Source: Planctomycetota bacterium (lineage in GTDB: Bacteria > Planctomycetota > UBA1135 > GCA-002686595). From it: a stretch of DNA of 64,000 bases. Within the stretch, counting starts at the first letter, position 1. Each line of letters opens with the position of its first letter. Positions 1-64,000 of this stretch are shown one piece after another. The notes beneath the pieces were generated by a model. That model was not told where the DNA came from. It made no database searches and saw only the letters and a list, made by a program, of their open reading frames with translations. The position numbers and the translations under genes were made by a program. The stretch lies in the NCBI GenBank assembly GCA_012959785.1, contig DUCM01000009.1, positions 1 through 64,000 on the forward strand. Reading direction: 5' to 3'.

Positions 1-1169
1 GACCCCATGCTCCTCAGGCCCAGCCCTCACTTTGCACGAACTATCTGATTCGCCAGCAGGTGGGCCAGTTCCTGTACCTGATCGACCGCGCTCGCAATGA
101 GATCGTGGTCTTCAACTCGAACAGCATGGCAGTGATCGAGCGCATCGAGGTGCCGGATCCGACTACCCTGGCCATGTCGCCCAACCTTGACTTCCTGGCA
201 GTGTCGAACCAGTCCGTGGGGCTGGTGACTTTTATCGACATCAACCCGGCTTCCTCAACCTTCCATAGCCGAGTCAAGACAACAGTGGTGGGCAGCGGCC
301 CGCGGGGCATCGCCTGGGAACCGGGCAACGAGGATATTCTGGTCTGCAATGAGCAGGACAGCACGCTTTCTATCATCTCGGCCTTCTCACTCGAGGTGCG
401 CAAAACCGTCAGTTCGCAACTGCACCAGCCCTTCGATGTGGTCATCACTCCGCGGCAGTTGGGCTTTGGTTTTCAGCGCGGTGTGTACTTCGGGTACATC
501 CTGAACCGCAACGGCCGCCTGGCCATGTACGAGTCGGGCCCAAACGCAGTCAATGGTTGGGGCTTCGACGATGTGATCGGCACGGCTCCGCAGACATTCA
601 AGAACCCCAAGACCCTGCAGCCGGACCTGATCAATTTCAACTCAGCGGTCTGGATCGTCCACGAGGGGCCGATCGATCCGGCCACCGAAGTGGCGGGCGA
701 GGTCGGCATTCCCGCCGTTAGCAACCTAAGAATCGAGAGTGGCATCATCGGCCAGTTGCCGCTCAACTTTCAGTCACTCCTGATCCCCCAATTCCGCGAT
801 CTAAGCCTGGCGGTCAATGTATCCCTCGGGCCCGATGTTCTCTCTGGTGTGCCCGTGGATCTGGCTTTCGACAATCAGCGCAATTACGGCGGCCTGGTGA
901 ATTTCGCCACGACATTCAGTGCCGGAGTGGCCCTGCCGATCAATGGCAAGTCCCTGGTGCGAGTCGTGGGCGGAACTCCTGCGAATACCTGTGAGCCCAA
1001 GTACATGTTCGTGGCGGTGCCCAACCCCACCTTTGGCTCGGAAGGCGTGGTCGATGTGGTTGACATCGGTGGCGGGTTCAACCGCGTCGATGTGAGCGCC
1101 TTCCAGCCCGGCGTGCAGTCGATTGCGGTCAAGGAAGCGGCGACTTTGATGGACTACTTTCGACAGTAA
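1..1169 (+). CDS. Beta-propeller-type secreted protein, 5'-truncated by the window edge
   Basis: The frame is open from base 3 at the left edge to the TAA at 1167-1169, so only the last ~389 residues are visible. A GTG at base 60 is an internal valine, not a start: upstream codons still align with the paralogue that follows (RQQVGQFLYLIDRARNE here, RQQIGQFLYLIDRARNE there). The sequence reads as repeated blade-like strands (YLIDRARNEIVVFNS, GIAWEPGNEDILVCNE) resembling YVTN/NHL-type beta-propellers, and ends MDYFRQ exactly as its neighbour does. By analogy with the neighbour it is probably an exported lipoprotein. Its binding partner or function cannot be told from sequence. It is tandem with the next gene, 38 bases apart. 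Confidence 0.8.
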   Translation, partial: PHAPQAQPSLCTNYLIRQQVGQFLYLIDRARNEIVVFNSNSMAVIERIEVPDPTTLAMSPNLDFLAVSNQSVGLVTFIDINPASSTFHSRVKTTVVGSGPRGIAWEPGNEDILVCNEQDSTLSIISAFSLEVRKTVSSQLHQPFDVVITPRQLGFGFQRGVYFGYILNRNGRLAMYESGPNAVNGWGFDDVIGTAPQTFKNPKTLQPDLINFNSAVWIVHEGPIDPATEVAGEVGIPAVSNLRIESGIIGQLPLNFQSLLIPQFRDLSLAVNVSLGPDVLSGVPVDLAFDNQRNYGGLVNFATTFSAGVALPINGKSLVRVVGGTPANTCEPKYMFVAVPNPTFGSEGVVDVVDIGGGFNRVDVSAFQPGVQSIAVKEAATLMDYFRQ

Positions 1170-1207
1170 AGAGCAGTACGGATCTCAACCTCCCCAGCAT
1201 CCCTTTT

Positions 1208-4200
1208 ATGAGAAGCCCCAACGCAACTCTCCTCGTTTCTGCCCTGCTCGTCGGTGTTCTGGCGGGATGTGGCGGGATCATTTCCTCGAGCGAATCAGGG
1301 GCGCAAGCGATGAGCCTCGTGCGCGTCTCGAATGGCTTCGGCGAGATCTTGCCCCACAAGGTCCAGGCCCTCGACTCGAATGGAGTGCCCACTGCCCAGG
1401 TCGTTGCGATCCGCTCCGATGCCGATCTTCTGGCCTACACGCGCTCGAGCAATCCGATCCTCTCCACACCGGTCTTCGATCCGGGCACTTTCCTGCCCAG
1501 CGGTGCTCCAGGCAACCACTTCATCTACGCTACATTCACGAGTCCCGTCGATGTGTCCAGCGTTTTGACCTCCGCGCCGGGCCAGTTGCAGAACAACTCC
1601 TTTGCCGGGTCCATCCTCGTCACCGCTCATGATCCATTCACGGGCGTCTCTTCGGTGATTTCCGGTCGAGCCTTTATCGATGGGCGCACCATGGGGGCCG
1701 AACCCGTGGGGGCACCGCCAGAGCTACCTCTGGAGCAATGGGTGACCCTCGACGGCGCTGGCAGTACGGTGGCGGTTGTCCAGGGCGACGGCAGCACGCC
1801 CGGGCTGGGCTTTCCCGGCACCCAGGGCGTCTTCACCGGTCAGCATGAACTGATCTCGACCAGCACCCTGGTCTTCGTGGTTGACTCCGATGGCGACCTC
1901 GCTACCCATGAAGCCTTCCCCTCCGGCGTTCAGGTTCGCATGGAGATCAAGACTTCGGTGCTCTCCAAAGCAGGCCGGCCTCTCGATTTCCAAGCCCTCG
2001 CGTCCACCACGGTGGGAGCGGACACCCTGGCGCCCGAGGTCCTGTTCAGTCCGCCCCCCCAAGCCTTCCCGCGGATCAGCCCCGGTGGCGGGGAGCTGGG
2101 CGTTGACCCCCTGACCACGATCAGGGTCGAGTTCTCGGAGCCCGTCCAGCCCTGGAGCGTGGGGGATCTCTTGACCGGCACGGTCCCGACCCTGAGTACG
2201 GCTTTGGTGGTGCGTTTTGGTCCTACGACCTCGACGGTCCATGTGCCCTTCCATGTCAAGCCCATCAGTCCCTATGACCTATCGGTCTGGGACCTCATTC
2301 CTGCTTTCAATTTTCCGGGCTCGGGGCCGCCCCAGGCTGAATGCGGCACCTTCAATCGAGTGGATGTGGACATCAACGCGGGGCAGACGACTGACCTCGC
2401 GGGCAACATCAACCAACTGGCAGGCACGACCTTTTTCATCACCGGCGAAGGACCGGGGATCGCCAACATTCCCGTGACTCCCGACGCGATCTACCTCGGG
2501 CGCACCGGGGGCTCGCCGGGAATTTCCGTCATCGATCTGAATGGCTTCGGCCAGGGCACGGGCAACCCGACCTTTGATCCGGTCAATCCGATCCTCGAGG
2601 GCAACACGAACTTCCCCAACAACCCCAATGTCATCTTCTATGGGGGCACGATGCTGCCGCCCCTGGCACCGGGGACTTGCACTGTCGACGGTGGCTCCCG
2701 GGGTGTCTTCACCCTGGCGACGGACTCTTCGCTCAACGACCTGATCGTGCGCGCGCCCATCATTCAGTCCCTGGGGGACATGATGCTCGGCTGGTCGCTT
2801 GATGTAGCCTTCAACAATGCTCCCGCACCCTTCGGCTGCCAGGGCCAGGGCGGTAACCTGTGCGCCACCACGGGCTTCAAGGTGATCGCCACGGTGATCG
2901 ACGGCTCCACCTTGAGTCCGGCTGCACTGAACCCCAACGGAACCCAGATTCTGATCGACGGAGGCCCCAATCTGGTCGGGTGGAGTCCGCACCCCAACCC
3001 GCCGCCGCTGGTCTTTCCACCCCTTTGCGTTTCGCCCTACATCGGCGGCCAAGAACCCACATCGGTGGACACCCTGGCGCTGTTTTTGCCAAATCTCTTG
3101 GTGCCCGGAGATCCCTTTGGCGATCCAGCCACGGGGGTGCCTCCCTCGGGGCTCCTGGCCACCAACGCCAATGTATTCTTTCAGGGGCCGTCCCTGCCCA
3201 GCACCCAGATCGCGGCCTGCGCAACCTACGGGTTGCGCCAGCAGATCGGGCAATTCTTGTATCTCATCGACCGGGCACGCAATGAGGTCGTTGTCCTGAA
3301 CTCGAACCGCATGACGGTCATCGACCGCATCGAAGTCCCCGACCCGACTTCCCTCGCCATCGGCTCCAACCTCGACCTGTTGGCCATCACTAGCCAGTCG
3401 GTGGGGGCCGTGACTTTCATCGACATCGATCCCTCGTCGTCCTCCTTCCATCAGGTGCTCAAGGTCACCACGGTGGGCCAGAGTCCCCGGGGCATCGCCT
3501 GGGAGCCCGGCAACGAGGACATCTTCGTGTGCAACGAAGCTGACGACAGCGTCTCGATCCTCTCCGCCTTCTCGCTCAACTTGCGCAAGACGGTGATCTC
3601 GAGTCTTGAGCGCCCCTTCGAGGTGGCCATCACGCCCAGGCAGACGACCTTCGGCCTGGCTCGCAATGTCTACTTCGCCTATATCCTCGGTCGCAACGGC
3701 AGGATCTCGGTTTTCGAGTCCGGTCCCAACGGTGTCAACGGCTGGGGCTATGACGACGTCGTGGGCTCCATGCCCATGACCTTCAACAACCCCAAAACCA
3801 TCCAGGTCGATCCCATCGACCTGCGCTCGGGGCTGTGGGTCGTCCACGAGGGTCGTCTCGACCAGGGCAGCCAGCAACTTGTTGGTGCGCCGGGCGAAGG
3901 AGCCTTGTCCAACATCGTGGCCGAGACCGGGACCCCCGGTCAGATCATCTTGTCCTCGATTTCGCTGCTGATCCCGCAGCTCCGCGACATCCACTACTCG
4001 ATCAAGGTCTCCATAGGCGAAGAGCGCCTGACCGGCGTGCCCGTGGATATCGCCTTCGACAACTTGACCAACCTGGGGGGCATCGTGAACTGGGTGACTT
4101 CGTACAGTGCGGGTTCGCCCGTGCCCCTGAACGGCAAGGCCATCGTGCGCCAGGCCGGCGCCGCGCAGCCCACCAATCGCCCGCGCTTCGCCTTTGCCGC

Positions 4201-4351
4201 CGTGCCCAACCCCACCCAGGGACTCGGCGGCGTGGATGTGATTCTGCTCGACGGCGCCTTCCTGCGCTATGACACCAATGTCTTCCAGCCGGGCATTCAG
4301 TCGATCGAGGCGCCGCATACGAACATCCTCATGGACTACTTCAGGCAGTAG
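1208..4351 (+). CDS. Large lipoprotein with Ig-like region and C-terminal beta-propeller
   Basis: 1047 residues. The N-terminus is a lipoprotein signal with lipobox LAGC (Cys21), so the protein should be anchored in the outer or cytoplasmic membrane facing outward. Residues ~270-400 resemble the SbsA-type bacterial Ig-like domain (DPLTTIRVEFSEPV). From residue ~677 to the end the protein is a close paralogue of the truncated gene upstream, with the same blade motifs and the same MDYFRQ terminus. The middle (~400-670) is Gly/Pro/Asn-rich and rich in Cys pairs. The ATG at 1208 starts the signal peptide directly; no clear Shine-Dalgarno is seen. Such proteins are typically cell-surface or periplasmic; a specific role is not inferable. 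Confidence 0.85.
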   Translation: MRSPNATLLVSALLVGVLAGCGGIISSSESGAQAMSLVRVSNGFGEILPHKVQALDSNGVPTAQVVAIRSDADLLAYTRSSNPILSTPVFDPGTFLPSGAPGNHFIYATFTSPVDVSSVLTSAPGQLQNNSFAGSILVTAHDPFTGVSSVISGRAFIDGRTMGAEPVGAPPELPLEQWVTLDGAGSTVAVVQGDGSTPGLGFPGTQGVFTGQHELISTSTLVFVVDSDGDLATHEAFPSGVQVRMEIKTSVLSKAGRPLDFQALASTTVGADTLAPEVLFSPPPQAFPRISPGGGELGVDPLTTIRVEFSEPVQPWSVGDLLTGTVPTLSTALVVRFGPTTSTVHVPFHVKPISPYDLSVWDLIPAFNFPGSGPPQAECGTFNRVDVDINAGQTTDLAGNINQLAGTTFFITGEGPGIANIPVTPDAIYLGRTGGSPGISVIDLNGFGQGTGNPTFDPVNPILEGNTNFPNNPNVIFYGGTMLPPLAPGTCTVDGGSRGVFTLATDSSLNDLIVRAPIIQSLGDMMLGWSLDVAFNNAPAPFGCQGQGGNLCATTGFKVIATVIDGSTLSPAALNPNGTQILIDGGPNLVGWSPHPNPPPLVFPPLCVSPYIGGQEPTSVDTLALFLPNLLVPGDPFGDPATGVPPSGLLATNANVFFQGPSLPSTQIAACATYGLRQQIGQFLYLIDRARNEVVVLNSNRMTVIDRIEVPDPTSLAIGSNLDLLAITSQSVGAVTFIDIDPSSSSFHQVLKVTTVGQSPRGIAWEPGNEDIFVCNEADDSVSILSAFSLNLRKTVISSLERPFEVAITPRQTTFGLARNVYFAYILGRNGRISVFESGPNGVNGWGYDDVVGSMPMTFNNPKTIQVDPIDLRSGLWVVHEGRLDQGSQQLVGAPGEGALSNIVAETGTPGQIILSSISLLIPQLRDIHYSIKVSIGEERLTGVPVDIAFDNLTNLGGIVNWVTSYSAGSPVPLNGKAIVRQAGAAQPTNRPRFAFAAVPNPTQGLGGVDVILLDGAFLRYDTNVFQPGIQSIEAPHTNILMDYFRQ

Positions 4352-4352
4352 C

Positions 4353-4374
4353 CGCCCCCTTCGCAAGCGGGGCG
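4353..4374 (+). other. Stable hairpin between propeller gene and ubiE
   Basis: CGCCCC-CTT pairs with AAG-C-GGGGCG around a CGC loop, giving nine base pairs with one bulged C. It fills almost the whole 27-base gap between the TAG at 4349-4351 and the ATG at 4379. There is no T-tract, so it is not a classical intrinsic terminator. It could trim or stabilise mRNA, or lower read-through into ubiE. Confidence 0.45.
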
Positions 4375-4378
4375 CGTC

Positions 4379-5080
4379 ATGCCCGAAGCCACTCAGGTCC
4401 GGTCCATGTTTGCCCGCATTGCGGGCAGCTATGACCTGCTCAACCACCTGCTCTCCGCCGGAATAGACCGGCGTTGGCGCCGGCGGGTGGTGGCTTGCGC
4501 CGGGGAGTTAGCCAGCGGCCAGGTGCTCGATGCTTGCTGCGGAACTGGGGACCTCGGTCTGGAATTCGCTCGCGCCGGGGCGCGGGTTGTGGGCGTTGAC
4601 TTCACCCCCGAGATGCTGCGGCGCGCCCTTCCCAAACAGCGCCGCGAGGCTCTCCCGGTGCTGTTTCTGCACGGCGATCTTCTGGACCTACCCGTGGCGG
4701 ACGGGCGCGCTGACATCGCCTGCGTGGCCTTCGGCATCCGCAATGTCGTCGACCGCGGCCGCGGCCTGGCCGAGATGGCGCGGGTTGTGCGACCAGGCGG
4801 GCGGGTCTTCGTGCTCGAATTCAGCCAACCGCCCGGAGTCATCTTCGGCCCGCTCTACCGCTTCTACTTCAAAGGGCTCCTGCCGGCTTTCGGCAACCTT
4901 GTCTCCGGGGACGACGATGCCTACAGTTATCTGGCGCGTACCGTGATGGCCTGGCCGGGGCCCGCTGAGTTGCAAGCCGAGATGGAGCAAAGCGGCCTCG
5001 AGGCCTGCGGCTTTGAACTTCTCACCAGGGGCATCGCCTGCTTACACTTTGGAACACGGCCCATGACCAGCGAGCCGTGA
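4379..5080 (+). CDS. ubiE: Demethylmenaquinone/ubiquinone C-methyltransferase (UbiE/MenG)
   Basis: 233 residues, the usual family length. UbiE/MenG transfers a methyl group from S-adenosylmethionine to the quinone ring in the last or near-last step of menaquinone or ubiquinone synthesis. SAM-binding motif I is LDACCGTGDLGLEFA (residues ~50-64), followed by GVDFTPEML, the family signature VAFGIRNV near residue 120, and RVVRPGGRVFVLEFS. The N-terminal FARIAGSYDLLNHLLSAG is the typical UbiE opening. The gene overlaps the CPBP gene by four bases (GTGA), followed by ubiX and a UbiA-type gene, so it belongs to a quinone operon. Menaquinone is the more likely product if the lineage inference is right; the sequence alone does not decide. 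Confidence 0.92.
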   Translation: MPEATQVRSMFARIAGSYDLLNHLLSAGIDRRWRRRVVACAGELASGQVLDACCGTGDLGLEFARAGARVVGVDFTPEMLRRALPKQRREALPVLFLHGDLLDLPVADGRADIACVAFGIRNVVDRGRGLAEMARVVRPGGRVFVLEFSQPPGVIFGPLYRFYFKGLLPAFGNLVSGDDDAYSYLARTVMAWPGPAELQAEMEQSGLEACGFELLTRGIACLHFGTRPMTSEP

Positions 5081-5919
5081 GCCGCCCCCTCTACGAGGAC
5101 GAGGAAGACGAGCAGGCTGCGACCGCGGCCAGCTCGGACTGGCAGGGCTTGCGCGATGGCGATGGCGCCAGGCAGCGTTCCCTGGCCCTGGGGCTGGTGG
5201 CCCTTGCGCCGCTGTTCCTGGCCTACGAGTTGGGCCTTCGGAGCAACCCGGAGCTGCCGCGCAACCTGGCCGAGAAGGCGCTCCTGTGGTGCTTGAGCCC
5301 TGTTGGTGAAGCCCTGCCGGCTCTGCGCGCGGGGCTTCTGGCGGCAGCCGTTTGCTTTTCCCTGTGGCTTTGCTTTCGCCGCCGCCTGGCCCTGGGTCCG
5401 AGTCTCATGGCGGTGATCTTCGAGGGCGTGGTCTGGGCCATCTGCATCGGGCCGCTCTTGGCCTTTTCCATGGGCCTCCTGGGTGGCTTGCCAGGCGAGG
5501 TCATGGGTGCCACACAGGCTGCCGGGGCTCCGGGGCTGGCCCTCGCGGCGCGACTCTTCGGCGGGGCGGCCTTCGAGGAGCTCCTCTTCCGTGTTCTGAT
5601 TTTTGGAGCGCTGTACTTCATGGCCGGGCGGGTCATGCTGTTCTTCGGCGCTCCCGAGGCCGCCAGTCGGCTGAGCGCCGACGGCGTGGCCATCGTGGGC
5701 TCGGCGCTCTGTTTCGCGACCTTGCACCTCGACTTGTTTGCCACCCATATGGATGCGCACGGCGAGGCCTTTTCGAGTCCGGTCTTCCTCTGGCGCTTCC
5801 TGGCGGGCATCCTCCTGGCACTTCTGTTTCGCCTGCGCGGCCTGGGAGTCGCGGCCTGGACCCACGCCTTGTTCAATCTGGCGCTGCTTTTGGGCGCAGG
5901 TGTGGATGTGCTCTTATGA
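5077..5919 (+). CDS. CPBP-family intramembrane metalloprotease
   Basis: 280 residues with several hydrophobic membrane segments. The CPBP/Abi (Rce1-like) signature is visible: EE-x3-R in FEELLFRVLIFG (residues ~167-178), a histidine in FATLHLDLF (~215), and the last motif AWTHALFN (~262). These Glu and His residues are the expected catalytic set of glutamate intramembrane proteases. The GTG start lies inside the ubiE stop, and its own stop overlaps the ubiX ATG, so translation is probably coupled with the quinone genes. Substrate unknown. The N-terminal ~30 residues are acidic and polar (EDEEDEQ), likely a cytoplasmic tail. Confidence 0.85.
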   Translation: MSRPLYEDEEDEQAATAASSDWQGLRDGDGARQRSLALGLVALAPLFLAYELGLRSNPELPRNLAEKALLWCLSPVGEALPALRAGLLAAAVCFSLWLCFRRRLALGPSLMAVIFEGVVWAICIGPLLAFSMGLLGGLPGEVMGATQAAGAPGLALAARLFGGAAFEELLFRVLIFGALYFMAGRVMLFFGAPEAASRLSADGVAIVGSALCFATLHLDLFATHMDAHGEAFSSPVFLWRFLAGILLALLFRLRGLGVAAWTHALFNLALLLGAGVDVLL

Positions 5920-6554
5920 GTCGTTACTTCATCGGTCTCACAGGTGCCAGCGGGCACCTCTACGGGGAGCGCTTGATGCGCGCCCTGGCCGCTTTGGGTC
6001 ACGATCTGGACCTGGCGCTGACGCCCGCAGGCGCCAAGGTCTTGCGCCACGAGTTGGGCGTCGATGCGGGGCCGGAGGGCGCGGAGCTCGAGGCTAGTTT
6101 GCCACGCTGGTTGGGCGAGGACACCGCTCGCCGAGTGCGCGTTTTCAAGAGCGATGAGATCGAGGCTCCGGCCTCGTCGGGCACAGCCGGCATCGCGGCG
6201 GTGATCCTGTGTCCGTGCAGCATGGGCACCCTGGCGCGGGTTTCGGCGGGCTTCAGCTCGAACCTCGTGGAGCGTGCCGCGGATGTGGCCATCAAGGAAC
6301 GCCGCCCGCTGTTGCTGGTGGTGCGCGAGACGCCGCTCTCGGAAATCCACCTCGAAAACTTGCTGCGCATGGCGCGCCTGGGCGCCCAGGTCCTGCCGGC
6401 CATGCCCGGTTTCTATCAGCGGCCTGAAAACCTCGCGGAACTCGTCGATCAACTGGTGGGCAAGATCCTCGATGGCCTGGGCCTGGAGCATGAGCTAGGC
6501 AAACGCTGGAGTGGCGAGCTGGCGGGAGATCCCGGTCTCGAGGGTTGCTCCTGA
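5916..6554 (+). CDS. ubiX: UbiX-type flavin prenyltransferase
   Basis: 212 residues. UbiX/Pad1 enzymes attach a dimethylallyl group to FMN, making the prenyl-FMN cofactor of UbiD-type decarboxylases; MqnL and MqnM-type pairs do this job in futalosine-pathway menaquinone synthesis. The flavoprotein fold starts YFIGLTGASGHLYGERLM; the central ILCPCSMGTLARVSAGFSSN holds the conserved CPCSM-x2-LA-x-G loop, and RRPLLLVVRETPLS matches the family's RxPLxLxxRExPL signature. The ATG at 5916 overlaps the upstream stop (ATGA) and is preferred because it gives the exact family N-terminus. No ubiD gene is seen in the window. Confidence 0.9.
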   Translation: MSRYFIGLTGASGHLYGERLMRALAALGHDLDLALTPAGAKVLRHELGVDAGPEGAELEASLPRWLGEDTARRVRVFKSDEIEAPASSGTAGIAAVILCPCSMGTLARVSAGFSSNLVERAADVAIKERRPLLLVVRETPLSEIHLENLLRMARLGAQVLPAMPGFYQRPENLAELVDQLVGKILDGLGLEHELGKRWSGELAGDPGLEGCS

Positions 6555-7423
6555 TGGGGCTCGCGAAGTACTTCTCTCTGGTCAAGTTCAGCCACTCGAT
6601 CTTTGCCTTGCCCTTCGCCTTGCAGGGTGCCTGGATGGCGAGCGCGGGGCGGCCGGCTGCCTCTACTCTTGTGGGGGTGGTGCTGTGCGCGGTGACGGCG
6701 CGCACCGCCGCCATGGCTTTCAATAGGCTCCTCGACCGCCGCATCGACGCCGCTAATCCGCGCACCCAGGGGCGCGAGATTCCCACGGGCGCAGTCTCAC
6801 CCTTGGCCGCGGGTTGCGTGGTTGCCATCAGCGCAGCGCTTTTCGTGGCCTCCAGCTTCTGGCTCAATCCGCTCTGCGGCAAGCTCTCGCCGGCGGTGCT
6901 GCTGGTGCTCCTGGGCTACAGCAGCTTCAAGCGCTTTTCGGCCTCGGCTCATCTGGTCCTGGGACTCTCCCTGGCCCTCGCGCCCCTCGGCGCCTGGTTG
7001 GCGGTGCGCGGCGAATTCGCGGGTGACCTGGCCCCCGTCCTCGCCCTGGCTCTGGGGGTGCTCTTTTGGGTGGCGGGCTTCGATTTGATCTACGCCTCCT
7101 GCGATGCGGAGTTCGATTCCAGGCGCGGCTTGCACTCCGTGCCAGCGCGCTACGGCGTGGCCCTGGCGCTCTTGGCTTCGACGCTGTTGCACATCCTGGC
7201 CGTGGTTTGCTTCGCTTTACAGGGCTACCTGGGGGGCTACGGCTGGCCCTTCTGGGCGGCTCTTGCTGTCGCCGCTGTGCTCCTGGTGCTGGAGCACGCC
7301 ATCATTTCTGCCGACGACTTGAGTCGCGTCAACCTGGCTTTTTTCACCCTCAATGGGTGGGTGGGCGTGGGGCTCTTCCTGGGACTGGTCATTGACCTCG
7401 GTCTCACCGATACTCAAGGGTAA
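6554..7423 (+). CDS. UbiA-family prenyltransferase (4-hydroxybenzoate/MqnP type)
   Basis: 289 residues with about eight hydrophobic segments. UbiA-type integral membrane enzymes attach a polyprenyl chain to an aromatic acceptor. Both Asp-rich motifs that bind Mg-diphosphate are present: NRLLDRRID (N-x3-D-x3-D) near residue 57, and DLIYASCDAEFD near residue 177. The neighbourhood with ubiE and ubiX points to quinone synthesis; the acceptor may be 4-hydroxybenzoate or the futalosine-derived naphthoate. The ATG at 6554 forms ATGA with the ubiX stop and is preferred to an upstream in-frame TTG at 6545. Its TAA overlaps the holA ATG (TAATG). Confidence 0.88.
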   Translation: MGLAKYFSLVKFSHSIFALPFALQGAWMASAGRPAASTLVGVVLCAVTARTAAMAFNRLLDRRIDAANPRTQGREIPTGAVSPLAAGCVVAISAALFVASSFWLNPLCGKLSPAVLLVLLGYSSFKRFSASAHLVLGLSLALAPLGAWLAVRGEFAGDLAPVLALALGVLFWVAGFDLIYASCDAEFDSRRGLHSVPARYGVALALLASTLLHILAVVCFALQGYLGGYGWPFWAALAVAAVLLVLEHAIISADDLSRVNLAFFTLNGWVGVGLFLGLVIDLGLTDTQG

Positions 7424-8592
7424 TGGCCACAGCACGAACCAAGGAAGCGGACCCCGCCACCCAACTGCGGGGCCTCGAAGCAGCCCTGCGCCAGGGCGAC
7501 CTGCCGCGCGTGGCTCTTCTGCGCGGCGAGGAACAGTACTTCGTGGAACGCGGCCTGGCCCTGCTCATGGCCGCCGCCGAGCAGGACGGCGAGGAACTCT
7601 GCCGCCATGACGCCCGCGATCCCGAGTTTCGCCTGTCGTCCCTGCTCGATGACCTGGGCGGGAGCTCACTCTTCTCAGCGGCGCGCTGCGTGGTGGTGCG
7701 TGGCGCCGACGATATCGTCAAGAAGGTCGCGGAGGCAGGCGCGGGCGCGAAGTCCTCTGCCACCATCCAATCACCCTTCACCACAACAGCCCTGGCTTTT
7801 CTCGCCTCCTCGAGCGCGGGGCACCTGTTCGTGACCGCTCGCAAGTTGCGCGCCGACCACGCATTTTCCAAGGCGATCAAGAAGGCCTCTGGTCTGCAAT
7901 TCTCGGCACGCAAACTGTACGACTCACCGCCGCCCTGGGATCCCGATCCGCGCAAGAGTGAACTGGCCCAGTGGGTGCGCGCGCGGGCTGGCGAACTCGA
8001 GGTTCGCCTCGCTGCCGATGATGCAGCCTTTCTCGCGGCCGCCACGGGCAATGACTTGCCGGCCATCGATATGGCCCTGGAGAAGGTGCGTCTGGCAGGC
8101 AGCCAGGGTCTGGCCGCGGTGGTGGGTTGGCAGAGCGGTGGATCGCCCTGGAAAGTGGCCGATGATCTCCTCGGTGGCGACCTCGGCCGCGGTGTAGGGG
8201 GAGTCGAGTCACTCTTCCGCGGGGGCTTTCGCTCCGACCGCGACGGCAAGACGCTCATGGACCGCGGCGGCTTGGTGGCCATGTTGCTGGTGGCCCTGCG
8301 CGGCAAGGCGCGCAAGGCCCTGGTGGCCTCGCGGGCCATGGCCCGCGGCAAGAGCTTGGATGAAGCAGCCGACGAAGCCGGCGTCTCACGCCAGAAGATG
8401 GCCCGCACGGCGCTCCAGTCGGATTTGCGGCTGAGGACCTGGAACCTGTGGCAGGCGGCCCTCGCGGACATCTCTGAACTCGAATTCCAGAGCCGCTCAA
8501 AGGGCGTGGTGGACGCGGCCGATTTCGCCCGTTTAGCCCTGCGCTGGCAGACCGATCCGACGGCCGCCGTGACCCCGCGAGGTCGGCGATGA
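7423..8592 (+). CDS. holA: DNA polymerase III delta subunit
   Basis: 389 residues, slightly longer than the usual ~340. HolA opens the beta sliding clamp as part of the clamp-loader complex. Typical features are the opening PRVALLRGEEQYFVERGLALL (the LLxGxExxLxxR region), the strand SSLFSAARCVVVRGAD, and a helical C-terminal collar region (KALVASRAMARGKSLDEAA). Conservation in this family is low, so the call rests on overall order and these patches. There are about 30 extra residues around ~105-125 (AGAGAKSSATIQ). It follows the UbiA gene with a TAATG junction and overlaps mutL by four bases. Confidence 0.8.
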   Translation: MATARTKEADPATQLRGLEAALRQGDLPRVALLRGEEQYFVERGLALLMAAAEQDGEELCRHDARDPEFRLSSLLDDLGGSSLFSAARCVVVRGADDIVKKVAEAGAGAKSSATIQSPFTTTALAFLASSSAGHLFVTARKLRADHAFSKAIKKASGLQFSARKLYDSPPPWDPDPRKSELAQWVRARAGELEVRLAADDAAFLAAATGNDLPAIDMALEKVRLAGSQGLAAVVGWQSGGSPWKVADDLLGGDLGRGVGGVESLFRGGFRSDRDGKTLMDRGGLVAMLLVALRGKARKALVASRAMARGKSLDEAADEAGVSRQKMARTALQSDLRLRTWNLWQAALADISELEFQSRSKGVVDAADFARLALRWQTDPTAAVTPRGRR

Positions 8593-10406
8593 GCACCCGC
8601 GAAGAAGCTTCCGCGCAAGGCGGTGTGATCCGGCGCATGGACGAGCTCGTGATCTGTCAGATCGCGGCTGGTGAAGTCATCGAGCGCCCGGCTTCGATAG
8701 TCAAGGAACTCCTGGAGAACGCCCTCGACGCCGGTGCGACCCAGATCCAGGTGGACCTCCAAGAGGGCGGCGCGCGCCTGGTGCGGGTCAGCGATGATGG
8801 CTGTGGCATGACGGCCGCCGACCTCGAATTGGCCTTCGAGCCCCACGCTACCAGCAAGCTGCGCGACGCCTCCGACCTCAATCACATCGCCAGCCTGGGT
8901 TTTCGCGGTGAGGCTCTCGCCTCCATGGGCTCGGTGGGGCGTTGTTCGATTTTTTCGCGCACTAAAACCGCCGAGACCGGCCACCGCATCACCAACGAGG
9001 GCGGCCAGGAGAGCCCCGTGGAGCAGGCCGGAGGCCCGCGGGGCAGCATCGTCGAGGTGCGCGACCTGTTCTACAACACGCCCGCTCGTAGACGCTTCAT
9101 GAAGCGTCCTTCCACCGAACTCTCGCGTTGCCTCGAAGTTCTGCAACGCGCTGCCCTCGCTCAGTTAGGTGTGGGCTTCGTCGCCACCCATGACGGGCGC
9201 CGCTGCTACGACATCGAGGTCGGCATGGATCTCTCGGATCGCATCCGGCGTACTTTTGGCGCCGAGTTGGCCGAGTCTCTGGTGCCCGTGGAAGCCGACA
9301 ACGGTCGCTTCCGGATCACGGGTTTCGTGGCGCCGCCGCGCTTTTCGCGCCGCGACAGCCTGCGCCAGATGTGGTTCCTGAACGGACGCACGGTCAAGGA
9401 CCGGGTTCTGATCCGCTGCTTACGCGAGGCCTATCGCGGCTTTTTGGTGGAGGGGCGGGTGCCGGTGGCCTTCTTGCAGCTCTCCATGGATCCGACCCTG
9501 GTGGATGTGAATGTGCACCCGGCCAAGGCCGAGGTGCGTTTCCGCGAGGACCGACACCTTTTCGGTTTTTTGCTGAAAGCCCTGCGCGAGGGCGTACAGC
9601 AGACCGACATGGCCACTCCCGGCAGCAGCCTCCTGTCGCGGGCCCTGGTTCGCGATGGCCGTAGCCTGCGCGAGATGCGCGCTTCACATCCCGGTCAAAC
9701 GGCCCTGGAGCCCACGGCTCCCCGGACCCCCTGGCGGGTGCGTGAAATGCCCGCTGCGCCCCTCGAAATCCCGCGGCCCGCGCAGCAAGGCGCGCCGCCC
9801 TCGGCTGCTCCCAATGCCGCAACTGACGATCTTCGCGGCCCCTTCTTGCAGGTGCACAAGACCTACCTCGTGCGCGCTCTGGCCGATGGCTTTGAGGTCA
9901 TCGACCAACACGCCTTGCACGAGCGCATCACCTTCGAGGGACTTTTGCGCGACCTGCGCGCTGGCCGCGTCGAGGTTCAGCGTTCCTTGATCCCCGAGGT
10001 GGTGGAGGTCTCGCGCAGTGAACTGGAACTGCTCATCGAACATCGCGACAGCTTGGCCCGCATCGGTATCGAACTCGACGCCTTCGGTGAGACCGCCGTG
10101 GCCGTCCACGGCCTACCGGCGCGCTTGAAAAATCCAAAGGCCCAGGGCGTGGTGCGCGATGTGGCCGAGATCATCGCCCGCACGGGCAAGGCGCCCGACG
10201 CCGAGGATGTCATCGAGGAAGTCCTGCACCGCACCGCCTGCCGTTCATCGGTGATGGCTGGCGATGCCCTCGGCGAGGACGAGATCAAGAGCCTCCTGTC
10301 CCAGGGCCAGGCCCTCGGCGCCGCCGATCAGACCTGTCCCCACGCCCGGCCCACGCGGGTTCGCTTCACCCTCGACGACCTCGAGAAGGCCTTTCACCGC
10401 AAGTAG
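8589..10406 (+). CDS. mutL: DNA mismatch repair protein MutL, endonuclease-type
   Basis: 605 residues. The N-terminal GHKL ATPase (to ~residue 330) carries IAAGEVIERPASIVKELLEN, SDDGCGM and GFRGEALASMGS; RGSIVEVRDLFYNTPARRRF follows. A Pro/Ala-rich linker (~340-415) leads to the C-terminal dimerisation domain. All motifs of the metal-dependent nicking endonuclease are visible: DQHALHERITFE (DQHA-x2-E-x4-E, ~residue 438), ACRS, and CPHARPT. This MutL should therefore nick DNA itself, as in bacteria without MutH. The ATG overlaps the holA stop. No mutS is nearby. Confidence 0.95.
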   Translation: MSTREEASAQGGVIRRMDELVICQIAAGEVIERPASIVKELLENALDAGATQIQVDLQEGGARLVRVSDDGCGMTAADLELAFEPHATSKLRDASDLNHIASLGFRGEALASMGSVGRCSIFSRTKTAETGHRITNEGGQESPVEQAGGPRGSIVEVRDLFYNTPARRRFMKRPSTELSRCLEVLQRAALAQLGVGFVATHDGRRCYDIEVGMDLSDRIRRTFGAELAESLVPVEADNGRFRITGFVAPPRFSRRDSLRQMWFLNGRTVKDRVLIRCLREAYRGFLVEGRVPVAFLQLSMDPTLVDVNVHPAKAEVRFREDRHLFGFLLKALREGVQQTDMATPGSSLLSRALVRDGRSLREMRASHPGQTALEPTAPRTPWRVREMPAAPLEIPRPAQQGAPPSAAPNAATDDLRGPFLQVHKTYLVRALADGFEVIDQHALHERITFEGLLRDLRAGRVEVQRSLIPEVVEVSRSELELLIEHRDSLARIGIELDAFGETAVAVHGLPARLKNPKAQGVVRDVAEIIARTGKAPDAEDVIEEVLHRTACRSSVMAGDALGEDEIKSLLSQGQALGAADQTCPHARPTRVRFTLDDLEKAFHRK

Positions 10407-10427
10407 CGCGGGGGCGCCTCCGGCTAC
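10403..10427. terminator. Inverted repeat spanning the stops of mutL and the convergent gene
   Basis: GTAGC at 10403-10407 pairs with GCTAC at 10423-10427, with an inner CGGGG/CCTCCG stem. The outer arms contain the TAG stops of both convergent genes. There is no T-tract. A bidirectional terminator or mRNA-end hairpin is the simplest reading. Confidence 0.45.
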
Positions 10428-11431
10428 CTGGAGGGAGGGCGGAAATCGTCGGGCGAAAGACCCGCGCGCAGGCTGCCGCGGGAGCGCTTGAGTGTCAGTT
10501 CCGATGTAGCCCTGGCGGCGAAGCGTGCCCCAGAGGCTGGCACGCCTGCGGGTGCGATCTCTCCCAAGGCCGTTCCTTCCAGAGCATAGAGTTCGATCCT
10601 GTGGGGCACCCAGAACCCATCGCGGTCGGCGTGTTGGTCCAGACGCACCAGGAGTGGCGGTGCAAGCGGTCCGTCGCCGAGGAGCTCTTCGCGCACGAGG
10701 GCGTAGCGAATGGTGTGGCTCACCGGATCCAGGCCGAGGTCCACGGTGTAGATCGTCTCGCGAGCGGCCGATATCCCCGGCGCCGCGGCGGGCAGGAAGA
10801 AGTCCGGGCTGGAGACTCGCAACCAATCGAGTCCAGCGCCCACCGACCGTGCGTGTCCCGCGAGGCTGGCCGGGGCGGAAGGGAGGATGGCCAGATCGCG
10901 GATGCGCAGGTTGCGCGGATTGGAGAGGGCCACGAAGTTGCGCGCCAGGCTGGCCATCTCCTCGATCTGCTTGCGATCCTCGGCGCCTTCGCGGCCCACG
11001 AGCGGCACAAGCTCCTTACCGTCGATTAGAAAATCGCCCGCGGGACCGCGCAAGTGGGTGCGACCAGTTTCAAGTTCGGCTCGCAAGAGCCCTGGCACCA
11101 GGTAACTGAAGTCCAGCTCCAGGTCGTTCGTCTGGAGTTGGCCCGCCGAGCGCTGGCGCAGGTAGAAGTGTAGACGGAAGGAGCGCACTGCATCGCCTTG
11201 AGCGCTGCGCTCCACGGCGGCCAGCCAGGCGGCGCGGGCTTCTTTCGAGGCATCGGCGGGCAATGCACCGGGCTCCAGGGGCAGGTCATCACCGCCCAGG
11301 GCGGGAGCCTCTGGAGTGGGGCTTCCGTGGGCGGCGCGGGCGCGCTCGAGAGCGCTTGTCGAGCCCTCTTGCGCCGCGCCGGAGGCCGCCAGGCAGAGGG
11401 CCAGGGAGACGATCAGTTGGAAGATGGACAC
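10424..11431 (-). CDS. Secreted protein of unknown function
   Basis: 335 residues from a GTG at 11431. That start places a clean signal peptide first (IFQLIVSLALCLAASGAAQ) and frees the intergenic region shared with miaA; the frame stays open further upstream, but that part would overlap miaA. The mature protein has no family motif I recognise. It contains a DLELDFSYLVPGLLRAELETG stretch and repeated beta-strand-like segments, similar in feel to outer-membrane lipoprotein carrier/sorting proteins (LolA-like fold), but this is only a resemblance. Its end is convergent with mutL, 17 bases apart. Confidence 0.7.
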   Translation of the reverse strand: MSIFQLIVSLALCLAASGAAQEGSTSALERARAAHGSPTPEAPALGGDDLPLEPGALPADASKEARAAWLAAVERSAQGDAVRSFRLHFYLRQRSAGQLQTNDLELDFSYLVPGLLRAELETGRTHLRGPAGDFLIDGKELVPLVGREGAEDRKQIEEMASLARNFVALSNPRNLRIRDLAILPSAPASLAGHARSVGAGLDWLRVSSPDFFLPAAAPGISAARETIYTVDLGLDPVSHTIRYALVREELLGDGPLAPPLLVRLDQHADRDGFWVPHRIELYALEGTALGEIAPAGVPASGARFAARATSELTLKRSRGSLRAGLSPDDFRPPSR

Positions 11432-11542
11432 GGGTGGCGGGCGTGGAGGGGCGGGGCTGTGAAGAGCCCAGAGCCTACGGCAGAGGCGCTCACTTGACCA
11501 CCGCTCAGCGAACGCGGCGGGCGCAGAGCCTCCGGCTTCGGG

Positions 11543-11548
11543 TATCTT
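11543..11548 (+). promoter_or_regulatory. Possible -10 element of a leaderless miaA promoter
   Basis: TATCTT lies seven bases before the miaA ATG at 11556, which would put transcription start at or next to the ATG. No good -35 is seen 16-18 bases upstream. The 124-base region 11432-11555 separates divergent genes and otherwise shows nothing recognisable. Confidence 0.35.
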
Positions 11549-11555
11549 CAGCGCC

Positions 11556-12509
11556 ATGACCGAACCCCATGCCTTTCCAGCCCGCTCCGGGGTGCGAGCC
11601 CTCGTGGGCACAACGGCCGCCGGCAAGAGCGCCCTGGCCCTGGAGGTTGCACGGCAGGCCGGGGCCGAGTTGGTCTCCCTCGACTCCATGCAGGTCTACC
11701 GCGGCATGGACATCGGCACGGCCAAGGCCACGGCCGAGGAGCGCGCGCTCGTGCCGCACCACATGCTGGATATCGTGGGTCCAAATGAGCGCTTTGATGT
11801 GCAGCGTTTTCTCGGCGCCCTCGCGCCGGTGCTCGAGGACCTCGATCGGCGCGGCGTGCGGGCGCTCTTCGTGGGCGGCACGGCCTTCTATCTGAAGGCC
11901 CTTTGCCAGGGGCTCTTCGACGGCCCGCCGGCGGACCTCGAACTACGCGCACGGCTCGAAGTCGAACTCGTGGACCAGGGAGCCGCGGCCCTGCATCAAC
12001 GCCTGGAGGATGTGGATCCCAGGAGCGCCGCGCGCTTGCACGAGAATGACACCCGGCGCGTCCTGCGCGCCCTCGAGGTTCACGGTCAGACCGGTCAGTC
12101 CATGTCGTCTTTGCAACGGGAGTGGGGCTGGCACGGCGGCGAGGCGAGCCCGGCTGAACGCTATCTCGTGGGTCTATCCCACGAACATCTGGACCTTGAC
12201 GGGCGCATCAGGGAACGCTGCGAGGCCATGCTCGCCGCAGGCTGGGCCGCAGAGGCCGTGGCCATTCGCGACGGCTCGGGCTTCAGCGAGACTTCGGCCC
12301 GCGCTCTGGGCTACGCGGAGGTTCTGCGCTGGGCGGACGGTGAGACCAAGCGTTCCGCCTGTCGTGATGAGATCTGCCTGCGCACCCGCCAGTTCGCTCG
12401 CAAGCAACGCACCTGGTATCGCCAGTTCGACGACATCGTCTGGCTGGAGAAGCAACCCCTCGCAGAACGCGCAGCAGCTTGCCTACGCGTTTTCGCCTGG
12501 GAAGAGTAG
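11556..12509 (+). CDS. miaA: tRNA dimethylallyltransferase MiaA
   Basis: 317 residues, normal length. MiaA transfers dimethylallyl from its diphosphate to N6 of A37 in tRNAs that read UNN codons. The P-loop is VGTTAAGKSALALE (residues ~17-30), followed by the substrate-binding stretch ELVSLDSMQVYRGMDIGTAK, then HHMLDIV, FVGGTAFYLKAL and the C-terminal TRQFARKQRTWYRQF that contacts tRNA. The gene is monocistronic and divergent from the upstream secreted-protein gene. It ends before a palindromic terminator-like element. No hfq follows, unlike in enterobacteria. Confidence 0.95.
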   Translation: MTEPHAFPARSGVRALVGTTAAGKSALALEVARQAGAELVSLDSMQVYRGMDIGTAKATAEERALVPHHMLDIVGPNERFDVQRFLGALAPVLEDLDRRGVRALFVGGTAFYLKALCQGLFDGPPADLELRARLEVELVDQGAAALHQRLEDVDPRSAARLHENDTRRVLRALEVHGQTGQSMSSLQREWGWHGGEASPAERYLVGLSHEHLDLDGRIRERCEAMLAAGWAAEAVAIRDGSGFSETSARALGYAEVLRWADGETKRSACRDEICLRTRQFARKQRTWYRQFDDIVWLEKQPLAERAAACLRVFAWEE

Positions 12510-12520
12510 CCAGTTTGGTT

Positions 12521-12544
12521 CCCGCCAGCCCGCGGGCTAGCGGG
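12521..12544. terminator. Palindrome between convergent miaA and small lipoprotein gene
   Basis: CCCGC-C-AGCCCGCGGGCT-A-GCGGG is symmetric over 24 bases with a single mismatched pair; its 12-base core is a perfect palindrome. It lies 11 bases after the miaA stop. No T-tract is present. Position and symmetry suit a bidirectional terminator. Confidence 0.5.
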
Positions 12545-12588
12545 TCGCCACAATCTTCATCTTGCCGTCGGTGCCGAGGTGGCCGCGC

Positions 12589-13161
12589 TCAGTCTGCGTA
12601 GCGCGGCGTGGGGTGCGAGGTGACATGGATCAGCTCGGCATCGCCTTCCACTTCGGCCATTCCCAGGGCGTCGTCGAGGAACGACACAGTCACCACCCGA
12701 AGGGGCCGGAAGGCCACGGACAGGCCAGCAACGAGCTCTTCCGGGCCACCGGGGGCCAGGGTCGCGATGACGGAATCGATGGGCAGGGGAATGAATGTGC
12801 CCGTGCCCAGGAGGGCGGCGCCGATCACCAGGGACTCCACATGGAAGTAGTTGAGCGGGTTCGGCAGGGGACTGTGAATCGGCCGCGTCGCGTGGTAGTC
12901 CGGATCGTCAGGCTGGAACGGGTTGTCCGGGTTCCAGTTCAGGAAGTGCCGCTGCAAGGTCTTCGCGATGTGCAGCTTGTTCTGCCACTGGTAGTCGATG
13001 TACTCGCCATCGACATCGGGTTCATAGCCGAGGGTGATGCGGGCAACCTGGGGGCCCACCGAGCGAGGGCTCCAGTGATCGCTGGCGGCGCTTGGGCTTG
13101 AGACGCAGCTGGCGAGTAGGAGGGCACAGGCGGAGGCGCTGAACAGGGCAGAGATCTTCAT
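12589..13161 (-). CDS. Small lipoprotein of unknown function
   Basis: 190 residues with a clear lipoprotein signal: MKISALFSASACALLLASC, lipobox Cys19. The mature part is Asp/Pro/His-rich near residues 70-100 (NWNPDNPFQPDDPDYHATRP) and then has a hydrophobic stretch VIGAALLGTGTFIPLPIDSV (~112-131). No family is recognised. The stop at 12589-12591 is followed in the +1 frame by 16 codons rich in third-position G/C that read like a natural C-terminus and end at a TAG just before the palindrome. The gene may therefore carry a frameshift near its end. Confidence 0.65.
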   Translation of the reverse strand: MKISALFSASACALLLASCVSSPSAASDHWSPRSVGPQVARITLGYEPDVDGEYIDYQWQNKLHIAKTLQRHFLNWNPDNPFQPDDPDYHATRPIHSPLPNPLNYFHVESLVIGAALLGTGTFIPLPIDSVIATLAPGGPEELVAGLSVAFRPLRVVTVSFLDDALGMAEVEGDAELIHVTSHPTPRYAD

Positions 13162-13470
13162 GAAGTGCGGGGGCCGAGTAGGGGGCAGGCAAGTGTCCAG
13201 GAGAGGTAAGGGCGCTTGTCCAGCGCCATCCCGGGCCGTCCTGGGGCGAGTATTCTAGGGAGGCTGGAGGGCGCGGTCCAGACTTGGATGTTTCCCTATC
13301 TGGTGGGGTTGGTGAGGTTAGTATGGCGGCCGTGAGGAGTCTCAATCTCAGGCCAGGTTCCCAGGTGGCCGCGCAGAGGGCCACTACCCGCCCCAAGAGC
13401 GGAGTTACGGCTCCTCCGGCCTCCTCGGCGCCCTCTGGCCAGACTGCCCTCCAGGGGCGGGCAGGTTCTC
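13162..13470. other. 309-base intergenic region upstream of nadD
   Basis: It separates the divergent lipoprotein gene and nadD. TATTCT at 13251-13256 is a plausible -10 for nadD, though no convincing -35 is seen. An ATG at 13323 with a weak GAGGT-like sequence before it opens a 52-codon basic frame that ends at 13481, overlapping the nadD GTG by 11 bases. Its third positions are not strongly G/C-biased, so it may be chance or a leader peptide. Confidence 0.3.
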
Positions 13471-14115
13471 GTGGCGCCTGAGATTCGGCCCAGGGTGGCG
13501 CTCTTTGGAGGCTCCTTCGATCCGCCCCACTGCGGACACCTGCACGCCGCGAGGACGGCTCGCAAGGCCTTCGAGCTCGATCAGGTGCGCTTCATGCCCG
13601 CTGCCCGGCCGCCCCACAAGCCCGATCGTATCCTCGCCGCGGGAACCCAGCGGGCGCGCATGCTCGAGCTGGCCATCGCAACCGCCGAGCCCGACTTGCA
13701 GCGCGCCTCCCTGGTGGACCGCCGCGAACTCGAACGGCCCGGTCCTTCCTACACCCTGCTCAGCGTGGAGGAACTTCTGGCCGAGGCCGGCGGGCCCGAA
13801 GCTGTCGAGTTGTTTCTGATCCTCGGCAGCGACAACTTGCAAGGGCTCGAACTGTGGCACGAAATCGAGCGCCTCTTGTGCCTGGCGCGACCGATCGTGA
13901 TCCAGCGTGGCGCCCGGGCTGCAGAGTTGCCGGCGGCCCTCTCGGCCAAGCTCTCCCACGGGGCCATGGAGAGTTTGCGGGCCGGGTTGGTGGCCCTTCC
14001 TCCCGTGAACGCGAGTTCCACGGAGGCCCGCGGTCGCGTTGAGTCAGGGCCGGAGTTGGCGCCCGAGGTGGCTGCTTACATCGATCGCCACGGTCTCTAC
14101 AAGCGCAAGTTGTGA
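13471..14115 (+). CDS. nadD: Nicotinate-nucleotide adenylyltransferase NadD
   Basis: 214 residues, normal length. NadD makes nicotinate adenine dinucleotide from nicotinate mononucleotide and ATP in NAD synthesis. The nucleotidyltransferase signature GGSFDPPHCGHLH holds the (T/H)xGH motif (~residues 13-25). VRFMPAARPPHK matches the NadD substrate loop, and VNASSTEARGRV matches the C-terminal ISSTxIR motif in slightly altered form. The GTG at 13471 gives a sensible N-terminus. The gene overlaps the next one by four bases (GTGA). Confidence 0.93.
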   Translation: MAPEIRPRVALFGGSFDPPHCGHLHAARTARKAFELDQVRFMPAARPPHKPDRILAAGTQRARMLELAIATAEPDLQRASLVDRRELERPGPSYTLLSVEELLAEAGGPEAVELFLILGSDNLQGLELWHEIERLLCLARPIVIQRGARAAELPAALSAKLSHGAMESLRAGLVALPPVNASSTEARGRVESGPELAPEVAAYIDRHGLYKRKL

Positions 14116-15101
14116 CCCTGCTATTCGGTTTCGCCGTAAGTCTCGGCGCTGGATTTTTTCTCGCGGGCCTGTGGCGACGGCTGGGCCTCGGTGATGGACC
14201 CGAGGGCGCGCAGGCAGGACGCAAATTGCAAGTCGAGGCCATTCCCGCCGTGGGGGGCCTTGCCATCGCCTGCGCCTGGGCCGCCGAACTGGCCCTGGCC
14301 GCTGGCTCCGGCGGGGGAGCCTTGGCCGTCAGTTTGCAACGTTTCGCGCCCCGTCTCCCCGGCTATCCCACGGACCTCGATCCAAGCCGCGCCGCCCTTG
14401 GCGCCCTGTTCGCCTTGGCCTGCGCCGGTGCCTTGGGGGTTGTGGACGATGGGCGCAGGGAGGGGCTCGGTCCCCTGGCGAAACTCGCGGGCCAGGCGCT
14501 CGCCGGTGCGCTACTGGGCTTGCCGCTGATCTTTCCTGGCGAGGCGGCGGGGCCGGGCCTGGCCCTGGCCCTGGCCTGGAGCGCGGCCTACGGCGCGGCG
14601 GGGATGGTGGCCTGCAACGCGCTCAATACTTTTGACAACGCTGACGGCGCGGCGGCGGGCATCAGCACCGCGGGGCTCGCGGCGGCGGCTTCGCCTCTGG
14701 CGCCAGCGGTGGGGGGCATTCTGGTTTTACAGCTCGGTTTGCGGCGCCAAAATGGAGCGCTGCGGATCTACCTGGGCGACGGTGGCAGCCATCTCTTGGG
14801 CCTCTTGGCCCTGGTGGTGCCAGGGGCCTGGCCCCTGCTCTGGCTGCCGGGCCTGGATCTCGCGCGGGTGGCCGTGGCGCGCATGCGAGCGGGCCGGGCA
14901 CCCTGGCATGGCGACCGTCTGCACCTGGCCCACCGCCTCGAGCGTTCGGGCCAGGGCCCCCTCGCGGTTTGCGCTTGGCTACTTGGTCTGGCGGCTCCTT
15001 GCCTGCTCTTCCCGGGGCCGCCGGGGCTCCTCGCGAGCTGCGCGCTCTTCGGCCTCGCCCTGCATTTTACCCGCCGGGCGGCGGTTGCGGTCGAGGCCTG
15101 A
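14112..15101 (+). CDS. Glycosyl-4 family phosphoglycosyltransferase (WecA/MraY-like)
   Basis: 329 residues, about ten hydrophobic segments. Family members transfer a sugar-1-phosphate from a UDP-sugar to undecaprenyl phosphate, starting O-antigen, teichoic acid, exopolysaccharide or peptidoglycan lipid intermediates. Visible motifs are GVVDDGR (the DD pair), NTFDNADGAAAG (the N-x3-DN-x-DG loop), LGDGGSHLLG, and HGDRLHLAHRL in place of the HxxDH-type C-terminal motif. It is probably WecA/WbpL-like rather than MraY, because the MraY-specific motifs are missing and no cell-wall gene cluster surrounds it. GTG start, overlapping the nadD stop. Confidence 0.82.
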   Translation: MTLLFGFAVSLGAGFFLAGLWRRLGLGDGPEGAQAGRKLQVEAIPAVGGLAIACAWAAELALAAGSGGGALAVSLQRFAPRLPGYPTDLDPSRAALGALFALACAGALGVVDDGRREGLGPLAKLAGQALAGALLGLPLIFPGEAAGPGLALALAWSAAYGAAGMVACNALNTFDNADGAAAGISTAGLAAAASPLAPAVGGILVLQLGLRRQNGALRIYLGDGGSHLLGLLALVVPGAWPLLWLPGLDLARVAVARMRAGRAPWHGDRLHLAHRLERSGQGPLAVCAWLLGLAAPCLLFPGPPGLLASCALFGLALHFTRRAAVAVEA

Positions 15102-15250
15102 GCCAGAGCCGGAAGACCGACTTCAGCGGGCTTCCGGGAGCCGGTGCTTGCCCCCAGCCGGGGCGCTCACGATACTCTTCGGCTGGATTCTTCAAAGGGC
15201 ACCCCTCCCCCGGAACCAGGTACCCTGACGCCGGGACTCCGACACTAGCC

Positions 15251-16063
15251 GTGACTTATCCCAAGACCGCTATCATCTCCGACCTACACGGGAACATGCC
15301 CGCCCTCGAGGTCGCCCTGGCCGACGCGCGCGAGCGCGGCGCCCAGCGCATCGTGTGTTGTGGCGACACCGTGGGCTACGGCGCTCAACCCCGCGAGGCC
15401 CTCGATGTGGTCATGACCCATTGTGTGCGCGGTGCGCACTGGGCGGACGGCACTAAACTCGAGGACGGCTTGTGTCTGCAAGGCAACCACGAGGACGCCC
15501 TGTTGCACTCCGCCGCCGATTTCAATCCCAAGGCCCGCGCCGCCATCGAGTGGACTCACCGCGAGATCACCGCCGGTGGTGGACGTGAACGGGGCTACGA
15601 CTACTGGGATTTCATCGCCGAGCTGGAGCCCTCTCATAGCGACGCAGTGGCCATGTTTGCTCATGGCAGCCCCCGCGATCCCGTGCGCGAGTACCTCCTC
15701 CCGCGGGACACCGCCTCGCCCTCCAAAATGGCAGCGAACTTTGCGGCCATGAACCGCGAAGTGTGCTTCGTGGGTCACAGCCATGTGCCCGCTATCTACA
15801 ATCAAGACGGCAGTTTCTTTCAGCCCCGCGACTCGGCCGGGCCCTACGACCTGGGCCTTGGACCGACGAGTCGCGTGATCGTGAATGTGGGTTCGGTGGG
15901 CCAGCCCCGCGACCGCGATCCGCGGCTCTCGTATGTGATCTTCGACGGCACTACCGTCGAGTTCGTGCGTCTCGATTACGACCACGAGGCCGCCGCCGAA
16001 CGCATCCGCGCCACCGGCGAGTTGCCCGTTTATCTCGCGGATCGCCTGGCCTCCGGCAGCTGA
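15251..16063 (+). CDS. Calcineurin-like metallophosphoesterase
   Basis: 270 residues from GTG 15251, placed so that the protein opens directly with strand 1 (YPKTAIISDLHGN). All metal-site motifs are present in order: D-x-H (DLHGN), GDTVGYGAQP, GNHED and GHSHVP. The GDxxxYG spacing is typical of the PrpE/serine-threonine-phosphatase-like branch; the substrate is unknown. TACCCT at 15221-15226 is a possible -10, 24 bases before the start. The 149 bases between this gene and the WecA-like gene hold no other recognisable feature. Confidence 0.85.
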   Translation: MTYPKTAIISDLHGNMPALEVALADARERGAQRIVCCGDTVGYGAQPREALDVVMTHCVRGAHWADGTKLEDGLCLQGNHEDALLHSAADFNPKARAAIEWTHREITAGGGRERGYDYWDFIAELEPSHSDAVAMFAHGSPRDPVREYLLPRDTASPSKMAANFAAMNREVCFVGHSHVPAIYNQDGSFFQPRDSAGPYDLGLGPTSRVIVNVGSVGQPRDRDPRLSYVIFDGTTVEFVRLDYDHEAAAERIRATGELPVYLADRLASGS

Positions 16064-16076
16064 CCGCCGCCCACGA

Positions 16077-16132
16077 AGCCCCCCCCCTCTCGCTCCTCCC
16101 CAGATCCCCCCCCCCGGCCCCCTCTTTTTTTT
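16077..16132 (+). promoter_or_regulatory. Polypyrimidine leader of yidC
   Basis: Of 56 bases almost all are C or T, including C runs at 16079-16087 (9) and 16106-16115 (10) and a T run at 16125-16132 (8) that runs into the TTG start codon. No Shine-Dalgarno is possible. Long C runs of this type are prone to slippage. Confidence 0.5.
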
Positions 16133-18074
16133 GGAAAAGCGTCTCCCTCTAGCCCTCTTGCTCTCGTTCCTGATTATTGTGGCCTGGAGCACCTTCGGTC
16201 CCAAGCCTCCCCCGGGAACCTCCACGCTCCCTGATCAGGTGGATGCTGGTGCTGCGCAAGAGCAGTCGGCCGGGCCCTCGCGGGAAGCCCGCGAACTGGT
16301 GGCCGAGCGCCAGGCCGCCGAATCCGAAGAGGAGCTCACCTACCTATTTGACACGGGCGCAGGCCGCGGGTTGTTCGGCCGCTTCACGAACCGTGGCGCG
16401 CGCCTGTTGAGCTTGAAACTTGGCGACTTCAGCCTCGACCGTGAGCTCCCCGAAGAGGATCGCGATGACTCTGCGCGTTGGGTCGAACTCCTCTCCACGA
16501 TCGAGGGCGCCGAGGGCGCCACGGGATCCCTGGTTTGGGCTGGAGACTCGTCATCGAGCGCCATGCTGACCGAGCCCCTCGAAGAGGCACTTTGGAACAG
16601 TCGCGAACTAGCAGGCGGCGGGATCGAGTTCAGCTATGCCCCGGGCACGGGCATGCTCTTCAAGAAGCGCATCCTGCCCGGTGCGGGCGCATTTCAACTG
16701 CGGCTCGAACTCGAGCTCGAAAACACGGCCGCCGCCGATATGCCCGGCTTGGCGCAGTTCACCTTGACACCAGCCGAAGTGGTGCGGCCCATCGGCGAGG
16801 AACGCTTCTACCAGGAACCCCAGACCATCGCGGCCTGGCGCGGTTCCAGCGGCGAGATCGATGTGGAGACTGCGGTCCAAAAGGAAGGTGGCAGTGACCT
16901 GCGTGGTGCGCTCGCCGCACCCCGCGGTGGGCGGCTCTCCTTTGCTGGTGTGCACAACAAGTTCTTCGCCCTGCTCTTTTCGCCGGCCGATGAAGAAGTA
17001 GAGCGCAATATCTTGGGCGTGGGCTATCGCCGAGTGCAGGACGAGGGTTGGCTCTTCGAACATCCCGGTCAGGAGGACGAAGCCTGGAAATACGTCGTCT
17101 GCGATGTCTCCCTGCAACTCGATGTGCCCCCCCTGGGCGGCTCCAAGACCTGGGCTTTCGACCTCTACGCGGGTCCCAAGCGGCGTACGACCCTGGCCGC
17201 CATCGACGAGGAACTCCTGGAGTTGCTGGATGAGGATGTGGGCATGTTCTCCTCCATCGCCAACATCATCACTGCGATCCTGGGCTTCTATTACGGGCTG
17301 CTGGGCAATTGGGGCTGGGCCATCATTCTGATGACCTTCACCGTACGGGTGCTCCTGTTTCCCCTCAACCGACGCTTCCAGACGGCCATGGCGCGCTACG
17401 CCAAGAAGATGAAGCGCGTGCAGCCCATGATCGACGAGGTCAAGGAGAAGCACAAAAACAACCCCAAGCGTTTGCGCGAAGAGCAATCGCGCATCATGCA
17501 GGAAGAAGGCGCCATCCCGCCCCTCGGCGGTTGCCTGCCCATGTTCCTGCAGTTTCCGATCTTCATCGGTCTGTTCCAGGCTCTGCGGGTGGACTTCAAC
17601 CTGCGCCACGAGCCGTTTATCCTGTGGATGCGCGACCTATCGATGCCCGACCAGTTGGCGCACATCAACTTCAACACTTATCTGCCCTTCATCGGCACGA
17701 TTGAGTACCTGAACATTTTGCCGCTCTTGATGATCTGCCTCTGGATTGCTCAGCACAAGGTCATGCCTCAACCAGAGAACAGCGGCCCCGACCAAGAGCG
17801 CATGAAGAAGATGATGATGGGTATGCAGGTCTTCTTCGCCTTCTTGTTCTACAGCTACGCCTCGGGCCTGGCGCTGTACATGATCACAAGTTCTTCTATC
17901 GCGATCTTCGAGACCGTGGTGATCAAGAAGGTCTGGCCCATCGACGACAGCGAGATGGAGAAGAAGAAACCTGGTCGCTTCATGCAGCGCGTGGCCGCAA
18001 TGCAGAAGGAACAATTGCGTCGTGCAAAGGACGAAGGGAAGCGCAAGAAGCAGCAGAAAAAGAAGCACCGGTAG
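16131..18074 (+). CDS. yidC: Membrane protein insertase YidC
   Basis: 647 residues, the long Gram-negative form. YidC inserts and folds inner-membrane proteins, alone or with SecYEG. It begins EKRLPLALLLSFLIIVAWS (first membrane helix), followed by a large periplasmic domain (~30-370). The conserved C-terminal core has the substrate-groove arginine in FTVRVLLFPLNRRF and, further on, GGCLPMFLQFPIFIGLFQAL. The tail is very basic (KRKKQQKKKHR), as in ribosome-binding YidC variants. The only sensible start is TTG 16131, directly after a polypyrimidine tract. mnmE follows after 10 bases; rnpA and yidD, usual neighbours, are ~30 kb away. Confidence 0.95.
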   Translation: MEKRLPLALLLSFLIIVAWSTFGPKPPPGTSTLPDQVDAGAAQEQSAGPSREARELVAERQAAESEEELTYLFDTGAGRGLFGRFTNRGARLLSLKLGDFSLDRELPEEDRDDSARWVELLSTIEGAEGATGSLVWAGDSSSSAMLTEPLEEALWNSRELAGGGIEFSYAPGTGMLFKKRILPGAGAFQLRLELELENTAAADMPGLAQFTLTPAEVVRPIGEERFYQEPQTIAAWRGSSGEIDVETAVQKEGGSDLRGALAAPRGGRLSFAGVHNKFFALLFSPADEEVERNILGVGYRRVQDEGWLFEHPGQEDEAWKYVVCDVSLQLDVPPLGGSKTWAFDLYAGPKRRTTLAAIDEELLELLDEDVGMFSSIANIITAILGFYYGLLGNWGWAIILMTFTVRVLLFPLNRRFQTAMARYAKKMKRVQPMIDEVKEKHKNNPKRLREEQSRIMQEEGAIPPLGGCLPMFLQFPIFIGLFQALRVDFNLRHEPFILWMRDLSMPDQLAHINFNTYLPFIGTIEYLNILPLLMICLWIAQHKVMPQPENSGPDQERMKKMMMGMQVFFAFLFYSYASGLALYMITSSSIAIFETVVIKKVWPIDDSEMEKKKPGRFMQRVAAMQKEQLRRAKDEGKRKKQQKKKHR

Positions 18075-18084
18075 GCCCTGGCGA

Positions 18085-19473
18085 ATGGCTGACTCGGGTG
18101 AAACGATCGTGGCCATCGCGAGTCCGGCCGGAGCGGGCCGGCGCGGCGTGCTGCGCCTCTCGGGGCCAGCGGCCCTTGAATTGACCCGCCAGGTGACGCA
18201 GGTGGGCTCGGCTCTCGACGGTAGGCCCCGGCGCGGAGTGTACCGGGGCCGTTTCGACGATGGGGGTGGCAGCCAGCCCTTGTTGCTCTTGTGGATGAAT
18301 GGCCCGCATTCCTTCACCCGCGAAGATGTGGCTGAGTTTCACCTGTGCGGCTCCCCACCGCTCCTTGAGCGGGCTCTTCGGCGACTGCTGGAGTTGGGCG
18401 CGCGGCCCGCGCTGCGCGGCGAATTCACCCGCCGGGCCTTCGAGTCCGGGCGCATCGACTTGACCCGCGCCGAAGGCGTCCTGGCCTTGATCGGCGCCCA
18501 AAACGAAGCCGAGCGCCGTTCGGCCGCGGCCTTGCTCTTCGGGGGCCTCGAAGAACGGGTGCTGGCTCTGCGCGCGGGCTTTATGGAACTGCGTTCCCTG
18601 TGCGAGGCGAGTCTCGACTTCGACGAGTACGACACGGCCCATGTCAGCCTGACCGAACTGGAGCAGCGCGCCCGGGGCTTGGTGCGGGCTTGCCTCGAAG
18701 CCCGTGGCTGGGAAGAGCGCCGCAGCGCTGCCCTGGCCGAGTTGCGCGTGGTCCTCGTGGGGGCACCCAACTCCGGCAAGAGCTCGCTCTTCAACGCTCT
18801 TGTGGAAGAGGGCAGTGCCATCGTCTCGGGTAGCGCCGGCACCACACGCGATGTGCTCGAAGGCCGCTGGCTGCTGGCCGGCACGGGCGTGCTCCTGTGC
18901 GACACCGCCGGGCTGGCCGAGGGCGGCCGCGATACCGTGGCGGCGGCGGCCCAACTTCAGGCAGCCGGCTTTCGCGCGGGCGCCGACCTGTGCTTGGAAG
19001 TGCTCGACCGCAGCGCACCCGAAGCGTCGCTCTCCCACTTGGACCTGGCTGCGCCCACGATATTGGTTTGGAACAAGTGCGACCTCGCCGCGGCGCAAGC
19101 CAGCGCTCCGCAGGATGGCGGGGGGTGCCTCGCGCAGGTCAGCCTCAGCGCGCGCAGCGGAGCGGGGCTCCTGGAGTTGGCCGAAATCGTGGCGGCCGCC
19201 CTGGGACTCGCCCCTCGGGAGGGCACGTGCGAGGGCGCCAGTGCCTGTGCCGGCCGCCTGGAGCGCGAGCTCTCGGCCCGCCACCGCGCCGCTCTCCAGG
19301 CGACCTCCGAGGCCCTGGAAGAGGGGCTCCGGGGGGCCCGCGAGGGCAGCACCCTGGACCTCTTTGCCGAGCACCTCCGGCGCGCCACCGACGCCCTGGA
19401 CTCCATCTCGGGGCACAGCACCCCCGAGGACCTCCTCGACCGCGTCTTCGGGGCCTTTTGCATCGGCAAATAG
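18085..19473 (+). CDS. mnmE: tRNA-modification GTPase MnmE
   Basis: 462 residues. With MnmG it makes the 5-carboxymethylaminomethyl group of wobble uridine in tRNA. The N-terminal tetrahydrofolate-binding domain begins ETIVAIASPAGAGRRGVLRL. The G domain in the middle has the P-loop GAPNSGKSSLFNAL, GTTRDVLEG, DTAGL and NKCD. The C-terminus ends in FCIGK, the family's catalytic-cysteine motif. ATG 18085 gives the standard N-terminus. It shares a transcript with yidC. Confidence 0.96.
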   Translation: MADSGETIVAIASPAGAGRRGVLRLSGPAALELTRQVTQVGSALDGRPRRGVYRGRFDDGGGSQPLLLLWMNGPHSFTREDVAEFHLCGSPPLLERALRRLLELGARPALRGEFTRRAFESGRIDLTRAEGVLALIGAQNEAERRSAAALLFGGLEERVLALRAGFMELRSLCEASLDFDEYDTAHVSLTELEQRARGLVRACLEARGWEERRSAALAELRVVLVGAPNSGKSSLFNALVEEGSAIVSGSAGTTRDVLEGRWLLAGTGVLLCDTAGLAEGGRDTVAAAAQLQAAGFRAGADLCLEVLDRSAPEASLSHLDLAAPTILVWNKCDLAAAQASAPQDGGGCLAQVSLSARSGAGLLELAEIVAAALGLAPREGTCEGASACAGRLERELSARHRAALQATSEALEEGLRGAREGSTLDLFAEHLRRATDALDSISGHSTPEDLLDRVFGAFCIGK

Positions 19474-19496
19474 GCACCCAGTAGGCCTCCAGCGCG

Positions 19497-19524
19497 TTGA
19501 CACACTACATCTTGTGTGTATTCT
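19497..19524 (+). promoter_or_regulatory. nrdR promoter with an NrdR box in the spacer
   Basis: TTGACA (19497-19502) and TATTCT (19519-19524) are separated by 16 bases and form a good sigma-70-type promoter. The spacer holds ACACTACATCTTGTGT (19502-19517), matching 13 of 16 positions of the known NrdR box ACACTATATATAGTGT. NrdR binding here would block RNA polymerase, so nrdR and the downstream ATP-cone gene should be autoregulated. Functional boxes often occur in pairs about three helical turns apart; no good second copy is seen. Confidence 0.75.
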
Positions 19525-19572
19525 CATCTTGTCCAGGACGATCCCTCCGTGGGGAGTTCTCAAATCCAGCCC

Positions 19573-20034
19573 ATGAAATGCCCGCACTGCAAGCACGATG
19601 ACGACCGCGTGGTCGATTCGCGTCTGACCCACGAGGGTGGCGTCGTGCGTCGCCGCCGCGAGTGTTTGCAGTGTTTTCAGCGCTACACGACCTACGAACG
19701 CATCGAGGAGACTCCTCTGCGGGTGATCAAGAAGAGTGGCGAGCGGGTGCGCTTCGAGCGTGATCGTGTTTTGGCTGGCATGGTCCTGGCCTGCGAAAAG
19801 TTACCAGTAGCCTTCGAGACCCTGGACATGGCCACGGGGCGTATCGAAGCGCGCATCCAGGAGGAGTGTGACCGCGAGGTGGAGAGTTCGGTGATCGGCT
19901 CGCTGGTCATGTACGAGCTGAAGGATATCGATCCCGTGGCCTACATCCGCTTCGCCAGCGTCTACCGCGAATTCCGTGACATCAAACAGTTCCTTGAGGA
20001 ATTGCGCCCGCTGATCGACGGAGAGCAGGTATGA
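19573..20034 (+). CDS. nrdR: Transcriptional repressor NrdR
   Basis: 153 residues. NrdR represses ribonucleotide reductase genes when dATP is bound. The N-terminal zinc ribbon has four cysteines (CPHC, then CLQC: residues 3, 6, 31, 34) plus the DSR motif and the basic patch VRRRRECLQCFQRYTTYERIE. The ATP-cone follows (RVIKKSGERVRFERDRVLAG) and ends with VAYIRFASVYREFRDIKQF. ATG 19573 gives the exact family start. The gene overlaps the next by four bases (ATGA). Its promoter carries an NrdR box. Confidence 0.95.
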   Translation: MKCPHCKHDDDRVVDSRLTHEGGVVRRRRECLQCFQRYTTYERIEETPLRVIKKSGERVRFERDRVLAGMVLACEKLPVAFETLDMATGRIEARIQEECDREVESSVIGSLVMYELKDIDPVAYIRFASVYREFRDIKQFLEELRPLIDGEQV

Positions 20035-22172
20035 GCGTTCGTCGAGTGCGAAAACGAGATGGGCGCGAGGAGCCCTTCGAGAAGCAGAAGATCGAGGCTG
20101 CCGTGCTCGCCGCGCAGGCGGCTGTGGGCGAGGACGATCAGAGTTTCGCCCGGGAAGTCAGTGAGTTGGTCGAACTGGCCCTGCGCCGCCGCTACGCCTG
20201 GACCGGACCGCGACGACTCGACCCCATCAGTGGACATCTCGCCGCGTTCCCGAACCCGGCTGAAGGGCCCGAAACCTCGGGCGAGACTGAGTTGTACGAG
20301 CCCGCCGACGGGGACGAGGACGCCGCCCCCGAGTCGATTCCCAGCATCGAGGAGATCCAGGACCTCGTGGAAGTGGGGCTCATCGAGTTGGGTCGTGCGG
20401 CTCTTGCCAAGGCCTACATCCTCTACCGCGACCGTCGTTCGCGCACCCGCGCCTCCCTCGGCGAGGGCACTCCGCCGAGCGCTGCCGATTGCGCGCGGAT
20501 CTCCCACATGCGCGTGTGTGAAGACGGGGGCAGCTTGCCCTGGAGCAAGAGCCGCATCGCCGCGGCGCTCGTCAACGAAGCCAACCTCTCCCGCGAAGCG
20601 GCCTCGGCCCTGGCCTTGCGCGTCGAAGATCGCGTGCTCGCCTTGGGCTTGCGCCAGCTCTCTACCTCCCTGGTGCGCGAGTTGGTGGCGGGCGAAATGC
20701 TGGCCATGGGGCTCACCAGTGCCCTGGCCCGCCAGGCTCCCGTGACCCTCCCGCGCCATGACCTGCGCCAATGCCTGGCCACCGGCCCCGACACTTCCTC
20801 GGCCACCTCCGGCGTGCGGCGCGCCGTGAGCGAGGTCCTGGGCGGCGAACTGCTGCGGCGCTTCGCCAGTTCGGAGATACTCTCCGAGCGTGCAGCCGAA
20901 GCCCAGCGCGGGGGCGAGCTGTTCCTCGAGGACCTCAGCGCACCGCACCTCTATCTGACTCAGTCGATTTCCTCGGACCTGCTTTTGCGGGGCGCCCCCG
21001 GCTCCCTGGCGGCCTTCGACGCCCTTCCGGAAATCGCTTCCCTGTGCGGCGCCGTCTCCCGCGGCATCGTGCTCGAAGCGCCCTCGAGTCTCTTGCAACC
21101 TGTGGCCCGCGCTTCCCGAGGCGAGGGCCAGACTTCCCTCACCGCCTGGCTCCTCTCCCTGGCTTCCGTGGCCCGCGCGGCGGGCCGGCGCATCGACCTG
21201 GCCAGCGCCGGTCAACGCGCCCCGGCTCTGCTGGCGCGCTTGATGGCCGAGATGCTTGAGTTGTCCCGGGGCGCTGAAGTCGGTTCCCTGGCTCGCCTCT
21301 TCGTCTCGGCCAACGAGCTCGAACAGACTCTGGAACACGACCCAAACCTCGCCGAGGTGGTCGATGCGCTCCTCGAGCGGCAGCTCGTCGTGCCCACCTG
21401 GGGCGGTGCCGCAGGCCAGATCGTGGCGCCCGGTTGCCTGCGCGCGCCCCGCGAACAGGGGGCCCTGGCCTGTGGTGGTGCGGTGGCGATCAATCTCGTG
21501 CGCCTGGCCGAGCGCGCCGGACCCTGGCGCGAGGACCTGGTGCTCGAAAGCCTGGCCCGCAGGGTCGAGGAAGCCGTGGAAACCCTGGCGAGCCTGGCGG
21601 CTTTCCAGCGCGATCAACGCGCCGCGCGCCCCGGCGAAGCCCGCGGGCGGGTGAGCTACGCCCTGACGCCGGTGGGCTTGCGCGAGTGCCTGCGCCTGCT
21701 CGGCGACGGTGAACTGCGAGCCGCCCAGGGAGCACGCCTCTTGGGCTTGATCTGCGATGGCGCTCGACGCTTCGCGGCCAAGCGTGGCCTGGCCGTGAAC
21801 CTCACGCCCTGCTTTGGCGCGGCAGCCGCCCGGGGTTTCGAGCACCTGGACAGAAGTTCCGAACGCCTGCAACAGGGACTTTTGTTCGGCGATGCCACTC
21901 GCAGCCAGAACGGCTACAGCACGGGTTACACCTTGGGCCACGGCGACCTTGTGGGCGCCGGGGCCCAGGAGGCCGAACTGCTCTCCACCGTGGCCGCCGG
22001 CCCTTGGTTGGCCCAACCCCTCGCCCGCGACTCCCGCGAGCCTCTGGTCCACCTCGCCGCCTGGCGGCGCTTCCTCGTCGAGCGCGCAGCCCTGCACGCG
22101 GCCACTGCCCTCGACTTGCCCGAGACCGCAGCTAGCAACCCGGCCAACATGTTTTCTTCCCATGCGTCCTGA
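20031..22172 (+). CDS. Double ATP-cone, NrdD-like protein lacking a glycyl-radical domain
   Basis: 713 residues. Residues 1-~140 form an ATP-cone like NrdR's (VRKRDGREEPFEKQKIEAAV; SIEEIQDLVEVGLIELGRAA) interrupted by a ~45-residue acidic insertion. A second, weaker cone follows (~158-230: SKSRIAAALVNEAN, LVRELVAGEMLAMGL). The rest resembles the barrel of class III ribonucleotide reductase NrdD: PGCLRA (~468) at the place of the GCR active-site loop, AVAINLVRLAERAG (~485), TPVGLRECLRLLGD (~547), and NGYSTGYTLG near 630. The protein then ends without the CxxC zinc site or the RVxGY glycyl-radical motif, so it should not be an active reductase alone. It may sense dATP/ATP or act as a regulatory partner. 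It shares an operon with nrdR. Confidence 0.75.
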   Translation: MSVRRVRKRDGREEPFEKQKIEAAVLAAQAAVGEDDQSFAREVSELVELALRRRYAWTGPRRLDPISGHLAAFPNPAEGPETSGETELYEPADGDEDAAPESIPSIEEIQDLVEVGLIELGRAALAKAYILYRDRRSRTRASLGEGTPPSAADCARISHMRVCEDGGSLPWSKSRIAAALVNEANLSREAASALALRVEDRVLALGLRQLSTSLVRELVAGEMLAMGLTSALARQAPVTLPRHDLRQCLATGPDTSSATSGVRRAVSEVLGGELLRRFASSEILSERAAEAQRGGELFLEDLSAPHLYLTQSISSDLLLRGAPGSLAAFDALPEIASLCGAVSRGIVLEAPSSLLQPVARASRGEGQTSLTAWLLSLASVARAAGRRIDLASAGQRAPALLARLMAEMLELSRGAEVGSLARLFVSANELEQTLEHDPNLAEVVDALLERQLVVPTWGGAAGQIVAPGCLRAPREQGALACGGAVAINLVRLAERAGPWREDLVLESLARRVEEAVETLASLAAFQRDQRAARPGEARGRVSYALTPVGLRECLRLLGDGELRAAQGARLLGLICDGARRFAAKRGLAVNLTPCFGAAAARGFEHLDRSSERLQQGLLFGDATRSQNGYSTGYTLGHGDLVGAGAQEAELLSTVAAGPWLAQPLARDSREPLVHLAAWRRFLVERAALHAATALDLPETAASNPANMFSSHAS

Positions 22173-22214
22173 CGCGCGATGCACATCCTTCGACCCAGTC
22201 CGTCCTGATCCTCC

Positions 22215-25200
22215 ATGCGCCTAAAAAGCCTCGAGCTCATCGGTTTCAAATCCTTCGCCGATCGCACCGTCTTCGAATTTGGAGACGACACCCTGACGTG
22301 CGTCGTCGGTCCCAACGGTTGCGGCAAGAGCAATGTCGTCGATGCCCTGCGCTGGGTCCTGGGCGAACAGCGGCCCACATCCATGCGCGGCAAGGAGATG
22401 ACCGATGTGATCTTCAAGGGCTGCTCCGGGCGACCGGGAATGGGCTTCGCCGAGTGCACGGTCATACTCGACAACTCCGCGGGCAGCCTGCCCGAACAGG
22501 GACCTGAGATCTCTATCTGTCGGCGCGTCTTCAAGAGCGGCGAAGGCGAGTATGTCCTCGATGGCCAGAAGGTGCGCCTGAAGGACATCCGCGAGATGCT
22601 CTTCGATACTGGCCTTGGCGGCCGCGGCTACTCGGTGCTCGAGCAGGGCCGCATCGACGCCGTGCTCTCCGCCAACCCGATCGACCGCCGGCGCATCTTT
22701 GAAGAAGCCGCGGGCATCAGCCGTTACCGCCAGCGCAAACACGAAACCGAGCTGCGTCTGGCTCGCGTTCAGCAGGACCTCGCCCGTCTCGACGATGTTA
22801 CTGGCGAGTTGCGCAGTCGGGTGCGCTCACTAAAAATTCAAGCTGGCAAGGCCGAGCGCTTCGTGGAAGCCCGTGGCGTCTGGCAGATTGAGAAGACCCG
22901 GCTCGTCAAGCACCAACTGTTCAGCCTGGGAGGCGATCTCGAGACCTGTGTGGCCGCCGTCGAAAGCATGGAAAACGATCTCGCCATTCTGCGCGAGGAG
23001 CGTGAAGGCGCCGCTGGCGAGATCGGCAAGCTCGAAACCGGCCGTGATGAGATTCAGGAGCGCGTGGAGCGCGCAGCCGCCTGCGTGGCCAAGCTCGAAG
23101 GCGACGCCCGCGCTCTGGATGAGCGCCGCACGCAACTCTTGGCCCGGGTCAACATCTGGGAACATGCCGCCGCCGATGAAGAGCAACGTGTGCAGGACCT
23201 CTCGACTCAGCTGGCCCAGCGCGCTGCCGAGCTCGAGGTTTTCGGCGAACAAGAGCAGAGCCTCACTGCCGAAGTCGCTTCCTCACGGACCACCACAGAG
23301 AGCCAGACCCAGGCGCGACGGGAACTCAGCCAAAGCTACGCCGAGGCCCGGCAACGGTCTCAGGAGCAGAACGAGGTGGTGCTGGCCGCCTTGCACGGCA
23401 AGACCGCCGCGGAAAATACCCGGCGGCACATCGAAGAGGCTCGCGGCCCGGCAGAGGAACGCTTCGAGCGTGTGCGCAGTCGCCTGGAGGAAGCCAGCGG
23501 GCAACTCGACGGCGCGCAGACCGAGGAGCACGGCGCTCGAGCGGACCTGCACGGCCTGCAATCCGTGCAGGCCGCGGGCCAGGCGCGTCTGGCCGGGCTT
23601 GAGGGCAACTTGCGAACCCTCGACAGCGAATGGACCGTGATTGAGGCCAGTCGCAATGAGTTGGCTCTGGATGTCGCCCGCCACACCAGCCGCATCGAGT
23701 CCCTGCTTGACCGCGAACGAGAGCTGGAAAATCTCGGCCAGGGCGCCAAGGCCGTGCTTGAAGCGGCCTCAGAAGCTGGCGGGCCCTGCGCCGCCGAACA
23801 ACTGAGCGGCTTCCTTGGCGATCACCTGCACACCACGAGCGTCCATGCCCGCGCCCTCGACGCCGTACTCGGCGAGCGCAGCGCGGCCCTGGTGGCCGCC
23901 GACGCAAGTGTCGCCCGGCGCGTGGCCCGTTGGCTTTCGGATTCAGACCATGGCCAGGCCGCCTTGACCATCCCCGGTGGCCTGGGTTCTCCCCCCGCGC
24001 CGTCGTTTGGCCCCCTGTCCGGGGAGCTTGATGGCCTTGTGCTGGCTGAGCTGCGCTCGGAGGTTCGTTGCGATCCGGGCTTCGAAGGTCACGCCGACGC
24101 GCTGCTCGGGGGCGTGCTTTTGGCCCGTGACCTCGAAGCCGCCCTGAAGATCGTGGCCCGCGCGCCCGAGCGGCGTTGCGTGACGCCTGCTGGGGAACTC
24201 GTGGACGCTGCCGGCCTCGTGGCTGGCAGCCGCAGCTTGACCGGAGGCGCCATCGGCCGTCGCTCGAGCGCCGCCGAATTGCAGACAGAACTGACCGGCC
24301 TCGAGGCCAACCTGACCGACCTGGCAGGGGCCAGCGACAAGCTCAAATTGCGCCGCGAAGATTCGCGCCAGGGCTTCGAGGCGGCTGGAGTCGCCATGCA
24401 GGAGAAAATGGAAGCCGTGGCTGCCGGCGCGGGGCGCTTGGCTACCGCCGAAGCCCGGGTGCGCGACCTGGGCGCGGCTGTAACCTTGCTGCAACACGAG
24501 AGCACGAGCGTCGTTGCCGAACACGAACAACTCGGTCGCGACAGTGTGGTTGCTGCCGAGGAGGTGCTGACCTGTCGCGAGACCTTTGAAACCGAGAATG
24601 AGGCCCTCAAGGTCCTCGACAGGACGCGCCATGAGCTCGAGCAGCGGCGCGAGTTGTTCTTGCGCGAGGAAAACCTCGCGCGCGTGGAGCAGACGCGGCT
24701 CGAAGGCCAGTTGGGCGGCTTGACCAATCGCATGGCGGATCTCAAGCGCACCTTTTTGGACAACGAACACGAGGCCGAACGCGCCGGGCGACTGTCCCGC
24801 GAAGCCTCCGAGAGCGCCGCGTTGGGCTCCAACGAGAGTCATCAACTCAGCGAGCAGTGCACGCGTATCGGCGTCGAGCGTGAAACAGCCGACGCTGAAT
24901 TGGTCCGCCTGCGCGACGAAGTGGGTACTGTGGGCAGCACCCTGGAAGAGAATCGCCAAAAGTGCGACTCGGCAACTCGTCGGCTGGAAGGCCGCGCCAG
25001 CAATCTTTCCGACCTGCGTCTGGACGAGCAGCGCATTGGCCTCGCTCGTGCCGAGGTGGTGCGGCGCGCTGAAGAGGAACTTGAGCTGAGCCCAAAGGAG
25101 CTCTTGGAGGACTTCGTTCAGGAAGAAGAGCTGGCCGGCGCCGAGGCCGTGACCTGCCTGGAAGCCCGCGTGAACGATCTCAAGGGCCAGCTTGAGCGTC

Positions 25201-26027
25201 TGGGCCCGGTCAACATGGAAGCCTTGGGCGAGCTCGAAGAGGTCGGCGGTCGGCTCGAGTTCCTCGAGGCGCAGATCGAGGACCTGGTGCAATCGCGACG
25301 GGTCCTGAACGACACCCTGGGAAAGATCGAGGTGGAGAGCGAACGGCTCTTCAAGGACACTTTCGAGGAGGTCCGCGAGAACTTCCAACGCATCTTCCGC
25401 CAGCTCTTCGGCGGCGGCAAGGCGGATGTCAAGCTCGATGAAGGCTTGCCCGTGCTCGAAGCCGGAGTCGAGATCTCCGCCCGCCCGCCGGGCCGCGAGA
25501 TGTTGCCCATCGGTTTGCTCTCCGGCGGCCAGCGCACCATGACCGCCTTGGCACTCTTGTTCGCGGTCTTCGAAGCCCGACCGAGTCCCTTCTGCGTCCT
25601 CGATGAAGTGGACGCGGCCCTCGACGAAGCCAACATCCAGCGCTTCCTCGCCATGTTGGGCGAGTTCCGCAAGAAGACCCAGTTCGTGGTGGTGACCCAC
25701 AACAAGGGCACCATGACCGCCGGTGACAGTCTCTACGGTGTGACCATGCAGACCAAGGGCGTCTCGCGTCAGGTTTCGGTGCAGATGGATGATGTGGACG
25801 AGCTCGTTCCCGAAGCTCGAGGCAGCGACAAACCCGCCGGAGAGGGTCCAGCTGCCAAGGACTCCCCGGGACCGGCAGCCGTGGACGGCGAGTCGGGCGA
25901 ACGGATCGTCGAGCTCACTCCGCGGGTGTCTGGCGAGGCCGAGACGGAAACCGACTCTGGCGCGGACTCAGCTCCGAAGGCCCGGGCTGAGCCTACGGCC
26001 GAACCCAGTCCCGCCGCGGGCAACTAA
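22215..26027 (+). CDS. smc: Chromosome segregation protein SMC
   Basis: 1270 residues. SMC dimers with ScpAB condense and separate chromosomes. Walker A is [20 protein letters not shown] near residue 30, two long coiled coils flank a hinge (~515-670, [20 protein letters not shown]), and the C-terminal head has the ABC signature [16 protein letters not shown] followed by Walker B [16 protein letters not shown]. After the ATPase head the protein has an ~80-residue acidic, low-complexity tail rich in Glu, Ala, Pro and Ser, which most SMCs lack. The start follows the upstream gene after 42 bases. No scpA or scpB is in view. Confidence 0.96.
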   Translation: [1270 protein letters not shown]

Positions 26028-26986
26028 CGACCAAAGTCCGCCGCCACCTGGGGCAGGGCTGCCAGTACCAAGTTGCCCACGCGCTGCAAGCTTTCCATTG
26101 AGCAGTGATCCAACGTGTCCTGGCTTGTGTGCCAGTACTCGTTGGCCTGCGGGCCGAAGTGCAGGTCGATTAAATCCAGGGCTGGGATCCCGCGTAGCTT
26201 GAACTGCTCGTGGTCGTCACGAATCGGATTCCAATAGCGGGCGAAGATCTCCTCGTCGCCCAAGCCCTTGGCCGCCTTGCGGAAGATCGCCAGCAGCCTG
26301 CGGGTGGAGTTGCTGTCCAGTTCTAGGTGCAGGTCCTCGTCGGCCACGAGGTCGAGCAGAATAAACGCCTTGATTCTTTTGAGCGCACCGAAAGTCTGGG
26401 TTAGCTGGCGCACATGGTGGCGCGAGCCGTAGCAGTTATCGGGGTCGCGCCAGGTGAAGCGCATGGCTTCTTCGCCATCGAGAAACAGAAAGCGGTAGGT
26501 CACTGCGCTCTGCTCGGCGTTACTCAGCACCCGCGCCAGTTCGAGCAACGCGGCGACGCCTGAAGCGCCGTCGTTCGCGCCCAAGAACTCAAAGTCCATG
26601 CGTTTGGTGTCGTAGTGCGCTCCCAGGCAAATCATCGGTGCCGGCGCGCCGTCGGGGCCTGGCTGGCCTTCCAGGTCGGCGTAGACATTTTCCATGGCCA
26701 CCGAGCCCCGGGGCGTGCCCTCGGCCGTGAAGGCCTCGCGCACCGGACTCAGCTTGAGGGCCGCGAGTTCCGCCACGAGCCAGTCGCGCAACTCGGCGGC
26801 GGCCGGAGAACCGGCGGGCCGCGCACCGAAGGCGATCTGGGCTTGCATGTGCTTCCAGGCCCGTGCGGCCTCGAACTTCTCTGAAGCCTTGATGGGGGTA
26901 TCGGCGCCTCCATCACGGCAGCCGAGGGTGAAGCAGGGGGCCAGGAGGGGTACCAAGCAGAGGGTTTGGAGGGCGCGGCGATGCAT
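26024..26986 (-). CDS. M28-family peptidase / glutaminyl-peptide cyclotransferase-like lipoprotein
   Basis: 320 residues with a lipoprotein-like signal (APCFTLGC, Cys23). The M28 zinc site is visible as GAHYDTKR (His, Asp), ANDGASGVAALLELAR (Asp), FLDGEEA (Glu-Glu) and the final YWHTSQDTLDHCS (His). The order and the GIPALDLIDLHFGP segment before the last His resemble glutaminyl cyclases (QPCT), which convert N-terminal Gln to pyroglutamate; aminopeptidase activity is the alternative. It is convergent with smc and overlaps its end by four bases. Confidence 0.82.
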   Translation of the reverse strand: MHRRALQTLCLVPLLAPCFTLGCRDGGADTPIKASEKFEAARAWKHMQAQIAFGARPAGSPAAAELRDWLVAELAALKLSPVREAFTAEGTPRGSVAMENVYADLEGQPGPDGAPAPMICLGAHYDTKRMDFEFLGANDGASGVAALLELARVLSNAEQSAVTYRFLFLDGEEAMRFTWRDPDNCYGSRHHVRQLTQTFGALKRIKAFILLDLVADEDLHLELDSNSTRRLLAIFRKAAKGLGDEEIFARYWNPIRDDHEQFKLRGIPALDLIDLHFGPQANEYWHTSQDTLDHCSMESLQRVGNLVLAALPQVAADFGR

Positions 26987-27331
26987 AGCCCGAGATCCTA
27001 CCCCAGCCCGTTCCGGGAAAAAGGCTCCAAGGGCTCGGATTCGATGTCTCTCCAGGCGCCTGGGCGGGTCCCGACGCCTCTCACAGGGCTAGAGAGCCCT
27101 TGAGCGCGGGGCAGCGCATGACTGGGCCCTGTAAAATCCCCGCCTGCCCCAGACCCATCTCTGGCATGGAACCGCTTTGCCCTGGAATAGGGGCCTCAAG
27201 CGGACCAGAGAAGAGGTCGAGGAAGAAGACGCACCCACCCCTCCTGGCCGTGCTCTCCAGTCCTCGAGTTCGTCGGCGTCAAGTTCGTCGGCATCCAGTT
27301 CGTCGGCATCCATGCCGATTGAAAAAAATCC
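26987..27331. other. 345-base region between divergent M28 and prkA genes
   Basis: TAAAAT at 27132-27137 is a good -10 for prkA but lacks a -35 at proper distance. A block of three 15-base direct repeats lies at 27267-27311. An in-frame TGA at 27320-27322, just before the prkA ATG, fixes the prkA start. No convincing gene is seen here. Confidence 0.5.
27267..27311 (+). repeat. Three tandem 15-base repeats in the prkA leader
   Basis: The unit AGTTCGTCGGCATCC occurs three times head to tail (the first copy ends GCGTCA), ending 20 bases before the prkA ATG. They lie in the presumed 5' untranslated region. They might bind a regulator or be slippage-prone; read as protein they give only low-complexity sequence in all frames. 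Confidence 0.7.
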
Positions 27332-29410
27332 ATGTCTGAGTTTCACAAGCCTCTCGATCACACCTCTGCACCCTCCGGCTCTCTGATCGACCTCGTCGGT
27401 AAGGAGCGGGAACTCCAGCGCTTCAAGACCCTCAGCTGGGAGGGTTCCTTTGAGGACTACCTCGATCTCGTTGTAGAGAACCCGCTCATCGCTCGCAACG
27501 CCTGGCAAAGGCTGTACGACATGATTCGCTCCCACGGTAGCGAGGATCCCGAGGTAGCGGGCGCTCCCCGGCGCTGGAGGCTCTTCGATGATCCCCTCGG
27601 TGGCGGCCACGACGCCGTGTTCGGCCTCGATGAACCCCTCGACCGCCTGGTGCAGACCATTCGTGCGGGAGCCTCTGGCTTTGGCCCTGAACGCCGGGTG
27701 ATCCTCTTGCACGGCCCCGTGGGCAGTTCCAAGAGCACGGTGGTGCGGCTCATGAAGACGGCCCTTGAGGAGTACTCGAAATCCGCTGCGGGGGCCTTGT
27801 ACACCTTTAGCTGGACTGTAGACGGCGAGACCATCGAGTCACCCATGCACCAGGAGCCCCTGCTCCTGATTCCCGAGGACTCGCGAGCGGCCGTGCTCGA
27901 GAGCATCAACAAGGGACTGCGCTGTGAGTACGAAATAGGTATCGAGGGCGACCTCGATCCGGTCAGTCGCTATTACTTCAAGCTTCTTCTCGATCGTTAT
28001 GACGGCGACTGGAAGCGCGTCATTGAGCATGTCAGGGTGCGCCGCATGGTGCTCTCCGAGGCTGACCGCGTGGGCATCGGCACCTTCCAGCCCAAGGACG
28101 AAAAAAACCAGGACTCGACCGAACTGACCGGGGATTTGAACTACCGCAAGATTGCCGAGTACGGATCCGATTCGGACCCACGCGCTTTCAATTTCGATGG
28201 AGAGTTCAACATCGCCAACCGCGGCCTGTTGGAGTTCGTGGAGGTGCTCAAACTCGATGTGGCTTTCCTCTACGACCTGCTTGGTGCCACCCAGGAGCAC
28301 TCGATCAAGCCGCGCAAGTTCGCCCAGACCAGCATTGACGAAGTCATCATCGGGCACACCAACGAACCCGAGTACAAGAAGTTGCAGTCGAACGACTTGA
28401 TGGAGGCCTTCCGCGACCGCACGATCAAGATCGACATTCCCTACAACTTGTCGGTCAAGGACGAGGTGCGTATTTACCGTCGGCAGTTCCGCAAGAAGGG
28501 CGCGGCGCGCTGCACCGTGGCGCCGCACACCCTCGAGATCGCAGCCCTGTGGAGTGTCCTGTCGCGCCTTGACGAACCGTCGCACCCCAACATGACACTC
28601 CTGCAAAAGGCCCGCGCCTATGCCGGTGAAATGGTCTCTGGCTTCAGTCGCGAGAATGTGCGCGAGATGAAGAACGCTTCCGAGCGAGAGGGCCTGGTGG
28701 GCGTCAGCCCGCGCTATGTGCAGGACTCGATCGCCACTTGCCTCGTCTCCGATCGCCCGGTGATCGGGCCTCTGGATGTGCTCGAGGTCCTCGAGGACGG
28801 TTTGCGCCATCACAGCCTGATTTCGAACGAGGAGACTCGCAAGCGCTACACCCAACTGATCTCCACCGCCCGTGAGGAGTACGAGGAGATTATCAAACGC
28901 GAGGTGCAGTTGGCCATCTCGGCCGACAGTGAGGCCCTCGATCGCCTGTGCAGCAAGTACATCGATAATGTGAAGGCCTATGTCACATCCGAGATGGTTG
29001 TGGACACCGGTGGTCGTGAGCACGATCCCGACGAGCGCTTGATGCGTTCGCTGGAAGAAAAGATCGACATCCCCGATTCCCGCAAGGACGACTTCCGCCA
29101 CGAGCTGATGAACTACATCGCCGCGGTACACCTTGATGGACAGACTTTTGACTACCGCGAGAACGACCGCTTACGCCGCGCCCTGGAACTGAAGATGTTC
29201 GAGGATCGCCGCGACACGATCCAGCTCACCAGCCTGGTCTCCACCGTGGTCGATCCCGACACTCAGGAGAAAATCGCGGTCATCCGCGACCGCATGTGCC
29301 GCGAGTTCGGCTACGACGAAGTCTCCGCGGAAGAGGTTCTGCAATATGTCGCCGGCATCTTCGCCCGGGGCGAAGCCAAGCAGGAGCCTGGCGACACCGA
29401 GGCAGCCTAG
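27332..29410 (+). CDS. prkA: PrkA-type serine protein kinase with AAA domain
   Basis: 692 residues (E. coli YeaG has 644). PrkA proteins pair an N-terminal AAA-type ATPase with a C-terminal kinase-like domain and act in stress and stationary-phase regulation. The Walker A loop is LLHGPVGSSKSTVVRLMK near residue 125, and FGLDEPLDRLVQ precedes it. Later family stretches include NIANRGLLEFVEVLK and EHSIKPRKFAQTSIDEVIIGHTNE, each typical of PrkA. The gene heads a prkA-yeaH-spoVR operon, a widely conserved trio. The next gene starts four bases after the stop. Confidence 0.95.
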   Translation: MSEFHKPLDHTSAPSGSLIDLVGKERELQRFKTLSWEGSFEDYLDLVVENPLIARNAWQRLYDMIRSHGSEDPEVAGAPRRWRLFDDPLGGGHDAVFGLDEPLDRLVQTIRAGASGFGPERRVILLHGPVGSSKSTVVRLMKTALEEYSKSAAGALYTFSWTVDGETIESPMHQEPLLLIPEDSRAAVLESINKGLRCEYEIGIEGDLDPVSRYYFKLLLDRYDGDWKRVIEHVRVRRMVLSEADRVGIGTFQPKDEKNQDSTELTGDLNYRKIAEYGSDSDPRAFNFDGEFNIANRGLLEFVEVLKLDVAFLYDLLGATQEHSIKPRKFAQTSIDEVIIGHTNEPEYKKLQSNDLMEAFRDRTIKIDIPYNLSVKDEVRIYRRQFRKKGAARCTVAPHTLEIAALWSVLSRLDEPSHPNMTLLQKARAYAGEMVSGFSRENVREMKNASEREGLVGVSPRYVQDSIATCLVSDRPVIGPLDVLEVLEDGLRHHSLISNEETRKRYTQLISTAREEYEEIIKREVQLAISADSEALDRLCSKYIDNVKAYVTSEMVVDTGGREHDPDERLMRSLEEKIDIPDSRKDDFRHELMNYIAAVHLDGQTFDYRENDRLRRALELKMFEDRRDTIQLTSLVSTVVDPDTQEKIAVIRDRMCREFGYDEVSAEEVLQYVAGIFARGEAKQEPGDTEAA

Positions 29411-29413
29411 CCC

Positions 29414-30520
29414 ATGTTCCGCATCGAGCGAGACCGAGCGCGCTTCCGCGAAATCGTTCGCGGCAGATTGCGCAAAGACCTACGCAAGTACCTCTCGAGC
29501 ACCGAGCTTCTGGGGCGCCGCGGGGACAAGTCCATCTCGATCCCGATTCCACAGATCGAACTGCCGCGCTTTCGTTTTGGTGACAATTCCAAGCAAGGTG
29601 TGGGCCAGGGGCCCGGAGAGGAAGGCGACGCGGTGGATGGCGAGGGCCAGGAAGGCGAGGGTGGCGGCGGCGCTGGCGAACAGGCGGGCGAACACATCCT
29701 CGAGGTCGATGTGGACCTCGTGGAGCTGGCCGAAATGCTCGGTGAGGAACTTGAACTGCCCAATATCGAGCCGCGCGGGAATCGCTTGCTGTCCACCGAG
29801 GGCGGGCGCTACTCGGGCATTCGCCAGACCGGTCCCAAGTCCTTGCGGCACTTCCGACGCACTTTTGACCGCGCCCTGCGGCGCCAGATTGCCGAGGGCG
29901 AGTGGAATCCCAAGAACCCGCGCATCATCCCGATCCACGACGACGAGCGCATCAGGAGCTGCAAGTCGGTGCCCAAGCCGGACTCCTCGGCGGTCATCTT
30001 CCACATCATGGATGTCTCGGGCTCCATGGGCCGTGAGCAGAAGGAAATCGTGCGCATCAAGGCCTTCTGGATCGACACCTGGTTGCGTAGTCAGTACACA
30101 AACCTCGAAGTCGTCTACATCGTGCATGATGCCGTGGCTCGTATCGTGGACCAGGACACTTTCTTTCACTTGCGCGAGTCGGGCGGCACAAAAATCTCCT
30201 CTGCCTACGATTTGTTCCTCTCGCAGATCCTCGAGCGCTTTCGTCCCGAAGAGTGGAACATTTACCCCTTCCACTACTCCGACGGCGACAACTGGTCGGC
30301 CCGCGACACCGAGCGCTGCATAAATCTGCTGCGCGACGAAATTCTGCCGCGGGTTAATCAGTTCTGCTACGGACAGGTCAAGAGCGCCTACGGCTCGGGT
30401 CAGTTCAAGAAGGACCTCGACGATGCCTTGGGTGAGGAAGGGCGCTTGGTGTGTGCCGCAGTGGACGACCGCGAGGGCATTTCCGAGGCCATTCGGACCT
30501 TCCTGGGGAGTGGCCGCTGA
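29414..30520 (+). CDS. yeaH: YeaH/DUF444 protein with von Willebrand A domain
   Basis: 368 residues. The N-terminal half is charged, with a Gly/Glu-rich linker (~70-95, GEGQEGEGGGG), followed by IEPRGNRLL. The C-terminal half is a vWA fold with the MIDAS metal motif DVSGSMGREQKEIVR (DxSxS) near residue 200 and HLRESGGTKISSAY. YeaH accompanies PrkA and SpoVR/YcgB in many bacteria; the molecular role is not settled. It overlaps spoVR by one base (TGATG). Confidence 0.93.
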   Translation: MFRIERDRARFREIVRGRLRKDLRKYLSSTELLGRRGDKSISIPIPQIELPRFRFGDNSKQGVGQGPGEEGDAVDGEGQEGEGGGGAGEQAGEHILEVDVDLVELAEMLGEELELPNIEPRGNRLLSTEGGRYSGIRQTGPKSLRHFRRTFDRALRRQIAEGEWNPKNPRIIPIHDDERIRSCKSVPKPDSSAVIFHIMDVSGSMGREQKEIVRIKAFWIDTWLRSQYTNLEVVYIVHDAVARIVDQDTFFHLRESGGTKISSAYDLFLSQILERFRPEEWNIYPFHYSDGDNWSARDTERCINLLRDEILPRVNQFCYGQVKSAYGSGQFKKDLDDALGEEGRLVCAAVDDREGISEAIRTFLGSGR

Positions 30521-31944
30521 TGGTGCGCACTTCGAGCTTGCCGCCAGTCTTGCAGCAGCAGGCCATCGATATCGAGGCGATCGCTCGGGCATCTGGACTC
30601 GACTTCTTCGATGTGATCTTCGAGTACCTCGACGCCCGTCAAGTGAACGCCGTGGCGGCCTACGGTGGCTTCCCCGTGCGCTACCCCTCCTGGCGCTTTG
30701 GCATGGAGTACGAGCGCCTGGACAAGGGTTACAGCTGGGGCCTCTCCAAGATCTATGAGCTGGTCATCAACAACGACCCAACCTATGCCTATCTCGTGCG
30801 CGCGAACTCGGCCATGGAGCAGAAGCTCGTCATGGCCCATGTTTTTGGCCACGCGGATTTCTTCAAGCACAACATCTGGTTCTCGCCCAGCGAGCGGCGC
30901 ATGGTCGATGTGATGGCCACGGGTGCGACCCGTGTGCGGCGCTACATCGACACCTATGGACAGGACAGAGTGGATGAGTTCCTCGACGGCGTCCTGGCCC
31001 TCGACAACCTGATCGATCCCTACCTGCCCCTACGCGAGGCTACCAGCCGCCGCTCTTTTGTCCGGCCCGTGTCGCCCCTCGAACGCGCCCGGCATTCCTT
31101 CGCCCAGGCCTCGGCTTCGCCGGAAGAGCGCGAGGCGGCCGAGGAGCGCGCGCTATCCCAGGAGGACCCCACGACCCTACCGACCCTGGATGTGCTCGGG
31201 TTCCTGGCCGAAGAGGCCGACCTCGCCGAGTGGCAGCGCGATATCTTGCGAATCGTGCGCCAGGAGGCCTACTACTTCGTGCCTCAGCGCATGACCAAGA
31301 TCATGAACGAGGGTTGGGCCTCGTTCTGGCACAGCCGCATCCTGACCCGTTCGGTCCTGGGCGCCGATGAGATCGTGGACTTCGCCGACTGCCACAGTGG
31401 CGCCACCGCCACCCAGCCCGGCCAACTCAATCCCTACAAGTTGGGCATCGACCTCTTCCGCCACGCAGAGGAGACCGGCCATGACCTGTTTCAGTTGCGC
31501 GCCCTGCACAACGATGTCTCCTTTATCGACAAGCTCGTCGACGAGGAGTTCGCCGCCAAGTCCGAGCTCTTTCTGTACAGCAAGAATCCACGCACGGGTC
31601 GCATGGAGGTCAGCGGCAGGGACTGGCAGAAAATCAAGAAACAGCTGCTATGCGAGTTGGCCTCGGGCGGACTGCCCCAGATCGAATTGGTCCAGCGCGA
31701 CTTTGGGGGCCAGGGCGAGCTGCTCTTGAGGCACCGCTTCGACGGCCGCGAATTGCAACTCGACCAGGCCGGTGAGACCCTGCGCAGCCTGGCGCGCCTG
31801 TGGGGCCGGACATGTCACCTCGAGACCTTGATCGAAGGCCAGCCCCTGCGTATCAAGAGCGATGGAGAGGAGATATCGCGGGTGGAACAGTCCCCGAGCG
31901 CGTCCACGCCCCCCGCGGGCGAGGGCGAGCAGCCGGCGGCCTGA
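30520..31944 (+). CDS. spoVR: SpoVR/YcgB family protein
   Basis: 474 residues. Conserved family stretches are YPSWRFGMEYERL, LVMAHVFGHADFFKHN with its histidines, and MNEGWASFWHSRIL. The function is not fully established; in Bacillus it affects spore cortex formation, while in non-sporulating bacteria it travels with prkA and yeaH as a stress module. The ATG at 30520 overlaps the yeaH stop. The tail (PSASTPPAGEGEQPAA) is low-complexity. Confidence 0.93.
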   Translation: MVRTSSLPPVLQQQAIDIEAIARASGLDFFDVIFEYLDARQVNAVAAYGGFPVRYPSWRFGMEYERLDKGYSWGLSKIYELVINNDPTYAYLVRANSAMEQKLVMAHVFGHADFFKHNIWFSPSERRMVDVMATGATRVRRYIDTYGQDRVDEFLDGVLALDNLIDPYLPLREATSRRSFVRPVSPLERARHSFAQASASPEEREAAEERALSQEDPTTLPTLDVLGFLAEEADLAEWQRDILRIVRQEAYYFVPQRMTKIMNEGWASFWHSRILTRSVLGADEIVDFADCHSGATATQPGQLNPYKLGIDLFRHAEETGHDLFQLRALHNDVSFIDKLVDEEFAAKSELFLYSKNPRTGRMEVSGRDWQKIKKQLLCELASGGLPQIELVQRDFGGQGELLLRHRFDGRELQLDQAGETLRSLARLWGRTCHLETLIEGQPLRIKSDGEEISRVEQSPSASTPPAGEGEQPAA

Positions 31945-32012
31945 GGGCGCGGCCTCTTCATCTTCCCGGGGGTAAGCCGCTTCGGATCCTCCCCGCGCCG
32001 CCCTACAATCCC

Positions 32013-32034
32013 GTGGCCCCTGTAACGGGGCCAC
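32013..32034 (+). other. Perfect 8-bp hairpin after spoVR
   Basis: GTGGCCCC and GGGGCCAC form a perfect stem around a six-base loop, 68 bases after the spoVR stop and 58 before the nuclease gene. No T-run follows. TACAAT at 32004-32009 just before it resembles a -10 element, so this may be a promoter region rather than a terminator. Confidence 0.4.
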
Positions 32035-32078
32035 ACCCGACGAGTGACTGCCGTGATAGGCGCGGCAGGTGAGCATTC

Positions 32079-32085
32079 GGGAGGA
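32079..32085 (+). promoter_or_regulatory. Strong ribosome binding site of the nuclease gene
   Basis: GGGAGGA seven bases before ATG 32093 is one of the few near-perfect Shine-Dalgarno sequences in the window, and it fixes the start. Confidence 0.75.
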
Positions 32086-32092
32086 CATATAG

Positions 32093-33061
32093 ATGGCTTT
32101 TGCGCACGAATTCTCCTGGTCGACTTCCCGCGCCGGCACCTTCGCTGCTTGCAGGCGGCGCTACTATCACGACTACTATTCCTCGTGGAATGGGTGGTCC
32201 AAGGAGGCCGCCCCCGAGCGCCAGCAGGCCTACATGCTGAAGAAGATGACCCGCATGCCCCAGCTCGCGGGCACGGTCCTGCACGAAGCCCTGGCGGAGT
32301 ACTTCGACCGCCATTCGGAGGGCCAGGAGATGACCGCGGACGAGGTACTCGAGTTGGCCTGCTCAGCCTTGCGCGAGGGCTATCGCGAGTCCCGCGCCGG
32401 CGCCTGGCGCCAGCGGCCCGCCAAGTACTGTCACCTCGCCGAACACCATTACGAGGAAGTCTGCATCGATGAGTCCGGCAGCAACGCGGCGGAGTACGGC
32501 AAGCTATTCATCGAGCGCTTGCGGCGCTCGGTGGATTGCTTCTTCAGCGCCCCCGAAATGCACGCGGCCCGGGAGGCTACAGCGGCGGAGATGCTCAGCG
32601 TCGAGGGCCGCCCGCCGGGAGACCGCGCCAATCGAGGCTTTGCCACGATTCAAATGGCAGAGACCAAGGTGTTTGCCATTCCGGACTTCGCCCACCGCAA
32701 CTCGGAGCAAGGCCAGCCACAACACGTGATCTACGACTGGAAGACCGGCAACCCTCGCGAGCAGGACGAGTTTCAACTGGGCGTGTATGTATTCTTCGCC
32801 ATGGAGAAGTGGGGCGCGAAGCCCGAAGATGTGCTCGCTGTGGACGCCTACCTGACTCGCGGAGAGTTCAAGAGCCTGCGATTTTCCTCCGAGCGCATGG
32901 CCGGGATTCGGGACCGCCTGGAGGGCTCCCTGGCCGAGATGCGCAGCTTGCACTTCGATGCCGATGAATCCATGGGCGACCCCGAGGACTTCCCGCTCAT
33001 CGCCGATTCCGGCGCGGCTGAGTGCACTGGCTGCAACTACCGCGAACTCTGCGGTCGCTAA
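32093..33061 (+). CDS. PD-(D/E)XK nuclease, RecB/Cas4-like with Cys cluster
   Basis: 322 residues. Core motifs fit the RecB/Cas4 nuclease family: His in GTVLHEALAEYF (~65), Asp in FAIPDFAH (~203), D-x-K in VIYDWKTG (~219), then QLGVYVFF. One cysteine near the N-terminus (FAACRRRYYHDY) and three at the C-terminus (CTGCNYRELC) form the layout that holds a [4Fe-4S] cluster in AddB/Cas4-type nucleases. No cas genes, helicase or phage genes are adjacent, so the role (repair, or defence) is open. Its stop abuts the convergent OPT gene with no gap. Confidence 0.85.
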   Translation: MAFAHEFSWSTSRAGTFAACRRRYYHDYYSSWNGWSKEAAPERQQAYMLKKMTRMPQLAGTVLHEALAEYFDRHSEGQEMTADEVLELACSALREGYRESRAGAWRQRPAKYCHLAEHHYEEVCIDESGSNAAEYGKLFIERLRRSVDCFFSAPEMHAAREATAAEMLSVEGRPPGDRANRGFATIQMAETKVFAIPDFAHRNSEQGQPQHVIYDWKTGNPREQDEFQLGVYVFFAMEKWGAKPEDVLAVDAYLTRGEFKSLRFSSERMAGIRDRLEGSLAEMRSLHFDADESMGDPEDFPLIADSGAAECTGCNYRELCGR

Positions 33062-34909
33062 CTAGGGGCGCGTTGAATCGCGGCGGGAGTTGAGGTAGAT
33101 CAGGAGGCCGATGCCACAGATGCCCACGAGGGCCGTGGCGTCGGGGGCGTCATGAAAGAGTTCAAGACGATGCTCTTCGAAACCGAAAAGGATCGTCACG
33201 CCCAGCACGAGTTCCAGGAGGGCTGAGCCCGTGATCAAACCGGCAGCGGTCAGGATCGACTCGTTGGTTTGGCGCTTGTGGCGGGCTTCGGCGGCGAAGC
33301 GGAAGAGGGCCCCCAAGAGAATGCCGGTGCCGATGGCGCCCGGCAGGTAGATGCCCACGGCGAGGGCCATGGCCGGCAGCATCAGGCCCTTCTTGTGGGC
33401 ACCTATCTCCAGCAGCACGGCCAACGCGCCCAGACCCAGGCCAGCGAAGATCGGCCACCAAGGCAGGTTCTGTTCGAGCAAGAGCCCAGTCACCAGGGTG
33501 GCGAACATCTTGCCCTGGGGCGCGGGCAGGGCCTCGCTACCGAGGCCCCAGGCGTTGTCGGCGACGAGGAGCACGATGGGCACCACCACCGAACCCACGG
33601 CGAGGCCCAGAATCTGGGCCAGGAAACCGTCCTGCACCCGCAGCCCTGAGAGTTGCATGGTTTTGTAGTCCTGGGAAGAGTCGTTGGCCGCACAGACCGC
33701 CACGCAGGCGCCCACCATCAAGGGCGTCAGGATCAGCACATCCTCGACTTGCGTGTGGCCCGCCACGAGGGCGGCCACGCACAACGCGAGGGTAGTGACG
33801 AAAATTGTGCCCGAAACCGGCGAGGCCGAGCTGCCGATTTGCAAGGAGAGGATCGCGCCCAGGCAGGTCATCAACATGGCCATGACCAGGATCGTGAAGG
33901 CCGATAGCAGGCTGAAGAGCCCGACGCCCGCCGTGGAAAAAAGCCACGCGAGGAGGATCACGATGCCCACCACAATGCTACCGAGGAGCTTGCTGCGCAT
34001 GCTGTGGTCGACGGTCAGGATCTCTGCCTCGCTCTCGGGGAGGGGCTCGCTCTGCAATTTTTTGAGGCCAAAGAACTTCACCAGGGAGAAGAGCACTGCC
34101 ACAAGCATGGTGGCACCCCCGGCCCAGCGCATGGTCTGTTCCATCTGGGCGCCGGTGGTGGCGAGGAAGCGTTCTGTCTTCCAGATCGATTCAGGCAGCA
34201 AGCCGCTCATGCCCCACTCGCCACCCATGCGGATCATGGCGCCGGTGAAAACCAAGAGGGCCGTGGGCAGGGTCAATAGTCCGCCGATGCCGATCAGCAA
34301 GGCGTCGAGGGGTAGGCGAAAGGCGAAGTCGTGGTCGTTGCGCGTCTCACGGAAGACCGCGAAGCTGCCGGCGAGGGCTCCCATCTTGGTGCACAGGGTG
34401 GCCGCGGCTCCGGCGCCCAGGGCGGCGAAGAGAGAACGGCCCATCTTGGGTCGCGCGCTGCGCTCGAGCACGGCCGAGCGGATCATGGTCTCGCAGGCGT
34501 GGGCTTCGGGAGCCGGCAGGGTAGGGTCGATGAGAAACTTCTTGGTGGCCAGCCCCACGAAACCAAAACCGATCAGAGAGCCGGCAAGACTCAGGATGAT
34601 CAGGGTCCAAAGATCCACTGGAGGAACCTCGAGTCCCTTCTGGCGGTAGACGATTTGCACCACCGGCGCGGTGAAGATCACTCCGGCGGTGACTGCCATG
34701 CCCGCCGAGCCCGCGACCTGGGCCATGTTCAAGAAGCGGCTGCCGCCCTGTCCTGCGGCGCGCTTGGCAAAAAGCCCCCAGGCGCAGAGGATCACCAGGG
34801 GGCTGATGCCCGGAGTGATGCCGGCCTTGAGACCGGCGATCACAAAGGTGCCCGAGAGCAGCGCGGTGATGAAGAGACCAAAGAGAATGGGGGCGAAGTC
34901 GCGTCTCAT
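33062..34909 (-). CDS. OPT-family oligopeptide/metal-chelate transporter
   Basis: 615 residues with about 14-16 hydrophobic segments. The family's usual first motif is here: AGLKAGITPGISPLVILCAWG, followed by NMAQVAGSAGMAVTAGVIFT. Other OPT patches are ANDSSQDYKTMQLSG and LPAMALAVGIYLPGAIGTGI. Bacterial OPT members import peptides or possibly metal-siderophore complexes, driven by proton flow. Monocistronic; divergent from the glycosyltransferase operon across 94 bases. Confidence 0.92.
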   Translation of the reverse strand: MRRDFAPILFGLFITALLSGTFVIAGLKAGITPGISPLVILCAWGLFAKRAAGQGGSRFLNMAQVAGSAGMAVTAGVIFTAPVVQIVYRQKGLEVPPVDLWTLIILSLAGSLIGFGFVGLATKKFLIDPTLPAPEAHACETMIRSAVLERSARPKMGRSLFAALGAGAAATLCTKMGALAGSFAVFRETRNDHDFAFRLPLDALLIGIGGLLTLPTALLVFTGAMIRMGGEWGMSGLLPESIWKTERFLATTGAQMEQTMRWAGGATMLVAVLFSLVKFFGLKKLQSEPLPESEAEILTVDHSMRSKLLGSIVVGIVILLAWLFSTAGVGLFSLLSAFTILVMAMLMTCLGAILSLQIGSSASPVSGTIFVTTLALCVAALVAGHTQVEDVLILTPLMVGACVAVCAANDSSQDYKTMQLSGLRVQDGFLAQILGLAVGSVVVPIVLLVADNAWGLGSEALPAPQGKMFATLVTGLLLEQNLPWWPIFAGLGLGALAVLLEIGAHKKGLMLPAMALAVGIYLPGAIGTGILLGALFRFAAEARHKRQTNESILTAAGLITGSALLELVLGVTILFGFEEHRLELFHDAPDATALVGICGIGLLIYLNSRRDSTRP

Positions 34910-34975
34910 GGAGTTGCTTGGCGGCTGGGGAGGGGAGCGGCGACCCTCACCCTACTCGCCGGCCTCCGGGGGCGG

Positions 34976-34981
34976 TACTCT
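34976..34981 (+). promoter_or_regulatory. Possible -10 element of the glycosyltransferase operon
   Basis: TACTCT lies 22 bases before the first glycosyltransferase ATG, in the only region upstream of that operon. A matching -35 is not clear. Confidence 0.3.
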
Positions 34982-35003
34982 TCAGTCCGAAGCGCCCATC
35001 GCC

Positions 35004-35969
35004 ATGCCGTCCTCGACCACGCCCTCCCTCTCGATCCTGCTGCCCACCTTCAACGGCGAGCCTGACCTGGAACGGCTCCTGCCCGCCCTTGCGGCCCAGG
35101 AGGCCGTGGGGGAGCTGCAACTGGTGGCGATCGACTCCTCCTCCACCGATCGCAGTCTCGAGCTTCTGGCCCGGGCCGGCGCCGAGGTTCAGGTCATCCC
35201 GCGCGCCGAGTTTGGCCACGGCACCACCCGCAACGCCCTGGCCAAAATGGCCCGCGGAGAGATCCTGGTTTTTCTCTCTCAGGATGCCCTGCCGGCCGAC
35301 AAGCATTTTTTGGCCGAGTTGACTGCGCCCTTCGAGGATCCGCAAGTGGCGGGGAGTTACGGGCGCATCCTGCCCAGGCCGGACACCGATCCCCTGGCCG
35401 CGCGCACGGTTCTGGCGGCACCCGAGGCCCGTGCGGAAGATCTGACTCGCGAACTTGAGGATGTCGACGCGATCTGGAGTCTGCCCGGCGACCAGCGCGC
35501 TTGTCACCTGCGCTTTAACAATGTGGCCTCGGCGGTGCGCGCTCCGGTTTTTGCGGACATCGAATTCCCCGAGTTGCCCTTTGGAGAGGACTTTGCCTGG
35601 GCTGCACGGGCCTTGAACGCGGGTTGGAAGATCCGCTTCGCGCCCAGGGCCGTGGCCCTGCATGCCCATGTCTACACGCCGCGCCAGGCCTTCGCGCGCT
35701 ATGCCATCGACGCGGCCTTCCACCGCGAAATCCACGGCCATCTCCTGCGCCCCAACCTGGCCTCCGTGGCCCGCGGGCTGGCCTTCGAGTTGCGCGAGGA
35801 CGCGCGTTATCTCTGGCCGCGAATGGGCCTCTGGGGCCTCAGTTGGCACATGCTGCGGGCTCCAGGGCTGCGTGGGGCCCAGATTCTCGGCCAGTGGTGG
35901 GGCAGTTGCTCCTACGGCCAGGCATTTTGGCCCGAGGAAGGCCCAGACCAGGGCGGATCGAGCCGATGA
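35004..35969 (+). CDS. Family 2 glycosyltransferase
   Basis: 321 residues from ATG 35004, which places SLSILLPTFNGEPDLERLL at the N-terminus as in GT2/GT-A folds. The nucleotide-sugar site shows AIDSSSTDRSLELL, the EFGHGTTRNALA motif seen in rhamnosyltransferase-like enzymes, and FLSQDALP in place of DxD. LPFGEDFAWAARALNAGWK provides the ED acceptor-base motif. The GT2 part of the next gene is clearly paralogous, with the same motifs in the same order. First gene of a four-gene glycosyltransferase operon for surface polysaccharide or glycoprotein synthesis. Confidence 0.88.
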   Translation: MPSSTTPSLSILLPTFNGEPDLERLLPALAAQEAVGELQLVAIDSSSTDRSLELLARAGAEVQVIPRAEFGHGTTRNALAKMARGEILVFLSQDALPADKHFLAELTAPFEDPQVAGSYGRILPRPDTDPLAARTVLAAPEARAEDLTRELEDVDAIWSLPGDQRACHLRFNNVASAVRAPVFADIEFPELPFGEDFAWAARALNAGWKIRFAPRAVALHAHVYTPRQAFARYAIDAAFHREIHGHLLRPNLASVARGLAFELREDARYLWPRMGLWGLSWHMLRAPGLRGAQILGQWWGSCSYGQAFWPEEGPDQGGSSR

Positions 35970-36024
35970 GCTGTGGTGGGGGCTGTTTGCCTTTGGTTTA
36001 GTAGGCCAGCATTTCCACTCCACC

Positions 36025-38760
36025 ATGCAACCTATTCGCTCCGTCTCCATCTTGATGCCCACCTACCAGGGGCTGGAGTTTTTGAGTCGGGTGCTCGCCG
36101 CCCTGGCCGAGCAGCGCCTGAAGATCCCCTGGGATCTTTCGGTCATCGACTCCTCTTCGACGGACGGGACCTGGGAGTTGTTGGAGAGTTGCGCGGCGGA
36201 CTTTCCCGTGCCCTTCACGCGCCAGTGCATCGAGTCCGTGGAGTTCGACCACGGCGACACGCGCAACCTGCTGGCGGCCCAGTCAAAGGGTGACCTGCTC
36301 GTCTTCCTGACCCAGGACGCCATCGTCATGGGCAGCGATTGGTTGGCGCAGTTGGTGAAAAACTTTAATGACGACAAAGTCGGCGCGGCCTACTGTCGAA
36401 ATTTGCCGCGGCCCGACGCCGAACTCTTGACACGTGTCTTCAGTCAGACCGATCCCGGTTATCTCGCCGGACGGCGCGAGACGAGCATCGAGGATCACGA
36501 GGCCTACGGCGAACTCGACCCCGGAGAGAAGCGGCTGCTCTACAACTTCAACGATGTGGCCTCGGCCGTGCGTCGCGAGTTGTGGGAACGCCATCCCTTC
36601 CCGCGCACGGCCTTTGGCGAGGACATCTTGATGGCGCGCGCCCTGCTCGAAGCGGGCTACACCGTGGTCTACGACGACCAGGCCACGGTGGAGCACAGTC
36701 ACGACTACACGCCAACGGAGTGCCGCACCCGGGCCGAGATCGACGGCCGTTTCAATGCCGAGTGGCTCGACCGCATTGCGGTGGCCTCGAAGAAGGACGC
36801 TCGCACCCTGGTGGGGCGCCAGCTTGAAATCGACGAAAGAGCCCTGCGGGCGGACGGCTTGGCGAGCGCTGACCTCGCCCGTGAACTCAAGCGCGCCAAG
36901 GCCCTGCGCGAGGCAACATTCATGGGGCTCTACGAGGGCGGGCGTTCCAGTGTGCGCTTTCCCGCCAGTCGGCTCCTACAAAAGACCCAACTCAAGATCC
37001 TCTATGTGGTCCACGGCTTTCCGCCCGACACCTGGGCCGGGACCGAGATCTACACCTTCAACCTGGCTAGCGAGATGCAGCGCCTGGGCCACAGCTGCAC
37101 TGTCCTGTGCCGCGTGCCCGCCACGGCCGAGGAGCCCGACTTCCACCTGGAGACGAGCCAATTCCAGGGTCTGCGCGTCCTGCGCCTGGTCCATCGACTC
37201 GATCACAAGAGCCTGCGACAGAGCTACCAACACGATGAGGCCGAAGAGGCCTTCGCCCGGGTTCTGGCCCGGGAAGCACCGGATCTTGTTCACTTCCAGC
37301 ACCTGATCCACACCTCGGCCGGTCTGGTGCAGGTGGCTCGGGAACAAAAACTCGCCACGGTTATCACCTGCCATGACTACTGGGGCTTGTGTGCCCGCGT
37401 GCAACTGATCCGCCCCGACGGTGTGATCTGCGAAGAGAACCAGGGCGCGGGCTGTTTCTTGTGCGTCAAGGAAAAGGGCCAGGGCGAAATTGGGCGCCTG
37501 GCAAGACTCGATGCCCTCGCCAGCCCCCTGCTCGATGCCCTTGAGGGCGGCCTGCGCCGGGGCAGTCAACTCGTGGGCAAGTCTGAGGGTCGTTGGCAAG
37601 GCTTTGGCGAGATGCGTGCGCGCCACGACTTCGTCACGGCAGCCTACGCCGCGGCCGACCTGCGCATCAGCCCCAGTCGCTTCTTACGCGACCGCTATCT
37701 GGCGAGCGGCAAGTTTGATCCTCACACATTCATTTTCTCCGACAACGGCATGCGCACCGACCACGTCGAGGCCCTGAAAAAGCAGCCCGATCGCGAGGGC
37801 CGCGTGCGCTTCGGTTTCGTGGGGAGTCTCGTCTGGTACAAGGGCGGCGAGGTGCTCATGCGCGCCATGGCTGAACTGGATCGCCCCCGCGCCCTCTTGA
37901 ATGTCTACGGCCCCTGGGATCCAGAGGGCGATGAGCACCACGGGGAACTCGAGAGGCTAGCCCGGGGCGCAGCGGTGGAGTTCAAGGGGCGCTTCGACAA
38001 CTCGCGCCTTTCCGAAGTGTACAGCCAAATTGATGTCCTCATCGTGCCCTCCATCTGGTTCGAAAATTCGCCCATCACCATCCACGAGGCCTATCTGACC
38101 CGCACCCCGGTGCTGGCCAGCGATATTGGCGGAATGGCTGAGTTTGTGCGCGATGGCGTCGATGGGCTGCACTTCAAGGTGGCTGATCCTTCGGATCTGG
38201 CCGCCAAGATGCGACGCTTCGTGGACGAGCCCGGCCTGCTGGCCGAGCTGTCGCAGGATTTCATGAGCATCAAGACCCTCGAGCAGAACGCCCTGGAGAC
38301 CGAGTTTCGTTACCGCGGGTTGTGTTCGCGGGTGCGTGGCGCAGCGTCGCCGGCGCGTATGGTCTTGATGCGCGCCACTGGAGCCATGAGCGCTCTGCGC
38401 CTTGGCGCGGTGGAAGACCAGGGCGCCAGCCTGGCGCTCCTGCGCCCCGAACCCGGTACTGCCATCGAGTTCGATCTCGAAGGCTCGGGAGGCGGCCGGC
38501 GCGAAGTGCGCGTGCGCCAACAGGTCGTGGGCGCCGAGTCGGAGATCGTGCTGGGCGGAATCCTCAAGGTCGACGGCGAGACCCTCGCGACCCTGAGCGA
38601 TGTCCGCGGCGAGGGCGAGGACCGCGAGGATGTGTCGGTATTTCCTGTGGACCTGCCCGCTGGCGCGGCACGCCTGCGCCTCGAGCCGGGGCCGGGCCGC
38701 TTCCTGCGGGTGGCCACAGTGGAAATTGTCAGGACAGATACCGAGGAGGCTTCCCGATGA
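36025..38760 (+). CDS. GT2-GT4 fusion glycosyltransferase with extra C-terminal domain
   Basis: 911 residues from ATG 36025. Domain 1 (~1-300) is GT2: SILMPTYQGLEFLSRVLAAL, VIDSSSTDGTWELL, EFDHGDTRNLL, FLTQDAIVM, FGEDILMARALLEAGY. Domain 2 (~316-770) is GT4/GT-B: ILYVVHGFPPDTWAGTEIY, FHFSDNG-type acceptor region, FVGSLVWYKGGEVLMRAM, and the E-x7-E region ENSPITIHEAYLTRTPVLAS. The last ~140 residues are beta-rich and unrecognised. The protein probably adds two different sugars in sequence. It overlaps the next gene by four bases (ATGA). Confidence 0.88.
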   Translation: MQPIRSVSILMPTYQGLEFLSRVLAALAEQRLKIPWDLSVIDSSSTDGTWELLESCAADFPVPFTRQCIESVEFDHGDTRNLLAAQSKGDLLVFLTQDAIVMGSDWLAQLVKNFNDDKVGAAYCRNLPRPDAELLTRVFSQTDPGYLAGRRETSIEDHEAYGELDPGEKRLLYNFNDVASAVRRELWERHPFPRTAFGEDILMARALLEAGYTVVYDDQATVEHSHDYTPTECRTRAEIDGRFNAEWLDRIAVASKKDARTLVGRQLEIDERALRADGLASADLARELKRAKALREATFMGLYEGGRSSVRFPASRLLQKTQLKILYVVHGFPPDTWAGTEIYTFNLASEMQRLGHSCTVLCRVPATAEEPDFHLETSQFQGLRVLRLVHRLDHKSLRQSYQHDEAEEAFARVLAREAPDLVHFQHLIHTSAGLVQVAREQKLATVITCHDYWGLCARVQLIRPDGVICEENQGAGCFLCVKEKGQGEIGRLARLDALASPLLDALEGGLRRGSQLVGKSEGRWQGFGEMRARHDFVTAAYAAADLRISPSRFLRDRYLASGKFDPHTFIFSDNGMRTDHVEALKKQPDREGRVRFGFVGSLVWYKGGEVLMRAMAELDRPRALLNVYGPWDPEGDEHHGELERLARGAAVEFKGRFDNSRLSEVYSQIDVLIVPSIWFENSPITIHEAYLTRTPVLASDIGGMAEFVRDGVDGLHFKVADPSDLAAKMRRFVDEPGLLAELSQDFMSIKTLEQNALETEFRYRGLCSRVRGAASPARMVLMRATGAMSALRLGAVEDQGASLALLRPEPGTAIEFDLEGSGGGRREVRVRQQVVGAESEIVLGGILKVDGETLATLSDVRGEGEDREDVSVFPVDLPAGAARLRLEPGPGRFLRVATVEIVRTDTEEASR

Positions 38761-40067
38761 GTGCGCTCTTCGGCCGCAAGGGTGGGAGGCTTTCCTCCAA
38801 GAAACCCGTCAAGGGAGCCAGCCGTCCCCCGGCCGATCCCCTCGAACTCGCAGTGCAACTGGGGGAGGCCCTGGTGCAGAAAGAACTCCCGCGCTGCTCG
38901 ATCATCATCCTCAACCTCAACGGCCGCCATCATCTGCGGCCCTGCTTTGAGACCCTCAAGAATCTCGACTATCCCAGGGACCGATTTGAGGTGGTCCTGG
39001 TGGACAACGGCTCCAGCGATGGCAGCGTGGAGGAACTCAAGAGGGACCACAGTTGGGTGCGCTTGCTTGAGAATGAGCGCAACCTGGGTTTCAGCGTGGG
39101 CTGCAACCAGGGCGCGGAGGCCGCCACGGATGCCGAGGTGTTGGTCTTCATCAACAACGACATGCGCGTGGACAAGGGGTTCTTGCGCGAACTGGTTTCG
39201 CCCCTCGTGCGTGGAGAGTGCCAGTCCACCACGGGTAAGATGTTTTCCTGGGATGGCAAGCTGATCAACAGTGCCGGGGGCGGGATGAATTTCTACGGCA
39301 TTGGCATCCAGCGCGGCCTCGATGCAAAGCCAGGCAGCGACTACGACTGGCCGCGCAAGACCCTCTTTGCCTGCGGCGGCGCCATGGCCATGGCGCGCGA
39401 TTTGTATTTGGAGTTGGGCGGCTTCGACTCGGAGTTCTTTGCCTACTACGAGGATGTGGACCTCGGCTGGCGCTCCTGGGTTCAGGGCCATGAGGCCTGG
39501 TATGTGCCCGCTGCGGTTTGCTACCACCACCATTCGAGCACTTCCAGGCGCCTGCCCGTGGAGATGATCCGGCTCTTGCAGGTGCGCAATCCCCAGCTCG
39601 CTTGTTTCAAGAACTACGACGACCAGAACCTGCGCAGAATCTTGCCCGCCATGCTGGCTCTCGCTCTCCGGCGAACCCTGCTCCAGAGCGGCCTCGGGGA
39701 CGACAGGGGGTTCCGCATCGAGGACGCCGAGCAAGTCGCCGGCGGCCCCGTGCGACGCCTGCTCGAAAAGGCCCGCGGCCAACGGGGGGACACGATTCCC
39801 ATCAAGCGCGCCGCCGCCGCCGACCTGATCGGCATCAACGATTTGTTGGGCCGATTCGATCACTGGACCGAGCGCCGCGCCGAAGTCCAGGAGAAGCGCA
39901 AGCGAGAGGATGCTGAGATCTTTCGCCTCTTCCTGGCACCAAAATGGTGCATCGAGGAAGAGCCTGGCTACCGTGAGTTGCAGTCGGGGCTGACATCGCT
40001 GTTGGGCCTCGATAAACTCTTCCAGGACCTGACCGAGCCCGGTTCCGTGCCACCCCGTTCCAGGTGA
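38757..40067 (+). CDS. Family 2 glycosyltransferase (rhamnosyltransferase-like)
   Basis: 436 residues. A ~45-residue basic N-terminal extension precedes the GT2 domain: CSIIILNLNGRHHLRPCFE, VLVDNGSSDGSVEEL, ENERNLGFSVGCNQGA, FINNDMRVDKGF (DxD-like), GGFDSEFFAYYEDVDLGWR. These are the motifs of WbbL-type rhamnosyl/galactofuranosyl transferases. A ~150-residue helical C-terminal region has no family I recognise. Start ATG 38757 overlaps the fusion gene; the stop overlaps the following gene. Confidence 0.88.
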   Translation: MSALFGRKGGRLSSKKPVKGASRPPADPLELAVQLGEALVQKELPRCSIIILNLNGRHHLRPCFETLKNLDYPRDRFEVVLVDNGSSDGSVEELKRDHSWVRLLENERNLGFSVGCNQGAEAATDAEVLVFINNDMRVDKGFLRELVSPLVRGECQSTTGKMFSWDGKLINSAGGGMNFYGIGIQRGLDAKPGSDYDWPRKTLFACGGAMAMARDLYLELGGFDSEFFAYYEDVDLGWRSWVQGHEAWYVPAAVCYHHHSSTSRRLPVEMIRLLQVRNPQLACFKNYDDQNLRRILPAMLALALRRTLLQSGLGDDRGFRIEDAEQVAGGPVRRLLEKARGQRGDTIPIKRAAAADLIGINDLLGRFDHWTERRAEVQEKRKREDAEIFRLFLAPKWCIEEEPGYRELQSGLTSLLGLDKLFQDLTEPGSVPPRSR

Positions 40068-40762
40068 TGCCCATGAAGTTGTCCGTAGTGATGCCCGTCT
40101 ACAACGAGGAGAAGACCCTCGAGGAGATCGTGGCTGCCGTGCTGGCGACGCCCTATGAGATTCAGCTTGTGCTTGTGAACGATGCCTCGCGCGACGGCAC
40201 CCGCAAGATCCTGGATCGCTTGGCCCTGGAACACGACGAACTCGAGGTATATCACCACGACATCAATATGGGCAAAGGCGCCGCCCTCGCCACGGGCTTC
40301 AAGTATGTGCGCGGCGATGTGGTTCTGATTCAGGACGCCGACCTCGAGTACGACCCGGGGGACTACCCGCTGCTCCTGCGGCCGATCCTCGAGGGCAAGG
40401 CCGATGTGGTCTACGGCAGCCGTTTTTTGGGCGGCGCTTATGTGCGCGTGCACCTGTTCTGGCACTACCTGGGCAACCGCCTGTTGACCTTGGTGAGCAA
40501 CATGTTCACCAACCTCAACCTGACCGATATGGAGACCTGTTACAAGGTCATGAAGATCGAGGTCGCCCAAAAGCTCGACATCCAATCGCGCACCTTCGCC
40601 GTGGAACCGGAGATGACGGCCAAGATCGCCAAGATGCGTTGCCGTGTCTTTGAGGTGCCTATCAGCTACGCCGGCCGCGACTACGACGAGGGCAAGAAGA
40701 TCGGCTTGAAGGACGCCTTCATTGCCATCTGGGCCATCGTGCGCTGGCACTTTGCGGGCTAG
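40067..40762 (+). CDS. Dolichyl-phosphate-mannose-synthase-like GT2
   Basis: 231 residues. Motifs match the DPM1/polyprenyl-phosphate glycosyltransferase group: KLSVVMPVYNEEKTLEEIV, VNDASRDGTRKIL, NMGKGAALATGFKYVRGD, IQDADLEYDPGDYP, YGSRF. It lacks a C-terminal membrane domain, so it is a soluble or peripheral enzyme that charges a lipid phosphate with a sugar used by later transferases. Possible starts are GTG 40064, ATG 40067 and ATG 40073; 40067 overlaps the upstream stop and 40073 gives the most typical N-terminus. Its end overlaps the convergent hydrolase by four bases. Confidence 0.88.
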   Translation: MPMKLSVVMPVYNEEKTLEEIVAAVLATPYEIQLVLVNDASRDGTRKILDRLALEHDELEVYHHDINMGKGAALATGFKYVRGDVVLIQDADLEYDPGDYPLLLRPILEGKADVVYGSRFLGGAYVRVHLFWHYLGNRLLTLVSNMFTNLNLTDMETCYKVMKIEVAQKLDIQSRTFAVEPEMTAKIAKMRCRVFEVPISYAGRDYDEGKKIGLKDAFIAIWAIVRWHFAG

Positions 40763-41544
40763 ACCGCGAGGTTCTCGCCCACCTGATCCTGGGAGGCGAC
40801 GATCACCCGCACGCGCTCGAGGCCCAAGCCGGCCAGCGCTTCTTGGGCCGCGGCCAGAGCCAGGCCGGGTGTGTTGTTGTGGGCCGAGAGGTGGGCCAGG
40901 ACCAGGGTGTGCAGGTCGGGGCCCGCGAGCTGCCCCAGTAGCTTGGCCGCCTGGACATTGGAGAGGTGCCCGCGGCCGCCCGAGATGCGGCGCTTCAGGG
41001 TCTCGGGATAGGGGCCCTCGCGCAACATTTGAGCGTCGTAGTTGAACTCCAGCACCAAGAGCTGAGCGCCCTTGAGGTGCCGCGCCACCTCGGGACAGGG
41101 TTGGCCGATGTCGGTCAGGATCACGGCGCAGCGGCCCTCGTGTTCGAGCTTGAAGGCCACCGTGGGGTCGCAGTCGTGGGGCAGCAACACCGGCGTGTAG
41201 GTCACTTCTCCCTCGCCGCGTTCGGGCAGTAGGGTATGGGCTCGGCCGATGCGGAGGGCGTGTTTGTCAGGAGCGCGCGCCAAACCGCGGTGGGTCAAGA
41301 TGGCCTCAGCGGCGTGCAGGACGGCGTGCTGGCGCTTGGCCACAGCTCCCGCCGAACGGGAGTGGTCGCGGTGTCCGTGGGTCACGAGCAGGTGGTCGAG
41401 GTTGCGCGGGCCGACATGGGCGGCGGCGAAGCGTTCGGAGAGGGCGCGCACACCCAGGCCAGCGTCAACCAACAGTTGCAGGTCGCCAGCGCGCACGAGG
41501 GTCGCGTTGCCTTTGCTTCCGCTAGAGAGAACTTGCAGGTGCAC
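40759..41544 (-). CDS. Metallo-beta-lactamase-fold hydrolase (YycJ/WalJ-like)
   Basis: 261 residues. Starts HLQVLSSGSKGNATLVRAGD, the YycJ-type opening, then the zinc motif THGHRDHS (HxHxDH), HD in VLLPHDCDPTVAF, and LSAHNNTP late in the protein. The family has been linked to exonuclease or DNA-repair functions in Firmicutes; a general phosphodiesterase is also possible. It is the last gene of the minus-strand phosphate-transport group and overlaps the upstream membrane-protein gene by 23 bases. Confidence 0.83.
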   Translation of the reverse strand: MHLQVLSSGSKGNATLVRAGDLQLLVDAGLGVRALSERFAAAHVGPRNLDHLLVTHGHRDHSRSAGAVAKRQHAVLHAAEAILTHRGLARAPDKHALRIGRAHTLLPERGEGEVTYTPVLLPHDCDPTVAFKLEHEGRCAVILTDIGQPCPEVARHLKGAQLLVLEFNYDAQMLREGPYPETLKRRISGGRGHLSNVQAAKLLGQLAGPDLHTLVLAHLSAHNNTPGLALAAAQEALAGLGLERVRVIVASQDQVGENLAV

Positions 41545-43774
41545 GACTCGTGGGATCGGAACTTCTTTTCTCGGCGGAGCGCGAGAAGTAGGCCAAGAGC
41601 AGGGCGCCCAGCAGAGCCGCCAGGCTCAAGAGGGCTCCCATGCCAAAGACGCGCCGGGCGTCTTTTTCGCGGGCGAGCCCCGCAGCTGTCAGGTTTCGAG
41701 GGGCACCTTCAGCGAGGATAAGGCTGCGGCTAAAGATGTAGAGGCCGTTCTCCTCGTGGACCAAGGCAAGACGCGGATGGGCGAGCGGCAAGCGGGCCAG
41801 GACACAGGTCACGGCCAACTCGTCCAGAAGCGGCGCATCGAGGAGCGCGGGGTCGGAGAGGGCGCTCCAACCCGAGCGGTAACGACCCGCGGGATCGAGG
41901 GCTGCGAGGGCTCGCACCAAATCGCCATCGGGCAAGGCGCAGTAGGGCGCAAGGTCGGCGATGCCGTAGACCTGCAACAGGTTGGGCCGCGCCAGAGCCA
42001 GGACTTCGTCGATGCCCGAGGGACTCGTGTCCACCCGCAGAACCCGGCCGGCGCCTGCGGTCTCTGCGATGATGTCCAGGGTGCGCGAGGGTGGAAACAG
42101 CTCCTCACCAGGAGCCAGGCTGCGAGGCCGGGTCCAGTTCCAGCCGGCCTGGATGCCGCCCACCACCACCAGAAGCGCGAGGCCAGCGGTCACCAGCCAG
42201 GAACCGAGGCGCCGCGCCCGCCAGAGCAGCACCAAGGTGGCCAGCGCCATGGCCGCCACGGCCCAGGCACTCTGTTGGAGTGCAGCGAAGTTTGCTGCTG
42301 CGTGTTGGGTCGAGATGTAACGCTTGAGTTCTTCAGGGGAGATGGCGTGGCGTTGGGCCAGGGCCATGCGCCAGTCGGCGAGCCAGGCGTTGTCCATGTT
42401 CCTGAGCCCAAGCCAGGCTGCGCCCACCACCAGGAAGAGTCCCGTGCTGCCGGCGATCCACTGTGCTGCGCGACGCCCATCGAGGAGCGCCGTGAGTCCC
42501 AGGGCCGCGAGCCAGGGCCACAGGACCCAGGCGATGGCGCCGGCCCGCGCCGGACTGCCGAGGTCGAATCCCGGCAATCCGTAGAGCCAACTCACGCCGG
42601 GAACTCCCCACTGAAACGCCAGGCAAACGGCGAGGGCAACCAGGGGAAAGCCAAGCTGGCGCCAGGGTACGGCCAGGGCGGCGAGAGCCAGGATCAAGGC
42701 CGTGGTTCCCAGGTAGATCGACCACTCGAGGCGATTGGCGGCCAGGATCTCGGCGCTCTTGCCGGTCCGCGAAAGCCACCAGGCGACGGCGTGTCGGTTG
42801 GCCGGCTCGGCATCGGTGGGGCTGCCGAAGACTTCCGCGCCCAGCCAACCGGCGAGGGCCGCGGGCGCCAGGGCACCGTCCGCCACCTGCGCCCGGGTCA
42901 TGGCACCGCGGGTTGATTGGCTTGCGGCGCTGGCCATGGGCAAGATGTGCACGGCAGCCATCAAGAGGCCCAGGCCGGCGTAGGCTGCTGTGCGAGTCAG
43001 AGCGCCGGGCGCGGCGCTGCTGCGCAAGTGGAACGACCAGGCCGCCGTCGTGGCCACCACAAAGGCGAAGATGGGAGCGAAGCCCGCCAATCCGCTGGCG
43101 GCCAAGGCGCCGGCCAGCAGCAATCCCGCGCCCCGTCTCCTGCCGCCCAGAACGCCTTCTGCGGCCCACAGGCACCAGGGCAACCAGAGCGCAGCGTCGA
43201 ATTTCGGCAGGTAGTGCAGGTTGGCGAAGCCGAACCCTCCGGCTTGCAAAACCAGCGCGCCCAGGAGCGCCGGCCCCGGGCGCACCCGCTGCTGAAGAAA
43301 AAGCAACATGCCCGCACCCGCGAGGAAGAGCGCAAGCAGCGCGTGCCAAGCGCGAGCCTGGGCCGCTTCCATCCAGAGCAAGGGCCAGCGCAGGGGATTC
43401 CAGGGCGCAGCCATGGAACCCGCGCTGAGGGGCGCGCCGCGGCCGAGGAGTGGTGTCCAGAGCGGCAGGCGGTCCTGCCCGAGTTGCTCTTGAATCGCCA
43501 ACTCGTCGCTGAGTAGGGGAAAAATCGCATCGCTCGCCACCAGGTTGGCTGCCTGTTTCGCGCGCTCGGCGCGAGCTGGGTACTCGCTCGCCAGGGGTTC
43601 AAACGACACCGGCAGCTGGGGCAAGAAGAGTCTGCCCGGAAGGAGCGACGGCCCGATCCAGAGGAGTGGCAGACAGACGAGCGCCAGGAACTGCAGGGCT
43701 GTGGGGCGCTGCGGAGCGCTTGGGCGGTCAGCGGCGGCCCCGGCGAGTGGCTCCGAGTGCGCGCGCTCGCTCAC
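41522..43774 (-). CDS. YfhO-like polytopic membrane protein
   Basis: 750 residues with many hydrophobic helices (ALQFLALVCLPLLWIGPSLL first). Family-like patches are GANLHYLP-type FGFANLHYLPKFDAALWLPW, AAVHILPMASAASQS, and LYGLPGFDLGSPARAGAIAW; a soluble C-terminal part with beta strands (GAGRVLRVDTSPSGIDEVLA) precedes a final helix. YfhO proteins are GT-C-like and help glycosylate lipoteichoic acid or surface glycans in Gram-positives; here the role is inferred only by similarity. GTG 43774 overlaps the PiT stop (GTGA) and is preferred to a longer open frame that would run through the transporter. Confidence 0.75.
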   Translation of the reverse strand: MSERAHSEPLAGAAADRPSAPQRPTALQFLALVCLPLLWIGPSLLPGRLFLPQLPVSFEPLASEYPARAERAKQAANLVASDAIFPLLSDELAIQEQLGQDRLPLWTPLLGRGAPLSAGSMAAPWNPLRWPLLWMEAAQARAWHALLALFLAGAGMLLFLQQRVRPGPALLGALVLQAGGFGFANLHYLPKFDAALWLPWCLWAAEGVLGGRRRGAGLLLAGALAASGLAGFAPIFAFVVATTAAWSFHLRSSAAPGALTRTAAYAGLGLLMAAVHILPMASAASQSTRGAMTRAQVADGALAPAALAGWLGAEVFGSPTDAEPANRHAVAWWLSRTGKSAEILAANRLEWSIYLGTTALILALAALAVPWRQLGFPLVALAVCLAFQWGVPGVSWLYGLPGFDLGSPARAGAIAWVLWPWLAALGLTALLDGRRAAQWIAGSTGLFLVVGAAWLGLRNMDNAWLADWRMALAQRHAISPEELKRYISTQHAAANFAALQQSAWAVAAMALATLVLLWRARRLGSWLVTAGLALLVVVGGIQAGWNWTRPRSLAPGEELFPPSRTLDIIAETAGAGRVLRVDTSPSGIDEVLALARPNLLQVYGIADLAPYCALPDGDLVRALAALDPAGRYRSGWSALSDPALLDAPLLDELAVTCVLARLPLAHPRLALVHEENGLYIFSRSLILAEGAPRNLTAAGLAREKDARRVFGMGALLSLAALLGALLLAYFSRSAEKRSSDPTSRAPASSL

Positions 43775-44826
43775 AGATGCACTTCTTGCCCGAAGACATT
43801 CTGCAACACGTAGAGTGCGACGAAGCTGAGCATCATGGCGATCAGGGGTGTGGTGACCCAGCCGAGGGCGATGCCGCCAAGAAAGCGCCAGCGCAGTTGG
43901 CGCAAGCCGGCGGAGCCCTTGAGCAGTCCGAGGCCTACCACCGCGCCTACCACCGCCTGGGAACTCGATACCGGGATGAGCGGGATGGCGGGCAATCCGT
44001 GGTCCACGCACCAGGCTGACAACTCGCGGGAGGAGAAGACCATGAGCACCAGGCCCTGAGCCACGACCACTGTGAAGGCGCCGATGGGGCTCACCGGCAG
44101 GAGGTCGGCGCCGATGGTCTCCATCACCCGTCGCGAATAGGTGAAGATGCCCACGCTGATGGCTACTCCGCCAATGAGGAACAGTTTCTGTTCAGCTGTG
44201 ACCGTCAGCCCTCGAATCACGGAGGCATCGAAGGGCGCGGAGGGCACGAAGACCCCCATGACATTACCGATGTTGTTGGCGCCCAGGCTGAAGGCGCCAA
44301 ACGCGCCGGCCAGGATCAGGGCCCAGCGGGTGTACTGATCCAGGCGCAACATGTGGGGCTTGAATATCCTGAGCCAGACCTTGATGCCAACTTGCAGACT
44401 TGCGGCGAAGATCGCGCCCAGGACAGGTGCGGCTACCCAGGTGGTAACCACACGGCTCAAGATGGTCGTGTCGGTGTCGCGATGACTAAACATGTTCCAG
44501 CCCAGGATGGCCCCCACGATGGCCTGCGAGGTGGAAACCGGCAGCCGCGCGCGGGTCATGCCGAGCACGGTCACCGCCGCGGCCAAGGCCACGATGAAGG
44601 CGCCGGGCAGGGCATCGATTTGACCCAGCTTGCCCAAACCAGTTGTGGACCCCGCACCCTGCAAGACAGCTCCGGCGATGACTGCCAGGCTGGCAATGAC
44701 CGCCGCAGTGGTGAAGCGCACCATGCGACTGCCCACCGCCGTACCGAACACATTGGCGGCGTCGTTGGCACCCAGGGACCAGCCCAAGAACAGGCCGCTG
44801 GAAAGGAAGATCAGGGTCTCGACCAC
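43771..44826 (-). CDS. pit: PiT-family inorganic phosphate transporter
   Basis: 351 residues. Phosphate:H+ or Na+ symporters of this family have two homologous halves, both visible: LGANDAANVFGTAVGS with PVSTSQAIVGAILG in the first, and LGANNIGNVMG with PVSSSQAVVGAVVG in the second. Start is GTG 44826, 25 bases after the DUF47 gene. The DUF47/PhoU-like partner upstream is the usual neighbour of Pit in bacteria and probably controls it. Confidence 0.93.
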   Translation of the reverse strand: MVETLIFLSSGLFLGWSLGANDAANVFGTAVGSRMVRFTTAAVIASLAVIAGAVLQGAGSTTGLGKLGQIDALPGAFIVALAAAVTVLGMTRARLPVSTSQAIVGAILGWNMFSHRDTDTTILSRVVTTWVAAPVLGAIFAASLQVGIKVWLRIFKPHMLRLDQYTRWALILAGAFGAFSLGANNIGNVMGVFVPSAPFDASVIRGLTVTAEQKLFLIGGVAISVGIFTYSRRVMETIGADLLPVSPIGAFTVVVAQGLVLMVFSSRELSAWCVDHGLPAIPLIPVSSSQAVVGAVVGLGLLKGSAGLRQLRWRFLGGIALGWVTTPLIAMMLSFVALYVLQNVFGQEVHL

Positions 44827-44851
44827 GGTTGTTTGGGCGACCTAAACCGAA

Positions 44852-45514
44852 CTAGAAGGAGCGACGCAAGGTGAAAATCGACAGCCGGTCGCCAATGTCC
44901 TCGGCCTGGTCCGCGATGCGGTCGAGGCTGTCGATGAAGTCGCGCAGCATCATCTTCTCGGCCAGGTTGTCGGTGGATGCGAAGATTAGCTGCTTCATTC
45001 GGATCGCCACGGCGTCGGCCTCGGACTCATAGAAACCGATCTTGTGCACATGGTGGCGCACGGCTCTTTGGTCGCTAAAATAGGCCCGAGAGCCACAGAC
45101 CATCTCGTTCAACGCGGCGCAAATTGCCTCGACCAGAAGCACCAAATCGGCGTGCAGGCTCTCCGGCAGGTGAGGCCTTTCGATGGTCATGGAGAGCAAC
45201 TCGCGCTTGATGCGGTCCACAATGCCGTCGAGCAGGTCGATCAGGCTGAGTACATCGCCGCGGGTCTCGGGGATCAGCATCTGGGTCAGGAGCACGGCCT
45301 CGATGGAGCGCCGGAGATCGTCGCAACGCTTCTCGATGGTGGTCACCCGTTCCTGGTGTCGCTTGCAGTCCTCGTCGATTTTGCCCACCTGCACATAGCC
45401 GACGACCGTCAGGCCGAACAGGAGGCCGGCTTCGCTAACTGCGTTGAGGAACTCGTCGATGCCGCGTTCCACGAAACGCGTCTTGCCGAACAGCGGTAGG
45501 CTCAGGTGTGCCAT
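44852..45514 (-). CDS. DUF47/PhoU-like Pit accessory protein
   Basis: 220 residues from ATG 45514 (a GTG at 45526 would add four). All-helical, with the family's opening LFGKTRFVERGIDEFLNAV and closing IDSLDRIADQAEDIGDRLSI. TIGR00153/YkaA-type proteins sit next to pit genes and modulate phosphate uptake, likely binding metals through Asp/Glu clusters as PhoU does. The ATG overlaps the stop of the upstream TolB-like lipoprotein gene (ATGA), so the two are co-translated. Confidence 0.9.
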   Translation of the reverse strand: MAHLSLPLFGKTRFVERGIDEFLNAVSEAGLLFGLTVVGYVQVGKIDEDCKRHQERVTTIEKRCDDLRRSIEAVLLTQMLIPETRGDVLSLIDLLDGIVDRIKRELLSMTIERPHLPESLHADLVLLVEAICAALNEMVCGSRAYFSDQRAVRHHVHKIGFYESEADAVAIRMKQLIFASTDNLAEKMMLRDFIDSLDRIADQAEDIGDRLSIFTLRRSF

Positions 45515-46656
45515 CAGTTTTTCCACTCGGCGATGAACAGGTTCGTGTCGCCGGCCTTGGCTCCGCCGCGGTTGCTGGAGAAGGCCAGGTACCTGCCATC
45601 GGGGCTGAACATGGGGAAGGAGTCGAAACTGTCCTCGTAGGTGATGCGTTCGAGGTTTTCACCGGAAGTGTCGATGGCGAAGAGGTCGAAGTTCATGGGT
45701 CCAGAGCCGCTGGAGTGGTGGTTGGTAGAGAACAGGATGCGATCGTCGCCTGGGAAGAAATAGGGCGCCCAGTTGGCCTGGCCCAGGTGGGTTACCTGGC
45801 GGCGCTCACTACCGTCAGGACGGATCAGCATGATCTCCATCGAGTGCGGCCGCACGAGGTTGCTAGCCAAGAGTTCGCGGTAGCGCTTTTGTTCGGCCTC
45901 GAGGTCGCTCTCGTCGAAGAGCGTCGTGCGAAACACGAGCCATTCGCCATCGTGGCTGAAGAAGGCTCCGCCGTCATAGCCCAGGTCTTTGGTGACTTGG
46001 CGCAAGTCGCCACCATCGATGTCTGCGGTCCACAGCTCGAGGTCGCCGGTGCGGGTGGATGTGAACACGATGCGGTCGCCTCGGGGGGACACCGTGGCCT
46101 CGGCGTCGTAGCCCTCGCCGCCGATCAGAACGCGCTCGGAGCCACTTTCGAGATCCTGGATGTAGATGTCGTACTGGGGGTAGATGGCCCAGCCGTAGCC
46201 CTGGGACATGTCGGGCTTCGGCGGGCACTTGGTATGCTTGGCCTGGGTCGAGCCGAAGAGCACGGCGGCGCCGCTGGGCATGAAGTACGAACAGGTGGTG
46301 GTGCCGAGCCCCGAGGAGAGTTGCGCCAGGCCGGGGCCTCTCGTTTCCGGGGCGCCTGTGATGAAGATGCGGTCGCAGTCGACGCCCTCCCAGCGGCGTT
46401 GGAAAACCAGTCGGTTGCCCGCCGGATTCCAGTAGGCCTCGGCGTTCTCGCCGTCCCAGCTCAGGCGCCAGAGCCGGGCAAAGTGCTTTTCTCCAGGGCG
46501 GATGAGGGCATCAACGGCCAGGGCGCCGGCGATCGGCGGGGCGCTCTCACTGTTGCTGGCCGGGGAGTCTGCCGCCGGGGCTGCGGCCTGTTCTGCTGTC
46601 GCGCAGGAGAACAAGCAGGCGGCGAGGAGGGAGGTGCTGAGAAGATCAGGATTCAT
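45514..46656 (-). CDS. TolB-like WD40/PD40-repeat lipoprotein
   Basis: 380 residues from ATG 46656, giving a lipoprotein signal NPDLLSTSLLAACLFSC (Cys18). The body is a beta-propeller of PD40-type blades: DAEATVSPRGDRIVFTSTR, GAFFSHDGEWLVFRT, FSPDGRYLAFSSNRGG, each followed by an intervening strand. Such propellers bind proteins or peptides in the periplasm; no catalytic residues are evident. It is the first gene of the operon that continues with the phosphate-transport genes. Its upstream region carries a remnant of yidD. Confidence 0.85.
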   Translation of the reverse strand: MNPDLLSTSLLAACLFSCATAEQAAAPAADSPASNSESAPPIAGALAVDALIRPGEKHFARLWRLSWDGENAEAYWNPAGNRLVFQRRWEGVDCDRIFITGAPETRGPGLAQLSSGLGTTTCSYFMPSGAAVLFGSTQAKHTKCPPKPDMSQGYGWAIYPQYDIYIQDLESGSERVLIGGEGYDAEATVSPRGDRIVFTSTRTGDLELWTADIDGGDLRQVTKDLGYDGGAFFSHDGEWLVFRTTLFDESDLEAEQKRYRELLASNLVRPHSMEIMLIRPDGSERRQVTHLGQANWAPYFFPGDDRILFSTNHHSSGSGPMNFDLFAIDTSGENLERITYEDSFDSFPMFSPDGRYLAFSSNRGGAKAGDTNLFIAEWKN

Positions 46657-47015
46657 GGCGGTTCGCAAAAGGGGCGTGCGTCCTGCCTCAAAGCATAGCG
46701 TTCGAGAGGCTTCAGTTCCCGTGCTCCTCGCCCGCAAGCTCTCCTCATGAGCGCAGCCCCCTGGAACCGGCCAGCCCGTGCTGGGCGCGGGATCTTGGCC
46801 CGGGAAAAAGGGCTGGCAGGCAGGTAGCGCCACCAGGCCAAGATGCTGCGGCGCTCGATGGCCTGAGTAGGGTATTCCGAACAGGCGACGATAGTCCCAA
46901 ATCTAGCGCCGTCATTCGGCCGGACCGGTGTGTCCGAGGGGGGGCTGCCGCGGGACCGAAGAAAAAGTCCTCTGGTGGAAGAGAGAACCAGCATGGTCCA
47001 GGCATAGTCTTGGGC
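46657..47015. other. 359-base region between the TolB-like and SGNH genes
   Basis: About half is a degraded yidD copy (46720-46883). The rest (46884-47015) should hold the promoters of both divergent genes; TAGTCT at 47005-47010 is a weak -10 candidate for the SGNH gene, but only five bases from its ATG. Nothing else is recognised. Confidence 0.4.
46720..46883 (-). pseudogene. Degenerate copy of the 3' half of yidD
   Basis: Read on the minus strand this gives CSEYPTQAIERR, then PFSRAKIPRP, closely matching [12 protein letters not shown] and [11 protein letters not shown] of the intact yidD at 48043-48330. DNA similarity runs over about 165 bases (for example ATGGCCTGAG, GTATTCCGAACAGG and GGAAAAAGGGCTGGCAG on the plus strand against nearly the same in yidD), with small deletions and point changes. 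The N-terminal half, including the MxxRFHPT segment, is missing. No function is expected. Confidence 0.75.
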
Positions 47016-47924
47016 ATGGCGCACAAACCATCACAGCGAGACCTATCCCATTCCTTGAGCTCGCTGGCCCTGGGACTGCTCCTCCTTGGTTTTGGCCTCG
47101 CGCCGGGCTTGCCGGGTCAGGTGCAACTGCAAGACACCATCTGCTTCGGCGACAGCCTGACCCACAATGATCTACTCGGTTTGGTCTACGGCAACCCCCA
47201 GGACATGTATGGGGATGACCCCATGGAGGCTGCCTTCAACAAGGGAGCCAGTGCGGGCGATGAGTTGCACCGTTACGCGGTCGGCGGTTCGGGGTCCGGC
47301 AACCTAGAAGATCAGGTCAACCTCTACTTGCTCGACCGCTTGTTCGGCAGTGTCGATCAAGGCACCTTGTTTTGTATCGCGGTGGGGGCCAACGACATTC
47401 TCAACAATGACCCTCTCCTGGGGGCCAATCCCCCGGGTGTGGATCCCGTTGCCGATGCCTTGATTGACAATCTTGTCGATAACATCCAGGACAATCTGCA
47501 GAACCTTTGGCTATCGAGCTCTTCCGCGCAGTTTGTCATCTGGACTATTCCGGATGTGACGATCACCCCTGACCTGTGGGGCAAGACTCCCCAGCAGAAG
47601 AAGAACATCCGCGCCCATGTGCAGCGTGCCAACCAGAGCATCCTCGCCCTGCAGTCCCTGCCCGGTGTGGCCATCGTGGACACCTACTGGCTCTTGCGCC
47701 GGCTCGGCTTGCACCCTCAGAGCCTGTACGGCCACAGCCTTGTGGGTCCGCCGTTGTTCACCGGATACGACCACATTTTTGCGGATGAACTGCACTTTAC
47801 CGCGGTCACCAACGCCATTGTCGCCAACCGCATCATCACCAAGATGAACACGGCTTATGGGGATTCCATCCCGAGCTACTCCAAGAACGAACTCGCTGCC
47901 CTGGCCCATGTTCCGGTGAATTGA
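47016..47924 (+). CDS. Secreted SGNH/GDSL-type hydrolase
   Basis: 302 residues. ATG 47016 precedes a Sec signal peptide (LSSLALGLLLLGFGLAPGLPGQ). SGNH blocks are in order: block I FGDSLTHND (catalytic Ser), block II glycine in GGSGSGN, block III VGANDILNN, and block V ADELHFT (Asp, His). Family members are lipases, esterases or carbohydrate esterases; the extracellular location and long inserts do not define the substrate. A TTG six bases upstream is possible but not needed. Convergent with yidD. Confidence 0.88.
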   Translation: MAHKPSQRDLSHSLSSLALGLLLLGFGLAPGLPGQVQLQDTICFGDSLTHNDLLGLVYGNPQDMYGDDPMEAAFNKGASAGDELHRYAVGGSGSGNLEDQVNLYLLDRLFGSVDQGTLFCIAVGANDILNNDPLLGANPPGVDPVADALIDNLVDNIQDNLQNLWLSSSSAQFVIWTIPDVTITPDLWGKTPQQKKNIRAHVQRANQSILALQSLPGVAIVDTYWLLRRLGLHPQSLYGHSLVGPPLFTGYDHIFADELHFTAVTNAIVANRIITKMNTAYGDSIPSYSKNELAALAHVPVN

Positions 47925-47971
47925 CCTGCCGCGATTGCGGTTGGCGAAGCTGGCCTGTCTGGCTTTTCGGA

Positions 47972-47990
47972 CGGGCCCTCCCGAGTTTTT
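47972..47990 (+). terminator. Possible terminator after the SGNH gene
   Basis: CGGG-CCCT-CCCG followed by a T5 run, 48 bases after the stop. The stem is only four base pairs (TCGG/CCGA could extend it with mispairs), so the assignment is weak. Confidence 0.35.
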
Positions 47991-48042
47991 GCGGACACCG
48001 GGCTTGAGAAGAGAGTGGAGCCCAACTGCGCATCGAGCGGCC

Positions 48043-48330
48043 TCAGCGCTCGTGTTCCTCGCCGTCCGAGCGCTCCTCGGGGGCGCAGCGCTCTGAAATC
48101 CGCCAGCCAGTCTGTGGCACGGGATCCCAGCCGCCACGGGAAAAGGGCTGGCAGCGCAGGATGCGCCACAAGGCCAGGAGGCCGCCGCGCCACAGGCCGC
48201 GGCGTTCGATGGCCTGAGCGGCGTACTCCGAACAGGTGGGATGGAAGCGACACATGGCCGGGGTGAAGCGCGAGATCCAGCGCTGATAGAAGCGAATCGG
48301 CCAGGTCATCCAGCGGCGCGGGCCCGCCAT
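48043..48330 (-). CDS. yidD: Membrane protein insertion efficiency factor YidD
   Basis: 95 residues. YidD supports YidC-dependent membrane insertion. The signature [18 protein letters not shown] with [16 protein letters not shown] before it is unmistakable. The tail is extended and charged ([13 protein letters not shown]). ATG 48330 overlaps the rnpA stop (TGATG). A broken second copy lies 1.2 kb away at 46720-46883. Confidence 0.94.
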
Positions 48331-48791
48331 CAAGAGTCCGTCCCGTCGCCCTTTTGGGCTTGTGCCTGCTCGTAGCGATCGCAGGCTTTGCGGGCCATGG
48401 CCACCAACTCCTCGCAGGCTTCGCCCAGAACCGGCACGAGATTCGGACGGGCCGGTATGAGCACGATGTCATAGCCCACGGGCAGCTCGTGTTGGCTCAA
48501 GCGAAAGGCCTCGCGAAAGACGCGCCGGACGTAGTTGCGCTGGACGGCGCCCTTCCAGATGCGTTTGCCCACCGAGAGTCCCAGGCGCGAATGGTCGAGG
48601 CCGTTGGGCGCGAGGGCCACCACGAAGCAGCCGGATCGTGCCCGACTGCCCTGGCGGAAGACCCGCGCGAAGGACCCGGGGCTCTTCATGCGTTGGTGGG
48701 AACGGAAGCGGAGGGAGGCCACGGCGGTATTGTAGGCCCTTGAGGCCGCGCCGGAAACCTGGCTGGGGGGGGCTGGCTGTTTCTTCGGCAC
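48330..48791 (-). CDS. rnpA: Ribonuclease P protein component
   Basis: 153 residues as the longest frame. The protein helps the RNase P RNA process tRNA 5' ends. The typical RNR region is [20 protein letters not shown], with [11 protein letters not shown] before it and [10 protein letters not shown] after. [20 protein letters not shown] matches the family N-terminus, so a start at GTG 48722 (130 residues) is as likely as ATG 48791. rpmH, the usual upstream gene, is not found in the following 90 bases. Confidence 0.92.
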
Positions 48792-48869
48792 TGAGCTTTC
48801 CCCGGAGGATCTGGAGACGCAGGATGGATCTCCCTGCAGTTAGGCTCGCTAGAGTTAGCCGGGGCCCCT

Positions 48870-48876
48870 GGAGAAG
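48870..48876 (+). promoter_or_regulatory. Ribosome binding site deciding the ALDH-like start
   Basis: GGAGAAG ending four bases before GTG 48881 (GGAG seven bases before). It selects this GTG over ATG 48824 upstream in the same frame. Confidence 0.65.
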
Positions 48877-48880
48877 AACG

Positions 48881-50095
48881 GTGAGCGGAAACAAGAACTG
48901 GATCGCGGGCGCCTGGCGCCCCTCGGCGAGTGGCCACAGCTTCAACACCAATCATTTTGGCGCCTGGCCCAGGTCCGATGGCATGGATGTGGCCGCGGCC
49001 CTCGCCGGCATCGAAGAGGCCAGCGCCAGTTGGCGCAGTCAATCGCCAGCAGCGCGCGCCGATGGCCTGGGTGAGGTGCTCGACTATTGGGAGGACGCAG
49101 GCGAACTCGAGGAGGAGTTTGCCACATGCCTGGATCTCTTGCCCTCGGCGCTTTGGGATGCGCGCAAGGCCGCTCTCGCTTTGGGCGACGAGTACATCGC
49201 ACGGCCCCGAGACCTGGGCCCAAGGTCGCCGACTCTCGCGCGGGCCGCAGCCGGTGGACTGGGCAGTGCCCTGGTGCGCTGCGTCTTTCCAGCTCTGCTC
49301 GAAGGTCGCGGGGTGCTGCTGCTGTCGGATGCCGATGCACCGCTGGTGGCCACGCTGTTCGCCGAACTCTTCGACGCGGCGGGCTTTCCGCCGGGGCTCC
49401 TGGCCCTCCTCCACGATGATGCCTCGACCTCGGCACGGGCGGCCTTGGCCAGCGAGCGCCTGGGCCAGGTGGCCCTGGCGGAACCGGAAGACCGCGCCCA
49501 AGCTCTGGTGCGCATCGCCAGCGAGTCCTCCGTTCCGCCTCCGGGCTGGGCAGGAGCGCAGGACCTGAGCCCTCCTGGCAAACTCGATTGGCAGATCACT
49601 CCCACCCGCCAGCGGGCGGCGCTGGTGCTCCTGGGCGACGATCCCCAGGCCGCCGCCCGGGCCGTGTGCCGCCAGGCCTTCGGGCCCGCTCTGCCCCTTT
49701 CCGGCCAGGGCACCGGTGCCGTGGGCCGCGTTTATTGCCACGAGCAGCACCTTTCCGCCTTCACCAGCGCCCTGCTCGACGCCGTGGACCGCCTGGAGCG
49801 CCCCGGGATGCTCTTTGACTCGGGGCTGGCGTCCCACATCGGGCGCATCTCTCAACTGGGCCTCGACGAGGGCGCCACCCTGATCCGCGGAGCCTATGGG
49901 GCTTTCACGGGCTCGCAGCGGCGCATGCGGGACGCTATTCTGGTTCCCTCAGTTTTCACCAATGTCGAGCCCCTCATGGCCCTGGCGAAGACCGACCGGC
50001 CCGCCCCGGTGCTCAGCCTGCTGCGTGTGACCAGCGATAGCGAGGCCCAAGAACTGGGGCGTGCGTTGCCCTCGGCTGCTTTCCCCTCCCGCTGA
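48881..50095 (+). CDS. Aldehyde-dehydrogenase-like protein without catalytic residues
   Basis: 404 residues, shorter than true ALDHs (~480-500). The opening NWIAGAWRPSASGHSFNTNH and the nucleotide-binding region LVRCVFPALLEGRGVLLLSD follow the ALDH order. The usual ELGGK motif reads LVLLGDDPQ, losing the general-base Glu; the NAD-binding Lys (VxKPS) is replaced by Ser (LLLSD); and the catalytic Cys of GQxC is Thr (SGQGTGAVGRVY). It should therefore not oxidise aldehydes. The next gene, 28 bases away, is lysine 6-aminotransferase, whose product aldehyde a normal ALDH would oxidise, so this may be a binding or regulatory descendant. GTG start with a good ribosome site. Confidence 0.8.
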   Translation: MSGNKNWIAGAWRPSASGHSFNTNHFGAWPRSDGMDVAAALAGIEEASASWRSQSPAARADGLGEVLDYWEDAGELEEEFATCLDLLPSALWDARKAALALGDEYIARPRDLGPRSPTLARAAAGGLGSALVRCVFPALLEGRGVLLLSDADAPLVATLFAELFDAAGFPPGLLALLHDDASTSARAALASERLGQVALAEPEDRAQALVRIASESSVPPPGWAGAQDLSPPGKLDWQITPTRQRAALVLLGDDPQAAARAVCRQAFGPALPLSGQGTGAVGRVYCHEQHLSAFTSALLDAVDRLERPGMLFDSGLASHIGRISQLGLDEGATLIRGAYGAFTGSQRRMRDAILVPSVFTNVEPLMALAKTDRPAPVLSLLRVTSDSEAQELGRALPSAAFPSR

Positions 50096-50123
50096 CTCCC
50101 CGTTTTTTTTTGATGCCGCCACC

Positions 50124-51443
50124 ATGATCGATCCCAGTCAAGTACACAGCACCCTCAGCCGCCACCAACTCGCCGACGGCTACTCCGTGGTGATGGACCT
50201 CGAGCGATCCCGAGGCATCTACCTCCACGATGCGCATAGCGGGGACGACTACATGGACCTGTTCACGAGCTTCGCCTCGTGGCCCATCGGTTACGGCCAC
50301 CCGCTCATGGCCGACGAGGCCTTCCAGCGCGACCTGGCTGTTGTGGCCTCCACCAAGGTGGCCAACTCGGACCTCTACACGACCTACATGGCGGAGTTTG
50401 TCGAGGCCTTCTCCACCCGCGTGACCCCCGAGGGTTATCCCCACCACTTCTGGGTCTCCGGCGGAGCCTTGGCCGTGGAGAATGCCCTCAAGGTGGCCTT
50501 CGATTGGAAGGCCCACAAGATCGGCCTGAATAAGATCGGCGATGGCGAAGGCCTGTGCGCCCTGCACTTTGAAGGCGCCTTCCACGGGCGCACGGGCTAC
50601 ACCATGAGCCTGACCAACACCGACCCGCGCAAGGTCGCCCTGTTCCCCAAATTCGACTGGCCGCGGGTCTCCGCTCCGGCTGTGGAGGTCGATCTCCAGG
50701 GCCATGTGTCCAACGATGTAGCGGCTCTTGAAGCCCAGACCCTGGCGGAGATCGACGCGGCCTTCGCCGACCCGCGCTACAAGGACAGGATCGCTTGCAT
50801 CGTGATCGAGCCCCTGCAAGGCGAGGGTGGCGACAACCACTTTCGCCCCGAGTTCCTCGGCAGCCTGCGCAAGATCTGCGACGAGCGTGAGGCGCTTCTC
50901 ATCTTCGACGAAGTCCAGACGGGTTTTTTCGGCTCGGGCAAGGCCTGGCTCTGGCAACACCACGGAGTGGCGCCGGATGTGGTTGCCTTTGGCAAGAAAA
51001 CCCAGGTCTGCGGCATCTACGCCAACTCGCGGGTGGACGAAGTACCCGAAAATGTCTTCCGCGTCTCGAGCCGCATCAACTCGACCTGGGGCGGCAATCT
51101 GGTGGATATGGTGCGCTGCAAACGCTTCATCGAAATCATCGAGGCCGAGAACTTGGCGGCCAACATCACCCGCGTGGGCCAGGTTTTCCTCGAGGGCCTG
51201 CGCACAATCGCCCAGGATCAGGGGCACTTCGCCAATGTGCGCGGCTGTGGGTCGCTGGTGGCCTTTACCCTCGCGAGTGTTAGCCTGCGCGATGAGATGC
51301 TGGAAGCCCTCTACGCCAAGAAAGTCATGGCTCTGTCCTCAGGGAAGCGCACCCTGCGCTTCCGCTTGCCCCTGGTGATGACCGCAGCAGAAGCCGGCGA
51401 AGCCCTCACGCGCATCGCAGACAGTACCCCGGCGCGGGTCTAA
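50124..51443 (+). CDS. lat: L-lysine 6-aminotransferase
   Basis: 439 residues, class III PLP aminotransferase. LAT moves the epsilon-amino group of lysine to 2-oxoglutarate, giving 2-aminoadipate 6-semialdehyde. Motifs include MDLFTSFASWPIGYGHP, WVSGGALAVENALKVAFDWK, HFEGAFHGRTGYT, IVIEPLQGEGGDNHF, LIFDEVQTGFFGSG, and the PLP lysine in VVAFGKKTQVCG (~290), identical to the known LAT GKKTQ signature. ATG 50124 is preceded by a T9 run and no Shine-Dalgarno. Convergent with rlmN. Confidence 0.9.
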   Translation: MIDPSQVHSTLSRHQLADGYSVVMDLERSRGIYLHDAHSGDDYMDLFTSFASWPIGYGHPLMADEAFQRDLAVVASTKVANSDLYTTYMAEFVEAFSTRVTPEGYPHHFWVSGGALAVENALKVAFDWKAHKIGLNKIGDGEGLCALHFEGAFHGRTGYTMSLTNTDPRKVALFPKFDWPRVSAPAVEVDLQGHVSNDVAALEAQTLAEIDAAFADPRYKDRIACIVIEPLQGEGGDNHFRPEFLGSLRKICDEREALLIFDEVQTGFFGSGKAWLWQHHGVAPDVVAFGKKTQVCGIYANSRVDEVPENVFRVSSRINSTWGGNLVDMVRCKRFIEIIEAENLAANITRVGQVFLEGLRTIAQDQGHFANVRGCGSLVAFTLASVSLRDEMLEALYAKKVMALSSGKRTLRFRLPLVMTAAEAGEALTRIADSTPARV

Positions 51444-51460
51444 CTCGGGTCGCCAGCGCG

Positions 51461-51486
51461 GGTCAGTTGCGCAAGCGCAACTGACC
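51461..51486. terminator. Perfect 12-bp inverted repeat between lat and rlmN
   Basis: GGTCAGTTGCGC, two bases, GCGCAACTGACC. It includes the last codons and stop of rlmN and starts 17 bases after the lat stop. No T-tract. Bidirectional termination or mRNA-end protection is likely. Confidence 0.6.
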
Positions 51487-52509
51487 GCAGGCGGCGTCGC
51501 TTTCCAGGCCCCGGGACCAACGCACCCGGGCCACGACTCCGGCGTTCTCGACTAGCTCCCTGAACTCGTCCACGCGCTGCCCTTCTGGGCGCTGGAAATC
51601 GCCGTCTACCACGGGGTTGAAGGGAATCAGATTGACCGTGGCGCGGCGGCCCGCGAGGCGCCGGCCGAGTTCCTCGGCGTGCTGCAGGGTGTCGTTGAGT
51701 CCTGCCAGCAGCACCACTTCATAGGTCACTTCGCGACCGGTTGTCTCGAACCAGAAGTCGCCGGCCGAGAGGACCTCCTCGATGGGGGTCTTGGCCATGG
51801 CGGGCACCAACGCCGCGCGTTCCTCGTCGAAGGCCGTGTGCAGAGAGATCGCCAACTGGAAGGGTGGCCGGGCCAGAGCGGCGCGGCGCACGCGCTCTGG
51901 AAAACCCACGCTGGAGACGGTGATCTTGCGCGCGCCGATGCCCATCTCCTTGTGGACAATGGTCAGGGCGGCCAGTAGCGCATCGAAGTTGAGCAGCGGT
52001 TCGCCAATGCCCATGACCACGGAACGGGCGATGGCGCCCAGGGCGCGACCGTGGAGGTATTGTTCGAGGATCTCATCGGCGCGCAGGTTGCGCACGAGAC
52101 CGGCCTTACCCGAGGCGCAGAAGGGACAGCCCACGGGGCACCCCACCTGGGTGGAGACGCACAGGGTGGCGCCGCTCTGGGCCTTGCGGGAGAGCGGCGG
52201 GATGTGCACGGTTTCGATGCTCTGCGCCTTGCTGCCCTCGCCCTCTGCAAGACCCAGGAGCAACTTGCAGGTGCCATCCTTCGAGGGGCTGCGCGCGAGC
52301 TCCACCAGGCCCAGCACGGGCAGGTCGCGGGACAGAGATTCGCGCAGGCGGTCGGGCAAGCCGGTCATGGCCTCGTACTTGAGGGTGCCCCGTTCGAGCA
52401 CTTCCCGGCGCAGGATTCTGGCGTGAAAGGCCCGGCCCCCGCGCTCCATGACGGTCGCCTCCAGGGCGCCTGGATCCAGCAGCAGAGCGCACAAGCTCGG
52501 CACGCTCAA
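51463..52509 (-). CDS. rlmN: RlmN/Cfr-family radical SAM RNA methyltransferase
   Basis: 348 residues. RlmN methylates C2 of A2503 in 23S rRNA and A37 in tRNAs by radical SAM chemistry. The cluster motif is CPVGCPFC (CX3CX2C) near residue 125, with GATLCVSTQVGC before it. GIGEPLLNFDAL is the GGEP-like SAM site. The C-terminal DAACGQLR holds the second, methyl-carrying cysteine. LAISLHTAFDEERAALVPAM and NLIPFNPVVDGDF match the family. The ATG overlaps the upstream DHH gene stop (ATGA). Confidence 0.92.
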   Translation of the reverse strand: MSVPSLCALLLDPGALEATVMERGGRAFHARILRREVLERGTLKYEAMTGLPDRLRESLSRDLPVLGLVELARSPSKDGTCKLLLGLAEGEGSKAQSIETVHIPPLSRKAQSGATLCVSTQVGCPVGCPFCASGKAGLVRNLRADEILEQYLHGRALGAIARSVVMGIGEPLLNFDALLAALTIVHKEMGIGARKITVSSVGFPERVRRAALARPPFQLAISLHTAFDEERAALVPAMAKTPIEEVLSAGDFWFETTGREVTYEVVLLAGLNDTLQHAEELGRRLAGRRATVNLIPFNPVVDGDFQRPEGQRVDEFRELVENAGVVARVRWSRGLESDAACGQLRLRN

Positions 52510-53471
52510 GTCGGCGTGCTCTCGCCACTGACTGCGCTGCGCAGGATTTCGGCGATTTCGAAGGCGATGGTCTTGGTCTGCTCAATACTCGCTGGGTTGA
52601 CGCCGCCCACGGCGCGGTGACCGCCGCCGCCGTACTTTTCCATCAACTCGCCAACATGCAGACCCTGGGCCGGTTTGTTCCAGGGGTTCTCGCCGCAGGT
52701 CACATGAAGTCCCGAGCGTGTGGGGATCACGCCCACGGCGTACTCGAGTTCGGGGTGGTGGTAGAAGGGCGCGAAGCGTTCACGACGCACCTTGCCCGAG
52801 GAGGCATCGAAGAGCAGCACGCCATCGCGCATCCACTCCACCGTCGAGGGGAATTGTTCCAGGGCCTTGTCGCGGTTGCGGCTGGCCCGCTGGTGCGCCA
52901 ACTCGACGCTCTCGCGTTCGGCCACCTGTTCCAAGCTCTGGCAAGTCATGGCCTCCACCAGGGTGTCGGTCCACTCGAGGGACGGTGCCACGGTCAGGGC
53001 GCGGGTGATGCGCAGGGCCGGCTCTTCGCCGAAGATGGCCTGTTCGCAACTTGTGTACTGGGCTGCGTCCACGATGTTGGACCAGTAGGCCATGTTCTCG
53101 AAGCGCTCGCTGGCGACATAGCGCCAGTGCTCCTTGGCGTGGGCCAGGATCATGGGCGGGCAGGAGGGCGAGGTTTCATCCCAGGCCCAGCGCTCGGAGG
53201 GTTTGTAGGCCTCGCGCAGTTCTGGCGTCAGGAAGGTCGTGGGGTGGTGGTCAAACCAATACTCGGCCTTGGGATGAAAGTGAAAGTCCACGATGGCAAA
53301 GCGCGAGTCGGAGCCGAAGGTCTCCCAGTTGCGGCGCTGGTCGTAGTTCACCGAGCGCCATTCCACGCGCTCGCCAAAAGTGTCGATCAGGATCGAGGCC
53401 AAGATGGCGCCCGAGACACAGCCGTCAAAGTCTCGGTGGTAGTAGATACGCAGGGGGGAGGAGCCAGCCAT
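52506..53471 (-). CDS. DHH-family phosphoesterase
   Basis: 321 residues from ATG 53471. DHH-type Mn-dependent phosphodiesterases include RecJ, nanoRNases and c-di-AMP hydrolases. Motifs are HRDFDGCVSGAI (the N-terminal DxD), IVDFHFHP, FDHHPTTF (DHH) and the DHHA1-type C-terminal GGGGHRAVGG. Length and a single DHH/DHHA1 pair suit a NrnA-like or small-substrate enzyme rather than RecJ. It lies between clpX and rlmN on one strand. Confidence 0.83.
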   Translation of the reverse strand: MAGSSPLRIYYHRDFDGCVSGAILASILIDTFGERVEWRSVNYDQRRNWETFGSDSRFAIVDFHFHPKAEYWFDHHPTTFLTPELREAYKPSERWAWDETSPSCPPMILAHAKEHWRYVASERFENMAYWSNIVDAAQYTSCEQAIFGEEPALRITRALTVAPSLEWTDTLVEAMTCQSLEQVAERESVELAHQRASRNRDKALEQFPSTVEWMRDGVLLFDASSGKVRRERFAPFYHHPELEYAVGVIPTRSGLHVTCGENPWNKPAQGLHVGELMEKYGGGGHRAVGGVNPASIEQTKTIAFEIAEILRSAVSGESTPT

Positions 53472-53579
53472 GGGTGCAGCATAGCCTCTGGCGTCCTTTG
53501 GTACCCACTCTTCTCGGGTGCTCTGGCTGGGTCGGGCTGCCGTCACGCGCTCCCTGGCACAGCTCCCGGTCCGATTTTT

Positions 53580-55055
53580 CTACGCGCTCTCGCGCTCAGG
53601 CTCACTCTGCTCGTCGTCAACGCTGTCAGCGTCGCTGAGGTCCGCCCCGGCGCTCTGGGCCTCTTCTTCCGGTTCGTCCTCGATGATGTCCGCCGAGGTC
53701 AGGCCGCGGGCCAGGGTGGTGCGGCCGGCCACCACATCGGCGTCGATGACGAACTGCTCGGTGTCCGTGCGGTTGGGCAGCTCGTAGAGCAAGTCGAGGA
53801 GCAGGTCCTCGATAATCGAGCGCAGGGCGCGCACGCCGGTCTCGCGCTCGATGGCCGTGGAGGCGATGGCTTCGAGGCCCTCGGGGGTGAACTCGAGATT
53901 CTTGCCCTGCATCTCGAAGATGGCCGTGAACTGACGACTGAGAGCGTTCTTGGGCTCGGTCAGGACGCGCACCAAGGCCTGCAGGTCGAGGGTTTGCAGG
54001 CTGGTGATGATCGGCAGGCGCCCGATGAACTCGGGGATCAGCCCGAAGTGCACGAGGTCCTTGGGGATCAGGTAGCGCATGAACTCGTCGCGGGCCTTAT
54101 CGTCGCTCAAGGAAGGCAGTTCCTTGGCCCGGTCGGCAGCGGTCTGCAACACGCCGGGGGCGCTTTGCGCTTGGTCCTCGGCCTGGGCCTGACGGTCGAA
54201 ACCGATGGACTCGCGCCCCACACGCTTGGCGATGATTTCCTCGATGCCGCTGAATGTCCCGCCGCAGATGAACAGGATGTTCGAGGTGTCGAGTTGGATG
54301 TAGGACTGTTCGGGGTGCTTGCGCCCGCCTTGCGGCGGCACATTGGCCACGGTGCCTTCGAGGATTTTCAGGAGCGCCTGCTGCACGCCCTCACCGGACA
54401 CATCGCGGGTGATCGAGACATTCGAGGTGGTGCGACCGATCTTGTCGATCTCGTCGATGTAGATGATGCCGTGCTGGGCGCGCTCCACATCGAAGTCGGC
54501 CGATTGCAGCAACTTGAGCAGGATGTTCTCCACATCCTCGCCCACATAGCCAGCCTCGGTCAGGGTGGTGGCGTCGGCCATGGCGAAGGGCACCTCGAGC
54601 ATGCGCGCCAGGGTGCGAGCCAGGAGGGTCTTGCCCGAGCCAGTGGGGCCCACCAGGAGCACATTCGACTTTTCGATCTCCACCTCGCCAGGGATGGGGG
54701 TGCCATCGTTCTGGCGCTGGAGCCGGTTGTAGTGGCTGTAGACGGCCACCGAGAGGACCTTTTTGGCGCGCTGTTGGCCGATCACATACTCGTCCAGGAG
54801 CCGTGCGATCTCGATCGGTGTGGGCAGCTTCTCGCCGCTGCCAAGGTTGCCTTCGCCGCCCGGGGAATCAGCGCCCGGGGTGATGCTGCCGGGGGCTCGG
54901 CGTTGCTCCTCCTGGAGGATCGAGTTGCAGATTTCGATGCACTCGTTGCAAATGTAGACGCCCGGCGGCCCCGCGATTAGCGAGGAGACATGGTGGCGGC
55001 GCTTTTCACAAAATGTGCAGCGCTCCACGTGGCGTCCGCGTCCCGATGTGCTCAT
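53580..55055 (-). CDS. clpX: ATP-dependent Clp protease ATP-binding subunit ClpX
   Basis: 491 residues, longer than the usual ~420. ClpX unfolds substrates and feeds them into ClpP. The N-terminal zinc domain has two CxxC pairs (CTFC, CNEC). AAA features: [47 protein letters not shown], the RKH pore loop (QGGRKHP), and [12 protein letters not shown] ~40-residue acidic tail ([12 protein letters not shown] and onwards) is an unusual extension. The tig-clpP-clpX order is conserved in many bacteria; 155 bases separate clpP from clpX. Confidence 0.96.
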
Positions 55056-55210
55056 GGTCTGGTGCTCTAGGGTTCCCCTCCTTCGGGGCTCTTGGGGTGC
55101 TTTTCAACTACTTTGAGTTTACCCCTCTACAGGGCCGGGGGCCTCAGGAACCCCAGGAATCACGACCCCGGGTGGAGTCAAGGGGCCCTGCGCGGCGCTC
55201 TTGCTGTGGC

Positions 55211-55795
55211 TCAGTCGGCGCGGGCCACGATGTGGTCGATCAGGCCGAAGGCCAGGGCGTCCTCGGGGGAGAGGAAGTTGTCGCGTTCGGTGGCCTTGGC
55301 GACCTCCTTGGCGGTCTTGCTGGCGTGGTGACCGATGATCGCTTCGAGGCGCTCCTTGAGCTTGAGGGTCTCGGTGATCTGGATCTCCATGTCCATGGCC
55401 GTGCCCTGGGCCCCGCCCCAGGGTTGGTGGATCATAACCCGGCTGTTGGGCAGGGCGAAGCGCTTGCCCTTGGTGCCGCCGGCGAGGAGCACAGCGCCCA
55501 TGGAGGCGCACTGGCCCAGGCAGTAGGTGGCGATATCGGGTTCCACGAGTTGCATCGTGTCGTAGATCGCCAGGCCCGCCGTGACCGAACCGCCGGGCGA
55601 GTTGATGTACATCTTGATGTCCTGGGTGTGACCCGACTTGTCCAGGAAGAGCAACTGGGCGATGACCGAGTTGGCCACCACATCATTGACCTCGGTGCCG
55701 AGGAAGATGATGCGATCCTCGAGCAGCCGCGAGTAGATGTCGTAGGTGCGCTCGCCGCGACCGGTCTTTTCGATGACATAGGGGACATAGCTCAT
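55211..55795 (-). CDS. clpP: ATP-dependent Clp protease proteolytic subunit ClpP
   Basis: 194 residues, normal length. Catalytic triad visible: Ser in [11 protein letters not shown] (~97), His in [12 protein letters not shown] (~122), Asp in [13 protein letters not shown] (~171). The N-terminal [20 protein letters not shown] is the standard axial-loop region, so no long propeptide needs removal. Part of the tig-clpP-clpX cluster. Confidence 0.97.
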
Positions 55796-55933
55796 GGTCG
55801 ATTTTCAGCTCGCGGTCTCGGGTTGGTGGAGGGCGGGAGGGGGCGCGGACAGGGGTCCAGCCGGGGCCTGAATAGGCCGGGATGGGCCTTCTGAATCAAG
55901 GGGGTCCGCCTGGACTTCTTCGACTCAGAGGCG

Positions 55934-57217
55934 TCAAACCTCAACGATTTTAGCGTTCTCACGCAGGAAAACGCGAATCTTGCGCTCGAGCAGCTCCATC
56001 TGAATCTGCTGGAACAGATTGTTCTTTTTGTAGTACTCGATCACATCGTCCACCTTGGCCTGGTGGCGTGTGGCGATGGCTTGGACCTCGGCCATGAGCT
56101 CTTCCTGCTCCACGGTGAGTTTTTCCTCTTCTGCGATGCGGTTGATCAAAAAGAGCGCCTTGACGGCCTTTTCGTTGTCGGCTTGCAGGTCGTCTGCCTG
56201 CTCCTTGAGCTTGGCCTCGATATCAGCCTCGGGCACACCAGATTGGGCGAGTTCGCGGGCCATGTTTTGTCTGCGGGCTTGGAGCTGCTGCTCCACCATG
56301 CGCGCGGGCGTGTCAAATTCGTGGACAGCGAGGAGGCCCTCGAGGAGCACGGTCTCCTGGCGGGCGTTCTCCGCGGACTGTTTGGCTTCCCCGATACGCA
56401 GGCGCACTTTTTCCCGGAAATCCTCCTCGTTTTCGGTCTCTAGCAGGGCCCACAGTTCCTCGTCCGCCGGGGCGCAGAGGGCAAAGGCTTCGGTCACCTG
56501 AATCTTGCAGGTGGCCGGTTGGCCGCGCAGTTCTTCAGTCTCAAAGTCATCCGGGACGGTCATCTCGAGCTCGATCTCGTCGCCGTCGTGGGCCCCCGTG
56601 AGAGCCTTTTGGAAGGCGTCGCTTTCGACGCCGGGAGGCGGTACCAGGGGAGCCAGGCTAAGGCCTTCGCGTTCGAGCAGCGTTTCGTCATCCTTGACCC
56701 AGAGCAGGCTGCACACCGCCATGCCAGTTTCGGGGATGCCCTCGGGGCCCGCGGGCTCGGGGGTCGAGCGTTGTTGGGTGAGTTCCGAGATGGCGTCGTC
56801 GAGTTCTCCGTCCGCCACTGGTTCGATTTCGTTGGCGACCTCCAGGCCCTTGTAATTGCCGAGCTCGATTTCCGGCGCCAGGCTGATCTCGAAGCTGTGC
56901 TCGAGGTCGGTGCTGCCTTCGAGGTCGATACCGCTGGCGTCCACCCGTTCGTGGCCCACGGGTTTGAACTCGTTGTCCTCCACGGCCTTGTTGTAGGCCT
57001 GGCCGAGGAAGTGCTCCACCGCGTGCTGGCGTACCTGGGCGCCGAACTCGCGCTCGAGTATTTCCATGGGCAACTTGCCCGGGCGAAAGCCCTTCATCTT
57101 GACATTCTTGCCCGAGGCCTTGAGGGCCGCCTTGTACTCGCGATCGAAAACTTCGCGGGGGACGGTGAAGGAGACTTTGGCTTCGCAGGGGCCGGTGCGT
57201 TCGACGCTGACTTGCAC
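55934..57217 (-). CDS. tig: Trigger factor
   Basis: 427 residues. Ribosome-bound chaperone that meets nascent chains at the exit tunnel. The ribosome-binding signature GFRPGKLP lies near residue 44. The FKBP-like middle domain (~170-270) is divergent (PETGMAVCSLLWVKDDETLL; GDEIELEMTVPDDFETEELR). A long helical C-terminal domain ends KIRVFLRENAKIVEV. Start is GTG 57217: a GGGAGGAA site lies seven bases upstream, and this gives the normal N-terminus (VQVSVERTGPCEAKV). First gene of the tig-clpP-clpX group. Confidence 0.94.
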   Translation of the reverse strand: MQVSVERTGPCEAKVSFTVPREVFDREYKAALKASGKNVKMKGFRPGKLPMEILEREFGAQVRQHAVEHFLGQAYNKAVEDNEFKPVGHERVDASGIDLEGSTDLEHSFEISLAPEIELGNYKGLEVANEIEPVADGELDDAISELTQQRSTPEPAGPEGIPETGMAVCSLLWVKDDETLLEREGLSLAPLVPPPGVESDAFQKALTGAHDGDEIELEMTVPDDFETEELRGQPATCKIQVTEAFALCAPADEELWALLETENEEDFREKVRLRIGEAKQSAENARQETVLLEGLLAVHEFDTPARMVEQQLQARRQNMARELAQSGVPEADIEAKLKEQADDLQADNEKAVKALFLINRIAEEEKLTVEQEELMAEVQAIATRHQAKVDDVIEYYKKNNLFQQIQMELLERKIRVFLRENAKIVEV

Positions 57218-57224
57218 GGGATGA

Positions 57225-57232
57225 TTCCTCCC
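57225..57232 (-). promoter_or_regulatory. Ribosome binding site of tig
   Basis: On the minus strand GGGAGGAA, seven bases before GTG 57217. It rules out longer in-frame starts. Confidence 0.8.
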
Positions 57233-57380
57233 GGCGAGGGCCGGGATCTGAGGGGCAAAAGGGGGCGCTGGGTCCGTGGCAGCCCGGCAATCTAACCCAA
57301 GCTCCCCTGCTTGGGGAAGAGGGCAGGCTCCGGGGAGCCACAAGCAGCCCGAATGCCGGGCACCGGGGCCCGGGCTCTGC

Positions 57381-57386
57381 TACCCT
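57381..57386 (+). promoter_or_regulatory. Possible -10 element of a leaderless GNAT gene
   Basis: TACCCT ends eight bases before ATG 57395, which would place the transcript start almost at the ATG. No -35 is evident. Confidence 0.3.
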
Positions 57387-57394
57387 GAGCCGCG

Positions 57395-57868
57395 ATGCAG
57401 ATTCGAGTGCACAGATTGGATGACCTCACGGAAGCCCTGACCCTGGCTGCACGCCTCGATGAGTTGGCCGAGGAACAGACCCGCGAAGTGCGGGCCGAGG
57501 ACTATCCCGCGGGATCCGTGGAAGCCTTCCTGAGGGCCGAATTCGAGGCGCCCGAGACCTTGCTCCTCGTGGCCCGCGAGGAGGGCACATCCGCCGCCCT
57601 GGGGCTGTGCCTCGTGGGGCCTGGCCGAGAGCCTCTGACAGGCGAGAGCACGCCTCTGATCCTGGTGCTCCATGTGGAGCCAGCCCAGCGCCACCAGAGC
57701 CTCGCCGGCCAGTTGGTGGCGGCCGCCGAAAGGCATCTAGCCCAGCGTGGTCAGACGCGTCTCGCAGGTCGCGTCGGAGCGGGCGACGACGCCCTGATTT
57801 CCATTGGCGAGCGCCGGGGCTTCATCCGCCGCTGGGAGTGGGTTGAGCGCGGGCTTCACTCGGCGTAG
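57395..57868 (+). CDS. GNAT-family N-acetyltransferase
   Basis: 157 residues. The central strand ILVLHVEPAQRHQSLAGQLVA carries the acetyl-CoA pyrophosphate loop (R-H-Q-S-L-A-G, a variant of Q/RxxGxG/A), followed by the helix AAAERHLAQRG and GERRGFIRRWEWVER at the end. Substrate unknown. It stands alone between tig and the convergent sulfatase-family gene, whose end it overlaps by 13 bases. Confidence 0.75.
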   Translation: MQIRVHRLDDLTEALTLAARLDELAEEQTREVRAEDYPAGSVEAFLRAEFEAPETLLLVAREEGTSAALGLCLVGPGREPLTGESTPLILVLHVEPAQRHQSLAGQLVAAAERHLAQRGQTRLAGRVGAGDDALISIGERRGFIRRWEWVERGLHSA

Positions 57869-59769
57869 CCGATGGCGCGCAGGTCGTCCAGTTCATCCTC
57901 GCTGAGCCGGCGCGCCGAGCCCTCGCCCCAGATGCGGGTCTTGAGCCAGGCCGCGAGGATCGCACGCCGCCGGGGATCGCCGAGGACGGCTTCTGTGGTG
58001 TTCTTTGGGGCCAGTTCCTGGGCGTCGCTGGCCAGCAGAAAGCGCTGTACCGCGCGCTCCTTGATCTGCATCTCACCCGCGACGATGGCGGCCACATCCA
58101 GAGGCCCCAGGTCGCTCGCGCCCACGCCAGTGTCGAAGACGGTCTCGCCGTCCACGGCCAGGGCGATGCCGCCGATTTCTATTTGCTCGTTGCCGCTCAC
58201 CGCCAGGGGACCGCGAACTTCGATCTCGACTTCGTCCGAGGCGCCGTAGAGTTTGAGCTTGCGCGCCACCAAGCGGCCGTCGTGCAAGCTGCCGCGGGCC
58301 TTGACCAAAAGACCCACGGAGAGTTCCTGCTCGCTGCCCTCGGGGCCCTGGAGCGCGCCGTAGAGTTCGGGCTCATTCGAAATGTCAATGACGAGCCCGG
58401 CCAGGATCAGGTGATTTGCGGCCAGGTCCTCGATGGGGCCCTTGACCTCGATTTCAGTTTCCTTTTGATCCTTCGCCGGCCGCAGGCGCAGGACGCGCAT
58501 GCCGCCGGAGCTATCGCGGGCCAGGCGCGCCTCCCAGCGGCCGTGGGGATTGATGTCCGCGAGCCCGGGGGCGCTTTTGCGGCTGGCGCGCCGGGGTTTG
58601 ACCGTCTCCACCAGCTTCTCCGCTCCCTCGCGCCAAGCGATGTGGTAGCGGCCTGGTTCGAGGTGTTCCGAGAGCAGGGGTGGCGACGCCTGGACAGCCA
58701 CCAGGCGATTGATGCCAGGCAGCATGTCGCCCGAGGGCGAAATACCCGCCGAGGCCAGCAGGGTGGGGAAGACATCGAGCAGGCTCACCGGCGTTTCGAT
58801 GCGCCGGGGCTTGCGGCCCGGGCGGTGCAGGATCCAGGGCACCGCCAGGAGGTTCTCATAGAGCCCGTGGCCGTGGCCCAGGCGACCGTGCTCGAGGAAC
58901 TCCTCGCCATGGTCCGCCAGTACGCACAGGATCGTGTTGTCCGCCGTGCCCTCGCGTTCGAGTTTCTGCCACAGCAACGCGAGTTGGTCATCCATGTAGC
59001 GGATGGCGCCGTCGTAGAGTGCGATCAAGGCCTCGAGGTCCTCGGCTGACATTTCTTTTTTGCCATTGTTGACTGCCGCCCGCAAGGCGCGCCAGTCGCC
59101 GGAGCGGATGCGCTGGGCAATTTCCATCTCGGTGAAGAGCAGGGCGTACGCGTCGGGCACCGGGTAGGGCCAATGGGCGTCGAGCATGTGCAAGTACAGA
59201 AAGAACGGTTTCTGTGGGTCGCGGGCGTCGAGCCAGTCAGTCGCGCGCCAGCGGATTTCGCGGGCGTCCCCGGCTTGGTCGCGGTAGATCTCAAAGCCCT
59301 GCTCGAAACCCATGCCCGCCCGCAGTTGGGAGTTCTTGACGAAGGCCGCGGTCTGATAACCGTAGTCGCCAAAGACTTCTGCCAGGGTCACGGCCTCCTG
59401 GGGCAAGACATCGGAGAAGCTACCCGCTTCGTCGCGGGCGCTGCCGCGGTATACGCCGTGTTGCATGGGCAGGGTACCGGTCAAGATCGAGGGCACCGAG
59501 GGCTTGGTCCAACAGGCCGTGGCCGAAGTGTCGACAAACTGCAAGGACTCAGCGGCCAGGGAGTCAAGGAAGGGTGTTGTGGGGCGCCTCTCGTAGCCGT
59601 AACAGCCCAGATGGTCGGCACGCAGGGTGTCGAGACAGACCAGGATTACATTCGGCGCCCGGTCGAGATCCGCCTCGCCCTCTTGTGCGCAGGCAACTCC
59701 CACGGAAGCCAAGGCGAGGAGCAGGAAGGGCGCGCCAGGGCAGCGCCGGGAGGGCTTGGCGTGAGGCAT
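57856..59769 (-). CDS. Sulfatase-family (alkaline phosphatase superfamily) protein with inserted beta domain
   Basis: 637 residues with a Sec signal, possibly a lipoprotein (GVACAQ). Metal-site motifs of sulfatases are intact: NVILVCLDTLRADHLGCYGY and LADHGEEFLEHGRLGHGHGL. At the CxPSR active site the protein reads WTKPSVPSILTG: the formylglycine Cys/Ser is Thr88 and the Arg is Val, so it is probably a Thr-nucleophile phospho- or sulfohydrolase, or a phosphotransferase, not needing formylglycine. A DUF5666-like beta domain sits at ~430-545 (IEVKGPIEDLAANHLILAG; IEIGGIALAVDGETVF), before the usual C-terminal LSEDELDDLRAIGYAE. Last gene of the APH/AlgE operon. Confidence 0.85.
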   Translation of the reverse strand: MPHAKPSRRCPGAPFLLLALASVGVACAQEGEADLDRAPNVILVCLDTLRADHLGCYGYERRPTTPFLDSLAAESLQFVDTSATACWTKPSVPSILTGTLPMQHGVYRGSARDEAGSFSDVLPQEAVTLAEVFGDYGYQTAAFVKNSQLRAGMGFEQGFEIYRDQAGDAREIRWRATDWLDARDPQKPFFLYLHMLDAHWPYPVPDAYALLFTEMEIAQRIRSGDWRALRAAVNNGKKEMSAEDLEALIALYDGAIRYMDDQLALLWQKLEREGTADNTILCVLADHGEEFLEHGRLGHGHGLYENLLAVPWILHRPGRKPRRIETPVSLLDVFPTLLASAGISPSGDMLPGINRLVAVQASPPLLSEHLEPGRYHIAWREGAEKLVETVKPRRASRKSAPGLADINPHGRWEARLARDSSGGMRVLRLRPAKDQKETEIEVKGPIEDLAANHLILAGLVIDISNEPELYGALQGPEGSEQELSVGLLVKARGSLHDGRLVARKLKLYGASDEVEIEVRGPLAVSGNEQIEIGGIALAVDGETVFDTGVGASDLGPLDVAAIVAGEMQIKERAVQRFLLASDAQELAPKNTTEAVLGDPRRRAILAAWLKTRIWGEGSARRLSEDELDDLRAIGYAE

Positions 59770-59787
59770 GGATCTGTGGGGGACTTC

Positions 59788-61599
59788 TTAGAAGCGGTAA
59801 CGCAACTGGAACTTGAGTAGGTAGGCGCGCCGGGCGTCATCGAAAGCCGCACCGGGATCGAAGGCCGCCAGGACGACCTCGGTGTCGAGGCCATTGGAGC
59901 CGCGGTGGCCGAGAATGAAGTCGAGTTCATGGCCGATGTCGCGGGAGTTTCCGTTGGGCCGGAGATCGAGGCTCGTGTCGCGCAGGGCGTCCTGGGCTTC
60001 GTCCTGGGTGTAACGGTGGTAAACCAGATCGAGGGAGAGCTGCCGGCCGAAACGGCGACCGATGCCGAGGCTCTGGATGTGCAAGTTGGATAGCTCGGGT
60101 TCGAAGAGTTCGCCGTAATAGCGATAGGCGGTCACGCCGCCGGCCTTGTCGTTGTTGTCCTGGATGCCGCTCTGGCGAAAGGCGTGGTCCGCGCCGTCCG
60201 TGGGGTTGTCATCGCCCGAGCCGAAGGCGTAGCCTGCGCTGAAATACCAGGGCCGTGCCCTTTGCGGCGACCAAGTCGTGCCGAAGTCAAGGCCCCAGCC
60301 CACCAGGTCGGTATCGTCTTCGTAGCCCCGCACCGCCGCCAGCTCGCCCCAAACATTGTTATCCGTTAGCCACTCGCCAGCGGCTTGCAGGCCGAAGAAG
60401 AAGGGGTAGTCACGGCCCTCGAAGCGTGTGCGTTGGTCCACAAAGTAGGCTCCGAGGTAGCGATTCTCGCGCTCATGAGAGATGTGGGCGATCAAGCGCG
60501 TGGTCTCTTCTTCGCGCGGGCTGCCATCGGAGAGGGTTGTGCTGGCGGAGAGTTCCAGTCGCCAGTCGCCAGGATGGTAGTGCAGGCGCACTCCGTCGAG
60601 GTTGTGGTCCCAAATCCACTCGCGCTTGTCGTAGAAGTCCTGGCGGCCCACTTGCAAGTCGAGGGGCAGGCCGAAGAGCGCGCTCCAATAGCCGTAAGCC
60701 TCGGTGATTTTTTGGCGACCCGTGCGCTCGTAGCCATCCTCCTCGTCCTGGCGTAGGGTCATATTTGCGCTGCCCGCGAAGCGCAGCAGGAGCCGATCAA
60801 GCGGCGTCCATACCAGTACCCCACGCAGGTTGAAGAAGTCGTCGATGCGGTCCTCGGCTGTATTGCCGCGCAGGTCGAAGTCGAGTTCGGTGGTGTTGCG
60901 GTACTCGGCTCGCAAGCCGAATTGTAGGTTGTTCGTGATGCGGATCGAGCCGGGGATGTAGTCCTCGTCGTCGCGCAGGATGCGCCCCGAGGCGCTCTGG
61001 AAGGCTTCCTCGCGGGAGAGGGCTCGCGCGCTGGTGAGCTCATAGTCTCCCAGGGCTCGCGCGCTGGTGATGGCGATGTCGCCGGGCACGAGCACCAGGA
61101 AGCGCATCAGGTCGAACTCGAGTTGGCCTCCCTCGCGGCGTACGGCATCCACGCGACCGGCGATGCGGTCGCGACCGCCTCCCCGGGCGGCTACTGAGCG
61201 GGCCGAGAACTTCTGCAGGCCGCGGTAGTGTCCTTCGACCTTGACTCGCGCACCTGGCTTGAGGCTATCGCGCACATCGCCGCGCCAGCGCACTCGCCGC
61301 GTGAGGCTGATGCGTTGACCGAGGATCTCGATCCAGCTGCCGTTGCTGGCGAAGGCCTCGACCGCTCCCTGTACAAACTCTTCGGGGGCAGCCGCGGCGA
61401 TTTCGATGGCCTCAGCCACGAAACGGCCTTCGTCGTCGAGAGCGCCCTTGACGATGGCCCAGTGGCCCACGCGCAAGTCGTCCTGTCCCGCGCTCTGCGC
61501 CAGGGCGCCTTGCGCCAGGCAGGCATGGGCCAGCATGAGCCAGAGGGCTGCGAGCAAGCGCGAGGACAGAGCCGAGGATTCAGCTGAGTCGAGGTTCAC
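59788..61599 (-). CDS. AlgE-like outer-membrane beta-barrel with N-terminal DUF5666-like domains
   Basis: 603 residues from GTG 61599, giving the signal SRLLAALWLMLAHACLAQGALAQ; the start overlaps the upstream kinase gene by 20 bases. Residues ~40-190 hold two or three small beta domains resembling DUF5666 (GHWAIVKGALDDEGRFVAEA; VQGAVEAFASNGSWIEILGQ). The rest has alternating barrel strands with alginate-export-like patches (FGLPLDLQVGRQDFYDKREW, GVRLHYHPGDWRLELSAS) and a final aromatic residue (LKFQLRYRF) as expected for BAM insertion. It could export or bind a polysaccharide. 18 bases separate it from the sulfatase-family gene. Confidence 0.83.
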   Translation of the reverse strand: MNLDSAESSALSSRLLAALWLMLAHACLAQGALAQSAGQDDLRVGHWAIVKGALDDEGRFVAEAIEIAAAAPEEFVQGAVEAFASNGSWIEILGQRISLTRRVRWRGDVRDSLKPGARVKVEGHYRGLQKFSARSVAARGGGRDRIAGRVDAVRREGGQLEFDLMRFLVLVPGDIAITSARALGDYELTSARALSREEAFQSASGRILRDDEDYIPGSIRITNNLQFGLRAEYRNTTELDFDLRGNTAEDRIDDFFNLRGVLVWTPLDRLLLRFAGSANMTLRQDEEDGYERTGRQKITEAYGYWSALFGLPLDLQVGRQDFYDKREWIWDHNLDGVRLHYHPGDWRLELSASTTLSDGSPREEETTRLIAHISHERENRYLGAYFVDQRTRFEGRDYPFFFGLQAAGEWLTDNNVWGELAAVRGYEDDTDLVGWGLDFGTTWSPQRARPWYFSAGYAFGSGDDNPTDGADHAFRQSGIQDNNDKAGGVTAYRYYGELFEPELSNLHIQSLGIGRRFGRQLSLDLVYHRYTQDEAQDALRDTSLDLRPNGNSRDIGHELDFILGHRGSNGLDTEVVLAAFDPGAAFDDARRAYLLKFQLRYRF

Positions 61600-62644
61600 C
61601 AAGGCAACGCTCCGTGTATTGGATAAGGGTCGGGGTGATGTGGCGCCACTTGGGACGCATGGAATAGAGCAAAGCCAGGCGCTGGAAGGTGGCAGCTTGC
61701 AGCGCGCGCAGTTCGGCGTGCTCCTCGGCGCTGTCGCCCAAGCCGTAACCCAAGAGCAGCGCCCGGCCACAACCCTCGGCGGCTGCCAGGGTCGCGCGAC
61801 CGCTCTCCTGCAAGGCGCGCAGCATGAGATGCACGCTGAGGTTGGCCAGGTCGAGCAGGGGCGAGGCGCTGCACAACAAGTCAAAGTCAATCAGGCCAAC
61901 GCGCTCGCCGTCGGTCAGGAGTTGACCGTCGTGGAGGTCGCGGTGGACGGCGACGAACTTGGCGCGCGGTGGCAGGGCCAGAGCCTGCAGGCGTTCCTGG
62001 GCTGCGGCCCAGGAAGGTGGCAGGTTGCCCATGGCGCGCTCGTGGCGCCTGCTGAGATTGTCGAGGACTTCGAGTTCGCTGGCGAAGTCGTGGCGCTTGA
62101 GCCCCTGGCAGCTAACCTTGTTCTGAAAACTCAATAGGGCGCGGCCCACGAGTTGATAGGCCCCCTCGTTGCGCGGCGCGGGAGCGAGAGGTTCAAGATC
62201 GAGAAATCCCAGGCGTAGGGCGCACCAATCCGGTGCCTCTTCGGCCATGGGCACGAGGAAGTCAGAGGGGCCGTCGAGGGCTTCGTGCACTCGCCGAAAT
62301 GCGGCCTGGACGCTCTTCAAGCGTTTCTTGCGCAGACCCTTGACGATCTCGAAGCCGTCCTCGCAGGTGAGCTTGAGGGTAATCCGGCGTCCGGGGCGCC
62401 AGGCCAGGAGTTCGACTTCCTCGGAGGGAATGTCGAGGGCAGCGCAGAGGGGCAGAGTAGGGTCGTCGCCGGGGAACACCTCGGCCAGATCTCCGTCATG
62501 GCGGAACCACCGGCGCTGGCCCTCCCGTTTGGTTTCGATCCAAATCGTGTCGTCGCGGGCCAGGTCGGCGCGCAGGATGAACTTGGGGGCGATGCCGCAG
62601 GCGAGGTGCAACTCGCGAATGGCGTGGGGGATGGGTGCATTCAT
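61580..62644 (-). CDS. APH/choline-kinase-like phosphotransferase
   Basis: 354 residues. The kinase catalytic loop is VAVHRDLHDGQLL, with the usual Asn replaced by Gln, and the metal-binding DFD is in GLIDFDLLC. KGLRKKRLKSVQAAFRRVHEAL lies in the N-lobe area. Members phosphorylate small molecules (sugars, choline, aminoglycosides, amino acids); here a sugar or lipid-linked intermediate is plausible from context, without proof. The gene overlaps the second APH gene by four bases and runs into the AlgE-like gene. Confidence 0.82.
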   Translation of the reverse strand: MNAPIPHAIRELHLACGIAPKFILRADLARDDTIWIETKREGQRRWFRHDGDLAEVFPGDDPTLPLCAALDIPSEEVELLAWRPGRRITLKLTCEDGFEIVKGLRKKRLKSVQAAFRRVHEALDGPSDFLVPMAEEAPDWCALRLGFLDLEPLAPAPRNEGAYQLVGRALLSFQNKVSCQGLKRHDFASELEVLDNLSRRHERAMGNLPPSWAAAQERLQALALPPRAKFVAVHRDLHDGQLLTDGERVGLIDFDLLCSASPLLDLANLSVHLMLRALQESGRATLAAAEGCGRALLLGYGLGDSAEEHAELRALQAATFQRLALLYSMRPKWRHITPTLIQYTERCLGEPRLS

Positions 62645-63927
62645 GCTTTGAGTGTCTCCGAGGCGCAGGCGTGGGCGCGCTCCACGAGCCCTCGCGCGCG
62701 TTCTTCTGCTCGCACTTCGAGCCGGCGCAAACCCGCTGCGGCGCGGTTCAAGAGTTCCTCCACGGAGAGGGCGCGAAGCAGGGCGAGGTCCAGGCGATCT
62801 GGACCCGCTCCGTAGCCGGCAAAAAGTTCATCGGCGGCGCTTTGCATGTCCATCTCGGGGTCCTGGGCCAGGCGGTCGGCGATCCAGTTGGCCAGGTCCT
62901 CCTCGGCCGCGCCGGGGCGCAGGTCGTCGCCGTCGAGGAGTCGCAGTCCGCCTTCGTGCCGAGTCAGCTGATCGGCGTGGAAGTCGCCGTGGATCCAACA
63001 GCGGGCGGGAGCCATAGGAGCTGGTCCCAGAGCTTCCAGTCGCTGGTCGAGCCCCGCCAGGCGGGCGAAGAGTTCTTGAGCACTCGAACGGTCGCGCTGG
63101 AGCGACGGGCCCTCGGCGCCATGGCCGTGCAGGGCGGCGATGACAGTCGCCGAGGCTGCGGCCTGGCTGAAGTCACCCGTGGCAACGGGTTCGCCCTCAA
63201 TCCATTCCTCGAAGAGCAGTCCAGCTTCGAGTTCCGTGTGCACCAGCCTCGGCAACACGCCGGCGGGTCCCTGGGCGCGCCGGGCGACCTGCCGGCGGGC
63301 TGCTTCGGGGTCCAAGACGCGTACGGCGAGGCGCACCTCGCCCGCGGGTTCGGCGCCTGCTTGCGTGCGGCGCTTGAGCTTTGCGTGCAGCGCCAGGACG
63401 GCGCGACGTTCGGGCTTATAGCGCAAAAGTTCAATCCTTGACGAGCGCCGCCGAAAGACCTTGCCCGGCCACAGCCCCGCATCGTCCAGGGCGCGGCCCG
63501 TGCGCCGCAGATCGACGACACGCGCGGCGCCGCGCAGCACGCGGTCGGCGGGGAAGCAGCTCAAGAGCGCGCCGCGATCCTCCAGGTAAGTCACGGGCAA
63601 GAGTGGTGCCGCGGCCTTGTGCATGTGTTCGTTGGGGTGGAACGAATCCGCCACCATCTGCGCCTTGGAACCGGCGTAGGTCTTGAGCGAGAGGGTGCAC
63701 TGGCTGTCGTCCTCGAAGCGCACGGACCATGATCCGAGGAGCGCCGTGGCGGGTTTCCAACGGGCAAAAGCCAGGCTGGCTTGCACGGGGCGCGGTGTGT
63801 TTGGCGCGGCACACAAATGCCTTGCGACGAGACCCAGGAACTCATCGTCCGAGGGCAGTTTTAGTTTTTCGTCGCCCAGGCGAGCGGGCAAGTCGCGGTC
63901 GCGTTGGTAGCTCTTGAGGGCACTCAT
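62641..63927 (-). CDS. APH-like phosphotransferase
   Basis: 428 residues. Catalytic loop CWIHGDFHADQLTRHE (again Gln for Asn) and metal site LLDGDDLRPG (D-x-D). N-lobe strands around LFEEWIEGEPVA resemble the hinge of APH/Fructosamine-kinase folds; the first ~150 residues are an extra region (SLKTYAGSKAQMVADSFHP). It is not closely similar to the neighbouring APH gene outside the motifs, so the two probably act on different substrates or steps. ATG 63927 overlaps the stop of the gene entering from the right. Confidence 0.8.
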   Translation of the reverse strand: MSALKSYQRDRDLPARLGDEKLKLPSDDEFLGLVARHLCAAPNTPRPVQASLAFARWKPATALLGSWSVRFEDDSQCTLSLKTYAGSKAQMVADSFHPNEHMHKAAAPLLPVTYLEDRGALLSCFPADRVLRGAARVVDLRRTGRALDDAGLWPGKVFRRRSSRIELLRYKPERRAVLALHAKLKRRTQAGAEPAGEVRLAVRVLDPEAARRQVARRAQGPAGVLPRLVHTELEAGLLFEEWIEGEPVATGDFSQAAASATVIAALHGHGAEGPSLQRDRSSAQELFARLAGLDQRLEALGPAPMAPARCWIHGDFHADQLTRHEGGLRLLDGDDLRPGAAEEDLANWIADRLAQDPEMDMQSAADELFAGYGAGPDRLDLALLRALSVEELLNRAAAGLRRLEVRAEERARGLVERAHACASETLKA

Positions 63928-64000
63928 GAGGCGCGTTCCTCGGCCGATGGGGTATGGACGACCTTGTGGATCTTGCCGTCCTCCAGAGCGTAGATGCGCT
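63924..64000 (-). CDS. C-terminal end of a probable ABC transporter ATPase
   Basis: Only 24 codons plus stop are inside the window, reading RIYALEDGKIHKVVH and ending at TGA 63924-63926. The RIYxLEDGKI pattern is typical of the last strand of ABC ATPases after the H-loop (compare DRIxxLxDGxI). It overlaps the APH gene start (ATGA), so it belongs to the same operon. The assignment depends on very little sequence. Confidence 0.5.
   Translation of the reverse strand, partial: RIYALEDGKIHKVVHTPSAEERAS

Follow-up and report, generated by a model that had tools for sequence, protein, structure and literature searches.

Catalytically dead relatives of active enzymes have been described both within and outside the aldehyde dehydrogenase (ALDH) superfamily. 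Human ALDH16A1 is an ALDH pseudoenzyme without catalytic residues for which a role as a binding protein has been proposed (PMC10650815, PMC8160307), and in trypanosomes a dead copy of AdoMetDC, the prozyme, has been retained to regulate the pathway of the active enzyme (PMC6221367). Bacterial metabolic pseudoenzymes have been little studied. Here we analysed a stretch of 64,000 nucleotides (the window) from contig C9 of a 3.67-Mb planctomycete genome, whose GTDB family also holds Planctomycetes bacterium Pla86; it encodes an ALDH-like protein (pseudo-ALDH, P0001) directly upstream of L-lysine 6-aminotransferase (LAT).

Several known systems resemble this locus. ALDH16A1 and the ALDH16 of Loktanella have the ALDH fold in common with the window protein, and the human form likewise misses the catalytic residues; however, ALDH16 proteins carry an extra C-terminal cofactor-like domain and oligomerise, whereas P0001 is a single ALDH unit of 404 aa that contains neither that domain nor an oligomerisation domain, is bacterial, lies next to lat and has another origin. 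The AdoMetDC prozyme is similar in being a dead copy that was kept, here with a putative binding or regulatory role, but the prozyme is a paralogue heterodimerising with its active partner, while any partner of the pseudo-ALDH is putative. The enzyme expected to oxidise the LAT product is piperideine-6-carboxylate (P6C) dehydrogenase/antiquitin (ALDH7; Pcd, AmaB; NF050084), and mycobacteria, the source of the described LAT (TIGR03251, M. tuberculosis Rv3290c), have ALDH7 near lat rather than a dead ALDH. The direct relative is an intact LAT-linked ALDH (L037 type) that occupies the same place upstream of lat in the sister families f8 and f4 and in Ignavibacteriota, and differs from the pseudo-ALDH in being about 500 aa long and in retaining the Cys, Glu, Lys and oligomerisation domain. 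Neither a dead ALDH linked to LAT nor an ALDH pseudoenzyme devoid of the oligomerisation domain turned up in the open-access papers searched; ALDH pseudoenzymes are already known, and the present lineage appears to be new.

A dead ALDH fold next to a full-scoring LAT

The features of the locus are collected in Table 1. The LAT of the window scored 558.8 bits against TIGR03251 (cutoff 520.8), a full member by score, and its closest solved structure is M. tuberculosis LAT (2cin, E 6e-127). The two genes are separated by 28 bp, and a promoter and terminator scan gave no signal above chance. A LAT 62% identical to that of the window was also found on a contig binned as a Candidatus Poseidoniia archaeon, possibly a binning error.

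Table 1. Positions of the features discussed, in window coordinates unless a locus is named
Feature	Position	Strand	Basis
Pseudo-ALDH gene (P0001, 404 aa)	48881..50095	+	PF00171, AF2 model, 54 further family loci with a homologue 5' of LAT
GGAGA, ribosome-binding-like, 6 bp 5' of the pseudo-ALDH GTG start	48870..48874	+	sequence
Thr278 codon, position of the catalytic Cys	49712..49714	+	alignment with intact LAT-linked ALDHs
Pseudo-ALDH conserved core, residues 261-382	49661..50026	+	conservation profile; also retained in the f5 ~160-aa remnant
L-lysine 6-aminotransferase LAT (P0002, 439 aa)	50124..51443	+	TIGR03251, 2cin, conserved catalytic-region motifs
rnpA, divergent neighbour, outside the system	48330..48791	-	PF00825; marks the conserved chromosomal site
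Saccharopine-dehydrogenase-like gene (genus g65)	L260:1152-2309	-	similarity

A first-pass annotation had described P0001 as an ALDH that keeps the landmarks of the fold, with Thr for the catalytic Cys, no ELGGK Glu, Ser for the NAD-binding Lys, and about 90 residues too few. The fold was borne out by a PF00171 match of 70.9 bits (cutoff 23), which places the protein in the ALDH superfamily, and by an AF2 model (pLDDT 83.4, pTM 0.85) that matched solved ALDHs in Foldseek at TM 0.74-0.78. Alignment with the intact LAT-linked ALDH agreed with the description of the active site: Thr278 (SGQGT) replaces the catalytic Cys (GQRC), ELGGK with its general-base Glu is gone, EEIFGPV reads TDRPAPV, and the GxxxxG cofactor motif is also replaced. 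The cofactor Lys is lost as described, but its column holds Leu with Ser-Asp right behind (LLLSD versus VLKSA), rather than Ser. The C-terminal ~90 residues are indeed missing, and a second deletion, described below, had escaped the first pass. P0001 therefore lacks the catalytic Cys, the general-base Glu and cofactor Lys, and the oligomerisation domain and C-terminal anchor that characterise an active ALDH, and the P6C dehydrogenase family NF050084 was not among its 18 NCBIfam hits. The most conserved part is the core, with the motifs SGQxxGxxGRVxCH, FSxFTE, GLDEGATLI, VFTNVEP and RPAPVLSLLR.

Conservation, shortening and selection across the family

Within the GTDB family of the window 61 LAT loci were counted (60 fetched plus the window), and a pseudo-ALDH lies directly upstream of LAT on the same strand at 55 of these, in 36 genera; the remaining six all belong to genus g61. 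Likewise, every fetched locus of a P0001 homologue from relatives has LAT next door, so the co-occurrence with lat that the first-pass annotation had proposed to look for is near-universal in the family. rnpA adjoins LAT even where the pseudo-ALDH has been lost. The catalytic Cys is absent from all 55 family homologues, and the Glu, Lys and EEIFGP losses are equally family-wide, which excludes chance. Homologues that keep Cys and Glu, which would have pointed to pseudogene decay or sequencing error, exist only outside the family, where they represent the intact type that gave rise to the dead one.

Two deletions strip the pseudo-ALDH of its oligomerisation domain. The connector of the oligomerisation hairpin is reduced from 30 residues in intact enzymes to a median of 11, and the C-terminal tail from about 103 residues to about 15; the hairpin is shortened and the tail deleted in all 49 near-full-length pseudo-ALDHs, with the intervening segments retained. 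Length also varies between lineages, from about 400 aa in f1 through 280-340 aa in some genera to about 160 aa in the sister family f5, where 12 genomes (within L152-L167) carry the remnant immediately 5' of LAT. This remnant is homologous to the C-terminal core (hhalign probability 98 to columns 254-409 of the pseudo-ALDH profile), its cofactor half is altogether deleted, and the one remnant compared with NCBIfam gave no match.

In same-genus pairs the pseudo-ALDH evolves faster than LAT, at dN/dS 0.17-0.57 versus 0.05-0.24 by NG86, a method that ignores the strong GC bias of these genomes; the values indicate selection rather than decay. This faster evolution, the stepwise shortening and the complete loss in g61 might raise the suspicion of pseudogene decay or of an error in sequencing. 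Yet the frame is open in 55 loci of 36 genera with the Cys nowhere present, dN/dS is well below 1 even where LAT is gone, and the AF2 model is of good confidence. Sequencing error and pseudogene status were rejected on the strength of the 55 intact homologues together with dN/dS, and we consider them very improbable. Homologous to active enzymes, devoid of the catalytic motifs and maintained by selection, the protein is most probably a pseudoenzyme.

The spacing of the two genes differs between genera, with a 4-bp overlap in 10 loci, a single 933-aa open frame comprising pseudo-ALDH and LAT in one genome (G011), and gaps of up to several hundred bp in others. The overlapping stop and start would suit an open frame retained solely to serve LAT as a translational leader, but the amino-acid sequence is conserved, the wide gaps do not fit, and the gene persists without LAT in genus g65 (see below); this explanation has the least to recommend it of all those considered.

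Descent from an intact dehydrogenase and the place of ALDH7

Intact ALDHs of ~500 aa were found upstream of LAT in f8 and f4 and also, as L239 and L200, in Ignavibacteriota and one further bacterium. The pseudo-ALDH profile gave these 149-189 bits, against no more than 87 for the other ALDHs of the genome and 23 for ALDH7. In the tree the pseudo-ALDHs form one clade (support 100/100) that adjoins the intact LAT-linked ALDHs, with long branches. An origin from ALDH7, all of whose catalytic residues the pseudo-ALDH lacks, was ruled out by the profile scores and the tree. We conclude with high confidence that the protein is a conserved pseudoenzyme derived from an intact LAT-linked ALDH.

The first-pass annotation had also suggested searching the genome for a true aminoadipate-semialdehyde dehydrogenase, and one is present: P0003, on contig C17, scored 752.6 bits against NF050084 (above the threshold of 730), and the solved structures nearest to it include antiquitin and Pcd. 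A search for ALDH7 at E<=1e-130 across the order detected it in 129 of 154 genomes, whereas the three that carry an intact LAT-linked ALDH all gave no match, a comparison of intact and dead states that covers only a few independent lineages. Among 35 LAT genomes from several phyla, nine have an L037-type ALDH (>=57% identity to L037, non-ALDH7; G043, G047, G039, L200, L239 and the genomes of L218, L221, L223 and L244), 21 have a true P6C dehydrogenase, none has both and five have neither (Fisher p 2.8e-5 for mutual exclusion, in a test that ignores relatedness). Since every LAT genome tested that has the L037 type is without the true enzyme, this type probably acts as an alternative P6C dehydrogenase. 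The simplest reading of these co-occurrences is that the LAT-linked ALDH became redundant where ALDH7 serves. About eight pseudo-ALDH genomes gave no ALDH7; most are incomplete assemblies, although one, G020, has an estimated completeness of 90%. Conversely, g61, f6 and f7 have ALDH7 and no pseudo-ALDH, and any partnership between the two is therefore dispensable.

LAT and ALDH7 genes share a contig in about 20 genomes of the family (e.g. G015, G021, G031, G068), 16-47 kb apart, which suggests an old chromosomal block; in the genome of the window ALDH7 is on another contig.

Pseudo-ALDH and LAT apart, and the possible role of the protein

The first-pass annotation had proposed that the dead ALDH holds or channels the semialdehyde made by LAT, or regulates LAT. 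Such a LAT-associated subunit is a serious rival in view of operon linkage, gene overlap, the fusion of both frames in one genome and the remnant that f5 still has directly upstream of LAT, but each partner was also found alone. LAT is absent from the nine genomes of genus g65, of which at least six carry an intact pseudo-ALDH frame at the same chromosomal place, in G095 between a TolB-like gene and an RlmN-like/DHH/ClpX block. This LAT-free pseudo-ALDH is under purifying selection, with dN/dS (NG86) of 0.22-0.37 overall and 0.12-0.25 over the last 140 codons. Six g65 loci (L251-L255, L257) have lost LAT and retained the pseudo-ALDH, which is followed downstream by a DUF5916-like outer-membrane gene and an ATP-grasp gene.

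Conversely, genus g61 and Phycisphaerae have LAT without pseudo-ALDH. The possibility that the gene had moved elsewhere in these genomes was discarded, the only matches scoring like ordinary ALDHs (35-91 bits). The Phycisphaerae LATs (L178, L179, L183, L188, L192, L193, L195, L208) branch from within the LAT clade of the window family, which suggests horizontal transfer of LAT alone. Because g65 has only the pseudo-ALDH, and g61 and Phycisphaerae only LAT, the pseudo-ALDH is not an obligate LAT subunit. Of the original proposal, the conserved, selected and LAT-linked protein stands, while a role solely in holding the LAT product or regulating LAT is not supported, and we regard a LAT-associated subunit as less likely than not.

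All nine g65 genomes retain ALDH7, and all nine have a match to a saccharopine-dehydrogenase-like protein of about 385 aa that has no match in G000, G021 and G071. For the one protein examined the nearest solved relative is 3abi, a lysine dehydrogenase; the g65 protein is therefore a candidate alternative source of P6C, which may stand in for LAT as a lysine 6-dehydrogenase.

We also considered that the protein might still be an enzyme, with a new active site built into the ALDH fold. Conserved polar residues have appeared (D150 in LSDP, H178) beside the retained C286, N361 and R382, and catalytic residues can migrate in pseudoenzymes (PMC10211241). However, GxxxxG, Lys, Glu and Cys are all replaced, C286 and N361 were already present in the intact ALDHs of the lineage, and f5 has dispensed with the cofactor half entirely, leaving a new activity improbable.

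We favour the interpretation that the pseudo-ALDH, once the dehydrogenase of an aldh-lat operon, now serves P6C metabolism through binding or regulation rather than catalysis, and put the probability of this reading at roughly 45%. The ancestor would have been a P6C/aminoadipate-semialdehyde dehydrogenase. In lineages using an ALDH7-type P6C dehydrogenase elsewhere, the LAT-linked enzyme would have lost its catalytic residues and entire oligomerisation domain, presumably through redundancy, and the stripped protein would have been kept in a non-catalytic, probably monomeric form. It may bind a ligand or protein at the P6C/P6C dehydrogenase step of lysine epsilon-amino catabolism, as a regulator, sensor or scaffold. 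As the normal enzyme encoded elsewhere can do the chemistry, the dead copy is probably a binding or regulatory protein; that it acts at P6C or its dehydrogenase rather than on LAT alone we advance tentatively, at somewhat under even odds. Homology, the family-wide losses, purifying selection, linkage, descent and the true P6C dehydrogenase of the genome were all computed here.

Related families show this locus in three states, with the intact relative, with the dead protein of ~400 aa and with a remnant of ~160 aa. Replacement by ALDH7 offers a plausible reason for the loss, and the LAT-free genus g65 separates the role of the pseudo-ALDH from LAT. The comparison further points to a second kind of P6C dehydrogenase, serving LAT genomes in which ALDH7 is lacking. 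More speculatively, and with less likelihood than the interpretation favoured above, a redundant dehydrogenase stripped of catalysis and oligomerisation may have become a stand-alone binder or sensor of the reactive cyclic imine P6C or of its dehydrogenase, pared in a sister family to its ~160-aa core. If so, a single chromosomal site would preserve, in these bacteria, the successive stages that lead from an active enzyme to a minimal pseudoenzyme.
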